Assembly: GCF_023149135.1 (NCBI RefSeq)
Contig: NZ_JAIWJX010000002.1
Coordinates: forward strand, 1 to 64,000
Length of the DNA: 64,000 bases
Direction: 5' to 3'
From: Fictibacillus marinisediminis
GTDB lineage: Bacteria > Bacillota > Bacilli > Bacillales > Fictibacillaceae
The position numbers and the translations under genes were made by a program. Position 1 is the stretch's first letter, and every line of letters begins with the position of its first letter. The notes beneath the pieces are model-generated. The model had not been told where the DNA came from, ran no database searches, and saw only the letters and a program-made list of their open reading frames with translations. Shown piece by piece: positions 1 to 64,000 of this stretch.

Positions 1-1353
1 GTGGAAAATATTAATGACCTATGGAACAAAGCACTGGCTGCCATGGAAAAGAAGGTCAGTAAGCCCAGCTTTGAGACATGGTTGAAGTCCACAGCGGCAC
101 ATGCACTGCAAAATGATACGCTTATCATTACTGCACCGAACGAGTTTGCCCGGGACTGGCTGGAATCCCGTTATTCCACCCTGATCTCGGAAACCCTCCA
201 GGATGTAACCGGTGCTGCGCTGGATGTCAAATTCATCATTCCTCAAAATCAGATGGAAGAAGAAGTTGACCTTGAAAAAGTGTTAAAGAAAACACAAAAA
301 GTAAATGTGGAGCAGCAAGAAGAAGTGAAACAAAGCATGCTGAATCCGAAGTACACTTTTGACCGGTTCGTTATCGGGTCAGGGAACCGATTCGCCCATG
401 CTGCTTCTCTTGCGGTGGCTGAAGCTCCCGCCAAAGCCTATAATCCTTTGTTTATCTATGGAGGCGTAGGTTTGGGGAAGACCCACTTGATGCATGCGAT
501 CGGCCATTATGTGATCGACCATAAACCCAATGCCAAAGTGGCGTATTTGTCCTCTGAAAAGTTTACAAATGAGTTCATTAACTCGATCCGTGACAACAAA
601 ACTGTCGAATTTAGAAATAAATTCAGGAGTGTTGACGTTCTATTGATTGATGATATTCAGTTTTTGGCGGGAAAAGAACAGACTCAGGAAGAATTCTTCC
701 ATACGTTCAACGCTCTTCATGAAGAAAGCAAGCAGATTGTTATTTCAAGTGACCGTCCTCCAAAAGAGATTCCTACATTAGAGGACAGGCTCCGTTCCCG
801 TTTTGAATGGGGGCTGATTACAGATATCACTCCGCCGGACCTCGAGACGAGAATTGCGATTCTTCGTAAAAAAGCGAAAGCAGAAGGATTGGACATTCCA
901 AATGAAGTGATGCTTTACATCGCGAATCAAATCGACACCAACATCCGTGAACTGGAAGGGGCTTTGATCCGTGTTGTTGCCTATTCTTCTCTTATTAACC
1001 AGGATATGAATGCGGATCTGGCAGCAGAGGCATTGAAGGACATCATTCCTTCCTCTAAACCGCGTATGATCACGATTCATCATATTCAAGAGATTGTCGG
1101 CAGGCATTATAATATCAAGCTTGAAGATTTCACTGCCAAGAAGAGGACAAAGTCTGTTGCCTTTCCTCGACAGATCGCCATGTATCTCGCAAGGGAGCTG
1201 ACCGACAATTCACTGCCTAAGATCGGCGAAGAATTTGGGGGAAGGGACCATACGACTGTCCTGCACGCTCATGAGAAAATTTCAAACTTAATGGTTTCCG
1301 ACCAGCTGCTGCAAAAGAATATCAAGGAAATTCACGATCAGTTAAAATCGTAG
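1..1353 (+). CDS. dnaA: Chromosomal replication initiator DnaA
   Basis: DnaA binds DnaA boxes at oriC, oligomerises with ATP and melts the origin. The 450-residue protein has the family's usual length and all four domains: an N-terminal interaction domain (about 1-80), a linker rich in E, K and Q (about 85-112), an AAA+ ATPase with Walker A GGVGLGKT at 154-161 and Walker B LLIDDIQ at 214-220, and a C-terminal DNA-binding domain with the signature GGRDHTTV at 413-420. It starts with GTG at the first base of the window, so its promoter and ribosome-binding site lie outside. The boxes it is expected to bind lie directly downstream, before dnaN. Identification is certain; origin role is established family knowledge. 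Confidence 0.99.
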
Positions 1354-1378
1354 TGCCTCTATAAGCACCTGTTTTTGC

Positions 1379-1530
1379 TGTGAATACTGTGAATAACCGG
1401 TACATGCTTATACACAGTCTGTCCACATGTGGATAGGCTGTTCTTCCTTTAACTTTTTGCGGTTATCCACAGATTCACAGGCCCTACTATTACTACGACT
1501 ATTTTTTATTTAAAAAAATGAATAATATAA
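1379..1530 (+). other. oriC: oriC: DnaA boxes, DnaA-trios and AT-rich unwinding region
   Basis: The dnaA-dnaN gap holds a cluster of DnaA-box-like 9-mers. The best is the perfect TTATCCACA at 1463-1471; others are TTATACACA at 1408-1416, TGTGGATAG at 1428-1436, TGTGAATAA at 1388-1396 and TGTGAATAC at 1379-1387 (the last three on the opposite strand). The perfect box is followed by a weaker GATTCACAG, a short GC-rich stretch, and six consecutive in-phase triplets CTA-CTA-TTA-CTA-CGA-CTA at 1484-1501, then an A/T run. Box, GC spacer, DnaA-trio and AT-rich DNA in this order is the basal unwinding system described for B. subtilis. A second DnaA-box cluster would be expected upstream of dnaA, outside the window. 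Confidence 0.9.
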
Positions 1531-1566
1531 CACAATTTCAAAATGAAAATGTTCAGGGGGATGACG

Positions 1567-2709
1567 ATGAAATTTCAAATTAACCGAAGCCAGCTAATTG
1601 AAGGTGTTCAAGATGTAATGAAGGCCGTTTCTTCACGAACAACGATACCAATTTTGACAGGGATCAAAATGGACGTACATAGTGAAGGAATGACATTAAC
1701 CGGCAGTGATTCCGATATATCCATTGAACGATTGATTCCTATGGAAGAGAACGGAACTGTCAATTTAGAAGTTCAAAAACCCGGAAGTATCGTGCTGCAA
1801 GCAAGGTATTTCTCTGAAATCGTTAAAAAACTGCCAAATGACACGGTTGAGATCGAAGTCGGGGAACGTTTTGAAACAAAGCTTCGTTCGGGAGCATCCG
1901 AATTCAGCCTGGTTGGCCTGGATCCTGAAGAATATCCTCGCCTTCCTCAGATTGAAGAACAAAATGTGTTCAGTATTCAAGGAGATCTGCTTCGCCAGAT
2001 TATCAGGCAAACTGTCTTTGCGGTGTCCACGTCAGAAACACGCCCTATATTAACCGGGGTGAACATCAAGCTTGAGGATGGTGTTTTAAGCTGTGTAGCA
2101 ACAGACAGCCATCGCCTCGCACTGCGCACTGCAAGAATTGAGAGCAACACGGAAGAATTATCGTTTCAGAATGTTGTCATTCCAGGCAAAAGCCTGAATG
2201 AACTTTCGAAGATCGTAGAAGAATCCAGTGAACTCGTTCAAATCGTTGTGACCGATAATCAAGTACTGTTCAAAACGAAGAATACATTGTTCTTCTCCCG
2301 CCTGCTCGACGGCAATTATCCTGATACGAGCAAGCTGCTTCCTAGTGAGAGCAAAACAACACTCGGATTATCTACGAAAGATTTCCTGCAGGCGATTGAC
2401 CGTGCTTCCCTTTTAGCAAGAGAGGGCAGAAATAATGTGGTCAAGCTGGCCACCCTGGATAACCAGACAGTCGAGATCTCTTCCAACTCACCGGAAATCG
2501 GAAAAGTTTACGAGAATGTCATCACTGAATCGATGGAGGGAGAAGATCTTAAGATTTCGTTCAACGCGAAATATATGATTGATGCCCTAAAAGCGATGGA
2601 TTGTACAGAAATTAAAGTCTTGTTTACAGGTGCTATGCGGCCGTTCCTTATCACACCTGTAGAAAATGAGACAGTTAAACAGCTCATTCTTCCTGTCAGA
2701 ACGTATTAA
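1567..2709 (+). CDS. dnaN: DNA polymerase III sliding clamp (beta subunit)
   Basis: The beta clamp is a ring-shaped homodimer that tethers DNA polymerase III to its template and serves as a docking platform for repair and regulatory proteins, including YabA encoded later in this window. The ATG at 1567 gives 380 residues, the usual length, beginning MKFQINRSQLIEGVQDV, and it follows a GGGGG ribosome-binding site by six bases; in-frame ATGs at 1543 and 1549 lie upstream of that site. The protein is colinear with Bacillus DnaN over its whole length, including AVSTSETRPILTG, the internal FFSRLLDGNYPDT and the terminal LILPVRTY. It lies just downstream of oriC and ends at a hairpin. Confidence 0.98.
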   Translation: MKFQINRSQLIEGVQDVMKAVSSRTTIPILTGIKMDVHSEGMTLTGSDSDISIERLIPMEENGTVNLEVQKPGSIVLQARYFSEIVKKLPNDTVEIEVGERFETKLRSGASEFSLVGLDPEEYPRLPQIEEQNVFSIQGDLLRQIIRQTVFAVSTSETRPILTGVNIKLEDGVLSCVATDSHRLALRTARIESNTEELSFQNVVIPGKSLNELSKIVEESSELVQIVVTDNQVLFKTKNTLFFSRLLDGNYPDTSKLLPSESKTTLGLSTKDFLQAIDRASLLAREGRNNVVKLATLDNQTVEISSNSPEIGKVYENVITESMEGEDLKISFNAKYMIDALKAMDCTEIKVLFTGAMRPFLITPVENETVKQLILPVRTY

Positions 2710-2726
2710 GAACATAAATTACGCAT

Positions 2727-2759
2727 AAAAAGCTGCTGGTCTTTATCCGGCAGCTTTTA
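2727..2759 (+). terminator. Hairpin after dnaN
   Basis: AAAAGCTGCTGG pairs with CCGGCAGCTTTT across a six-base loop, with only four T residues following. This is a weak intrinsic terminator and may be partial, letting some transcripts continue into rlbA and recF. Confidence 0.55.
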
Positions 2760-2815
2760 TGCCTTTTCATAAAGAGGATAAAAATGAAAATACTAGCTAT
2801 AAAAGGGGTGTAACG

Positions 2816-3028
2816 ATGGAAACTGTAAAAATTACAACCGAGTATATTACGCTGCAGCAGCTTTTAAAACAGGTAGATGCCATCTCTAGCGGAGGAATGG
2901 TAAAATGGTATTTAGCAGAGAATGAAGTGCTGGTTAACGGTGAACCTGAAAATCGCAGAGGCAGAAAGCTTTATGAAGGCGATGCGGTTTCTGTTCCCGA
3001 TTTAGGTGAATTTACTGTAGCGAGATAG
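2816..3028 (+). CDS. rlbA: S4-domain RNA-binding protein RlbA (YaaA)
   Basis: A 70-residue single S4-domain protein, always found between dnaN and recF in Bacillaceae. The S4 fold binds structured RNA; a role with the ribosome has been suggested for the family but the precise function is not settled. Seen here: the pattern [15 protein letters not shown] followed by [21 protein letters not shown], the characteristic S4 loop. The ATG at 2816 follows AAAGGGG by seven bases; an upstream in-frame ATG at 2759 overlaps the hairpin after dnaN and is unlikely. It lies 14 bases upstream of recF, so the two genes are almost certainly cotranscribed. Confidence 0.9.
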
Positions 3029-3042
3029 ATGGGGGTATCCCG

Positions 3043-4164
3043 TTGTATATTGAAGAATTAAACATTAGGAACTACCGGAATTATTCGTCCCAGGAGATTA
3101 ACTTTGAAAACAAAGTGAATGTGTTTCTTGGTGAAAACGCACAGGGTAAAACAAATGTGATGGAGGCCATCTATGTGCTTGCGATGGCTAAATCCCACAG
3201 GACTCCTCGTGATAAAGAATTAATCTATTGGGACGAAGAATATGCTAAAATAGAAGGACGGGTTCAAAAAAGGACCGGACCATTCAGTTTAAGCCTGGTC
3301 ATTTCGCAAAAAGGAAAGAAAGCAAAAGTCAATGGACTTGAACAGCGGAGGCTGACTGATTATATAGGGGCATTAAATGTCGTCATGTTTGCACCTGAGG
3401 ATTTGAATCTTGTAAAAGGGAGTCCGCAGGTGCGACGTCGTTTTATCGATATGGAGATCGGACAGGTCAATCCTGTATATCTCCACTACCTGACCCAATA
3501 TCAAAAAGTCCTCGCTCAGCGCAACTCGCTTTTGCGGGATATGCAGCGGAACCGTTCTAAAGAAAACGGAGTCATGCTGGATATCCTGACTGAACAAATG
3601 ATTCAGTCTGCTGCAAGAGTTACAGAAAAACGCATGAGCTATATGAAACTGCTTCAAAGCTGGGCCGATCCGATCCATCACGGGATCAGCCGGGGGCTTG
3701 AAAGGCTGGAAGTTTTATATAAACCGACCATTGAGGTATGTGAAGAGCAAGAATTGTCGAAAATGATAGAAGCTTATGAACAAAAGTTTGTTAAAATAAA
3801 AGATAGAGAACTAGAACGAGGGACCACTCTTTTCGGACCGCACCGTGACGACCTGCTTTTCCACGTGAACGGAAAAGATGTGCAGACGTTCGGTTCACAG
3901 GGCCAGCAGAGGACTACTGCGCTTTCGATCAAACTTGCAGAAATCGATCTCATTCATTCAGAAGTCGGGGAATATCCGCTGCTGCTGCTGGATGACGTTT
4001 TATCAGAACTTGATGATTACAGGCAGTCTCATCTGCTGAACACCATTCAAGGCAAAGTACAAACGTTTGTAACGACAACAAGTGTGGAAGGTATTCATCA
4101 CGAAACGCTGGAAAAGGCGGCAACGTACCATGTCGAACAAGGTTCGATTGAACGGATAAGGTGA
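3043..4164 (+). CDS. recF: DNA replication and repair protein RecF
   Basis: RecF is an SMC/ABC-type ATPase that, with RecO and RecR (recR is at 29308), loads RecA on gapped single-stranded DNA. The 373-residue protein shows Walker A GENAQGKT at 30-37, the ABC signature region SQGQQRT at about 285-291, and Walker B LLLLDD at 313-318 followed by the D-loop VLSELD. The start is TTG at 3043, preceded by GGGGG; translation from it begins [14 protein letters not shown], which matches the family exactly. The gene is followed after eight bases by remB. Confidence 0.97.
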
Positions 4165-4172
4165 GGTGAACC

Positions 4173-4442
4173 ATGTTACTTCATATTGGCGAAGAAGCGG
4201 TGATCCAGCAAAAAGATATCATAGCTATTCTGGATTACCATGCTCTTGAAAGCTCGGAATTAATGAACGCCTTTTTAAGGCAGCACAAAGAAAAGAAAAG
4301 CATGGTCAATCTATGCGACACAAATCCAAAATCCGTTATCATCACAAAGAAACAGGTTTATATCTCCCCTCTCTCCTCGATCACACTGAAAAAACGGGCA
4401 GGAGAACGTATTGATTTTGCCCATAGCTGGTATTTAAAATAA
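4173..4442 (+). CDS. remB: Extracellular matrix regulator RemB (YaaB)
   Basis: An 89-residue DUF370-family protein. In B. subtilis RemA and RemB promote expression of biofilm matrix genes; RemA is a DNA-binding activator and RemB is its paralogue. The start MLLHIGEEAVI and the segment KSVIITKKQVYISPLSSITLKKR are typical. It lies between recF and gyrB as in other Bacillus species, with a GAGGTGA ribosome-binding site overlapping the recF stop. The assignment rests on sequence pattern and position; a function in this organism is inferred. Confidence 0.85.
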   Translation: MLLHIGEEAVIQQKDIIAILDYHALESSELMNAFLRQHKEKKSMVNLCDTNPKSVIITKKQVYISPLSSITLKKRAGERIDFAHSWYLK

Positions 4443-4481
4443 AAGGCTTTATTTGAAATTGTTCCCGAAACCGAAATGTAG

Positions 4482-6416
<1,935 letters not shown>

Positions 6417-6423
6417 CAACAGT

Positions 6424-6447
6424 GGAAACAGGGCATACCCCTGTTTC
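6424..6447 (+). terminator. Hairpin between gyrB and gyrA
   Basis: GAAACAGGG pairs with CCCTGTTTC over a short loop. The T tract does not follow immediately, so it is more likely an mRNA processing or stability hairpin than a strong terminator. Confidence 0.4.
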
Positions 6448-6540
6448 TCTTACCGTTTTTATAGATATTATTTGTAAGGAAATGAGTGCACCGTAAAGAG
6501 AATTTCTTATGGATCATGCAGTAAATGGAGGTTAGAACTA

Positions 6541-9066
6541 ATGTCTGAAGCAGATCAATCCCGGGTGAAGGAAATAAATATCAGCTCGGAAATGCGTACA
6601 TCATTTATGGATTATGCGATGAGCGTTATCGTAAGCCGTGCTCTTCCTGATGTCCGTGACGGCCTGAAGCCTGTTCACCGGCGGATTCTTTATGCAATGA
6701 ACGACCTGGGCATGACCGCCGATAAAGCGTACAAAAAGTCCGCTCGTATCGTCGGGGAAGTTATCGGTAAGTATCACCCTCACGGCGACTCTGCCGTATA
6801 TGAAACGATGGTTCGTATGGCGCAGGATTTTGCATATCGCCACATGCTGATCGATGGCCACGGCAACTTTGGTTCCGTGGATGGGGACGCCGCTGCGGCA
6901 ATGCGTTATACAGAAGCAAGAATGTCAAAAATTGCGATGGAAATGGTCCGTGACATCAACAAGGACACGATTGACTATAAGGATAACTATGACGGCTCCG
7001 AACGTGAACCGATTGTTATGCCTTCCCGTTTTCCAAACCTCTTGGTCAACGGTACTTCCGGGATTGCGGTTGGGATGGCAACCAATATTCCTCCTCACCA
7101 TCTCGGAGAAGTCATCGACGGTATTTTGGAACTCAGCCGAAATCCCGATATTTCTATTCCGGAACTAATGGAATTCATTCCTGGGCCGGATTTCCCGACA
7201 GCAGGTGAAATTTTAGGACGTGAAGGAATCAGGAAAGCTTACCAGACTGGAAGAGGCTCCATCATTATCCGTGCCAAAGCAGAGATTGAAGAACAGGCGA
7301 ACGGCAAAAGTACGATTATCGTTAATGAAATTCCTTACCAAGTCAACAAAGCCCGCCTGATCGAAAAGATCGCAGAATTAGTCAGGGATAAAAAGATTGA
7401 CGGCATCACTGATCTTCGCGACGAATCAGACCGAAATGGAATGCGTATTGTCATCGAAGTCCGCCGTGATGCGAATGCCAATGTACTCTTAAATAACCTT
7501 TATAAACAGACGGCGCTGCAAACCAGCTTCGGTATCAATATGCTGGCATTGGTCGATGGGCAGCCGAAAGTACTGAACCTTAAAGAATGTCTGTATTATT
7601 ACTTGAAACATCAGCAGGTCATCATCCGCCGCAGAACCGAGTTCGATCTTCGGAAAGCAGAAGCGCGTGCTCATATTCTTGAAGGCTTAAGAATTGCGCT
7701 GGATCATCTTGATGAAGTCATCGCCCTTATACGTTCTTCAAGAACAACAGAGATTGCGCGAGACGGCTTGATGGAGAAATTCTCTCTAAGCTATGAACAG
7801 GCTCAAGCCATCCTGGAAATGAGGCTTCAACGTTTGACAGGCCTGGAGCGGGACAAGATTGAAAATGAGTATAAAGAGCTTGTCGCTCTCATTGCAGAGC
7901 TGAAAGCCATCCTGGCAGATGAGGAAAGGATTCTCGAAATCATTCGTGAAGAACTCACTGAGATTAAAGAACGCTTCAGTGATGCGCGCCGTACGAACAT
8001 TACCGTCGGCTTCGACATGATTGAAGATGAGGACCTCATTCCAAGAACAAATGTCGTCATTACTTTGACGAACAAGGGATACATTAAGCGTCTTCCCATC
8101 TCCACCTACCGCTCACAGCGTCGAGGCGGCCGCGGCATCCAAGGCATGGGAACGGGTGAAGATGATTTCGTGGAACATCTCTTTACAACAAACTCTCATA
8201 ATACGATCCTCTTCTTTACGAATAAAGGTAAAGTGTACCGCCTGAAAGGTTATGAGATTCCTGAAATGAGCAGAACGGCAAAAGGAATTCCGATTGTCAA
8301 CATGCTTCAGGTTGAACGGGATGAGACGATTTCAGCTGTCATTCCTGTAGAAGAATTCGAGGATACGTGGTACCTCAACTTCATGACGAGACATGGGATT
8401 ACGAAACGTTCTCCGCTTTCTCAGTTTGCTAATATCCGAAAGGGCGGTCTGTTTGCCATTACCTTGCGTGAAGATGACGAGCTGATGGGTGTTAAACTGA
8501 CAGATGGCAGCAAGGAGATTATCGTTGGAACAAGCCAGGGAATGGCGATTCGCTATAAAGAGGATGATGTACGATCAATGGGCCGTACAGCTGCAGGAGT
8601 AAAAGCTGTAACTCTTGGCGAAGACGATTATGTCGTCGGAATGGAAGTTCTCGATGAAGCACAGGATGTATTAATCGTTACGAAAAAAGGTTACGGAAAA
8701 CGTACACCAATGGAAGAATACCGTCTGCAGTCACGCGGCGGAAAAGGAATCAAAACCTGCAACATCACCGATCGAAACGGAGCGATCATCGCGCTTAAAA
8801 CGGTAACGAATGATGAAGACCTCATGATCATTACCGCTGACGGCATCCTGATCCGTATGAACATGTCCGGCATCTCATCCATGGGAAGAAATACTCAGGG
8901 TGTGAAATTGATCTCCATGCACGAAGGCAACCATGTAGCCACTGTTGCGGTTGTAGAAAAAGAACTCGATGAAGATCTTGAAGACGGATTGGAAGAAGAA
9001 ATGGAAGGCCACGAAGATACACAGGCACCAGAAGAAGCTTCTAATGAAAACGATACAGAAGAATAA
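6541..9066 (+). CDS. gyrA: DNA gyrase subunit A
   Basis: GyrA is the DNA breakage-reunion subunit of gyrase. The 841-residue protein has the catalytic tyrosine at Y123 in RYTEAR, and the quinolone-resistance-determining stretch [15 protein letters not shown] carries Ser84 and Glu88, the usual susceptible residues. The GyrA box QRRGGRG is at 526-532, as expected for true gyrase rather than topoisomerase IV, and leads into the six-bladed C-terminal wrapping domain. The last 35 residues are strongly acidic (Glu/Asp-rich), a common feature of Gram-positive GyrA tails. AATGGAGG lies upstream of the ATG. A strong terminator follows. Confidence 0.98.
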
Positions 9067-9071
9067 TTGAT

Positions 9072-9109
9072 AAAAAGAGGAAAATAATCATATATTTTCC
9101 TCTTTTTTA
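9072..9109 (+). terminator. Intrinsic terminator after gyrA
   Basis: AAAAAGAGGAAAAT pairs with ATTTTCCTCTTTTTT, a long A-T-flanked stem ending in a T tract; it can act in both directions. Confidence 0.85.
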
Positions 9110-9159
9110 TATGTAAAATGAAAAAGGAATTTCATATACATAAAAAGCGGGGAACCAAG

Positions 9160-10248
9160 ATGATAATCCATCCTTCAGCGGCAAAAGTCGGCCAAGTTCT
9201 TGCTACCGATCATTTCGGCCGTACGAATCATCCGATTATAAAGAAGAATACTGTCCTGACAGATGAGCACCTGGACATTTTATCGTTGTTCATGATCAGG
9301 GAAATTGAAATCGTCTCTGAAACTTCCGAAAATAAACAGACAACAAAGACTGCTCCTGAAAAAAGCAAGCCATCTCCTGTTTCTTCTATAGAGATGCCCG
9401 GTGCCTTCCTGCCTCTCTATAACGAAGCCGTAAAGCGATTTAAAGTGCTGTTCATCAACTGGAGAGCAGGTGCTCAAATCGATGTGCTTACATTAAGGAA
9501 TGCAATCGTACCTGTTGTGGAAAAAGGAATGGACCAGCCTGGAGGATTAAAGGACATGCAGCAGGCGGGAAATACAGACGATTATTTGTATTACCATGCA
9601 GTGTCTCTTTCTGTACTTAGTGCTTTCATAGCTAAAAAACTTGGATTCTCAAGAGGGGACTGTCTCCAGATCGGAGTGGCAGGCGCGCTGTGCGACTGCG
9701 GCATGTCCAAAATATCTCCAGCTATCTTAAAGAAAAAAGGGCCCTTGAACCTTCATGAGGTTAAAGAAATGAAGCAGCATTCCATCCAAGGCTATAACAT
9801 GCTTAAAAAATTGCCTGCTATAAAAGAAGGTGTTCTTCTCGGGGTCCTGCAGCATCATGAACGTCAGGATGGAAGCGGCTATCCACTCAAGGTTCATGGA
9901 AGCAAGCTTCATCCTTACAGCAGAATCCTTGCCGCAGCGGACGTCTACCTTGCGATGACTTCAGAAAGGCCCTACCGGAAAAAACTAAGTCCTTTTAAAG
10001 TCATCGAGCTAATGATGAAAGATCAATTCGGCCAGTTTGATCCAGCTATCATTCGGGCGGTGACGGACGGACTGTCTATCTTTTCAGCAGGGACGAGAGT
10101 AAGACTATCGGACGGCCAGACAGGAACTATCGTTTTTAAGGAAGACTCTCATCCTGCGAGACCGATTATCCAGCTGGATGAATCGTCGGCCATTATCTCT
10201 TTAAGGGACAACAATGATGTCTTTATTGAAGAAGTTCTCTCTGAATAA
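9160..10248 (+). CDS. HD-GYP-family protein with altered HD motif
   Basis: A 362-residue protein from ATG 9160 (GCGGGG seven bases upstream; an upstream ATG at 9118 is less likely). Residues about 140-310 match the HD-GYP class of cyclic-di-GMP phosphodiesterases: a conserved His at 146, HHERQDGSGYP at 232-242, AAADVY around D261 and TSERPYR at 267-273. The HD dyad is changed: where the family has HDIG this protein reads CDCG (C178, D179), so the first metal-ligand histidine is absent. The N-terminal 80 residues resemble a DUF3391-like extension and the C-terminal 50 a small beta-rich domain. Catalytic activity is therefore doubtful; a c-di-GMP-binding or scaffold role is possible. It sits alone between gyrA and the first rRNA operon. 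Confidence 0.8.
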   Translation: MIIHPSAAKVGQVLATDHFGRTNHPIIKKNTVLTDEHLDILSLFMIREIEIVSETSENKQTTKTAPEKSKPSPVSSIEMPGAFLPLYNEAVKRFKVLFINWRAGAQIDVLTLRNAIVPVVEKGMDQPGGLKDMQQAGNTDDYLYYHAVSLSVLSAFIAKKLGFSRGDCLQIGVAGALCDCGMSKISPAILKKKGPLNLHEVKEMKQHSIQGYNMLKKLPAIKEGVLLGVLQHHERQDGSGYPLKVHGSKLHPYSRILAAADVYLAMTSERPYRKKLSPFKVIELMMKDQFGQFDPAIIRAVTDGLSIFSAGTRVRLSDGQTGTIVFKEDSHPARPIIQLDESSAIISLRDNNDVFIEEVLSE

Positions 10249-10257
10249 CGGAAGCAA

Positions 10258-10291
10258 GGGAGTCCTAAAGCTAGCAGGGACTCTCTTTTTT
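10258..10291 (+). terminator. Terminator after the HD-GYP gene
   Basis: GAGTCC pairs with GGACTC over a 12-base loop and runs into CTCTTTTTT. It separates this gene from the rRNA promoters. Confidence 0.7.
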
Positions 10292-10322
10292 CATGTTTAC
10301 ACAGTTTTATTTTAAAAAACAC

Positions 10323-10351
10323 TTGCAATAGATCCATTATGGTGGTATATT
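10323..10351 (+). promoter_or_regulatory. rRNA operon 1 promoter P1
   Basis: TTGCAA at 10323-10328 and TATATT at 10346-10351, 17 bp apart. The same hexamers and spacing recur before operon 2. It is followed by a second promoter, the tandem arrangement usual for Bacillus rRNA operons. Confidence 0.7.
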
Positions 10352-10418
10352 TATTGAGCTTCTTGTTTTGCCTATTCTTTCAGGCGAACTTCTGATAAAA
10401 ACTTTTTCAGGAAAATGG

Positions 10419-10448
10419 TTGACTTAATAGATGCTAGTATGGTAATCT
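10419..10448 (+). promoter_or_regulatory. rRNA operon 1 promoter P2
   Basis: TTGACT at 10419-10424 and TAATCT at 10443-10448, 18 bp apart. The transcript from here carries the leader starting GTCGCCAAAACGAGCGGC, nearly identical in both operons, which should contain the antitermination and 16S processing signals. Confidence 0.65.
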
Positions 10449-10570
10449 AATAAAGTCGCCAAAACGAGCGGCACAAACAAAATGTTCTTTGAAAACCAAA
10501 CAAAAGCCAGGTAAGTCAGGGATTTTACAATCCCATCAATTTTTAAACTTTAAGAGCTATATCAAACACT

Positions 10571-15312
<4,742 letters not shown>

Positions 15313-15377
15313 TTAAAATAATCAGAAGTTTGGATGAAGAAGTTATCTAGTTTTGAGGGAATATACCTCAAAATATG

Positions 15378-15493
15378 TCTGGTGGCGATAGCGAAGAGGT
15401 CACACCCGTTCCCATACCGAACACGGAAGTTAAGCTCTTCAGCGCCGATGGTAGTTGGGGGCTTCCCCCTGTAAGAGTAGGACGTTGCCGGGC
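15378..15493 (+). rRNA. rrf: 5S ribosomal RNA (operon 1)
   Basis: About 116 nt beginning TCTGGTGGCGATAGCGAAGA and ending near GACGTTGCCGGGC, with the conserved loop CCGAACACGGAAGTTAAGC. It lies about 65 bases after the 23S gene and is followed directly by a terminator. Confidence 0.96.
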
Positions 15494-15497
15494 ACGA

Positions 15498-15536
15498 ACG
15501 AAGCACTGTTGGATTGATTCCAGCAGTGCTTTTTTG
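15498..15536 (+). terminator. rRNA operon 1 terminator
   Basis: AAGCACTGTTGGA pairs with TCCAGCAGTGCTT and is followed by six T. No tRNA genes follow the 5S gene. Confidence 0.9.
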
Positions 15537-15565
15537 TATGTTTTTTTATGAAAATGATGGGTTTG

Positions 15566-15678
15566 GCATGTAAAGGGTGAAAAGTCGCACGTAAAGTCTC
15601 CATTCCCGCATGTAATCCCTTCAAAGTCGCACGTAAAAGGGCCGAAGCCGCATGTAAACCGTACAAACCCGCAAGTAA
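15566..15678 (+). repeat. 21-bp-phased GCANGTAA array 1A
   Basis: Six copies of the 8-mer GCANGTAA begin at 15566, 15587, 15608, 15629, 15650 and 15671, exactly 21 bp apart. The variable base is T, C, T, C, T, A in order, so GCATGTAA and GCACGTAA alternate. The 13-base spacers are unrelated to each other. The array starts 30 bases after the rRNA terminator. No cas gene, transposase or protein likely to bind it is nearby. No function is known to me; a fixed spacing of two helical turns suggests protein sites on one face of the DNA. Confidence 0.9.
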
Positions 15679-15765
15679 CGATCCCGAATCAACAAAGTAG
15701 AACCTTCAAAATTTCCATAAAACCATCGAGGGATCAACCCAATAAGTATGAAAATGACGTGATAT

Positions 15766-15878
15766 GCAAGTAAATCTTGTCGAATCGCAAGTAACGGCTG
15801 TGAAATCGCAAGTAAACGCTGTCGAACCGCAAGTAAACAAGCCAACGCCGCAAGTAAACCCACCAAATCCGCAAGTAA
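15766..15878 (+). repeat. 21-bp-phased GCAAGTAA array 1B
   Basis: Six further copies, all GCAAGTAA, begin at 15766, 15787, 15808, 15829, 15850 and 15871, again exactly 21 bp apart and in the same orientation as array 1A. It is separated from array 1A by 95 bp, which is not a multiple of 21. The plus strand can be read as a seven-residue periodic peptide (pattern QVNxxxP), but there is no ribosome-binding site and the paralogous array changes residues freely, so coding is unlikely. Confidence 0.9.
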
Positions 15879-15983
15879 CGAAAATCACTCAAGGAAGAAC
15901 GCCTAAATCACTCCCGACTGGCCATCGAACCCTCAGAACCCCTCCCTCAAGCACCCACGAACCCTTTAAATCAAGAATCCTGC

Positions 15984-16937
15984 TCACCCTTTGCGCTGCA
16001 GGAATTGTCCAAGCAAATAGGGTATTTTTGTACGTGTAATGGATAGGAATTCCTTGATAAAAGGGAGATCATTGGTAGTATAGGAATGGAAGATATCACT
16101 CCACCACTCGGTCTCATATCGGCACAGCATGCTCAGGTTATAAAGAACAGCATAATGAATCATGCATTCATTCAATTCTTTCATCTCTCGGCGGCTGCTG
16201 TAGAGATAATATGAACCGTTAGTGTGATAGCTGAATGGTTCGCATTCAAGGGGATGGAGTTCTTTGGAAGAATGGACAATGATATGTTCTTTTGATTCTT
16301 TTAAAAGTTGAAAGGTGATTTCCGGGTTTTCATTGAGAAAGGAGATCAGTCTCCCGGTATTCATATGAAGACCATCCAGCACATCAATGGGAATAGTAAG
16401 CTCCTGATCGTTTCGCATTACTTGAACGTTTATATCTTCGTTATGAACATGAAGAAAAAGATCTCTCAATTCGGGTATAAGAGCCATAATATCATTCATC
16501 TTAAGCTTTTCGCCTTCTGCATGTTTCACATGAAACAATTTAGTGGAAAAGTGATTAAAAAGACCGCTCCTCTGAATCCTCACTTCATCATGAAGAAATT
16601 CATAATACTTCTTTTTACGTTTCCTGGTTGTTACACCGTGGGCAAGAACAGAACTGTTTTCTGGATAGTCAGGGTCAACGGTCAGTATGCACGCCTTTAG
16701 CAGCTGGATCATGCCATAGAACAGCAAAACCGGCTGGAGTTCAGTCGGTGCTGCACCTGCCAGGTCATAATATTTCTTTCCATGTTCCAGAAAATAAATG
16801 AAGGGATAGCAGTTTTGATAGCTTTTGCTTTCTGCCTGCTCAATTCCAGCGTTTTCGTAGCAGCCATAAAGGTATTTTTGCGCCCTGCTTGAGGAGAAAA
16901 AACTGTAGTATAATGACCAGGTATTTGCATCGGACAC
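15984..16937 (-). CDS. yaaC: YaaC-family protein of unknown function
   Basis: A 317-residue protein that matches the Bacillus YaaC family in length, position (between the first rRNA operon and guaB) and orientation (opposite to guaB). It starts with GTG, preceded by GGAGGTG eight bases upstream. There is no signal peptide and no clear membrane segment; it is rich in Tyr, His and Leu and looks cytoplasmic. No catalytic motif is recognisable and I do not assign a function. The gene contains a 16-bp site differing by one base from the parS consensus (16522-16537). Its 3' end abuts the 21-bp array region. Confidence 0.85.
   Translation of the reverse strand: MSDANTWSLYYSFFSSSRAQKYLYGCYENAGIEQAESKSYQNCYPFIYFLEHGKKYYDLAGAAPTELQPVLLFYGMIQLLKACILTVDPDYPENSSVLAHGVTTRKRKKKYYEFLHDEVRIQRSGLFNHFSTKLFHVKHAEGEKLKMNDIMALIPELRDLFLHVHNEDINVQVMRNDQELTIPIDVLDGLHMNTGRLISFLNENPEITFQLLKESKEHIIVHSSKELHPLECEPFSYHTNGSYYLYSSRREMKELNECMIHYAVLYNLSMLCRYETEWWSDIFHSYTTNDLPFIKEFLSITRTKIPYLLGQFLQRKG
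16522..16537. promoter_or_regulatory. parS-like: parS-like site inside yaaC
   Basis: TGTTTCACATGAAACA differs from the Spo0J/ParB consensus TGTTNCACGTGAAACA at one central base, which breaks the palindrome. Such sites cluster near the origin in Bacillus and lie within genes. It may be a weak or degenerate ParB site. Confidence 0.55.
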
Positions 16938-16966
16938 CGGGCGCTCACCTCCGTGTTATTTTTTGA

Positions 16967-18526
<1,560 letters not shown>

Positions 18527-18549
18527 AGATGGATTTTATAAAAAAAGTG

Positions 18550-18579
18550 GACAGAGGTCATTCCTCTGTCTATTTTTTT
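18550..18579 (+). terminator. Terminator after guaB
   Basis: GACAGAGG pairs with CCTCTGTC over a five-base loop, followed by a T run. Confidence 0.85.
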
Positions 18580-18632
18580 GTATATTGCTATGGTACAATT
18601 ACGTTTGTGTAAATTGTATGGAGGTGTCAGTT

Positions 18633-19979
18633 TTGTTCGGCAACAAACTTAGAGGATTTACTTTTTCAGCTGTCATGGTTTCAATGCTATCAGCCAGTGT
18701 ATTTGGATATTCAGAAAAAGCAAGCGCTGCTCCGGAATTGAAAACAAAATCGGAGACGGCGATTTTAGTTGATGGAGATACAGGTAAGATTTTATACGAA
18801 AATAAAGCCGATCAAGTATTGCCGCCAGCCAGTATGTCAAAAATGATGACTGAATACCTGGTCAATGAAGCAATTAAAAAAGGCAAAATTCAATGGGATC
18901 AAAAAACAGCCATTAGTGATTATGCACATAAAATTTCTCAAAACAGAGACCTTTCAAACGTACCATTGCGAAGTGATTATAAATATTCAGTAAAAGAATT
19001 ATATGAAGCTATGGCCATTTATTCTGCAAACGGTGCTTCGATCGCATTGGCAGAGCTTGTTGGCGATGGTAAAGAGTCCAAGTTTGTCGGGATGATGAAT
19101 GACAAAGCTAAAAAGATGGGAATCAAGGATGCTCGTTTTGTTAACAGTACAGGTCTGAACAACAATGACCTCCAAGGGTATGATTCCGTTGGGAGCAAGA
19201 CGGATGAAAATAAGATGTCCGCAAAATCAGTAGGGATCCTTGCATTCAAATTAATCAGTGACTATCCTGAAGTTTTGGATACAGCAAGTATTCCATCCAA
19301 ATGGTTCCGTCCTGGGACTGACGATAAAATCATGATGAAGAACTGGAACTGGATGCTTCCGTCCCTCGTTTATGGGTATAAGGGAGTAGACGGACTAAAG
19401 ACGGGTACTACGGACAATGCGGGTTACTCTTTTGCAGCTACAGCGAAAAGAGATGGAACACGGTTGATTTCTGTTCTTATGAAATCGAACAGCTATGCAG
19501 GCCGGTTTGGTGAGACGAAACAATTGCTTGATTACGGATTTTCCAACTATACAAAAGAAACACTTCTTCCAAAAGGCTATCAGCTGAAGAAACAAAAATC
19601 TCTTCCTGTTATCCAAGGAAAAGAGAAAGAAGTTGGGATTGCAACACAAGAACCGGTTTCGATGCTTGTGAAAAATGGCGAAAAGCAAAATTATAAACCA
19701 GTGCTTGTGATCGACAAGAAGCACTTGGATAAAGACGGCAAATTGAAAGCTCCTCTAAAAAAAGGTGAAACAATCGGCCATATTCAATTGAAATATACAG
19801 GTAAAGATGCGGATCACGGCTATTTGCTGAATGACGGATCCGGTAAAGGACAAGCTAGTGTTGTAACAACCAAGGCAGTAGAAAAAGCCAATTGGTTTGT
19901 TCTTGCCATGAGAGGTACTGGCCATTTCTTTGGCGGTGTCTGGGATTCTGCAGTTGACACTGTAAAAGGCTGGTTCTGA
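18633..19979 (+). CDS. dacA: D-alanyl-D-alanine carboxypeptidase DacA (PBP5)
   Basis: A penicillin-binding protein that removes the terminal D-Ala from peptidoglycan stem peptides. I place the start at the TTG at 18633, six bases after GGAGGTG, giving 448 residues. Residues 1-32 form a signal peptide ending ASA-A. The active-site motifs are complete: SxxK as SMSK at 67-70, SxN as SAN at 131-133 and KTG at 256-258. A C-terminal beta-rich PBP5 domain follows, and the last 20 residues form an amphipathic membrane anchor ending VDTVKGWF, nearly identical to B. subtilis DacA. Confidence 0.96.
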   Translation: MFGNKLRGFTFSAVMVSMLSASVFGYSEKASAAPELKTKSETAILVDGDTGKILYENKADQVLPPASMSKMMTEYLVNEAIKKGKIQWDQKTAISDYAHKISQNRDLSNVPLRSDYKYSVKELYEAMAIYSANGASIALAELVGDGKESKFVGMMNDKAKKMGIKDARFVNSTGLNNNDLQGYDSVGSKTDENKMSAKSVGILAFKLISDYPEVLDTASIPSKWFRPGTDDKIMMKNWNWMLPSLVYGYKGVDGLKTGTTDNAGYSFAATAKRDGTRLISVLMKSNSYAGRFGETKQLLDYGFSNYTKETLLPKGYQLKKQKSLPVIQGKEKEVGIATQEPVSMLVKNGEKQNYKPVLVIDKKHLDKDGKLKAPLKKGETIGHIQLKYTGKDADHGYLLNDGSGKGQASVVTTKAVEKANWFVLAMRGTGHFFGGVWDSAVDTVKGWF

Positions 19980-19990
19980 TCTTGATGAAA

Positions 19991-20028
19991 TACTCTTCAA
20001 AAGCATTGCTTTTGAAGAGTATTTTTTA
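19991..20028 (+). terminator. Terminator after dacA
   Basis: ACTCTTCAAAAGC pairs with GCTTTTGAAGAGT over a four-base loop and runs into a T tract. Confidence 0.88.
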
Positions 20029-20128
20029 AACCCTAGCGAATTTATTGGTTTTACGTTAAAATGAATGTGAATTTGATTATTAAAAAAACTCATAAATGAG
20101 TTAATAAATAAACAGGGGGATATGTAGC

Positions 20129-21013
20129 ATGTTAAAGACAGGTACAGATCGTGTAAAACGCGGAATGGCTGAAATGCAAAAGGGCGGCGTCATTATGGAC
20201 GTTATCAATGCAGAGCAAGCTAAAATTGCCGAAGCTTCCGGAGCAGTAGCCGTTATGGCGTTAGAACGAGTTCCAGCAGATATTCGTGCAGCGGGCGGAG
20301 TAGCGCGCATGGCGGATCCTACAATCGTAGAGGAAGTACTAAATGCAGTCAGTATCCCTGTAATGGCGAAAGCTAGAATCGGACATATCGTGGAAGCACG
20401 TGTTCTTGAATCAATGGGTGTTGATTACCTTGATGAAAGTGAAGTACTTACTCCTGCGGATGAAGTATTCCACTTGAACAAACGTGATTTCACAGTTCCT
20501 TTTGTATGTGGAGCCCGTGATCTTGGGGAAGCTTCCCGCCGTATCGGAGAAGGCGCTTCTATGCTTCGTACAAAGGGTGAGCCTGGAACAGGAAACATCG
20601 TGGAAGCTGTTCGCCATATGCGCATGATTCAAGGCCAAATCCGCAAGGTAGCAGCTATGAGTGAAGATGAACTCATGACTGAGGCTAAAAATCTTGGAGC
20701 ACCATATGAAATCCTTCTTCAAATCAAAAAAGACGGACGACTTCCTGTCGTTAACTTTGCAGCTGGCGGCGTAGCCACTCCTGCAGATGCAGCATTAATG
20801 ATGGAGTTAGGCGCTGATGGAGTATTTGTCGGATCAGGAATCTTCAAGTCCGAAAACCCTGAGAAATTTGCCCGTGCGATTGTAGAAGCAACCACTCACT
20901 ACAGAGACTATGAGCTGATTGCTAAACTATCAAAAGGACTCGGTACTGCAATGAAAGGAATCGAGATCTCCACGTTACTTCCTGGAGACCGCATGCAGGA
21001 ACGAGGCTGGTAA
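20129..21013 (+). CDS. pdxS: Pyridoxal 5'-phosphate synthase, lyase subunit PdxS
   Basis: PdxS condenses ribose 5-phosphate, glyceraldehyde 3-phosphate and ammonia to make pyridoxal 5'-phosphate. The 294-residue (beta/alpha)8 barrel is among the most conserved bacterial proteins and is full length. Asp24 and the imine-forming Lys81 in VMAKARIGH are present. AGGGGGA precedes the ATG. pdxT follows after 16 bases; the two subunits form a 12+12 complex in which PdxT supplies ammonia. No regulatory structure was recognised in the 100-base leader. Confidence 0.98.
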
Positions 21014-21029
21014 GAAAGGAAGCAACGCG

Positions 21030-21614
21030 ATGATTAAAATTGGTGTTCTTGCCCTGCAAGGCGCTGTGAGAGAACATATTAAAGCTTTGCAAGAAAGCGG
21101 CGCAGAAGCAGTGAGCGTAAAGCGTATTGAAGAGTTGAATGATTTGGACGGGCTTGTGATCCCAGGCGGCGAAAGCACTGCGATGAGGCGTCTGATCGAT
21201 AAATATAATTTCCTTGAACCATTGAAGGAGTTTGCGCAAGAAAAGCCAGTTTTCGGTACATGTGCAGGCCTTATCCTCATGGCAAAACGCATTCAAGGTC
21301 AAGACCACGCTCACCTCGAGCTCATTGACATGACCGTTGAGAGAAATGCATTCGGCCGGCAGGTGGACAGCTTTGAAGCTGACTTGCACATTGAGGGTGT
21401 AGGCGAAGATGTGAATGGTGTTTTCATCAGAGCTCCTTATATTGTAGAAGTCGGGGAAGAAGTAGAAGTTTTGTCTGTTCATAATGACCGTATCGTTGCT
21501 GCAAAACAAGGACACTTCCTATGTGCAGCCTTTCACCCGGAACTGACCGATGATTACCGTCTTCACCAGTTTTTTGTGGAAATGGCATCTCAGAAGAAAA
21601 AGGTTATTGCATAA
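21030..21614 (+). CDS. pdxT: Pyridoxal 5'-phosphate synthase, glutaminase subunit PdxT
   Basis: A class I-type glutamine amidotransferase of 194 residues that hydrolyses glutamine and channels ammonia to PdxS. The triad is visible: nucleophile Cys78 in FGTCAGL, with His169 and Glu171 in FHPEL. The GGEST motif at 46-50 forms part of the oxyanion hole. AGAAAGGAAG precedes the ATG. It forms an operon with pdxS and is followed by the serS leader. Confidence 0.97.
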
Positions 21615-21663
21615 AAGCGGAAAATATTGTACATTACTATACAAACATTATTTGTTAAATCAT

Positions 21664-21888
21664 TGACAGGAACCAGTAGCAAAATGATCTTTGCCTAGAG
21701 AGTCGGTGGCTGGTGTAAACCGACCAAAGTCATTTGTGAATCCATCCTTGAGTGGGAAGCTGAAATTATAACGTAAGCTTTCCCGGTATACATTGTCCGT
21801 TATCAATGACAAGGTGGCAGGTGTATTTACTTGCAACTAGGGTGGCAACGCGGGTTAACTCTCGTCCCTTTATAGGGACGGGAGTTTT
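21664..21888 (+). promoter_or_regulatory. T-box riboswitch (tRNA-Ser sensing) of serS
   Basis: The 5' part has the Stem I signatures AGAGAGTCGGTGGCTGGTG and GAATCC; the specifier is read as UCC (Ser) at 21741-21743. The 14-base T-box core AGGGTGGCAACGCGGG is at 21839-21854, and CTCGTCCCT pairs with AGGGACGGGAG before a T run as the terminator. Uncharged tRNA-Ser should stabilise the antiterminator and raise serS expression. Unusually, serS itself begins about 630 bases after the terminator because a tandem repeat lies between them. Confidence 0.92.
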
Positions 21889-21910
21889 TTGTATTTGTAC
21901 GCCGAACAAT

Positions 21911-22425
21911 AAGCGGCGGATTTCTTCGTTGCCTTGATTTCCTCGGATCCTCATTTGGGGTATACCAAACTCCGGTCCTCGGAATCAGCGGCGCCTCGAA
22001 CTCCTTGCTTCTTGTTCGGCTACTCGGGCAAAGCGGCGGATTTCTTCGTTGCCTTGATTTCCTCGGATCCTCATTTGGGGTATACCAAACTCCGGTCCTC
22101 GGAATCAGCGGCGCCTCGAACTCCTTGCTTCTTGTTCGGCTACTCGGGCAAAGCGACGGATTTCTTCGTTGCCTTGATTTCCTCGGATCCTCATTTGGGG
22201 TATACCAAACTCCGGTCCTCGGAATCAGCGGCGCCTCGAACTCCTTGCTTCTTGTTCGGCTACTCGGGCAAAGCGGCGGATTTCTTCGTTGCCTTGATTT
22301 CCTCGGATCCTCATTTGGGGTATACCAAACTCCGGTCCTCGGAATCAGCGGCGCCTCGAACTCCTTGCTTCTTGTTCGGCTACTCGGGCAAAGCGACGGA
22401 TTTCTTCGTTGCCTCGAACTCCTTG
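21911..22425. repeat. 120-bp tandem repeat between T-box and serS
   Basis: Four full 120-bp units start at 21911, 22031, 22151 and 22271. A partial fifth begins at 22391 and lacks most of the unit's centre. The units are identical except for one G/A position eight bases from the unit start (G, G, A, G, A), so the last expansion may have copied a 240-bp pair. 120 is divisible by three, so long reading frames run through it in two plus-strand frames, but neither has a ribosome-binding site. The unit does not resemble any element I know. Near-identity indicates recent expansion. Confidence 0.95.
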
Positions 22426-22515
22426 TTTTTTGAACGGATACCGGGCCGCAATTACGGATTTCTTTAGCTATTTGGGTTTTGTCAGAAAAGGTTATTGATT
22501 AAAGGAGGAAGAAAC

Positions 22516-23790
22516 ATGCTTGATTTGAAATATGTTCGAGCGAATTTTGATGATGTAAAAGAGAAATTGAGCAAACGGGGAGAAGACTTAACAGGCTTGG
22601 ACCGTTTTGTTGAATTGGATGAAAAGCGCCGTGAACTGATTGGTGAAACAGAAACATTAAAGTCTAAACGTAACGAAGTATCCAAACAGGTAGCGGAATT
22701 TAAACGTGAAAAGAAAGATGCCGACCACTTGATCACAGATATGCGTGAAGTGGGAGACCGGATTAAATCCATCGATGACGAGCTGCGCACGGTAGAAGAG
22801 GATCTGAACTACCTGATGCTCACGCTGCCGAACCTGCCTCATGAAAGTGTACCGGTTGGTGAAACAGAGGACGATAATGTACCTGTACGCCATTGGGGAG
22901 ATATTCAGGAGTTTGCATTCGAACCAAAAGCTCACTGGGACTTGGCGACAGATCTAGATATTGTCGATTTTGAAAGAGCTGCTAAAGTAACTGGAAGCCG
23001 TTTTGCTTTTTATAAGGGAGCGGGAGCACGCCTTGAACGAGCTTTGATCAACCTTATGATGGACTACCATGAAGATAAACACGGCTATACTGAAATCTTG
23101 CCTCCTTACATGGTGAACAGAGAAAGCATGACAGGAACTGGGCAACTGCCGAAGTTTGAGGAAGATGCGTTTAAAATCCGCGAAGAAGATTACTTTTTGG
23201 TTCCGACTGCTGAAGTTCCGGTAACCAACCTTCATCGCAATGAAATTTTAACTGCCGAAGAGCTTCCGAAAGGTTATGTTGCTTACAGCGCTTGTTTCCG
23301 ATCTGAAGCGGGATCTGCTGGCCGTGATACACGCGGTCTCATCCGTCAGCATCAGTTTAATAAAGTAGAGCTTGTCCGTTTTGTGAAACCGGAAGAGTCT
23401 TATGAAGAGCTTGAAAAGCTGACAGGCCATGCAGAAAAAATTCTTCAGCTGTTAAAGCTTCCATATCGTGTACTGAGCATGTGTACAGCTGATTTAGGAT
23501 TTACCGCTGCGAAGAAGTACGATATTGAAGTATGGCTGCCGAGCTACGGAACGTACCGTGAAATTTCTTCTTGTTCTAACTTTGAAAGCTTTCAGGCGAG
23601 AAGGGCGCAAATCCGCTTCCGCCGCGAAGCGAAAGGAAAACCGGAATTTGTTCATACACTGAACGGATCAGGACTGGCAATCGGCCGTACTGTAGCTGCC
23701 ATCCTCGAGAATTATCAGCAGGAAGACGGCTCTATCGTCATCCCTGAAGTGCTTCGCCCATATATGGGGAACAAAGAAGTTATCAAGTAA
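22516..23790 (+). CDS. serS: Seryl-tRNA synthetase
   Basis: A class II synthetase that charges tRNA-Ser. The ATG at 22516 follows AAAGGAGG by seven bases and gives 424 residues. Residues about 1-105 form the long antiparallel coiled-coil arm that recognises the tRNA variable arm. Motif 2 ([14 protein letters not shown]) and motif 3 ([11 protein letters not shown]) are intact, as is the TAEVP element that contacts serine. Expression is expected to be governed by the upstream T-box. A tRNA-Ser gene follows about 105 bases downstream of its terminator-proximal end. Confidence 0.98.
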
Positions 23791-23800
23791 AAAGAGAAAG

Positions 23801-23824
23801 GGAAGGATTTACTCCTTCCTTTTT
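23801..23824 (+). terminator. Terminator after serS
   Basis: GGAAGGA pairs with TCCTTCC over a five-base loop followed by TTTTT. Confidence 0.8.
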
Positions 23825-23844
23825 CATTTTTTTATAAAAGAATG

Positions 23845-23874
23845 TTGACATATAATTGAGTCACATGGTATTAT
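23845..23874 (+). promoter_or_regulatory. Promoter of tRNA-Ser
   Basis: Consensus TTGACA at 23845-23850 and TATTAT at 23869-23874, 18 bp apart, 21 bases before the tRNA. Confidence 0.7.
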
Positions 23875-23895
23875 TATTTTTGTCAGTAAGACCAC

Positions 23896-23988
23896 GGAGG
23901 TATACCCAAGTCCGGCTGAAGGGATCGGTCTTGAAAACCGACAGGGGTGTAACAACCCGCGGGGGTTCGAATCCCTCTACCTCCTCCA
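23896..23988 (+). tRNA. tRNA-Ser (anticodon UGA)
   Basis: A 93-nt class II tRNA with a long variable arm. The acceptor strands are GGAGGTA and TACCTCC, the anticodon loop reads CTTGAAA (UGA), the T arm contains GGTTCGAAT, and CCA is encoded. The base before CCA (discriminator) is U, where the B. subtilis counterpart has G. It occupies the same place as the B. subtilis tRNA-Ser gene after serS. Confidence 0.97.
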
Positions 23989-24000
23989 TACATAATTTCA

Positions 24001-24028
24001 ACATCTGCCGCTGTGCAGATGTTTTTTT
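24001..24028 (+). terminator. Terminator after tRNA-Ser
   Basis: ACATCTGC pairs with GCAGATGT, followed by seven T. Confidence 0.85.
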
Positions 24029-24052
24029 AATGTCTTCAGATGAGTTTGATAT

Positions 24053-24094
24053 AAAAAAAGTGCCTCCCGCTGTGTAACGGGGGCACTTTTTTTA
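24053..24094. terminator. Bidirectional terminator between tRNA-Ser and dck
   Basis: AAAAAAAGTGCC pairs with GGCACTTTTTTT around an inner CCCG/CGGG stem. The symmetric A and T tracts suit termination from both converging units. Confidence 0.85.
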
Positions 24095-24117
24095 TAGAGT
24101 CGATTGCATAGAAGTAA

Positions 24118-24168
24118 TGTCCAGCTCCAGTGCTTGTCGGACCTTAACAGGGCGCTTGCGCTTTCCTA
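24118..24168. repeat. Dispersed ~50-bp intergenic repeat, copy 1
   Basis: Begins TGTCCAGCTCCAGTGCTTG and ends GGGCGCTTGCGCTTTCC; it closely matches 46918-46968. The two ends are inverted (AGYGC near one end, GCGCT near the other). It resembles a shortened form of intergenic repeats common in Bacillaceae genomes that begin GTCTAGCTCCAGCGC. Its right edge overlaps the stop codon of dck. Confidence 0.7.
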
Positions 24169-24834
24169 TAACCGGACTTCTCTTTTGGCTTCAATCTTTT
24201 GGCCGATCTTCGCCATAATTCTTTCGAGTGATTCAGGATCATGAAGCAGATCGTAATCATTGATGTTCAAGCGAAGGACGGGGCAGATGCTGAAGTTAGA
24301 AATCCATTGTTCGTATCGTTCATACATCTCTTCCCAATATTCAACAGGTGTATCCTGTTCCATCTGACGGCCACGCTGTTTAATGCGCTGCAAGATATCA
24401 TCAAGCGATCCTTCGAGATGGATCAGAACATCCGGGTGGGGGAAATAAGGGGTCATGACCATTGCCTCAAACAGACGCGTATATGTATCATAATCCACTT
24501 CGGACATTGTCCCTTTATCGTAATGCATTTTTGCAAAGATGCCTGTATCCTCATAGATTGACCGGTCCTGAATAAAGCCTCCGCCGTATTCAAACATTCT
24601 CTTCTGCTCTTTAAAACGTTCAGCCAGAAAGAAAATCTGAAGATGAAAGCTCCATCGCTTAAAATCTTTATAAAATTTATCCAGGTACGGATTGTTGTCG
24701 ACCTTTTCCATTGATGTTCTGAAGTTCAAGGCTTGAGCGAGAGCTGAAGTCAGTGTAGATTTACCTGCTCCGACCGTACCTGCGACAGTGATGACTGCAT
24801 CTGAGGGAATGTTGTATTTTTCGGCTAAATTCAT
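24166..24834 (-). CDS. dck: Deoxyadenosine/deoxycytidine kinase
   Basis: A deoxynucleoside salvage kinase of 222 residues. The P-loop is GTVGAGKST near the N terminus (about 19-27), the ERS-like element is QDRSIYED and the lid Arg-rich stretch is RIKQRGRQME. It is nearest to B. subtilis Dck, with shared stretches such as NPYLDKFYKDF and MVMTPYFPHPDVLI. Its ATG overlaps the dgk stop codon as ATGA, so the two genes are translationally coupled. Its 3' end faces the tRNA-Ser terminators. Confidence 0.94.
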   Translation of the reverse strand: MNLAEKYNIPSDAVITVAGTVGAGKSTLTSALAQALNFRTSMEKVDNNPYLDKFYKDFKRWSFHLQIFFLAERFKEQKRMFEYGGGFIQDRSIYEDTGIFAKMHYDKGTMSEVDYDTYTRLFEAMVMTPYFPHPDVLIHLEGSLDDILQRIKQRGRQMEQDTPVEYWEEMYERYEQWISNFSICPVLRLNINDYDLLHDPESLERIMAKIGQKIEAKREVRL

Positions 24835-25472
24835 CGAGTCAGTTCTCCTTTATGCAAGGTGGCTTCAATCGCAGCAAATATCTTTTCCTTATCACTGCTT
24901 TGAGTGACAAAATCCAGTTCATCACCATTAAAAGATAGAACAGGGATCTCAGGATGCTCGTTTTGAAAAGCCGCCATAAACATTTCGTAATCATTGATGA
25001 GTCTCATTAAGTATGATGGATCGATCTGCTTCTCGATATTTCTGCCCCGAAGTTCTATGCGTTCCAGCAGCGTATCAAGGCTGGCGTTCAGATAGATTAT
25101 CATATTGGGCACGGGCATGTCTTTCGTGAGAATATCGAAAATCTGCATATATTTATTATAATGATCGGCGGCGAGTGTCTGGCCCGCAAAGATGCGGTTT
25201 TTAAAAATATGATAATCAGCCACAACCGGAATGTCTTGATTTAAGTAGTGTGTTTGTATATCTTCAAGCTGTTTGTAGCGGTTGCATAAGAAGAACATCT
25301 CTGTTTGGAAACTCCATTCTTCGATGTTATCGTAAAACTTCCCCAAGAACGGATTTTCTTCAACGATCTCTTTCAACAGCTTAAATTTATAGTGTTCTGA
25401 GATGGCTTTTGCTAATGATGTTTTTCCAACACCAATCGGCCCTTCAACTGCAATAAAGGGGGTAGAATTCAT
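24831..25472 (-). CDS. dgk: Deoxyguanosine kinase
   Basis: The paralogous salvage kinase, 213 residues from the ATG at 25472. GGGAGG lies nine bases before that ATG and would itself be translated if the upstream TTG at 25496 were used, so I prefer 25472. The P-loop is GPIGVGKTS and the second motif is ADYHIFKNR, where Dck has QDRSIYED, a difference that fits purine specificity. It is first in the dgk-dck operon and transcribed opposite to the surrounding genes, as in B. subtilis. Confidence 0.94.
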   Translation of the reverse strand: MNSTPFIAVEGPIGVGKTSLAKAISEHYKFKLLKEIVEENPFLGKFYDNIEEWSFQTEMFFLCNRYKQLEDIQTHYLNQDIPVVADYHIFKNRIFAGQTLAADHYNKYMQIFDILTKDMPVPNMIIYLNASLDTLLERIELRGRNIEKQIDPSYLMRLINDYEMFMAAFQNEHPEIPVLSFNGDELDFVTQSSDKEKIFAAIEATLHKGELTR

Positions 25473-25586
25473 GCTGCTTTTCCTCCCTATTTTCAATTAC
25501 AAAAAAATAACAGACAGAAAATATTGTAGCATATGAAGGGCGGAGGGAATAGAACAAAATACTGTTAAATTAAAATCTTCTTCATT

Positions 25587-26189
25587 CTATAGAATTGTCC
25601 GTTTATTATTTTGTTCCGCCTCTTTTATGATTTTTTTAAAGTTAAGTTCATGGCTAGAGGAAGTATCGGCTCTCAATGTATTTTTTATTAAAAGAATAGC
25701 CCGTTCATTATCTTCAGAAATATTGGAAGCGGAGCAGTCTTCCGGCACATAAAGCGTGAAATCACGCATGAATGCATCGTTTGCCGAGAACAGGACACAA
25801 ATGTTGCCAGCCAAGCCCGCGAGTATTAAGGTTGTTATTTTCATATCATGCAGCAGCGTGGATAATGGTGTTGAAAAGAAGGCCGAATGCATGGGTTTAA
25901 TAATGAAAAAATCGTTATCTTCAGGCACGAGCTGCTCGACAAATTCTTTCCCTTCCTTTTCAAGGCAGTAATTGACCAGTTTCTTTCGGTCGGACTGCCA
26001 TTTTCCGAAATTATCGTTCACATAGATAACCGGAATGCCGTTCTCTTTCGCTTTACTTTTGAGATCTGCGATGTTCGGGGCAATAGGCAATGCCTGTTCA
26101 ATAAGCATATGGCCTTCCGGAAAATCAAAATCATTGATGACATCAATAATAAGGAGAGCAACTGGTGGATAAGATGGTGTTGAGGACAA
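25587..26189 (-). CDS. yaaI: Isochorismatase-family cysteine hydrolase YaaI
   Basis: A 200-residue cysteine hydrolase of the isochorismatase-like fold. The expected triad is seen: Asp16 in IIDVINDF, Lys98 in FIIKPMHSAF and Cys131 in LAGLAGNICV. The substrate is unknown; family members act on isochorismate, nicotinamide or N-carbamoyl compounds. Start is TTG, seven bases after AAAGGAGTGG. B. subtilis has yaaH between dgk and yaaI; that gene is missing here. Orientation is the same as dgk-dck but the 114-base gap suggests a separate unit. Confidence 0.87.
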   Translation of the reverse strand: MSSTPSYPPVALLIIDVINDFDFPEGHMLIEQALPIAPNIADLKSKAKENGIPVIYVNDNFGKWQSDRKKLVNYCLEKEGKEFVEQLVPEDNDFFIIKPMHSAFFSTPLSTLLHDMKITTLILAGLAGNICVLFSANDAFMRDFTLYVPEDCSASNISEDNERAILLIKNTLRADTSSSHELNFKKIIKEAEQNNKRTIL

Positions 26190-26282
26190 GTGAAATCCAC
26201 TCCTTTAAAGTCTGTTTTGCACATCCATAACTATTCCTTTCTTTATTATTGGCCAAACCTTATGTATAATCACATAAAATAA

Positions 26283-26798
<516 letters not shown>

Positions 26799-26859
26799 TG
26801 GGAATACCTGGTACGGGTTGATTTTTTAACGTATGCGTTGTATACTTAATCTTGCACAT

Positions 26860-26887
26860 TTGATATGTGCTCAAACAACGTTATACA
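26860..26887 (+). promoter_or_regulatory. Probable promoter of SRP RNA
   Basis: TTGATA at 26860-26865 and TATACA at 26882-26887, 16 bp apart, just before the RNA 5' end. A second candidate, TTGATT at 26818-26823 and TATACT at 26841-26846 with 17 bp spacing, lies upstream. Confidence 0.5.
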
Positions 26888-26890
26888 CTT

Positions 26891-27160
26891 TGTCGCGCTA
26901 GGCGGGGAGGTAGCGGTGCCCTGTACTCGCAATCCGCTGTAGCGAGGCTGAATTCCTCTCCTCGGTTAGTCCTGCGTATGGTCTGACGCAAGTAAGTGGT
27001 GTTGACATTCGGGTCCTGCGCAACGGAGACCCATGAACCCTGTCAGGTCCGGAAGGAAGCAGCAGTAAGTGGTCATCTTCGTGTGCCGTGGGGCAGCCTG
27101 GATCGAGCTAACTGCTTGCGTAACGCATAGGTTGGCTACACCAAAGAGAGGTGCGCGGCA
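26891..27160 (+). ncRNA. ffs: Signal recognition particle RNA (large, Bacillus type)
   Basis: About 270 nt, the long SRP RNA with an Alu domain found in Bacillus (scr). The 5' part GCTAGGCGGGGAGGTAGCGG forms the Alu-like domain, and the apical S-domain hairpin contains GTCAGGTCCGGAAGGAAGCA, the universal Ffh-binding stem with its GGAA tetraloop. The two ends (TGTCGCGC and GTGCGCGGCA) pair. It is followed by a terminator before dnaX, as in B. subtilis. Confidence 0.95.
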
Positions 27161-27180
27161 TTTTATATATTCAAACAACA

Positions 27181-27207
27181 ACTCACTCCTTATGGGGTGA
27201 GTTTTTT
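27181..27207 (+). terminator. Terminator after SRP RNA
   Basis: ACTCACTCC pairs with GGGGTGAGT over a short loop, followed by TTTTTT. Confidence 0.85.
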
Positions 27208-27269
27208 GTTCGTTTTCAGTATAATAGAAGATAGAGCAAATTGACGAAATGAATGAAGGAGGGCATGGG

Positions 27270-28952
27270 ATGAGCTATCAAGCGCTTTACCGTGTCTGGC
27301 GGCCGCAGTCCTTTCATGATGTGGTCGGTCAGGAACATATCACCAAGACAATCCAGAACGCACTAATGCAGGACAAGCTTTCCCATGCCTATTTATTCTC
27401 AGGCCCGAGGGGAACCGGAAAAACAAGTGCAGCAAAGATCATAGCAAAAGCAGTAAACTGTGAAAAAGCCCCTACAGCGGAACCATGCAATGAGTGTGAT
27501 AACTGTATTGGAATCACGAACGGTTCGATCTCTGATGTATTAGAGATTGACGCAGCATCAAACACCGGGGTAGACGACATCCGGGATATCCGCGACAAGG
27601 TAAAATTTGCCCCGTCAACTGTCCGCTATAAGGTTTACATTATTGACGAGGTACACATGCTTTCAACCGGAGCGTTTAACGCATTGCTTAAAACACTGGA
27701 AGAACCTCCACCGCATGTTATCTTTATACTTGCTACAACAGAGCCTCATAAAATTCCGCTGACCATCATTTCACGGTGCCAAAGGTTCGATTTCAAACGC
27801 ATTTCCAGCCAGTCGATCGTGGACAGGATGAAAACGATCCTGGACTCCAACAGCATTATTCCTGATGATGACGCCCTGCATCTGCTTGCCCGGGCAGCAG
27901 AAGGCGGAATGCGTGACGCACTCAGCCTGCTTGATCAGGCAATATCCTACAGTGAAGATGAAGTCAGGGTAGAAGACGTTCTTGCTGTAACCGGAGCAGT
28001 GTCCCAGGGATTCTTGTCGCAAGTGGCAGCAGCCTTCAAAGAACAGGATGTCGCAAAAGCACTCCATGTTGCCGGCCGGCTAATGGCTGAAGGAAAAGAC
28101 CCTGTCCGGTTTATCACGGATTTGATCTATTATTACCGTGACATGCTTTTATATCAGACAGCTCCTGGACTTGAAGAAGTGCTGGACCGTGTAAAAGTCG
28201 ATGAAGAATTTAAGGAGCTGTCACAGGAAACGGACCGTACATGGATCTACAAGGTTATAGAACTCCTTAACCAGTCTCAGCAGGAAATGAAATGGACAAA
28301 CCATCCTAAGATTTTCCTCGAGCTTTCCCTGATTAAAATCTGTCAGGAAGAACGACAGGAATCAGCGGGAGCGGGACAGGAGCTTTTAAAGAAAATAGAA
28401 GTACTGGAACAGCAGGTGAAGGAACTAAAAGAAAAAGGGGTAGCCCTTGCTCCAGCTGATCCTTCTACCCCTGCTGTCCAGGAAAAGAAAACCTTCCGTA
28501 CAGCAGGCAGGGGGAGCGGCACGAATACAGGCCGTATAAAAGAAATGCTGAAAAAAGCTTCGAAACCGAATTTGGTCCAATTGAAAAACAATTGGGGAGC
28601 GATCATGGAAAAGATAAAATCGGAAAAAGTGAGTGTCTACGCCCTTTTATCCGGCGCTGAACCGGTTGCTTGTTCCGAACAGGATGTCCTGTTGTCTTTC
28701 CAGCATGAAATTCACAGCCAAATGGCTTCATCCGACAATATTCGAAGCTGTGTAGAAGGCGTGATTTATAGTACAATAGGGAAGTCCCTAACGATGTTAA
28801 CCATCCTGCAGCCGGAATGGGATACTGTGAAAAAAGAATTCATCCAGCAGCAGCAGCGCGGGGACGGCAACAGCCAAGCTGAAGCGGAAGATCCTTTAAT
28901 TGCGGAAGCCAAAAAGCTGTTTGGTGAAGAATTAATTGAAATAAAAGAATAA
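27270..28952 (+). CDS. dnaX: DNA polymerase III subunits gamma/tau
   Basis: The clamp-loader ATPase of the replisome. The ATG at 27270 follows GAAGGAGGG and gives 560 residues beginning MSYQALYRVWRPQSF. The AAA+ module has Walker A GPRGTGKT at 45-52, a zinc knuckle at Cys64, Cys73, Cys76 and Cys79, and DEVHMLS as Walker B. The C-terminal part (from about residue 370) holds a coiled coil and the tau-type domain. No A-run frameshift signal of the E. coli kind was noticed, consistent with Bacillus making mainly tau. First gene of dnaX-yaaK-recR-yaaL-bofA. Confidence 0.97.
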   Translation: MSYQALYRVWRPQSFHDVVGQEHITKTIQNALMQDKLSHAYLFSGPRGTGKTSAAKIIAKAVNCEKAPTAEPCNECDNCIGITNGSISDVLEIDAASNTGVDDIRDIRDKVKFAPSTVRYKVYIIDEVHMLSTGAFNALLKTLEEPPPHVIFILATTEPHKIPLTIISRCQRFDFKRISSQSIVDRMKTILDSNSIIPDDDALHLLARAAEGGMRDALSLLDQAISYSEDEVRVEDVLAVTGAVSQGFLSQVAAAFKEQDVAKALHVAGRLMAEGKDPVRFITDLIYYYRDMLLYQTAPGLEEVLDRVKVDEEFKELSQETDRTWIYKVIELLNQSQQEMKWTNHPKIFLELSLIKICQEERQESAGAGQELLKKIEVLEQQVKELKEKGVALAPADPSTPAVQEKKTFRTAGRGSGTNTGRIKEMLKKASKPNLVQLKNNWGAIMEKIKSEKVSVYALLSGAEPVACSEQDVLLSFQHEIHSQMASSDNIRSCVEGVIYSTIGKSLTMLTILQPEWDTVKKEFIQQQQRGDGNSQAEAEDPLIAEAKKLFGEELIEIKE

Positions 28953-28973
28953 ACCTTTAGGAGGACGATACGT

Positions 28974-29297
28974 ATGATGCGTGGCGGCGGAAACATGAAC
29001 AATATGATGAAACAAATGCAGAAGATGCAAAAGGAAATGGCAAAAGCCCAGGAAGATCTTAAGGATAAGAAAGCTGAAGGAACAGCTGGCGGCGGAATGG
29101 TTACTGTTATTGCCAACGGCCATAAAGAAGTACTCGAAGTTAATATTAAAGAAGATGTAGTGGATCCTGAAGATATCGAAATGCTTCAAGACTTAGTGCT
29201 TGCAGCAACGAACGATGCTTTGAAAAAAGTAGATGAGCTTGTGAACCAGGATATGGGTAAATTCACTAAAGGGTTAAACATACCGGGATTATTCTAG
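28974..29297 (+). CDS. yaaK: Nucleoid-associated protein of the YbaB/EbfC family (YaaK)
   Basis: A 107-residue DNA-binding protein with the family's Met/Gln-rich start ([17 protein letters not shown]) and the conserved segment [16 protein letters not shown]. YbaB/EbfC dimers bind and bridge DNA. Two consecutive ATG codons are possible starts; the first is nine bases after TAGGAGG. It lies between dnaX and recR, the arrangement seen across bacteria, which suggests a link to replication or repair. Confidence 0.93.
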
Positions 29298-29307
29298 GGG
29301 GCGGAAC

Positions 29308-29904
29308 ATGCATTACCCAGAGCCAATATCAAAGCTGATCGACAGCTTTATGAAATTGCCAGGGATCGGACCAAAAACGGCGGTCCGTCTGGCATTTTTC
29401 GTATTAGAGATGCGCGAAGACGATGTACTCGATTTCGGCCGTGCCCTCGTCAACGCTAAACGGAATTTAATCTATTGCACCAACTGCTTCCATATTACGG
29501 ACCGTGATCCATGCATGATCTGCGACGATTCCAGCAGGGACCGTACGACCATTTGTGTCGTTCATGATTCAAAAGATGTGATAGCTATGGAAAAAATGAA
29601 GGACTTTAGAGGGCTTTATCACGTGCTGCATGGCTCCATATCTCCAATAGAAGGAATTGGGCCGGAGGATATCAAGATTGCCGAGCTGTTAAAACGGCTT
29701 TCCGATGATACCATCCAGGAAATTATACTGGCCACCGACCCTAATATTGAGGGAGAGGCAACTGCCATGTATATTGCCCGTCTGCTGAAGCCGACCGGCA
29801 TTAAGGTTACACGTATCGCTCATGGCTTGCCAGTAGGCGGAGATCTGGAATATGCCGACGAGGTGACGTTATCTAAAGCAATGGAAGGCAGACGTGAAAT
29901 TTAA
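29308..29904 (+). CDS. recR: Recombination mediator RecR
   Basis: RecR acts with RecO and RecF to help RecA displace SSB. The 198-residue protein has an N-terminal helix-hairpin-helix (LPGIGPKTA at 18-26), a four-Cys zinc finger ([16 protein letters not shown]) and a TOPRIM domain with VVHDSKD and [12 protein letters not shown]. Ten bases separate it from yaaK, with GGGGCGG as ribosome-binding site. It is part of the dnaX operon. Confidence 0.97.
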
Positions 29905-29922
29905 AAAAAGGAGACACACAGC

Positions 29923-30147
29923 ATGTTTTTCTCCCGAAAAGGACGTTTAAGAAAAGCAGGGGATGAACGTCTTCTAGAAACTCTCCAACAAGTAAAATCA
30001 GTATGGACGCACCAGAAAGGTCTGGTGGAAAGAAGCGTCGAGCCTTCTGAACAGGTTATATATGAACTTAAGCTCGCTGAGGCCAAGTATCTGTTTCTCT
30101 TAAAAGAGGCTAAAATAAGAAAAGTAACCACAGGAAGACTGAAATAG
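29923..30147 (+). CDS. yaaL: YaaL (DUF2508) protein of unknown function
   Basis: A 74-residue basic, largely helical protein that matches the YaaL family by pattern (start MFFSRKGRLRKAGDE and the stretch LAEAKYLFLLKEAK). No function is established and none is proposed. It sits between recR and bofA as in B. subtilis, with AAAAGGAGA upstream. Its 3' end overlaps a terminator hairpin, so much transcription from recR may end here. Confidence 0.85.
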   Translation: MFFSRKGRLRKAGDERLLETLQQVKSVWTHQKGLVERSVEPSEQVIYELKLAEAKYLFLLKEAKIRKVTTGRLK

Positions 30148-30165
30148 TCTTCCTGTTCTTTTTTT
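30131..30165 (+). terminator. Terminator overlapping the yaaL 3' end
   Basis: CAGGAAGACT pairs with AGTCTTCCTG over a five-base loop, with TTCTTTTTTT following. It separates yaaL from bofA. Confidence 0.85.
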
Positions 30166-30214
30166 GGGACATCCCCCATACATTTACTATAAAAGAAGCT
30201 GGGGGATGATAACT

Positions 30215-30481
30215 ATGGAACCCGTGATGGTCATTTCCATTCTCGGTAGTGCAATTCTGCTGCTCCTGTTGATCGGGGCGCCGTTAAAACCATTAAGGTG
30301 GACAGGTCAGATGCTCATCAGATTATCCATCGGAGCTTTGCTGCTGTTCTTTTTGAACACTGCCGGTGCATCCTATGATATACACGTGCCGATCAATGCG
30401 GCTACTGTCTTCATATCAGGGCTGCTTGGCTTGCCAGGCCTTGCCTCACTTGCAGCCATTCAATATTTTATCGTAGGATAG
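30215..30481 (+). CDS. bofA: Pro-sigma-K processing inhibitor BofA
   Basis: BofA is an integral protein of the outer forespore membrane that, with SpoIVFA, holds the SpoIVFB protease inactive until the forespore signals. The 88-residue protein has two strongly hydrophobic segments (about 4-20 and 32-45) and the conserved C-terminal end GLPGLASLAAIQYFIVG. The ATG at 30215 is preferred over 30206 because GGGGG needs a spacer. It is separated from yaaL by a terminator, which implies its own promoter, as expected for a sporulation gene. Confidence 0.93.
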   Translation: MEPVMVISILGSAILLLLLIGAPLKPLRWTGQMLIRLSIGALLLFFLNTAGASYDIHVPINAATVFISGLLGLPGLASLAAIQYFIVG

Positions 30482-30531
30482 CCCTCTTGCTGCCGAGCAA
30501 TTTGTTCGGCAATCAGAGGGTCTCTTTTTTA
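30482..30531 (+). terminator. Terminator after bofA
   Basis: Nested stem: CCCTCT pairs with AGAGGG around GCCGA/TCGGC, followed by TCTCTTTTTT. It insulates bofA from the second rRNA operon. Confidence 0.85.
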
Positions 30532-30546
30532 TTTTGAAAAAAACTC

Positions 30547-30575
30547 TTGCAACGTATGAATAAGGGTGGTATATT
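30547..30575 (+). promoter_or_regulatory. rRNA operon 2 promoter P1
   Basis: TTGCAA at 30547-30552 and TATATT at 30570-30575, 17 bp apart, the same hexamers as operon 1 in otherwise different sequence. Confidence 0.7.
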
Positions 30576-30639
30576 TATTGAGCTGCTTCTTTTGCTTGCT
30601 GACTAAGTCAGTAACCAAAAAACTTTTTCAAAAAAGTTG

Positions 30640-30669
30640 TTGACTTGGTAGGTGCCCATGTGGTATTCT
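30640..30669 (+). promoter_or_regulatory. rRNA operon 2 promoter P2
   Basis: TTGACT at 30640-30645 and TATTCT at 30664-30669, 18 bp apart. Sequence identity with operon 1 becomes almost complete just downstream. Confidence 0.7.
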
Positions 30670-30798
30670 AATAAAGTCGCCAAAACGAGCGGCACAAACA
30701 AAATGTTCTTTGAAAACCAAACAAAAGCCAGGTAAGTCAGGGATTTTACAATCCCATCAATTTCTTATTTTTAAACATTAAGAGCTATATCAAACACT

Positions 30799-35615
<4,817 letters not shown>

Positions 35616-35680
35616 TTAAAATAATCAGAAGTTTGGATGAAGAAGTTATCTAGTTTTGAGGGAATATACCTCAAAATATG

Positions 35681-35796
35681 TCTGGTGGCGATAGCGAAGA
35701 GGTCACACCCGTTCCCATACCGAACACGGAAGTTAAGCTCTTCAGCGCCGATGGTAGTTGGGGGCTTCCCCCTGTAAGAGTAGGACGTTGCCGGGC
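35681..35796 (+). rRNA. rrf: 5S ribosomal RNA (operon 2)
   Basis: Identical in length and, by eye, in sequence to the first 5S gene; the first difference (C to A) comes just after GCCGGGCA. Confidence 0.96.
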
Positions 35797-35801
35797 AAGA
35801 A

Positions 35802-35838
35802 CGAAGCACTGCTGGAAAGATTCCAGCAGTGCTTTTTT
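35802..35838 (+). terminator. rRNA operon 2 terminator
   Basis: AGCACTGCTGGAA pairs with TTCCAGCAGTGCT followed by six T. The stem has fewer mismatches than in operon 1. Confidence 0.9.
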
Positions 35839-35870
35839 GTATGTTCTTTTTTGTGACAATGATGGGTTTG

Positions 35871-35983
35871 GCATGTAAAGGGTGAAAAGTCGCACGTAAA
35901 GTCTCCATTCCCGCATGTAAACACTTCAAAGTCGCACGTAAAAGGGCCGAAGCCGCATGTAAACCGTACAAACCCGCAAGTAA
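35871..35983 (+). repeat. 21-bp-phased GCANGTAA array 2A
   Basis: Six cores begin at 35871, 35892, 35913, 35934, 35955 and 35976, exactly 21 bp apart, with the same base order (T, C, T, C, T, A) as array 1A. It differs from array 1A at three bases, all in spacers. Confidence 0.9.
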
Positions 35984-36152
35984 CGATTCCGAATCAACAA
36001 AGTAGAACCTTCAAATCCTTATCCATTAGCCACAAAAAGAGGATTTTTAAAGAGAACACGAAAGGATAAAGCCTATACAAACTAATTACTTGTTCTATTT
36101 TTCATAAAACCATCGAGGGATCAACCCAATAAGTATGAAAATGACGTGATAT

Positions 36153-36265
36153 GCAAGTAAATCTTGTCGAATCGCAAGTAACGGCTGTGAAATCGCAAGT
36201 AAACGCTGTCGAACCGCAAGTAAACAAGCCAACGCCGCAAGTAATCCCACTAAATCCGCAAGTAA
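36153..36265 (+). repeat. 21-bp-phased GCAAGTAA array 2B
   Basis: Six GCAAGTAA cores begin at 36153, 36174, 36195, 36216, 36237 and 36258, exactly 21 bp apart. It differs from array 1B at two bases, both in one spacer. The gap to array 2A is 177 bp between last and first core, 82 more than at operon 1, owing to an extra stretch at about 36017-36100. Similarity to the operon 1 locus stops right after the last core. From here to csfB (36266-36513) I see no gene or recognisable signal. Confidence 0.9.
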
Positions 36266-36513
36266 CGATCCATTCAGCCAACGGAATCCAATCATACAGT
36301 CAGAAGCCATTACTTTTACCATCTTGTCCTTCGAGCATAGAATATTTATTTCACTGAACCGGCCGGGAAGGCTTTAATTTTCCAAGACAGACACGAACAA
36401 ATTCTGTTTCACATACATTGAACTAGAGCCTAAACAGAAACGAAGATTAATAAGGTACGAGAGTATAGATCGGAGGAACTCTGGGAAGAATGAAGTAATG
36501 GAGGTGGATGAAA

Positions 36514-36711
36514 ATGAAATCATCATTGAAACCAACAGGGGAAATGTGTTTAATATGCGAGGAGCATAAGCAGACTGGTATTCATATTTTACATCAATAC
36601 ATTTGTATGGACTGCGAGGAAAAAATAGTTTCTGCTGAAACCAATGACGAGTATTACAAACACTATTTAAATCAATTAAGAAAACTAAAATTAGTTAATT
36701 CTTCTGTATAA
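36514..36711 (+). CDS. csfB: Anti-sigma factor CsfB (Gin)
   Basis: CsfB/Gin inhibits sigma-G (and sigma-E) to keep late forespore gene expression from starting early. The 65-residue protein has the two CxxC pairs of the family: CLICEE near residue 12 and CMDCEE near residue 32, which bind zinc. The ATG at 36514 is nine bases after GGAGG; the ATG at 36508 is only three bases away and less likely. xpaC and yaaN, which follow csfB in B. subtilis, are missing here. A sigma-F promoter is expected but I could not identify it securely. Confidence 0.87.
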   Translation: MKSSLKPTGEMCLICEEHKQTGIHILHQYICMDCEEKIVSAETNDEYYKHYLNQLRKLKLVNSSV

Positions 36712-36736
36712 AACAGGCCATGTTGGCCTGTTTTTC
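36712..36736 (+). terminator. Terminator after csfB
   Basis: AACAGGCCA pairs with TGGCCTGTT over a three-base loop, then TTTTCT. Confidence 0.85.
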
Positions 36737-36821
36737 TCTTTGGAGCGAAAAGCAGAGAGGTTTGAGATATGCTAAAATAGAAGGATAAACAGTAACTTCA
36801 TGCAAGAAAAAAGGATTGCAC

Positions 36822-38264
36822 ATGATAAATGAACAAAGAACTCCCTTATATGATGCCCTCATACGGCATAGCCATAAAACAAAATGGTCCTTTCATGTTC
36901 CAGGTCATAAAAATGGAGCCATCGGTTTTGGCGGCAAGCAAAACAAAACCTTTGCCTCCGTTCTTCCTATAGATGTGACGGAGCTGACTGGACTGGATGA
37001 TCTGCATGAACCATCTGAAGCCATTCAGGAGGCGCAAGTGTTGACGGCTTCCTTGTATGGCGTTAACTCCAGTTATTTTTTAGTGGGAGGAAGTACCGCG
37101 GGAAACCTGGTCATGCTTTTGTCCGCTTTTCAAGAGAATGATGTAGTGTTCGTTCAGCGCAATTGCCATAAGTCTGTCTTAAACGGGCTTGAGCTGGCAG
37201 GGCTGCAGCCGGTGTTTCTCTCTCCGGGCATCGATCCGGTTGGCCAGTTTGCCACGGGTCTTACTCTTGAAGTGGTAAAAGAAGGTATAAGGAAGTTTCC
37301 GGCAGCCAAAGGCATTATGCTGACTAACCCCAACTATTATGGAATGTCGGTAGATCTTAAGGAAATAATTCATTATTTGCACGAGAACGGACTGGTTGTA
37401 CTGGTGGATGAGGCCCATGGAGCCCACTTTGGACGGGATGGGCAGTTTCCCGAAAGTTCACTTGAAGCTGGAGCTGACATGGTTGTTCATTCTGCTCATA
37501 AAACATTGCCTGCTATGACCATGGGTGCGTACTTGCATTTCAATAGTTTTCGTATTGATGAAAAGAGGGTAAAACATTATTTACAAGCCCTTCAATCCAG
37601 TTCGCCATCTTATCCCATCATGGCCTCGCTGGATTTGGCCAGAGCCTATTTAGCCAGACTGACTCCAAGGGATTTTAATGAAATAAAAAAAGATGGTGAT
37701 CATTTCCGGAAAGCTCTGAACCGTATTCCTCAACTAAATGTGCTGACTGCTTCGGCCGGCTGCGTGATGGACCCTCTAAAAGTTACCGTACAGAGCACGA
37801 CGGGTCTTACCGGATATGAGCTGCAGGAGAAGCTAGAGGAGAAGGGGATTTTTACGGAACTCGCAGATCCCATGAATGTCCTGTTTGTTCTGCCCCTTGG
37901 AAGGATACCGGATCTCAGCGCATTGATTGAAGCCATTCAAGGCGCCCTGTCAGACGGGATGTTTCACAAGGAACATTCTCGAATCCCTTTACAGAGGGAA
38001 GGGACAGGCATCAGCCCCCTTGCAGTAAGCTATAAAGAGATGCTTAAGATGGAGAGTGCAGAAATATGGATATCCCACTCCTCCGGACACATAGCTGCCC
38101 AGTCCGTTATTCCATATCCGCCCGGCATTCCTTTGATTGCCAAGGGAGAACGAATTTCTGATGAAATGGTGAAAAACTACCAATATCTATTAGAGCAGGG
38201 CGCCCGTTTTCAGGGAGGCCAAGGCAAAAAAATAAACGTATATGCTGAACAGAAGGAAGAATAG
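36822..38264 (+). CDS. yaaO: PLP-dependent Orn/Lys/Arg decarboxylase family protein YaaO
   Basis: A 480-residue fold-type I PLP enzyme of the ornithine/lysine/arginine decarboxylase group. It begins NEQRTPLYDAL and has FHVPGHKNG near residue 26, LVDEAHGAHFG around 190-200 and the PLP-binding lysine K227 in HSAHKTLPA. The substrate in vivo is not known; B. subtilis YaaO is a paralogue of SpeA, the arginine decarboxylase. ATG 36822 follows AAAAAGG; the TTG two codons upstream is possible. tmk starts three bases after its stop codon, heading the yaaO-tmk-darA-yaaR-holB-ricT-yabA run. Confidence 0.9.
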   Translation: MINEQRTPLYDALIRHSHKTKWSFHVPGHKNGAIGFGGKQNKTFASVLPIDVTELTGLDDLHEPSEAIQEAQVLTASLYGVNSSYFLVGGSTAGNLVMLLSAFQENDVVFVQRNCHKSVLNGLELAGLQPVFLSPGIDPVGQFATGLTLEVVKEGIRKFPAAKGIMLTNPNYYGMSVDLKEIIHYLHENGLVVLVDEAHGAHFGRDGQFPESSLEAGADMVVHSAHKTLPAMTMGAYLHFNSFRIDEKRVKHYLQALQSSSPSYPIMASLDLARAYLARLTPRDFNEIKKDGDHFRKALNRIPQLNVLTASAGCVMDPLKVTVQSTTGLTGYELQEKLEEKGIFTELADPMNVLFVLPLGRIPDLSALIEAIQGALSDGMFHKEHSRIPLQREGTGISPLAVSYKEMLKMESAEIWISHSSGHIAAQSVIPYPPGIPLIAKGERISDEMVKNYQYLLEQGARFQGGQGKKINVYAEQKEE

Positions 38265-38266
38265 AC

Positions 38267-38908
38267 GTGAACGGATTATTTATTACGATAGAGGGCCCGG
38301 ATGGCTCAGGAAAATCAACACAGATTAAAAAACTGGCTGATTATTTAGAAGAAAGCCGTATTCCATATCTTTTAACCCGTGAACCGGGAGGAACAGCGGT
38401 CAGCGACCGGATCCGCTCTTTGATTTTAGATCCGGCTCACCCAGAAATGGCGGATGAGACGGAAGTGCTGCTGTATGCCGCTTCACGGGCACAGCATGTG
38501 AAAGAAAAAATTGTTCCGGCGTTGCAGGAGGGCACACTGGTACTGTGTGACCGTTTTGTCGATGCGTCCATTGCCTATCAAGCCTATGGACTCGGTATTC
38601 CTGTGGAGGACGTCACCGCGATCAATCGCTTTGCAACAGGTGGATTAAGCCCGGACCGAAGCTACCTCATCGATATTTCTCCTGAAGCAGGCAGGGAACG
38701 GATGGTCAGCCGATATACTGAAGAAGGACTTGACCGTATAGAGCAGAAACAGCTGGAGTATCATGAGAGAGTAAGATCAGGATTCAGGAAAATTTACTCA
38801 GAAAACAAGGAACGTTTTCTTCTTGTAGATGGAAACCAGACTATAGACCAAGTTTTTGATGTCATCAAAAAGGATATTAAACTTCTTCTAGCGAACCGAT
38901 ATAACTAA
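38267..38908 (+). CDS. tmk: Thymidylate kinase
   Basis: Phosphorylates dTMP to dTDP. The 213-residue protein has P-loop GPDGSGKST at 10-18, the DR(F/Y) motif as CDRFVDAS near residue 90 and the lid region SRYTEEGLDRIE. Start is GTG with AGGAAGAA upstream overlapping the end of yaaO. It is followed by darA, the standard Bacillus order. Confidence 0.97.
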   Translation: MNGLFITIEGPDGSGKSTQIKKLADYLEESRIPYLLTREPGGTAVSDRIRSLILDPAHPEMADETEVLLYAASRAQHVKEKIVPALQEGTLVLCDRFVDASIAYQAYGLGIPVEDVTAINRFATGGLSPDRSYLIDISPEAGRERMVSRYTEEGLDRIEQKQLEYHERVRSGFRKIYSENKERFLLVDGNQTIDQVFDVIKKDIKLLLANRYN

Positions 38909-38911
38909 TAA

Positions 38912-39259
<348 letters not shown>

Positions 39260-39277
39260 AATGACGGAGGAATCAAA

Positions 39278-39718
39278 ATGAAAATTGGCCAAGATCCCCG
39301 CCCTTTAATCGATACGAAACAAAAAGAAGGAAAGCTCAGCGGAAAAAGCGGACATGCTTTTGGCGAAGCTGTTACGAGCCATCAGGAAAAGCTGCAGTCC
39401 GATCAGCTAGGCACTCTTTTTAAGGACGTAGAGAAGCAGGGGCAGCGGCTTGCTCAGTATCAGACCATGAGAGATTTTAATCAGTATAAACAGCTTGTGC
39501 AGCGTTTTGTAAAAGAAGCTGTTGATTTTGGCATGAATCTGAAACAGAGCCGCGGCTGGAACAGCCAGGGAAGGCAGCAGACCACGAGACTTGTCCAAGA
39601 AGTAGATACGAAGCTTCTGGAAATGACAGATTTGATGTTGAAAAAGGAAGAAAAATCAATCGGCCTGCTCGATAAGATCGGTGAAGTCAAAGGTCTTTTG
39701 ATTAATCTGTATACGTAG
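39278..39718 (+). CDS. yaaR: YaaR (DUF327) protein of unknown function
   Basis: A 146-residue, mostly helical, soluble protein rich in Lys and Gln that matches DUF327/YaaR by pattern and place (between darA and holB). It has no catalytic motif, signal peptide or membrane segment. Function is unknown. GGAGGAA lies seven bases before the ATG. Confidence 0.85.
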   Translation: MKIGQDPRPLIDTKQKEGKLSGKSGHAFGEAVTSHQEKLQSDQLGTLFKDVEKQGQRLAQYQTMRDFNQYKQLVQRFVKEAVDFGMNLKQSRGWNSQGRQQTTRLVQEVDTKLLEMTDLMLKKEEKSIGLLDKIGEVKGLLINLYT

Positions 39719-39729
39719 GTGGAAAAAAA

Positions 39730-40716
39730 ATGAGCTGGGAACAATTAAGTGAACGGCAGCCAAGAGCTGTAAAAACGTTAACGAATAGTGTTAAGAAAGA
39801 TCGTCTCGCTCATGCTTATGTGTTTGAGGGGGGCCATGGAACAGGAAAAATGGATATGGCCCTGCAGCTCGCAAAAACATTTTTGTGCAGGGAAACAACA
39901 AGTGTTGAACCATGCGGAGAATGTAAGGATTGTAAGAGGATCGACTCAGGAAATCATCCGGACGTTCATATCGTCCAGCCTGAAGGGCAATCCATTAAAA
40001 TTGATCAGATCCGCGGTCTTCAAAAGGAATTTGCTTATCATGGAATGGAATCAGATAAAAAAGTATACATTGTTGAACATTCCGATCGTATGACGGTACA
40101 GGCCGCAAACAGCCTGCTTAAATTTTTGGAAGAACCGACGTCATCCACGATCGCCTTTTTATTGACAGAACAGGTGCATCGTCTGCTGGAAACCATTCTT
40201 TCCAGGTCACAGGTTGTTTCCTTTTCCCCTCTTCCGCCAGAACAGCTTGTGAAATCTTTGCAGGAAGAAGATATCTCTTTGCCTATGGCTGCTATGGCAG
40301 CTGCATTAACGAGTGATAAGTCAGAAGCACTCGAAATTTGTAGGCAAGAGTGGTTTGCACAAGCACGAGACAAAGTGATACAATTAACTGAAGAGTTGAG
40401 AACTCGTCCCAGCCAGGTATTTGTTTCATTACAGGATAACTGGTTGTCGTTTTTTAAGGAAAAAGATCAACTCGACAATGCATTAAGCCTTTTACTGATC
40501 TGGTACAAAGATCTTTTATTTATACAGCTTTCAGAGCCGGAGCACCTGGTATTTGTCGATCAGCGGCAAGCGTTAGAGCAGCAAGCTCTACATACCTCAC
40601 AGAAAAGAATCAGTGAGAAAATGCTGGCTATCTTAACAGCCAAGCAACGTCTAGGTGCAAACGTAAACCCCCAGCTCCTGATGGAGCAGCTGGTGTTACG
40701 ATTACGGGAGGGATAA
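39730..40716 (+). CDS. holB: DNA polymerase III delta' subunit
   Basis: A clamp-loader subunit of 328 residues related to DnaX. It has the P-loop-like GGHGTGKMD (a variant, as delta' need not hydrolyse ATP), a zinc-binding CGECKDC with an upstream Cys, and the SRC-like segment SRSQVVSF. The start is ATG after AGGTGG. It lies immediately before ricT. Confidence 0.94.
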   Translation: MSWEQLSERQPRAVKTLTNSVKKDRLAHAYVFEGGHGTGKMDMALQLAKTFLCRETTSVEPCGECKDCKRIDSGNHPDVHIVQPEGQSIKIDQIRGLQKEFAYHGMESDKKVYIVEHSDRMTVQAANSLLKFLEEPTSSTIAFLLTEQVHRLLETILSRSQVVSFSPLPPEQLVKSLQEEDISLPMAAMAAALTSDKSEALEICRQEWFAQARDKVIQLTEELRTRPSQVFVSLQDNWLSFFKEKDQLDNALSLLLIWYKDLLFIQLSEPEHLVFVDQRQALEQQALHTSQKRISEKMLAILTAKQRLGANVNPQLLMEQLVLRLREG

Positions 40717-40722
40717 AAGCCT

Positions 40723-41550
40723 GTGTATGAAGTAGTCGGAGTCCGTTTTAAAAAAGCGGGAAAAATATACTATTTCGATCCTGGCGACCTTGATATCATA
40801 AAGGATACATTCGTAATTGTTGAAACAGCGCGCGGAATTGAGTACGGAAAAGTCGTCATAGACAAGAAGCAAGTTGGGGAGAATGATGTTGTACTTCCTT
40901 TAAAAAAGGTAGTAAGAAGCGCAAACGAGAAAGATACACTTGCGGTTGATGAAAACAAAAAAGCTGCCCAAAATGCTTTTGAACTGTGTACGGAAAAAAT
41001 AACCGAGCATAAGCTTGACATGAAATTGGTAGATGTCGAATATACCTTTGACCGAAATAAAGTCATTTTTTATTTCACTGCAGATGGACGCATCGATTTT
41101 AGGGAACTGGTTAAAGATCTCGCTTCCATTTTTCGGACGCGGATCGAGCTTCGGCAAATCGGAGTCCGTGATGAAGCAAAAATGCTCGGAGGCATCGGCC
41201 CATGCGGAAGAATGCTGTGCTGTTCCACTTTTCTTGGTGATTTTGAACCCGTATCAATTAAAATGGCCAAAGACCAGAATCTATCGCTTAACCCCGCAAA
41301 GATTTCTGGATTATGCGGCCGTTTAATGTGCTGTTTAAAATACGAAAATGATTATTATGAAGAAGTCAAAAGAGAGCTTCCAGATGTGGGTGAACATATT
41401 GCCACTCCAGATGGAAGAGGTCGCGTTGTTGGATTGAATATGCTCGAAAAACTTGTACAGGTCGAACTGCCGGAACTTGAAAAAGTAACGGAATATACAA
41501 TTGAAGAGCTCATGAAAGAAAAGGAATTATTTACGCAAGCTACAGAATAA
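40723..41550 (+). CDS. ricT: RicT (YaaT), regulator of RNase Y and sporulation
   Basis: A PSP1-domain protein of 275 residues. In B. subtilis RicT forms the Y-complex with RicA (YmcA) and RicF (YlbF), which carries Fe-S clusters and stimulates RNase Y-dependent mRNA maturation, affecting biofilm, competence and sporulation. The Cys motifs CGRMLCC and CGRLMCC that serve as cluster ligands are both intact (about residues 161-167 and 198-204). Start is GTG, six bases after the holB stop. Confidence 0.94.
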   Translation: MYEVVGVRFKKAGKIYYFDPGDLDIIKDTFVIVETARGIEYGKVVIDKKQVGENDVVLPLKKVVRSANEKDTLAVDENKKAAQNAFELCTEKITEHKLDMKLVDVEYTFDRNKVIFYFTADGRIDFRELVKDLASIFRTRIELRQIGVRDEAKMLGGIGPCGRMLCCSTFLGDFEPVSIKMAKDQNLSLNPAKISGLCGRLMCCLKYENDYYEEVKRELPDVGEHIATPDGRGRVVGLNMLEKLVQVELPELEKVTEYTIEELMKEKELFTQATE

Positions 41551-41565
41551 CGAGGTGGAAAGCAC

Positions 41566-41919
41566 GTGGAGAAAGATCAGATTTTTTCCCGGGTGACCCA
41601 TATGGAGCAGCAATTGGCAGCTTTAACGGAACAAATTGGAGACTTAAAAGCAGATCTTGTCGCCTTATTGGAACAGAATCACAACCTGCAAATGGAAAAT
41701 TACAATTTGCGAAGTGCTCTGAAGCCACAGGAAAAAAAAGGATCCAAATCCTCTGTTAAAAAGCGGCCATTGTCACAAGAATCGGCAGATATCGGGGAAG
41801 GCTATGACAACCTGGCCAGGCTGTATCAAGAAGGATTTCATATTTGCAATCTTCATTATGGAAGTGTGCGAACAGAGGGCGACTGCCTGTTCTGTCTGTC
41901 ATTTCTTAATAAAAAATAA
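41566..41919 (+). CDS. yabA: Replication initiation control protein YabA
   Basis: YabA restrains over-initiation by bridging DnaA and the DnaN clamp. The 117-residue protein has an N-terminal heptad coiled coil (about 1-60) that forms a tetramer, a flexible Lys/Ser linker and a C-terminal zinc module HICNLHYG...GDCLFC. Start is GTG after CGAGGTGG. It closes the operon and is followed by a terminator. Confidence 0.95.
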
Positions 41920-41949
41920 AGAGTCTTTCCACAGGGGAAGACTCTTTTC
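41920..41949 (+). terminator. Terminator after yabA
   Basis: AGAGTCTTTCC pairs with GGGAAGACTCT over a short loop and ends in TTTT. Confidence 0.8.
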
Positions 41950-42065
41950 TATGTTTAAAGAAAAACTCTGTTCGTCAATGTTGTTGATTTTGAGCAGGGT
42001 GTGATTAAATCAACAATATGCTTTAAAAAAGCCAAAGAAAATAGTGAGGCAGAAAGAGTGATGAA

Positions 42066-42809
42066 ATGGAAAACCTGTTAAAAGGAGACGAGCGGTTAGA
42101 CTATCTAGTTGATGAATCTTTGAAAATCATACAGAGCCCATCCGTCTTTTCTTTTTCTCTGGATGCCGTACTGCTGAGCAGGTTTGCCTACGTACCCATT
42201 CAAAAGGGAAACATTATCGATCTGTGCACAGGAAACGGAGCCGTCGCCTTGTTATTGACACAGCGTTCGAAGGCAGCCATCACAGGAGTAGAGATTCAGG
42301 AACGGCTGAGTGATATGGCCGGCCGTAGCGTGGAAGTTAATGGGATGCAGGATCAGGTATCAATACTGACAGAGAACATCATCAATCTTCCTGGAAAGCT
42401 TGGTACAGGAAAGTTTGATACGGTCGTATGCAATCCGCCGTATTTTTCCTCGGTAAATGAAAAAGATTATAATGAGAACCCTTATTTGGCGGTAGCCAGG
42501 CACGAGATCCATTGTACACTTGAAGATGTGATCTCAGTGAGCAGCAAGCTGGTAAAGCAGGGAGGTAAAGCTGCGTTCGTTCACCGCCCACAGCGGCTGA
42601 TGGATATATTGAGCCTGATGAGAAAATATAGGCTTGAGCCCAAAAGGCTGCAGTTTGTTTATCCAAAGCAAGGCGGTGAGGCGAACATGCTGCTTGTTGA
42701 GGGAATGAAGGACGGCAAGCCTGATCTTCATATTCTCCCTCCGCTGACCGTGTATAAAGAAGACGGGCAATATACGGAAGAATTGAAGAAGGTCTTCTAT
42801 GGAAAATAA
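42066..42809 (+). CDS. trmN6: tRNA1(Val) (adenine-37-N6)-methyltransferase
   Basis: A SAM-dependent N6-adenine methyltransferase (YabB) of 247 residues. Motif I is [13 protein letters not shown] and the catalytic motif NPPYF starts at residue 123, both typical of tRNA m6A37 enzymes of the TrmN6 family. It overlaps yazA by 11 bases, and yazA overlaps rsmI, so the three genes are translated from one message. Confidence 0.9.
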
Positions 42810-43095
42810 ATTTTATGTTTATATTCTGAAGTGCAGTGATGATACCCTCTATACCGGCTATACCAATAACCTGGAAAAGCGGGTACTGGCTCATGAATCA
42901 GGAAAGGGAGCAAAGTACACAAGAGGGAGAGCCCCGCTGCAGCTTGTTTTCTTCGCTGATTTTCCAACTAAAGAAGATGCGATGAAAGCAGAATACCGAA
43001 TAAAAAGAATGACGAAGAAAGAGAAGGAACACTTGATCAGGAAAGGAGGCGCTGTATACCATGTGGCAGCAGAACAGCTATCAGAGCGGTCATGA
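42799..43095 (+). CDS. yazA: GIY-YIG nuclease-superfamily protein YazA
   Basis: A 98-residue single GIY-YIG domain related to the UvrC N-terminal nuclease domain. Visible elements: [17 protein letters not shown] (the GIY-YIG core), the Arg/Glu-bearing helix with [16 protein letters not shown] and the [11 protein letters not shown] end. Function in the cell is unknown. It overlaps the preceding gene by 11 bases and the following gene by 35. Confidence 0.9.
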
Positions 43096-43948
43096 AACAG
43101 GTTTACTCTATTTAGTTCCTACGCCGATTGGAAATCTGGAGGACATGACTTTTCGTGCGATACGGATTTTAAGGGAAGCTGATTACATAGGAGCGGAAGA
43201 TACAAGGCAGACGAAAAAGCTCTGCAATTACTTTGAGATCCAGACCCCTCTTTTCAGCTACCATGAACATAATAAAGAAGTGAGCGGCATGAAGCTCATC
43301 GACCTGCTGAAAGAAGGAAAAACAGTGGCACTTGTTTCAGATGCAGGAACACCGGCCATTTCCGATCCGGGTTATGAACTTGTTGTGAGCGCACTGCAGG
43401 AAAAGATTCCTGTTGTTCCTCTCCCCGGGGCGAATGCGGCATTATCTTCATTAATTGCTTCAGGACTTAATACGAAGGATTTTTACTTTTACGGATTTTT
43501 GCCACGGGGCAAGAAAGAAAAGAAAGAACAGCTTGAGCGGCTCAAGTCCTATCCATTTACGATGATCTTTTATGAGTCTCCCCATCGACTGAAAGAAACC
43601 TTATCCATTATGCATGACATTTTGGGTGAGCGGAGTGTTTCGATGGCGAGAGAATTGACAAAGAAATATGAGGAGTTCATCAGAGGTCCATTAAGCACGT
43701 TGGTGGATTGGGCTAAGGAAACAGAGATCAGAGGCGAGTTTTGCCTGGTGATTGAAGGCTCGTCAGATGCACCTGAAGAAAAGGCAGAATCTCAGTGGTG
43801 GGATCCTCTGACGCTTGTTGAACACGTCCAGCATTACATCGATGAAGAACAGCTAAAAAGTAAAGAAGCGGTAAAAAAAGCAGCGGCTGACCGAAATCTG
43901 CCAAAGCGAGAAGTATACCAGGCCTATCACGTTGAAAATGAAAGCTAA
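43061..43948 (+). CDS. rsmI: 16S rRNA (cytidine-1402-2'-O)-methyltransferase RsmI
   Basis: A tetrapyrrole-methylase-fold enzyme of 295 residues that methylates C1402 in the decoding centre. The N-terminal LYLVPTPIGNLEDMTFRA, GAEDTRQTKKL and LVSDAGTPAISDPG stretches are diagnostic. The ATG lies within yazA, 11 bases after AGGAGG. The gene ends facing abrB, with a shared terminator. Confidence 0.95.
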   Translation: MWQQNSYQSGHETGLLYLVPTPIGNLEDMTFRAIRILREADYIGAEDTRQTKKLCNYFEIQTPLFSYHEHNKEVSGMKLIDLLKEGKTVALVSDAGTPAISDPGYELVVSALQEKIPVVPLPGANAALSSLIASGLNTKDFYFYGFLPRGKKEKKEQLERLKSYPFTMIFYESPHRLKETLSIMHDILGERSVSMARELTKKYEEFIRGPLSTLVDWAKETEIRGEFCLVIEGSSDAPEEKAESQWWDPLTLVEHVQHYIDEEQLKSKEAVKKAAADRNLPKREVYQAYHVENES

Positions 43949-43954
43949 TCACAT

Positions 43955-43990
43955 AAAAAAGAGCCTCCTGTCATCAGGAGGCTCTTTTTT
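43955..43990. terminator. Bidirectional terminator between rsmI and abrB
   Basis: AAAAAAGAGCCTCCTG pairs with CAGGAGGCTCTTTTTT over a four-base loop. Perfect symmetry suits both converging genes. Confidence 0.92.
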
Positions 43991-43999
43991 GTTCAATCC

Positions 44000-44284
44000 T
44001 TACTTTGTTGCTTGAAATTGTTTTTGAAGTTCATTCATGATTTCTTGTGCGCCTTCTGGGCTAAGAATGATTTTGCCGCCAGCAAGTGAGTAGTTGTCAT
44101 CAGAAACTTCCCCAGTTACTGCACAAGTCATATTGGGCTTGTATTTTTTAAGGATGATGCGGTCATCATCAACGTAGATTTCAAGTGCGTCTTTTTCAGC
44201 AATTCCGAGTGTGCGTCGTAATTCGATTGGAATTACCACACGTCCTAGTTCATCAACTTTACGAACAATACCTGTAGATTTCAT
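44000..44284 (-). CDS. abrB: Transition-state regulator AbrB
   Basis: AbrB represses many post-exponential genes. The 94-residue protein has the swapped-hairpin DNA-binding domain at the N terminus (KSTGIVRKVDELGRVVIPIELRR) and a C-terminal multimerisation domain. GGGAGGAG precedes the ATG. The 590-base gap to metS carries two pairs of Spo0A-box sequences, in agreement with the known repression of abrB by Spo0A~P. It is the only gene on the minus strand in this half of the window and is paralogous to spoVT at the window's end. Confidence 0.97.
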   Translation of the reverse strand: MKSTGIVRKVDELGRVVIPIELRRTLGIAEKDALEIYVDDDRIILKKYKPNMTCAVTGEVSDDNYSLAGGKIILSPEGAQEIMNELQKQFQATK

Positions 44285-44343
44285 TTTAGTAATCTCCTCC
44301 CGAATAGTAGATATTTAAATCCTAATATTATTTATATATATAA

Positions 44344-44359
44344 TCGTCAGAATTCGACA
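44344..44359 (-). promoter_or_regulatory. Spo0A-box pair near abrB (proximal)
   Basis: On the abrB strand: TGTCGAA (44353-44359) then three bases then TGACGAT (44343-44349), the second with one mismatch to TGNCGAA. It lies only about 60 bases before the abrB start. Confidence 0.5.
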
Positions 44360-44550
44360 AAATCTTACGGATTCATCATAACAATATTTCCAGATGAGGT
44401 CAACTATTTTGCAAACAAAAATTTCTCTATCTATTTACCCGTTTTTCTATAAGTTCAATCATACCAGATTATCTTTACAAACAGGTAAAAATAGGTTTAG
44501 AAAATTATCCTTGTTTTTCAAAAAAATTACTGGGAATTATTCTTGATAAA

Positions 44551-44567
44551 TTCGTCATTATTCGACA
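44551..44567 (-). promoter_or_regulatory. Spo0A-box pair of abrB (distal)
   Basis: On the abrB strand TGTCGAA (44561-44567) and TGACGAA (44551-44557), both matching TGNCGAA, separated by three bases. This is the arrangement of the two 0A boxes known at the B. subtilis abrB promoter. Confidence 0.8.
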
Positions 44568-44625
44568 AAACTGACTTTTAAAAAATACTCCCTTAGCCTA
44601 TTCTTCACCGTGCATCCTGTTTACC

Positions 44626-44655
44626 TTGACATGACTTTACGGGATTAGGTATATT
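44626..44655 (+). promoter_or_regulatory. Probable sigma-A promoter of metS
   Basis: TTGACA at 44626-44631 and TATATT at 44650-44655, 18 bp apart. It leaves a leader of about 210 bases. No T-box or S-box sequence was found in the leader; a CCCT/AGGG hairpin with a T run at about 44812-44837 could act as an attenuator. Confidence 0.65.
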
Positions 44656-44860
44656 TTGAGTGAAGAAAAGAGCATAATGAAAGTATTTACATAAAGTGAT
44701 TTCGCACTTGTTTTGTATTTTATGTCCCAGAACAAACATTTTTTTACACTTTTCATAGAACTGACAAATTTGATAGGCGAAATGAGCAGTCACTTTTTTC
44801 TGTAAATAAAATGTCCCTCTTTTTGCAGGGGCTTTTTTCATAGTTTATTAAATTTTTTAA

Positions 44861-46837
<1,977 letters not shown>

Positions 46838-46847
46838 AGTACGCGTG

Positions 46848-46877
46848 AAAGGGGAGCCTAAAAGGGTTCCCTTTTTT
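46848..46877 (+). terminator. Terminator after metS
   Basis: AAGGGGAgCC pairs with GGgTTCCCTT and ends in TTTTTT. Confidence 0.75.
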
Positions 46878-46917
46878 GATAGGAAGAAAGCGTAATATTT
46901 AGCCTGCAAAGATGTGA

Positions 46918-46968
46918 TGTCTAGCTCCAGCGCTTGTCGGACTTAACCAGGCCACTTGCGCTTTTCTT
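46918..46968. repeat. Dispersed ~50-bp intergenic repeat, copy 2
   Basis: TGTCTAGCTCCAGCGCTTG at its start and CACTTGCGCTTTTCTT at its end, matching 24118-24168 with a few substitutions and a one-base shift in the middle. It lies between the metS terminator and tatD. Confidence 0.7.
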
Positions 46969-47099
46969 AAAGGGGTCAAATGGGGCATGTTATTTCCAAT
47001 ATGTAATAAAACTGTAATGCAATTGTTATCCAGACGTCTTGGTGTTATAGGACAAAGGTATGATAAACTGTGAAAGTATTAATTAGGAGGGCTTTCTTC

Positions 47100-47867
47100 A
47101 TGTTTGATACACACGCACATTTAAATGCAATTCAGTTTGAAGAAGATCTTGAAGAGGTAATACAAAGAGCTTTGGATGAAGGAATTTCACATATTGTTGT
47201 CGTTGGGTTTGACCGGCCGACAATCAAAGGCGCTATAAAGTTGGCTGATACATATGATTTTATCTATGCAGCTGTAGGATGGCACCCCGTGGACGCGGTG
47301 GATATGACACCGGAAGATTTACAGTGGATCGAAGAACTCGCAGCTCACCCCAAAGTGGTGGCTTTAGGTGAGATGGGGCTGGATTACCATTGGGATACAT
47401 CACCGGAAGATGTTCAGAAAGATGTCTTTCGCCAACAGATTCAACTTGCTAAGAAAGTGAAGCTTCCGATTATTATTCATAATCGCGATGCGACACAGGA
47501 TGTCGTTGATATTCTTAAAAGCGAAGGTGCCGAGGAAGTTGGCGGAATCATGCACTGTTACAGCGGCAGCCTGGAGGTTGCTAAACAGTGTTTGGACATG
47601 AACTTCTACATTTCTTTTGGCGGGCCAGTTACATTTAAAAATGCCAAGAAGCCAAAAGAAGTGGCGAAAGAAATCCCGATCGACCGGCTCCTTATCGAAA
47701 CGGATTGTCCTTACCTAAGTCCCCATCCGCTCAGGGGCAAGCGAAATGAACCATCATATGTAAAGTACGTAGCTGAGGCTATCGCCGAGTTAAGAGAAAT
47801 GCCTCTGGAAGATTTAGTTAAAAAAACTTCCGACAATGCCAGACAATTATTCGGCATCAATCGCTGA
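47100..47867 (+). CDS. tatD: TatD-family metal-dependent DNase (YabD)
   Basis: A TIM-barrel metallohydrolase of 255 residues. Metal ligands are seen in FDTHAHLN (His5, His7), GEMGLDYHW, IIHNRDA, MHCYSG and ETDCPYL. TatD enzymes are 3'-5' exonucleases or D-aminoacyl-tRNA deacylase relatives; the in vivo substrate here is unknown. The ATG at 47100 is nine bases after TTAGGAGGG; an upstream in-frame start at 47070 would contain that site. Confidence 0.93.
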   Translation: MFDTHAHLNAIQFEEDLEEVIQRALDEGISHIVVVGFDRPTIKGAIKLADTYDFIYAAVGWHPVDAVDMTPEDLQWIEELAAHPKVVALGEMGLDYHWDTSPEDVQKDVFRQQIQLAKKVKLPIIIHNRDATQDVVDILKSEGAEEVGGIMHCYSGSLEVAKQCLDMNFYISFGGPVTFKNAKKPKEVAKEIPIDRLLIETDCPYLSPHPLRGKRNEPSYVKYVAEAIAELREMPLEDLVKKTSDNARQLFGINR

Positions 47868-48026
47868 CCGGTTTTGTCGAAAAGAGAAAAAAACAGGCAA
47901 AAACGTTGTAAATCCAGCAAAATCAACATTACGGAAGAGGAAACTGTCGAACGGTTTTCCTTCCCTTTTCACCCTTTTTCCTTACATAATTGGGCTTGTG
48001 TAATTAATTTGCATAAGAGGGGGGAT

Positions 48027-48055
48027 TTGACAACGAATTATTCAACGATTATACT
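48027..48055 (+). promoter_or_regulatory. Sigma-A promoter of yabE
   Basis: TTGACA at 48027-48032, 17 bp, TATACT at 48050-48055. The leader would be only about 20 bases. Confidence 0.75.
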
Positions 48056-48084
48056 TCAATCCTTGTAAAGGGGGAATGGATGAC

Positions 48085-49281
48085 ATGAACAGGAGCAAGA
48101 GTAAGCTTTTTTATGATTTCTTCACGAAAAAGCTCGTAATGGCTGCTGCCGCGATCATCGTTCTGGCTGTAACAACAGGTTTCGTAAGCTATGAAACTTC
48201 GAAAACCGACGTTATGATCATGGTTGATGGGAAAGAGAAATCGTTTAGTTCACACGCAGAAAATGTTAGGGATGCACTTTCTGACTACGGTATATCGGTT
48301 AATCGCCATGATGAGGTGGAACCAGGATTAAACGAGCCGCTTAAAAACGGCATGAAGATTGAGTATACACCTGCACATAAAATTAACTTTACGCAGGATG
48401 GAGAAAAACAATCGGTTTGGTCAACAGCCAGCACTGTTAAAGAATTTTTAGGCGAACGCAATATCAGCGTGAACCAGCATGATAAACTTAAACCTGGTCT
48501 AGCAACGCCGCTCAAAACTCAGCAGCACATAAACCTTCAGCAAGCTGTCTCAGTTGACCTTGTTGTAGGCGGAAAAGAAAAGCAAGTTTGGACCACTTCG
48601 ACTACGGTCGCTGACCTTTTAAAACAAAACAAAGTGAAACTAGGGGATCTTGACCGGGTAGAGCCCGCTAAAGAGACGAAGTTAAACAACGACATGAAGG
48701 TTAATATCATCAGAGTAGAAAAGGTCACCGATGTAGTGGAAGAAGATACGCCGTTTGCTACCGTCACCCGTAAAGACGGAAAACTGGCAAAAGGAAAAGA
48801 GAAAGTGGTAGAACCGGGCTCCAAAGGCCGGGTATCGAAAAAGTATGAGGTCGTACTTGAAAACGGGAAAGAGGTTTCCCGAAAATTAAAAAGTAAAAAA
48901 ACATTGGAAGATAGTTCAGATAAGGTAATAGCCGAAGGCACAAAGCCGAAACCTGTTACGGTTTCGCGCGGAAAGAGTGCTCCTTCCGGAGGCAAGGAAC
49001 TTTATGTTACAAGTACCGCTTACACTGCGAGCTGCGCCGGATGTTCGGGCAAGACGAGGACAGGCCTGAACCTTCACGCCAATCCTAAAGCGAAAGTCAT
49101 CGCGGTAGACCCAAAAGTCATTCCGCTTGGGAGCAAAGTGTATGTAGAAGGCTATGGCTATGCTATCGCTTCTGATACAGGCGGTGCCATCAATGGCAAT
49201 CGCATCGATGTTTTCTTCTCCTCTCAGTCAGAGGCTGTCAAATGGGGAAGAAAAACGGTAAGAGTTAAAATTATTAAATAA
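48085..49281 (+). CDS. yabE: Resuscitation-promoting-factor-like cell-wall protein YabE
   Basis: A secreted or membrane-anchored wall-active protein of 398 residues. A hydrophobic segment near residues 13-33 is a signal or anchor. Three DUF348 repeats follow (VMIMVDGKEKSF, INFTQDGEKQSVW, VDLVVGGKEKQVW), then a G5 domain (about 210-290) and a C-terminal 3D domain with TAYTASC and the acidic SDTGGAINGNRIDVF. This matches B. subtilis YabE, a putative lytic transglycosylase. I place the start at ATG 48085, ten bases after the G run; ATG 48076 is only one base from it. Confidence 0.92.
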   Translation: MNRSKSKLFYDFFTKKLVMAAAAIIVLAVTTGFVSYETSKTDVMIMVDGKEKSFSSHAENVRDALSDYGISVNRHDEVEPGLNEPLKNGMKIEYTPAHKINFTQDGEKQSVWSTASTVKEFLGERNISVNQHDKLKPGLATPLKTQQHINLQQAVSVDLVVGGKEKQVWTTSTTVADLLKQNKVKLGDLDRVEPAKETKLNNDMKVNIIRVEKVTDVVEEDTPFATVTRKDGKLAKGKEKVVEPGSKGRVSKKYEVVLENGKEVSRKLKSKKTLEDSSDKVIAEGTKPKPVTVSRGKSAPSGGKELYVTSTAYTASCAGCSGKTRTGLNLHANPKAKVIAVDPKVIPLGSKVYVEGYGYAIASDTGGAINGNRIDVFFSSQSEAVKWGRKTVRVKIIK

Positions 49282-49305
49282 AGCTAAATTCCGGATATAG
49301 AAGAG

Positions 49306-49368
49306 AAGCAGGGGAGCTGTGTCCATACCCGCAAAAGCGGGTATTGATGCCAATCCTCTGCTTTTTAT
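49306..49368 (+). terminator. Two-part terminator after yabE
   Basis: Outer arms AAGCAGGGGA and TCCTCTGCTT enclose an inner ATACCCGC-AAAA-GCGGGTAT hairpin, then TTTTTATTTT. Confidence 0.75.
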
Positions 49369-49431
49369 TTTCCTTAAGGGAAAGTAAGGGTATACTAGGA
49401 AGTAGTTTTTTGCATGACCTGGGAGGAAATC

Positions 49432-50861
<1,430 letters not shown>

Positions 50862-50947
50862 GACTCATGTTTCTAATCCCGGTGACATATCTTTAAAAAG
50901 GATGATGTAACTGGGATTTGTACTTTTCTCCAAACAGGGGGAGTTCG

Positions 50948-51823
50948 ATGAAACTTGAAATCGGATCAGTGGTTGGCAGGACGTCATATAAATGTGATCT
51001 ATTGTTTCGTATTGTAGGGTTCAATGAAGATAAAACAGTGGCAGATCTTGCCGGTGAAGAGATGAGGCTGCTTGCCGATGCCCCGGTTGCTGATCTTGTA
51101 ACCATGTCTCCGCAGCAGCAGCACGAAAGACGGCAGGCGGGGCAGGAAAAGGAAGAGTCCTCCTATAAACTGTTCAGGCAGGATTACTACCTGCTCAGGC
51201 AGAAGAGAGAATACCTTTCAACAAACGGCTATGAATATGACCAATCGTATTTCGAGCTGCCCGGCCGGGTTCTTCACGTAGATGGTGATCCCCTCTATTT
51301 AAGCAAATGCCTTGAGCTCTATAAGCGGCTTGGTGTTCCTGTATATGGCATCCATCTGAAGGAAACAGAAATGCCTGAAAAAGTTCCCGCCCTTGTCGAT
51401 GAAGTGCGGCCGGATATCCTGGTCATCACCGGGCATGACGCCTACATGAAGAGCAAAGGATCAATTGATGATATTCAGGCGTATCGGCACACTAAATTCT
51501 TTGTAAGAACCGTAAAAGAAATTCGGAGGAAAAATCCTCAGCTTGATCATTTAATGATTTTTGCAGGAGCATGCCAATCTCATTTTGAGTCATTGATAAA
51601 AGCGGGCAGCAATTTTGCCAGCTCACCGGCTAGGATCAACATCCACGCCCTGGACCCTGTTTATATCGTATCCAAGATCAGCCTGACTTCCTTTATGGAA
51701 CATGTGAATGTGATGGACGTCCTGCGGAACACGCTCACGGGCCGGGAAGGATTGGGCGGAGTCGAAACAAAAGGGTTCTTGCGGACTGGCATGCCGATTA
51801 AATCACAAACCTACATCCAATAA
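50948..51823 (+). CDS. yabG: Sporulation-specific protease YabG
   Basis: YabG is a cysteine protease that processes spore coat proteins such as SafA and SpoIVA late in sporulation under sigma-K. The 291-residue protein has an N-terminal small beta domain (KLEIGSVVGRTSYKCDLLFRI) and a protease domain with the conserved VITGHDAY and FAGACQSHFESLIKAGSNFASSP. ATG 50948 follows GGGGGAG. It lies between rsmA and veg as in B. subtilis. A sigma-K promoter is expected; only a weak candidate was seen. Confidence 0.93.
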   Translation: MKLEIGSVVGRTSYKCDLLFRIVGFNEDKTVADLAGEEMRLLADAPVADLVTMSPQQQHERRQAGQEKEESSYKLFRQDYYLLRQKREYLSTNGYEYDQSYFELPGRVLHVDGDPLYLSKCLELYKRLGVPVYGIHLKETEMPEKVPALVDEVRPDILVITGHDAYMKSKGSIDDIQAYRHTKFFVRTVKEIRRKNPQLDHLMIFAGACQSHFESLIKAGSNFASSPARINIHALDPVYIVSKISLTSFMEHVNVMDVLRNTLTGREGLGGVETKGFLRTGMPIKSQTYIQ

Positions 51824-51829
51824 GAAAAT

Positions 51830-51857
51830 CTCCAGCCTGTTTGCTGGAGGTTTTTTT
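51830..51857 (+). terminator. Terminator after yabG
   Basis: CTCCAGC pairs with GCTGGAG over a six-base loop, followed by seven T. Confidence 0.9.
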
Positions 51858-51941
51858 ATGTTTAAAAAAAGATTATTGGCAGGCATACATACTTTTTACA
51901 ATTTCCCACATAATAAAAGTGAAAAAAAGGATAATTTTTCA

Positions 51942-51971
51942 TTGACATCTGAACTTCAAAATTGCTATAAT
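51942..51971 (+). promoter_or_regulatory. veg promoter P1
   Basis: Perfect TTGACA (51942-51947) and perfect TATAAT (51966-51971), 18 bp apart. Confidence 0.8.
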
Positions 51972-51983
51972 TTTAGTTTTAAT

Positions 51984-52013
51984 TTGACAAAAAGTAGCGA
52001 TTTGTGTTACAAT
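51984..52013 (+). promoter_or_regulatory. veg promoter P2
   Basis: TTGACA at 51984-51989 and TACAAT at 52008-52013, 18 bp apart; the B. subtilis veg promoter uses the same two hexamers and is among the strongest known there. Confidence 0.85.
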
Positions 52014-52037
52014 TTGTCTAAGTGAGGTGGAGCCGAT

Positions 52038-52298
52038 ATGGGTAAAACAATTGTGGACATTAGACGAATTTTAGAGTCTAACGTGGGTAAAAGACTTTCT
52101 CTAAGAGCCAACGGAGGTCGTCGCAAAACGATTGAACGACTTGGTACCTTAGAAGAAACATACCCTGCCGTATTCATTATTAAACTGGATCAGGACACCA
52201 ACGCTTTTGAACGTGTTTCTTACAGCTACGCTGACGTATTAACGGAAACCGTTGAACTAACTTTCTTAGAAGAATCCCAGGTGGTTAGCGGGCAGTAA
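52038..52298 (+). CDS. veg: Veg protein, biofilm-associated regulator
   Basis: An 86-residue highly expressed small protein. In B. subtilis Veg stimulates biofilm formation by antagonising SinR; the fold is a small beta-barrel. The sequence starts [20 protein letters not shown] and carries [14 protein letters not shown], as in the family. AGGTGGAG precedes the ATG. Two strong tandem promoters lie upstream and a terminator overlaps its stop codon. Confidence 0.95.
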
Positions 52299-52319
52299 GA
52301 ATCCTTACTGCTTTTTTTT
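52292..52319 (+). terminator. Terminator overlapping the veg stop
   Basis: GCAGTAAG pairs with CTTACTGC over four bases and is followed by nine T. Confidence 0.9.
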
Positions 52320-52430
52320 TGCCTTTTTTCAAAAAACGAAGACATAAGCAAACCAATGGTTGATACATAACATTTTATAATCTGTAAAATACTACCCTTA
52401 TCGCTTATTTTTTGAGAGGGGTATTGCATC

Positions 52431-52607
52431 ATGAGCCGTAGACGTGGAATGATGTCTGAACATTTCAAGATGGAGCTTGCAAAAGACCTTGGGTTTTATG
52501 ATACGGTCCAAAAGGAAGGCTGGGGCGGCATTAAGTCCAAGGACGCAGGCAATATGGTAAAGCGCGCGATAGAAATGGCGCAGCAGAACCTGTCCCGACA
52601 GCAATAA
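52431..52607 (+). CDS. sspF: Small acid-soluble spore protein SspF
   Basis: A 58-residue alpha/beta-type SASP relative that coats forespore DNA. It reads [20 protein letters not shown], then [25 protein letters not shown], which closely follows B. subtilis SspF. GAGAGGGG lies about ten bases before the ATG. It lies between veg and ispE as in B. subtilis. Expected to be under sigma-G; no promoter with convincing spacing was identified. Confidence 0.93.
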
Positions 52608-52620
52608 AATATGCGAGACG

Positions 52621-52643
52621 CCGGAGCCATGCTCCGGTTTTTT
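52621..52643 (+). terminator. Terminator after sspF
   Basis: CCGGAGC pairs with GCTCCGG around CAT, followed by six T. Confidence 0.9.
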
Positions 52644-52708
52644 GTATATAGAGGCGCTTCCCGTTTTATGATAGTATCAAATTATCTTAAAAATATAGGG
52701 GAATCTTT

Positions 52709-53593
52709 ATGAATGATAATAAGATATCCATCAAGGCTCCGGCAAAAATCAATTTGTCTCTGGATGTTCTAGGTAAACGGGAAGATGGGTACCACGAAGT
52801 AAAAATGATTATGACGACGGTAGACCTCTCTGACCGTGTGGAACTGACACTCCTTGAGGAAGATCGAATAACGATTGAATCTACAGGCGGGTTCGTCCCT
52901 CTCGATCAGCGGAACCTGGCTTATCAAGCAGCTTTGCTTCTCAAGAAGACCTTTGGGGTTAAAAAAGGAGTCGGGATCCACATTGCTAAGAATATTCCTG
53001 TTGCAGCTGGACTTGCAGGGGGGAGCAGCGATGCAGCCGCGGCATTAAAAGGCCTGAATGAGATCTGGAAACTCGGACTTTCTCTGGATGAACTGGCTGT
53101 ACTTGGGGCGAAGATCGGTTCTGACGTATCCTTTTGTGTTTACGGCGGTACGGCTATCGCTTCTGGCAGAGGGGAACATATACAGCATATTAAAGCGCCG
53201 CCGCCTTGCTGGGTGCTGCTTGCCAAACCCCCGATCGGTGTATCGACTGCTGAAGTGTACCGAAGGCTTGATACAAAAACCATTGATCACCCTGACATTG
53301 ACGCGATGGTTCATGCGATTGAAACGAATAATTATGAAGGTGTCTGCGGCCAGCTAGGAAACGTTCTCGAAACGGTTACACTTCCCCTTTATCCGGAAGT
53401 AAAGCAGATCAAAGATCAAATGCATCGGCTCGGTGCAGATGGCGTGCTCATGAGCGGAAGCGGCCCAACCGTTTTTGGACTGTTTCAGCATGAGTCGCGG
53501 GTTAACCGTGTGTACAACGGCCTGAGAGGTTTTTGCCATGAAGTTTACGCTGTACGTCTGCTGGGCGAGGGACAGGAAGACTTTAAATACTAA
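52709..53593 (+). CDS. ispE: 4-diphosphocytidyl-2-C-methyl-D-erythritol kinase
   Basis: A GHMP kinase of the non-mevalonate (MEP) isoprenoid pathway, 294 residues. The ATP loop is [17 protein letters not shown] (about residue 92-108), preceded by the N-terminal [11 protein letters not shown], and the third motif is [21 protein letters not shown] lies upstream of the ATG. purR follows after 117 bases with its own promoter region. Confidence 0.97.
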
Positions 53594-53654
53594 TGTTCTT
53601 TCGTCCTCTTTAAAAAAACGGATAATTTGAACGATTTTCATTTGTATGTTGATA

Positions 53655-53698
53655 AAAACCGTATGAAAATGGTATATTAACTTCAAATATTCGGTTTT
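53655..53698. promoter_or_regulatory. Possible PurBox pair upstream of purR
   Basis: On the minus strand AAAACCGAATATT (53686-53698) matches the PurBox pattern AWWWCCGAACWWT at 12 of 13 bases. On the plus strand AAAACCGTATGAA (53655-53667) is a weaker inverted partner 18 bases away. A TATATT lies between them, so PurR bound here could repress its own gene, as it does in B. subtilis. Confidence 0.5.
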
Positions 53699-53710
53699 TG
53701 GAGGCGCAGG

Positions 53711-54541
53711 ATGAAGTTAAAACGAAGCGGAAGAATGGTTGACTTAACCACATACCTATTGCAGCATCCACATCAGTTGATTCCATTATCATACTTTGTG
53801 GAGAGGTATCAGTCTGCCAAATCATCCATCAGCGAAGACTTGGCCATCATTAAAGAAAATTTTGAATACCAAGGGATTGGCTCTATCATTACGGTGGCTG
53901 GCGCAGCCGGCGGCGTAAAGTATATTCCTTCTGTTTCTGAAGCGGAAGCAAAAGAAATCATTGAAGAACTGACCGGGATGCTTGAAGATCCTGACCGGCT
54001 GCTTCCCGGCGGTTACCTTTACTTAACGGACATCATTGGAAATCCTAATCTGGTCAACCAGGTGGGGCGGCTTTTTTCCTCCGTTTTTTCGCATCAAAAA
54101 ATTGATGCCGTCATGACCGTGGCAACGAAGGGAATACCTTTGGCGTATGCAGTGGCCTCGCAGTTGAATGTTCCTGTCGTAATCGTACGCAGCAACAGCA
54201 GAGTGACGGAAGGATCTACTGTCAGTATCAACTATGTATCGGGATCAACGAAACGCATTCAAACGATGGCGCTGGCGAGAAGAAGTATCAAGAAGGATGC
54301 CAACGTACTCATTATTGATGACTTCATGAAGGCTGGCGGCACAATCCGCGGCATGATCAGCCTGATCAAAGAGTTCCAGGCGGAAGTGGCTGGAATCGGT
54401 GTGCTCGTTGAGGCACAGGATGGAGCAGAGAGGCTCGTCGATGATTATGTGTCATTAACCCGGCTGGCCAGTGTGAATGAAAAGGAACAGAGGATAGAGG
54501 TTGAGGAAGGAAATTACTTCATTCAAAAGGAGAAGAGATAA
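53711..54541 (+). CDS. purR: Purine operon repressor PurR
   Basis: Bacillus PurR binds PurBoxes and is released by PRPP. The 276-residue protein has an N-terminal winged helix ([20 protein letters not shown]...) and a phosphoribosyltransferase-fold effector domain with the PRPP loop [14 protein letters not shown] at about 197-210. TTGGAGGCG precedes the ATG. ridA starts two bases after its stop, so they are one operon. PRPP is made by Prs, encoded 3 kb downstream. Confidence 0.97.
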
Positions 54542-54543
54542 CG

Positions 54544-54921
54544 ATGAACAAGGTACAGACTGCAAAAGCACCTGCAGCTATCGGCCCGTATGTACAGGGG
54601 ATGGTTGTTAATAATCTTTTTTACAGTTCAGGCCAGATTCCTCTTACTGCAGAAGGCACCTTGGTGGAAGGCGATATTGCTGCGCAAACCCATCAGGTCT
54701 TTAAAAACCTTCAGGCTGTTTTGGAGGAAGCGAACTCTTCATTCGAGCAAGTGGTAAAAACGACTGTCTTTATCAAGAATATGGATGATTTTGGAACCAT
54801 TAATGAAGTATACGGAGAGTATTTCTCTGAACACAAGCCTGCCCGTTCTTGTGTGGAAGTTGCCCGCCTGCCAAAGGATGTGCAAATTGAAATTGAAGTC
54901 ATTGCCTTAGTCAAAGCGTAA
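54544..54921 (+). CDS. ridA: Enamine/imine deaminase RidA (YabJ)
   Basis: A 125-residue RidA/YjgF/UK114 trimer that hydrolyses reactive 2-aminoacrylate-type enamines. The conserved [34 protein letters not shown] and [20 protein letters not shown] (with the key Arg) are all present. It is the second gene of the purR operon and ends in a long terminator. Confidence 0.96.
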
Positions 54922-54935
54922 AAATAAAAAGATAG

Positions 54936-54979
54936 GAAAATAGCACCTTTTCATTTGAGAAGGTGCTATTTTCTATTTT
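54936..54979 (+). terminator. Terminator after ridA
   Basis: GAAAATAGCACCTTTTC pairs with GAGAAGGTGCTATTTTC; A and T tracts on both sides. Confidence 0.92.
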
Positions 54980-55013
54980 ACATAATTTTTTAAAAATTTT
55001 TATTATATATAGA

Positions 55014-55040
55014 AGGATTTTGAAAAAGAATGAAGAAATG
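55014..55040 (+). promoter_or_regulatory. Sigma-H-type promoter of spoVG
   Basis: AGGATTT (55014-55020), 14 bases, GAAATG (55035-55040). As I recall it, the B. subtilis spoVG sigma-H promoter is AGGATTT, 14 bases, GAATTG. The 35 bases upstream are almost pure A/T, like the AT-box to which AbrB binds at B. subtilis spoVG. Confidence 0.65.
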
Positions 55041-55081
55041 TTGTTATACGTTCTTATTTATGGAAAAAGGTGGTGTTTGGA

Positions 55082-55372
55082 ATGGAAGTGACTGATGTAA
55101 GACTTAGAAGGGTAAATACAGAAGGACGTATGAAAGCGATTGCTTCGATTACGATCGATCATGAATTTGTTATCCATGACATTCGTGTGATTGATGGGAA
55201 TAACGGTATGTTCGTTGCTATGCCTAGCAAAAGAACACCGGATGGGGAATTTAGAGATATCGCTCACCCGATTACGTCCAGCACACGCGAAAAGATTCAA
55301 AACGCGGTGTTGACAGAATATCACAGAATGGGTGAAATGGAATCTGCTTTTGAAGAAGCAGGGGCATCCTAA
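55082..55372 (+). CDS. spoVG: Regulator SpoVG
   Basis: SpoVG is a small RNA/DNA-binding regulator that affects cell division at sporulation onset and, in other Firmicutes, virulence and capsule. The 96-residue protein begins [24 protein letters not shown] and contains [21 protein letters not shown], the invariant part. The ATG at 55082 is eight bases after AAAGGTGG; the in-frame start at 55070 is part of that spacer. AbrB and sigma-H control are inferred from upstream sequence. Confidence 0.96.
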
Positions 55373-55381
55373 ACAGCGTAT

Positions 55382-55414
55382 AAAAGAACTCCTTACTCAA
55401 GGAGTTCTTTTTTT
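55382..55414 (+). terminator. Terminator after spoVG
   Basis: AAAAGAACTCCTT pairs with AAGGAGTTCTTTT over four bases. Confidence 0.92.
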
Positions 55415-55553
55415 ATGTTTTTTTCAGTATGGGTGGTTTTAAGACAGGAATGAAAAGAGAAGTTCCAATGATGTATCTAGTCATTAAAGTTCTGCAAGGA
55501 TAGCTATATTCATAGCCAATGGTAATGTCATTATGAGTAATAATGCGTTATTA

Positions 55554-55688
55554 GAGCTTTTTAACTAATCCCGCTCAAATGGTTAGAGACTTGAGTCACT
55601 TCGCCCCTTCGGCCCAGCACAAAGGACGTGCTGGATCTCAAGGCCTCCAGTGCACGGCGTCTCTGCCAAACCATTGGAGCTTTTTAAC
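55554..55688. other. Nested inverted-repeat element with 12-bp direct repeats
   Basis: The 12-mer GAGCTTTTTAAC occurs at 55554-55565 and 55677-55688. The 111 bases between fold as nested arms from outside in: AATGGTT with AACCATT, AGAGAC with GTCTCT, CTTGAG with CTCAAG, then CCAGCAC with GTGCTGG around a six- to seven-base loop. It contains no gene and no T run. It may be a miniature mobile element whose insertion duplicated 12 bp, or a structured RNA ahead of glmU. No known riboswitch class fits. Confidence 0.7.
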
Positions 55689-55793
55689 AATACATTGACA
55701 AATCCTTCACACTCCTTGAAATGACTGTGATTATAAGATATATTCGTAAGGGAATATCAGCAGAGTAATAGTAAATAATAGTGGAGGTCATTT

Positions 55794-57167
55794 ATGAGTA
55801 AACGCTTCGCAGTAGTGTTAGCTGCAGGTCAAGGAACGAGAATGAAATCCAGTTTATATAAAGTACTGCATCCTGTCTGCGGCAAACCGATGGTACAACA
55901 CGTGGTCGATCAGATCTCTCAATTGGACATGCAGAAGATTGTAACGGTAGTAGGCCATGGCGCCGAAAAGGTTAAAGACCAGCTAGGAGACCGTTCAGGA
56001 TATGTACTTCAGGAAGAACAGCTAGGAACAGCGCATGCAGTCATGCAGGCTGATGAGGAACTGTCAAAAGAGGAAGGCATTACGCTTGTCGTATGTGGCG
56101 ACACTCCTCTGATCACTGCAGAAACGATGCAGAAGCTGATTGATGAGCATCAGGCTGCCGGCGCGAAGGTCACGATTCTTACTGCGAAAGCAGAAGATCC
56201 TGCAGGATATGGACGTGTACTTCGCAATGAGAGCGGAACGGTTGAAAGAATCGTTGAGCATAAAGATGCAAGTGACGAAGAAAAGAAAGTACAGGAAATT
56301 AATACAGGAACCTACTGCTTCGATAACCAGTCCTTATTTGAGGCTCTTTCTTCTGTCAATAACGATAACTCTCAGGGTGAATACTATTTGCCAGACGTAA
56401 TCGAAATCATTCAGAAGAAAGGTGAAGTCGTAGCAGCTTATCAGACTCCATCTTTTGATGAAACACTTGGTGTCAATGACCGTGTAGCCCTTTCGCAAGC
56501 GGAAAAAACGATGAAAAAACGAATCAATGAAGGGCATATGAGGAACGGCGTAACCATCATTGACCCTGAACAGACGTATATTTCTTCTGACGCAGTCATC
56601 GGAAGAGACACCATTCTTTATCCGGGAACAATGATCCATGGATCTTCTGTCATCGGTGAAAACAATATTATTGGACCAAACAGTGAAATTAAGGACAGTA
56701 AGTTCGGAAATGGAAATACGATCAAACAGTCCGTCGTTCATGACAGTGAGGTTGGTAATGAAGTAAACATCGGGCCATTCGCCCATATCCGCCCAGCTTC
56801 TTCTATTGAAGATCAGGTAAAGATTGGTAACTTTGTGGAAGTGAAAAAATCGGTAATGGCACAAGGAAGCAAGGCTTCTCATTTAAGCTATATCGGTGAT
56901 GCGGAGATTGGCAGAGAGGTGAACCTCGGCTGCGGATCGATTACCGTGAATTATGATGGAGAGAACAAGCATCTGACGAAAGTTGAAGACGGAGCTTTCA
57001 TCGGCTGCAACTCCAATTTAATTGCTCCTGTAACAGTCGGGCAAAACGCCTATGTCGCTGCAGGATCTACGATTACTGATGATGTTCCGGGTGAAGCATT
57101 CTCGATCGCAAGAAGCAGACAGACAACTAAAGAAGGTTATGTTTCAAAATTAAAGAACAAAAAATAA
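55794..57167 (+). CDS. glmU: Bifunctional UDP-GlcNAc pyrophosphorylase / GlcN-1-P acetyltransferase
   Basis: GlmU (GcaD) makes UDP-GlcNAc for peptidoglycan and teichoic acid. The 457-residue protein has an N-terminal nucleotidyltransferase ([11 protein letters not shown] at 9-19, with the uridine-binding [10 protein letters not shown] and VVCGDTPL) and a C-terminal left-handed beta-helix of hexapeptide repeats (about 255-440) with the acetyltransferase stretch [27 protein letters not shown] lies upstream of the ATG. prs follows after 64 bases, as in B. subtilis. Confidence 0.98.
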
Positions 57168-57231
57168 AGCATAAAAGCTGTTTACAAGAAAATTGAGCAA
57201 GTAGTTTAAAAAACGGAAGGAATAGGTGTTA

Positions 57232-58185
57232 ATGGCTACTAGTTATGTTGATTCTACGTTAAAGGTTTTTACGTTAAATTCAAATATTGAACTCGCACAG
57301 GAAATTGCGAAGCATATTGGAATTGATCTTGGAAAAAGCTCTGTAACCCGCTTCAGCGATGGCGAAATTCAAATCAATATCGAAGAAAGCATCCGCGGGA
57401 GCGAAGTTTATATTATTCAGTCTACAAGCGACCCAGTTAATCAGCACTTAATGGAATTGCTTATCATGATTGATGCGCTTAAACGTGCTTCAGCCAAAAC
57501 GATCAATGTGGTCATTCCTTATTACGGGTATGCCCGCCAGGACCGCAAAGCGCGTGCGCGTGAACCTATTACAGCAAAACTAGTAGCAAACCTATTAGAA
57601 ACTGCAGGGGCGACAAGGGTTATTACTATCGACCTTCATGCTACCCAAATCCAGGGATTCTTTGATATTCCAGTGGATCAGCTTCTTGGTGTTCCAATTC
57701 TTGCCAATTACTTTGAAGATAAGAAACTTGATGACATTGTCGTGGTTTCTCCTGATCACGGTGGAGTAACACGTGCAAGAAAAATGGCAGACCGTCTGAA
57801 AGCTCCGATTGCGATCATTGACAAACGGCGTCCGCGTCCGAATGTTGCAGAAGTCATGAACATCGTTGGTAACATTGAAGGAAAAACGGCGATTTTGATT
57901 GACGACATCATCGACACTGCAGGTACGATCACACTTGCTGCAAACGCGCTTGTTGAAAACGGTGCGAAGGAAGTCTATGCGTGCTGTACACACCCTGTAT
58001 TGTCAGGTCCTGCAATGGAACGCATCCAGAACTCCAGGATTAAAGAACTTGTCGTGACGAACACGATTGTCCTTCCAGACGAAAAACGCACGGACAAAGT
58101 CACTCAGCTATCTGTGGCTCCATTGCTTGGAGAAGCGATTATTCGCGTTCACGAACAGCTTTCTGTTTCCAAACTATTTGATTAA
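57232..58185 (+). CDS. prs: Ribose-phosphate pyrophosphokinase
   Basis: Makes PRPP from ribose 5-phosphate and ATP, feeding purine, pyrimidine, NAD, His and Trp synthesis and the PurR effector pool. The 317-residue enzyme (start ATG 57232, ten bases after GGAAGGA) has [27 protein letters not shown] and the PRPP loop [17 protein letters not shown] two codons earlier is possible. It is probably cotranscribed with glmU. Confidence 0.98.
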
Positions 58186-58222
58186 TAGACAGCTTTCGGA
58201 GGTATGGTTTTTGCTTGCTTAG

Positions 58223-58247
58223 TTTTAAACTTCGTAAAATAGGGTAA
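58223..58247 (+). promoter_or_regulatory. Sigma-B-like promoter of ctc
   Basis: TTTTAA (58223-58228), 13 bases, GGGTAA (58242-58247), one mismatch per element from the sigma-B pattern GTTTAA and GGGTAT. ctc is the classic sigma-B target in B. subtilis. Confidence 0.6.
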
Positions 58248-58285
58248 TTCTTATAGAGACTTATATTTAGGAAGGGTGAAATAAT

Positions 58286-58957
58286 ATGGCAACAGAACTC
58301 AAAGCCAATAAACGAAATACCACAAAGCGTTCTTATATCACTCAACTTAGACAAGAAGGGAATGTGCCTGCAGTTGTATACGGCAGCGGCACAGAACCTC
58401 AGTCTGTAGCTGTTACAGAAACAGAGTTTATAAAAGTAATAAAAGACCATGGACTAAACGGGGTTATTTCCCTGGTTACAGATGATAAGAAAAAATTGTC
58501 GGTAATGGTTCAGGAAGTACAAAGAGATCACTTGAAAAATGAAGTCAGACATATTGATTTCATCGTGGTTGACCTTAAAAAAGAAATCGAAGCTGATGTG
58601 CCTCTAACGGTTACTGGCGAATCTCCGGGAGTGAAAGAAGGCGGAGTCCTTCAGCGTATTCTTCATACGGTGACGGTAAAAGCCAAGCCGAATGATTTCC
58701 CGGATCATATTGAAGTCAATGCAGAAAATCTTAACATTGGGGATTCCCTCCTTGTAAAAGATCTTCCATCCTCATCTTCTTATGAAATTGTTGATGACGA
58801 GGAAGAAGTTGTTCTGACTGTTACACCTCCGACGGTTGCTGAAACGGAAGACGAAGATGCTGAAGATCGAGAAGAAGCAGAAGCGGATCCAGGCGGAGAT
58901 GCAGAAGGAAAAGCTGTGGATAATGAGGACAAGGATTCCGGCGGGTCTAAAGAATAA
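58286..58957 (+). CDS. ctc: General stress protein Ctc / ribosomal protein L25 family
   Basis: A long-form L25 (TL5/Ctc) of 223 residues that binds 5S rRNA. Residues 1-92 are the L25 beta-barrel (ELKANKRNTTKRSY..., VVYGSGTEPQSVAV), followed by the C-terminal L25 domain ending near residue 180. The last 38 residues are almost entirely Asp, Glu, Gly and Ala, a typical acidic tail of Bacillus Ctc. GGAAGGG precedes the ATG. A sigma-B-type promoter upstream fits stress control; a terminator follows. Confidence 0.95.
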   Translation: MATELKANKRNTTKRSYITQLRQEGNVPAVVYGSGTEPQSVAVTETEFIKVIKDHGLNGVISLVTDDKKKLSVMVQEVQRDHLKNEVRHIDFIVVDLKKEIEADVPLTVTGESPGVKEGGVLQRILHTVTVKAKPNDFPDHIEVNAENLNIGDSLLVKDLPSSSSYEIVDDEEEVVLTVTPPTVAETEDEDAEDREEAEADPGGDAEGKAVDNEDKDSGGSKE

Positions 58958-58976
58958 TTAATAGCAGAAGATAAAG

Positions 58977-59004
58977 AACGGCGCAGCCTGCAAGCTGCGC
59001 CGTT
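58977..59004 (+). terminator. Terminator after ctc
   Basis: ACGGCGCAGC pairs with GCTGCGCCGT over six bases; followed by TTGTTTT. Confidence 0.85.
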
Positions 59005-59048
59005 TGTTTTGATTGATGCCCAATGAGCTTTTCTGTAGGCGTTCTTAA

Positions 59049-59077
59049 TTAATGACCAGCACAGTTTAGTGTATAAT
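59049..59077 (+). promoter_or_regulatory. Possible sigma-A promoter of pth
   Basis: TTAATG at 59049-59054 and perfect TATAAT at 59072-59077, 17 bp apart. Confidence 0.5.
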
Positions 59078-59139
59078 ATGAGGTGGCATCATCATAGGCT
59101 GTTGGTGTAAGACAGTGGCCATGAAAGTGAGGATTTCAT

Positions 59140-59700
59140 ATGAAATGGTTTGTAGGTCTCGGAAACCCGGGCAGAGAATTTGAAAATACACGCCACAATG
59201 TGGGCTTTTGGGTGATCGATGAATTATCAAAGCGTTTTAACATTCCTTTAAACCAATCAAAGTTTAAAGGGATTTATGGAACGGGTGTAATTAATGGAGA
59301 AAAGGTGTATTTGTTAAAGCCTTTAACGTATATGAATTTATCAGGAGAAAGTGTCCGCCCTTTTAAAGATTATTTTAAATTGGCTGTTGAGGACATGGTG
59401 GTCATTTACGATGATCTGGATACCCCTGCAGGTAAACTGAGGCTGAGGGAAAAAGGAAGTGCCGGCGGCCATAATGGGATGAAATCTATTATCGCCCATA
59501 TTGGCACTCAGGAGTATAACAGAGTCCGGTTCGGAATTGGAAGGCCGTCCAATGCCCAGCCTGTACCGGATTATGTTCTCAGTCCGTTTTCTAAAGAGGA
59601 CGCTCCTCTTATTGAGTCAGCTCTTCAACGGTCATCTGATGCGTGTGAAGCCTTTCTGTCTATGCCGTTTTCACGCGTCATGAATAAGTACAACGGCTGA
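59140..59700 (+). CDS. pth: Peptidyl-tRNA hydrolase
   Basis: Pth (SpoVC) recycles peptidyl-tRNAs dropped from ribosomes. The 186-residue protein has [18 protein letters not shown] at 6-23 with the catalytic His19 (in RHN), the substrate-binding [10 protein letters not shown] and the [12 protein letters not shown] loop. GTGAGGA precedes the ATG. It heads the pth-fin-mfd run. Confidence 0.97.
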
Positions 59701-59772
59701 ATAGAAATCCCCTGTTCCGTTCATAATGGGAGTAACATAACATAATATGAACCGGATAAGGGGGCTGAGTCA

Positions 59773-60003
59773 TTGGCTATTCATTATCATTGCCGCCACT
59801 GTGGAAAGCACGTGGGAAGCCTGGAGCACTTGAATCTTACTTCGGAACAGCTTGGTTTTCACGAGCTTACTTCTGAAGAAAGGCAAGCGATGCTTGAGTA
59901 TGACAAGCAAGGGCATTTACAAGTCAAAACCATTTGCGAGGATTGTCATGAAGCGCTTGAGAGGAACCCGGATTACTATGCGCTCCATTCTTTTATTCAA
60001 TAA
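59773..60003 (+). CDS. fin: Anti-sigma-F factor Fin (YabK)
   Basis: Fin is made in the forespore and binds sigma-F/RNA polymerase to help the switch to sigma-G. The 76-residue protein has a zinc-ribbon-like pair of motifs, CRHCGKH near the N terminus and CEDCHEALERNPDYY near the C terminus. Start is TTG, ten bases after GGGGG. It lies between pth and mfd exactly as in B. subtilis. With csfB and bofA it is one of three small sporulation inhibitors in this window. Confidence 0.92.
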   Translation: MAIHYHCRHCGKHVGSLEHLNLTSEQLGFHELTSEERQAMLEYDKQGHLQVKTICEDCHEALERNPDYYALHSFIQ

Positions 60004-60163
60004 GAAAGTCGCTTTGGCAGCTGGCCAAGGCTTTTTCTGTTTGAAACAGAATAGAATATTCATATCATAAACGGGGAAAAGAGCAAGAAACACCATCAGT
60101 AAGCATATACAACATAGTACTGAGGAATACACGGGTTTGTATTTCATCAGGGGGGAGGTTTAC

Positions 60164-63100
60164 ATGTTAGGACTTAAAAAGCTCTACAGCAAGGGCGATG
60201 ATTTTCAGGCTGTACTGACGGGTTTAAAGGAAAACCTGAAAGAACAGCTGGTCGCCGGATTATCCGGATCGGCAAGGACGCTTCTAATTGCCTCTTTATA
60301 TGAGCAGACGGGACAAACACAATTCGTCATTACTCATAATCTTTATCAGGCTCAGAAGCTCTATGAAGATCTATGCAGCCTGCTTCCGGAAGAAGAGGTT
60401 TTTCTTTACCCGGTCAATGATTTGATATCTTCAGAAATTGCAATTGCCAGTCCCGAGTTAAAAGCTCAGCGGTTAGAAGTGCTTAACTTTTTGGCCCATA
60501 AGGATAAAGGCGTCATTATAGCTCCGATTGCCGGTGTCAGGAGATTTCTGCCGCCGAAAAGTTTATGGAAACAAAGTCAGCTTGAATTTGAAACAGGAAT
60601 GGATCTTGAGGTTGAACACGTATTGAATACACTCGTGGCCATTGGGTACGAGCGGGTAAGCATGGTTTCCTCCCCGGGAGAGTTTAGTATGCGCGGCGGA
60701 ATTCTGGACATCTATCCTTTAACAGAAAGATTGCCGGTCCGAATTGAGCTGTTTGATACGGAAATCGATTCGATCCGCTTTTTTGAAGCGGATACGCAGC
60801 GGTCTGACAAAAAGACAGAAAAAATATTGATCGGGCCGGCACAGGAGATTCTGCTCTATAGTGAACAATTTGAAACAGCGGTTGAAAAGATGGAAGCCGG
60901 AGTGGCCTCCACACTAAAAAAGATTAAAGACAAGCAGGTTAAAGAAACGCTTGTTGAACATACAGCCTATGAAATCGGCCAATTTAAGGAAAAGCAGCGC
61001 TTCCAGGGGATGTATAAGTATATATCCTTATTTTATGATGAGCCTGCCAGTCTCCTGGATTACGTACCGAAGGACAGTATTATCGTAATGGATGAAGTCA
61101 GCCGTGTTCAGGAGATGTCGAACCAGCTGGAAAAAGAAGAAGCAGAATGGCATACCTCCCTGCTGATGCAAGGGGAAATTCTGACGGATATCCGTTTATC
61201 ACAAGAGAGCGATATCTTACAGCAGGCACCATTCCATAAAATTTATCTATCGCTTTTCCTGCGCCATGTTCCGCACACCAATCCGCAGAATATTGTAAAT
61301 GTCGAAAGCAAAGGAATGCAGAATTTCCATGGGCAGCTTCAGGTCCTGAAGGGTGAACTGGAACGGTGGAAGAAAACAGGATATACAGTCGTCTTTCTTG
61401 CCGCCAATGAGGAGCGGGCAAAGCGCCTGGAAAGAGTGCTGGCTGACTACGAAATGGAAGCGAGTCTTATTTCTGGCGATACGGTTCTTAAGCCGAAAGT
61501 AAATCAAATTTTGATCGGTGACTTATCGAGTGGTTTTGAATCACCGAAACAGAAGCTTGCTGTGATTACAGAGGAAGAAGTTTTTACGAAGAAGGCTAGA
61601 CGTCCGGTACGCTCTCAAAAAATGTCCAATGCCGAACGGATCAAAAGCTATTCAGAACTTAAAGTCGGCGATTATGTCGTACACGTTAACCATGGGATTG
61701 GAAAATACTTAGGGATTGAAACCCTTGAAATAAAAGGGGTCCACAAGGATTACCTTCACATTCGGTATGCCGGAAATGACAAGCTCTATGTGCCTGTCGA
61801 GCAGATCGACCAAGTGCAGAAGTTTGTCGGTTCTGAAGCGAAGGAACCGAAAATCTATGCCTTAGGCGGAAGTGACTGGAAGAAGGTCAAAAGCAAAGTT
61901 AAGTCTTCGGTGCAGGATATTGCGGATGACTTGATCAAGCTCTATGCTGAACGCGAAGCCAGTGTTGGGTATGCGTTCGGAAAAGATGGAGCTGAACAGC
62001 AGGAATTTGAGTCCTCCTTTCCTTATCAGGAAACAGATGATCAGCTTCGGGCTATTAATGAAATTAAGGTCGATATGGAAAGGACCCGCCCAATGGACCG
62101 CCTTCTTTGCGGCGATGTCGGCTATGGCAAAACGGAGGTGGCTATTCGTGCCGCCTTTAAGGCAGTTATGGACGGCAAGCAGGTGGCATTCCTCGTTCCA
62201 ACGACGATCTTGGCTCAGCAGCACTACGAAACCTTCCGTGAACGTTTTGCCGAGTTTCCGATTACCATTGGTTCACTCAGCCGGTTCCGTTCTAAAAAGG
62301 AACAGTCGGAAGTGACGAAAGGGCTTAAGAACGGAACTGTTGATATTGTCATCGGAACACACCGTTTACTATCCAAGGACGTCCAGTATCATGATCTGGG
62401 CCTTCTGATTATTGACGAGGAACAGCGGTTTGGGGTTACTCATAAAGAAAAAATCAAACGGTTAAAATCAAACGTTGATGTACTGACATTAACGGCTACC
62501 CCTATACCGAGGACGCTCCATATGTCCATGCTTGGTGTAAGGGACTTATCAGTCATTGAAACACCGCCTGAAAACCGTTTTCCTGTTCAAACGTATGTAG
62601 TGGAATACAACGCATCCCTTGTGAGAGAGGCGATCGAGCGCGAACTTGGGCGCGGCGGCCAGGTTTACTTTTTATATAACCGTGTAGAAACGATTGATCG
62701 GATGGCCGAACAGATAGCAGCTCTCATCCCTGATGTCAGGGTAGCTGCGGCTCACGGACAGATGTCGGAGAACGAACTGGAATCTGTTATGCTTGATTTC
62801 CTTGAAGGCAATACAGATGTGCTAGTGTCCACGACCATTATAGAGACGGGTGTAGACATACCGAACGTCAATACATTGATCGTCTATGATGCCGACAAAA
62901 TGGGCCTCTCCCAGCTTTATCAGTTAAGAGGGAGGGTTGGGCGCTCCAACCGGGTCGCTTATGCTTATTTTACCTATCAGCGGGATAAAGTGCTTACGGA
63001 AGTGGCTGAAAAAAGACTTCAGGCGATTAAGGAGTTCACAGAACTTGGCTCAGGCTTTAAAATTGCAATGCGTGACCTGTCGATCCGAGGAGCGGGGAAC

Positions 63101-63697
63101 CTTCTGGGGGCTCAGCAGCATGGTTTTATTGACTCTGTTGGATTTGACCTTTATTCTCAAATGCTGCAGGAAGCCATTGAAGAAAGAAAAGGCGACAAGC
63201 CGAAGAAAACTGTGCCTGTGATTGATATCAATATTGAAGTGGATGCCTATATTCCTTCGACCTATATCGACGACAGCAAACAGAAGATTGACATGTACAA
63301 GCAATTTAAGGCGGCGAACTCCCTTGCTGATGTCGATGAGCTTCATGACAGTCTGATCGACCGTTTTGGCGATTATCCGGTTGAAGTGGAATGCTTGCTG
63401 TTAATTGCGAGGATTAAAGAGCTGGCCAAACAAGAAAGCGCGGACAGCATTGAGCAAAAAGGCGATACGGTAACCATCATGCTGTCGCAGGAAGCGACAG
63501 CGAAAATAGATGGTGCCAAGCTGTTTGATATCGTCAATAAGCTCGGCCGGTTCATTAATCTTGGTGTGGAAAAAGAAAGACTTAAAATATTATTTAACAA
63601 AAAACGCATCTCGGATAAAGAACTGCTTCAGGCAATGGAGCAGGTACTGAAGAAGCTAAAAAGCGTCAAAAAAGATAAAGCCAAGTCCAGATCATAA
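60164..63697 (+). CDS. mfd: Transcription-repair coupling factor Mfd
   Basis: Mfd removes stalled RNA polymerase and recruits UvrA. From ATG 60164 (GGGGGGAGG seven bases upstream) it has 1,177 residues, the same length as B. subtilis Mfd. In order: UvrB-homology region (about 1-330), the RNA-polymerase-interacting domain beginning near LKVGDYVVHVNHGIGKY (about 500), the RecG-like motor with Walker A GDVGYGKT at 650-657 and DEEQ at 751-754, the TATPIPRT motif III, QLRGRVGR motif VI, and the C-terminal autoinhibitory domain. AGG-rich ribosome-binding site; no terminator was recognised before spoVT. Confidence 0.98.
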   Translation: MLGLKKLYSKGDDFQAVLTGLKENLKEQLVAGLSGSARTLLIASLYEQTGQTQFVITHNLYQAQKLYEDLCSLLPEEEVFLYPVNDLISSEIAIASPELKAQRLEVLNFLAHKDKGVIIAPIAGVRRFLPPKSLWKQSQLEFETGMDLEVEHVLNTLVAIGYERVSMVSSPGEFSMRGGILDIYPLTERLPVRIELFDTEIDSIRFFEADTQRSDKKTEKILIGPAQEILLYSEQFETAVEKMEAGVASTLKKIKDKQVKETLVEHTAYEIGQFKEKQRFQGMYKYISLFYDEPASLLDYVPKDSIIVMDEVSRVQEMSNQLEKEEAEWHTSLLMQGEILTDIRLSQESDILQQAPFHKIYLSLFLRHVPHTNPQNIVNVESKGMQNFHGQLQVLKGELERWKKTGYTVVFLAANEERAKRLERVLADYEMEASLISGDTVLKPKVNQILIGDLSSGFESPKQKLAVITEEEVFTKKARRPVRSQKMSNAERIKSYSELKVGDYVVHVNHGIGKYLGIETLEIKGVHKDYLHIRYAGNDKLYVPVEQIDQVQKFVGSEAKEPKIYALGGSDWKKVKSKVKSSVQDIADDLIKLYAEREASVGYAFGKDGAEQQEFESSFPYQETDDQLRAINEIKVDMERTRPMDRLLCGDVGYGKTEVAIRAAFKAVMDGKQVAFLVPTTILAQQHYETFRERFAEFPITIGSLSRFRSKKEQSEVTKGLKNGTVDIVIGTHRLLSKDVQYHDLGLLIIDEEQRFGVTHKEKIKRLKSNVDVLTLTATPIPRTLHMSMLGVRDLSVIETPPENRFPVQTYVVEYNASLVREAIERELGRGGQVYFLYNRVETIDRMAEQIAALIPDVRVAAAHGQMSENELESVMLDFLEGNTDVLVSTTIIETGVDIPNVNTLIVYDADKMGLSQLYQLRGRVGRSNRVAYAYFTYQRDKVLTEVAEKRLQAIKEFTELGSGFKIAMRDLSIRGAGNLLGAQQHGFIDSVGFDLYSQMLQEAIEERKGDKPKKTVPVIDINIEVDAYIPSTYIDDSKQKIDMYKQFKAANSLADVDELHDSLIDRFGDYPVEVECLLLIARIKELAKQESADSIEQKGDTVTIMLSQEATAKIDGAKLFDIVNKLGRFINLGVEKERLKILFNKKRISDKELLQAMEQVLKKLKSVKKDKAKSRS

Positions 63698-63855
63698 AGA
63701 GAAGCGGCACCCGGCCAAAAACAAAATGCTTTTGATGAATAGAACTCGCAAGGTAACAAATAATACTAGCAGGGAATGGAACAATCTTCAAAAGAAGGTT
63801 TCATTTATGTATTACATCCAGTGATTACACCATATGAAAGCGAGGGCATTATTCT

Positions 63856-64000
63856 ATGAAAGCAACAGGCATTGTACGCCGTATTGATGACCTTGGCCGG
63901 GTTGTTATACCGAAAGAGATTCGCCGTACGCTCCGCATCAGAGAAGGGGATCCACTTGAAATTTTTGTGGACAGGGATGGCGAAGTGATATTAAAAAAAT
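63856..64000 (+). CDS. spoVT: Stage V sporulation regulator SpoVT (5' part)
   Basis: The first 48 codons of an AbrB-like regulator that acts in the forespore on sigma-G genes; the rest lies beyond the window. The visible part is the swapped-hairpin DNA-binding domain: MKATGIVRRIDDLGRVVIPKEI followed by RRTLRIREGDPLEIFVDRDGEVILKK. It differs from AbrB at 44000 in the segment after RRTL, and RIDDLGR plus position after mfd identify SpoVT. A sigma-G promoter is expected upstream; TGAATA and AATACTA occur at 63736 and 63762 but 20 bp apart, longer than usual. Confidence 0.93.
   Translation, partial: MKATGIVRRIDDLGRVVIPKEIRRTLRIREGDPLEIFVDRDGEVILKK

Follow-up and report, generated by a model that had tools for sequence, protein, structure and literature searches.

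Phased arrays behind the rRNA operons

The window analysed here is a 64,000-nucleotide stretch of the Fictibacillus marinisediminis chromosome that starts at dnaA and is therefore located at the origin. Behind its first rRNA operon, downstream of the 5S gene and a terminator-like hairpin, lie two blocks of short direct repeats, A1 and B1 (Table 1). A sequence-only reading had described both as six 8-mers in strict 21-bp phase, and this description is exact: the GCANGTAA cores of block A start at 15566, 15587, 15608, 15629, 15650 and 15671, with the variable base running T, C, T, C, T, A as claimed, and block B consists of six GCAAGTAA cores with starts from 15766 to 15871, every step being 21 bp. 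The pair of blocks recurs behind rRNA operon 2, where the gap between A and B is 169 bp compared with 87 bp at operon 1. Core pairs 21 bp apart number 20 in the window against a mean of 0.00 in 100 shuffles, and in a scan of the window at lags of 12 to 60 bp (identity of at least 0.53) the four arrays, which include the two blocks first described, were the only stretches periodic at lags 21 and 42. A convergent gene (15984-16937) lies beyond block B of operon 1. The terminator scan at operon 1 returned one site against a shuffle mean of 1.7.

The lag scan gave one further periodic stretch, at lag 58, which falls within a 120-bp tandem repeat (21911-22414; 4.2 units, 99% alike). This repeat sits between a T-box leader (21654-21872) and serS (22495-23790), and a 177-aa mechanical frame runs through it.

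Table 1. Array-related features behind the two rRNA operons of the window
Feature	Position	Strand	Basis
Intrinsic-terminator-like hairpin, rRNA operon 1, T-tracts after	15500..15532	+	14 pairs, promoter/terminator scan
Leader ATGAAAATGATGGGTTTG of array A1	15548..15565	+	leader-plus-core pattern, 0 mismatches, match 15548-15573
Array A1, six GCANGTAA cores, 21-bp step	15566..15678	+	core positions and shuffle test
Leader ATGAAAATGACGTGATAT of array B1	15748..15765	+	leader-plus-core pattern, 3 mismatches
Array B1, six GCAAGTAA cores, 21-bp step	15766..15878	+	core positions and shuffle test
Terminator-like hairpin, rRNA operon 2, ends approximate	35803..35835	+	sequence reading; upstream hairpin also in site scan
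Leader GTGACAATGATGGGTTTG of array A2	35853..35870	+	leader-plus-core pattern, 2 mismatches
Array A2, near-copy of A1 behind operon 2	35871..35983	+	core positions and shuffle test
Leader of array B2	36135..36152	+	leader-plus-core pattern, 3 mismatches
Array B2, near-copy of B1 behind operon 2	36153..36265	+	core positions and shuffle test

Distribution and position on the chromosome

The 4.35-Mb contig carries 28 arrays at 23 sites. Enrichment of the 21-bp step, proposed earlier as a check, is pronounced: three cores at 21-bp steps give 92 matches (51 plus, 41 minus), compared with none for the reversed pattern. Six exact cores are present in 17 arrays and five in eight, with one array each of three, four and seven; several of the shorter arrays contain a degenerate core in phase. 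An 18-bp leader, ATGAAAATGATGTGTTTT, usually precedes the first core, often with a T-tract before it. The leader-plus-core pattern, allowing up to 3 mismatches, occurs at 21 places in the genome and at none in the control, and 12 or more of the 18 leader bases agree in 45 of 58 arrays of the GCAAGTAA, GTGAGTAA and GCAACTAA classes from assured Fictibacillus sources. Over 213 kb, the core-to-core distance is 21 bp in 121 cases and 22 bp in one, none being shorter; among the arrays examined, spacings of 20 and 22 bp exist besides 21 bp. Some arrays resemble copies of one another, as do those at 1.55 and 3.80 Mb, and the array at 1.244 Mb, which resembles the rrn B blocks and follows a 44-bp match to the rrn terminator.

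Clustering at rRNA operons, the origin or transcript ends had also been suggested, and the arrays concentrate at all three. Of the 23 sites, 16 have a terminator-like hairpin in the 130 nt before them and two have one downstream; stretches drawn at random from the same loci have one in 42 of 600 cases. The seven sites at which none was found upstream weigh against the platform reading developed below. Within 0.9 Mb of dnaA we find 25 of the 28 arrays, where 41% would be expected, and 16 of the 19 non-rRNA sites (P = 2e-4). Assuming that the terminus is at the middle of the contig, 24 of the 28 arrays are co-oriented with replication. The array direction is mostly that of the preceding gene, as judged by mechanical frames, with exceptions at 363 kb, 1.55 Mb and 4.28 Mb and ambiguous cases at 3.85 and 3.93 Mb.

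The rRNA operons are not the exclusive hosts, since 19 of the 23 sites lie elsewhere. The genome has nine 5S genes and one match to only the terminator of an rrn operon, the one at 1.244 Mb that directly precedes an array. Five rRNA 3' ends bear arrays of the present core type. Those at 95.6, 168 and 720 kb are followed by tRNA genes, an array being absent in the stretch examined, and the one at 307 kb (L384, L392; G000:C2:307302-307900) has a different array, of a AATTGAGCC-like core at 20-21 bp, behind the terminator. The neighbours of the arrays (prfB, spoIIQ, ribulokinase, speE, an LCP-type transferase, an S41 protease and others) share no common function; several neighbour proteins are without any family, and transposase is the best family for none of the 29 flanking proteins scanned.

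Spacer composition and helical rhythm

The 13-base spacers had been called unrelated. This is right as regards pairwise identity, which within the 28 arrays is 0.41 compared with 0.37 when GCAAGTAA-class spacers are paired at random. It needs amending as regards composition: positions 17-19 of the unit are rich in A/T, and 94% of 360 units have C or G at position 21. The main composition and frame counts were made on 80 arrays of assured Fictibacillus origin; in their 360 units, positions 6-8 are A or T throughout and position 18 is so in 95%, and positions 21, 1 and 5 are each G or C in at least 94%. In otherwise free spacers, an AAA/TTT patch half a repeat from the TAA of the core thus creates an A/T rhythm of 10.5 bp. 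The power of this rhythm is 2.32, compared with 0.98 (sd 0.05) when the spacers alone are shuffled (71 arrays with five or more cores), and in F. marinisediminis itself it is 2.59 against 0.26 and 0.66 in the flanks.

AAA and TTT tend to alternate between successive spacers in the GCAAGTAA class (56 of 93; shuffle mean 41.7) and the GTGAGTAA class (61 of 77; shuffle mean 40.7), neither value being reached in 3000 shuffles, which suggests that the cores of these two classes are grouped as three pairs. Alternation stays at shuffle level in the GCAYGTAA and G[CA]CAGTAA classes (14/43 and 12/29), which weighs against the platform reading, and in a further class with few data it is 5/9, reached in 131 of 3000 shuffles. 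A Spo0A box, whose consensus is TGNCGAA, was considered for the spacers and discarded: TGTCGAA occurs in 44 of 137 GCAAGTAA, 8 of 26 GCAACTAA and 7 of 102 GTGAGTAA spacers, and is absent from those of the other two classes (0 of 56 and 0 of 39).

Constraint and turnover within the genus

We compared arrays of F. marinisediminis with those of other records in the 12 best-matching pairs, of which at least eight have a partner from Fictibacillus sp. FJAT-27399 and two contain long gaps. Differences amount to 9/549 in cores, 3/216 in leaders, 51/737 in spacers, 59/839 downstream and 45/481 upstream (core versus spacer, P = 3.5e-6). As judged from these alignments, spacers drift at the pace of flanking DNA and core and leader change four to five times less, a contrast in which the conservation of core and leader is flattered by the retrieval of the records via exact cores and their pairing on similarity of the array ±30 nt. 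Counted per position in 11 of the pairs (L181/L102 left out), unit positions 18 and 19 of the spacer have 0 and 1 differences, compared with up to 7 elsewhere.

Fictibacillus congeners keep the leader and the 21-bp step and replace the cores by, for example, GTGAGTAA and GCAACTAA, and other leaders go with the cores GCCAGTAA/GACAGTAA and GAGAATAA; for G002, the core variants are described among the matches listed. A pattern of four GNNNNTAA cores matches 79 times in F. marinisediminis (G000), 29 times in G002, 37 in G003, where seven of the matches are near-perfect tandem repeats, 10 in G004, 50 in G005 and once in G001; the reversed control gives none in G001-G005 and one in G000. In the 80 arrays, 326 of 440 cores match the majority core of their own array. 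Only 27 of the 80 have fully uniform cores, which weighs against the platform reading.

The prfB and spoIIQ loci illustrate the turnover. Six phased cores are present there in F. marinisediminis and two or three in G005; G003 and G004 retain only leader-like pieces, weak at spoIIQ of G004, and G001 and G002 have neither cores nor leader-like pieces. Arrays come and go among congeners, and where they are short or absent at orthologous loci they are therefore dispensable, a further point against the platform reading. At prfB of F. terranigra (L406) the array stops after two cores, and the next frame looks, by eye, like an insertion-sequence protein.

Coding, RNA and other repeat readings

Since 21 is a multiple of three, the arrays could be read as coding, with seven codons per unit. 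On the minus strand, the frame TTA-CTT-GCN runs open through 69 of 80 arrays, which also weighs against the platform reading, and it contains 16 stop-containing units in 435 compared with 40.3 in column-permuted spacers. The depletion of stops extends, however, to four other frames, no frame is open in all 80 arrays, and the differences between spacers lack a third-position excess (17/261 against 16 and 10 of 208). Steps of 20 and 22 bp exist, GCTTATAA-type cores (G102) introduce a stop into the TTA-CTT-GCN frame, an 81-aa frame matched solely a 75-aa frame of the same chromosome, and no conserved protein was found across the one array examined. On frames, substitutions, relatives and step lengths we reject the coding heptad as scarcely credible. 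An RNA element of read-through transcripts, to which the predominant agreement in direction with the upstream gene would lend itself, we hold to be very improbable. Some adjacent spacers can be paired by eye, and hairpins with the core in the loop were at first sight attractive, but folding energy is equal when spacers are swapped between arrays (four classes tested), no Rfam family reaches the cut-off over the arrays, and at 16 of 23 sites a terminator-like hairpin precedes the array. The folding and stop-count tests used 99 arrays, including loci without a source title, with the perfect repeats L273, L274 and L281 of G003 dropped.

Three further candidates were rejected. In an ordinary tandem repeat the whole unit is alike, which is at odds with the spacer identity of the F. 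marinisediminis arrays; at loci outside the Bacillales with the same pattern (n = 31) this identity averages 0.86, and it exceeds 0.6 at 29 of these 31 and is at most 0.6 at 43 of 49 Bacillales loci. A phage origin is opposed by the 16 viral stretches, tandem repeats whose spacers closely resemble one another and of which 10 have an open forward frame. As for a CRISPR-like array, the repeats measure 8 bp, the 13-bp spacers are semi-constrained and common to matched arrays, and the scanned flanking proteins belong to unrelated families or to none.

Comparison with known systems

Operators of the LytTR type (AgrA, ComE) consist of direct repeats of about 9 bp with about 12 bp between them, and thus share the 21-bp step. 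They have two repeats and lie at promoters, whereas the arrays commonly have six cores and lie mostly behind terminators. LytTR regulators themselves were rejected as candidates, their genes numbering 0-4 in array-rich and array-poor genomes alike (22 genomes; 0 in G060), with array richness outside the genus scored by the unspecific GNNNNTAA pattern. Plasmid iterons are direct repeats of about two helical turns, each bound by one protein, in a replication origin; most of the iteron is conserved, whereas the arrays conserve 8 of 21 bp and are found at 23 chromosomal sites. With the REP and BIME elements of enterobacteria the arrays have in common many short, dispersed, extragenic copies (28 arrays at 23 sites), but REPs are palindromic, whereas the arrays start from a leader and repeat directly at a constant 21-bp step, with free spacers in between; their units fold no better with their own than with swapped spacers.

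RemA of Bacillus is presented, in excerpts of its description, as a LytTR-related octamer that is thought to wrap DNA and to give at least six periodic protected stretches, each of 7 bp with 3-bp gaps, modestly conserved and upstream of promoters (PMC8481266). The wrapping proposed there over periodic sites resembles the use that we propose for the arrays, although the RemA step is 10 bp and upstream of promoters and the array step is 21 bp and mostly behind terminators. DNA gyrase binds the intergenic BIME-2 elements, and its E. coli motif, tested as 133-bp fragments, is a phased 10-bp variation in G/C, according to excerpts of PMC6379681; the arrays likewise have phased variation of A/T and G/C at about 10 bp over some 130 bp. 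The nearest functional analogies may be gyrase, at BIME-2 or downstream of E. coli rRNA operons, and the RemA wrapping ring, as far as the excerpts of both sources go. Searches of an open-access library listed no paper that appeared to describe such arrays; within that scope, what is new is the sequence architecture, and the function is a candidate.

Proposed function and its rivals

The sequence-only reading had taken the phasing to fit a cooperative DNA-binding or bending protein. Phasing, conserved cores, free spacers, the 10.5-bp rhythm and the absence of a coding or RNA signal speak for it; the binder itself is putative. Our preferred reading, which we place slightly on the probable side, is that the arrays form a DNA docking or wrapping platform for a putative cooperative protein at the ends of transcription units. 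It builds on what is observed, namely the architecture, the phasing, the slow change of core and leader, and the position, and from these we infer binding, wrapping, an arrangement in dimers and a boundary role. The platform would measure about 130 bp, usually right downstream of the terminator of a transcription unit, and would comprise the 18-bp leader and commonly six direct cores, one per two helical turns. With the additional A/T patch midway, A/T minor grooves would point to one side at intervals of about 10.5 bp. Cooperative binding of the cores along one face, by a putative sequence-specific protein, is most likely; the protein may sit there as three dimers, given the alternating AAA/TTT patches of two core classes, and would bend or wrap the DNA. 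The most likely use would be a boundary behind the terminator that holds or relieves transcription torsion or blocks read-through.

Two rivals bear on this reading. The arrays may be REP- or MITE-like dispersed repeats that serve no function for the host, are tolerated behind terminators and owe the likeness of their cores to their own spreading machinery; this we consider rather unlikely. The many sites adjoining unrelated genes, the copy-like arrays, the coreless leader-like pieces at prfB and spoIIQ of G003 and G004 and the one stray match in G001 are all consistent with it, but cores and leader change more slowly than the spacers, which drift like the flanks, and the flanking proteins scanned point to no transposase. 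Alternatively, the arrays might be hard-wired sites at which gyrase or another wrapping protein clears positive supercoils behind strong operons, the rhythm being primary and the core secondary. The length and rhythm would suit this, as would the arrays at five rRNA 3' ends and, in E. coli, the phasing of the gyrase motif and the enrichment of gyrase cleavage downstream of rRNA operons, which the excerpts of PMC6379681 nevertheless report as not hard-wired in sequence. We regard such sites as improbable, as an 8-bp core that is kept so closely, with variants specific to each class, better suits a protein that reads sequence. If the docking platform is indeed bound, the ends of transcription units in a group of soil bacteria would carry a built-in landmark in these arrays; their fixed step, countable cores and natural variants would suit the study of cooperative DNA wrapping, and they would offer a handle on torsion behind rRNA operons and on shifts of DNA-binding specificity across a genome. 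A passive repeat of this kind would still be a distinct repeat architecture.

Related arrays in other Bacillales

Arrays of GCANGTAA are patchy, being found in 3 of 60 genomes of relatives and 9 of 397 genomes of the order, F. marinisediminis counted. The genera among the matches listed are Psychrobacillus, Fictibacillus, Ureibacillus, Lysinibacillus, Planococcus, Kurthia, Salibacterium, Shouchella, Neobacillus and Metabacillus, and arrays with unrelated spacers thus recur in Bacillales genera besides Fictibacillus. The 10.5-bp A/T power beyond the genus is 1.27 compared with 0.79 (75 arrays at 44 loci, arrays with a spacer identity above 0.6 having been dropped). A four-core GNNNNTAA rule for the whole order was discarded, since it matches 121 of 299 genomes against 109 of 299 for the reversed pattern; in loci taken one per genome, conserved cores with free spacers occur in 8 of 25 for the rule and 6 of 30 for the reversed pattern. 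The GNNNNTAA rule is established only within Fictibacillus.

The order also has 21-bp-phased arrays with quite different cores. The arrays could conceivably belong to a chromosome-wide boundary system of the Bacillales with fast-evolving binders, in which the dialects GCAAGTAA, GTGAGTAA and GCAACTAA share a leader, G[CA]CAGTAA and GAGAATAA go with different leaders, and change tends to be concerted among the cores of one array; we think this extension rather unlikely. Matches of the reversed pattern in G141, G221, G113, G264 and G079 are 21-bp-phased, with the cores AATCGGCG, AATTGAAGG, AATTCATGG, AATCCAGG and AATCAGGG. In Psychrobacillus the cores are spaced by 21 bp in 124 cases and by 20 bp in eight, and the presence of 20-bp steps beside 21 points to helix phase rather than reading frame. 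By eye, the Psychrobacillus loci among L048-L126 often have another leader, with a GGATAAATATCC-like palindrome in it, and an inner core that is often GCAAGTAT.
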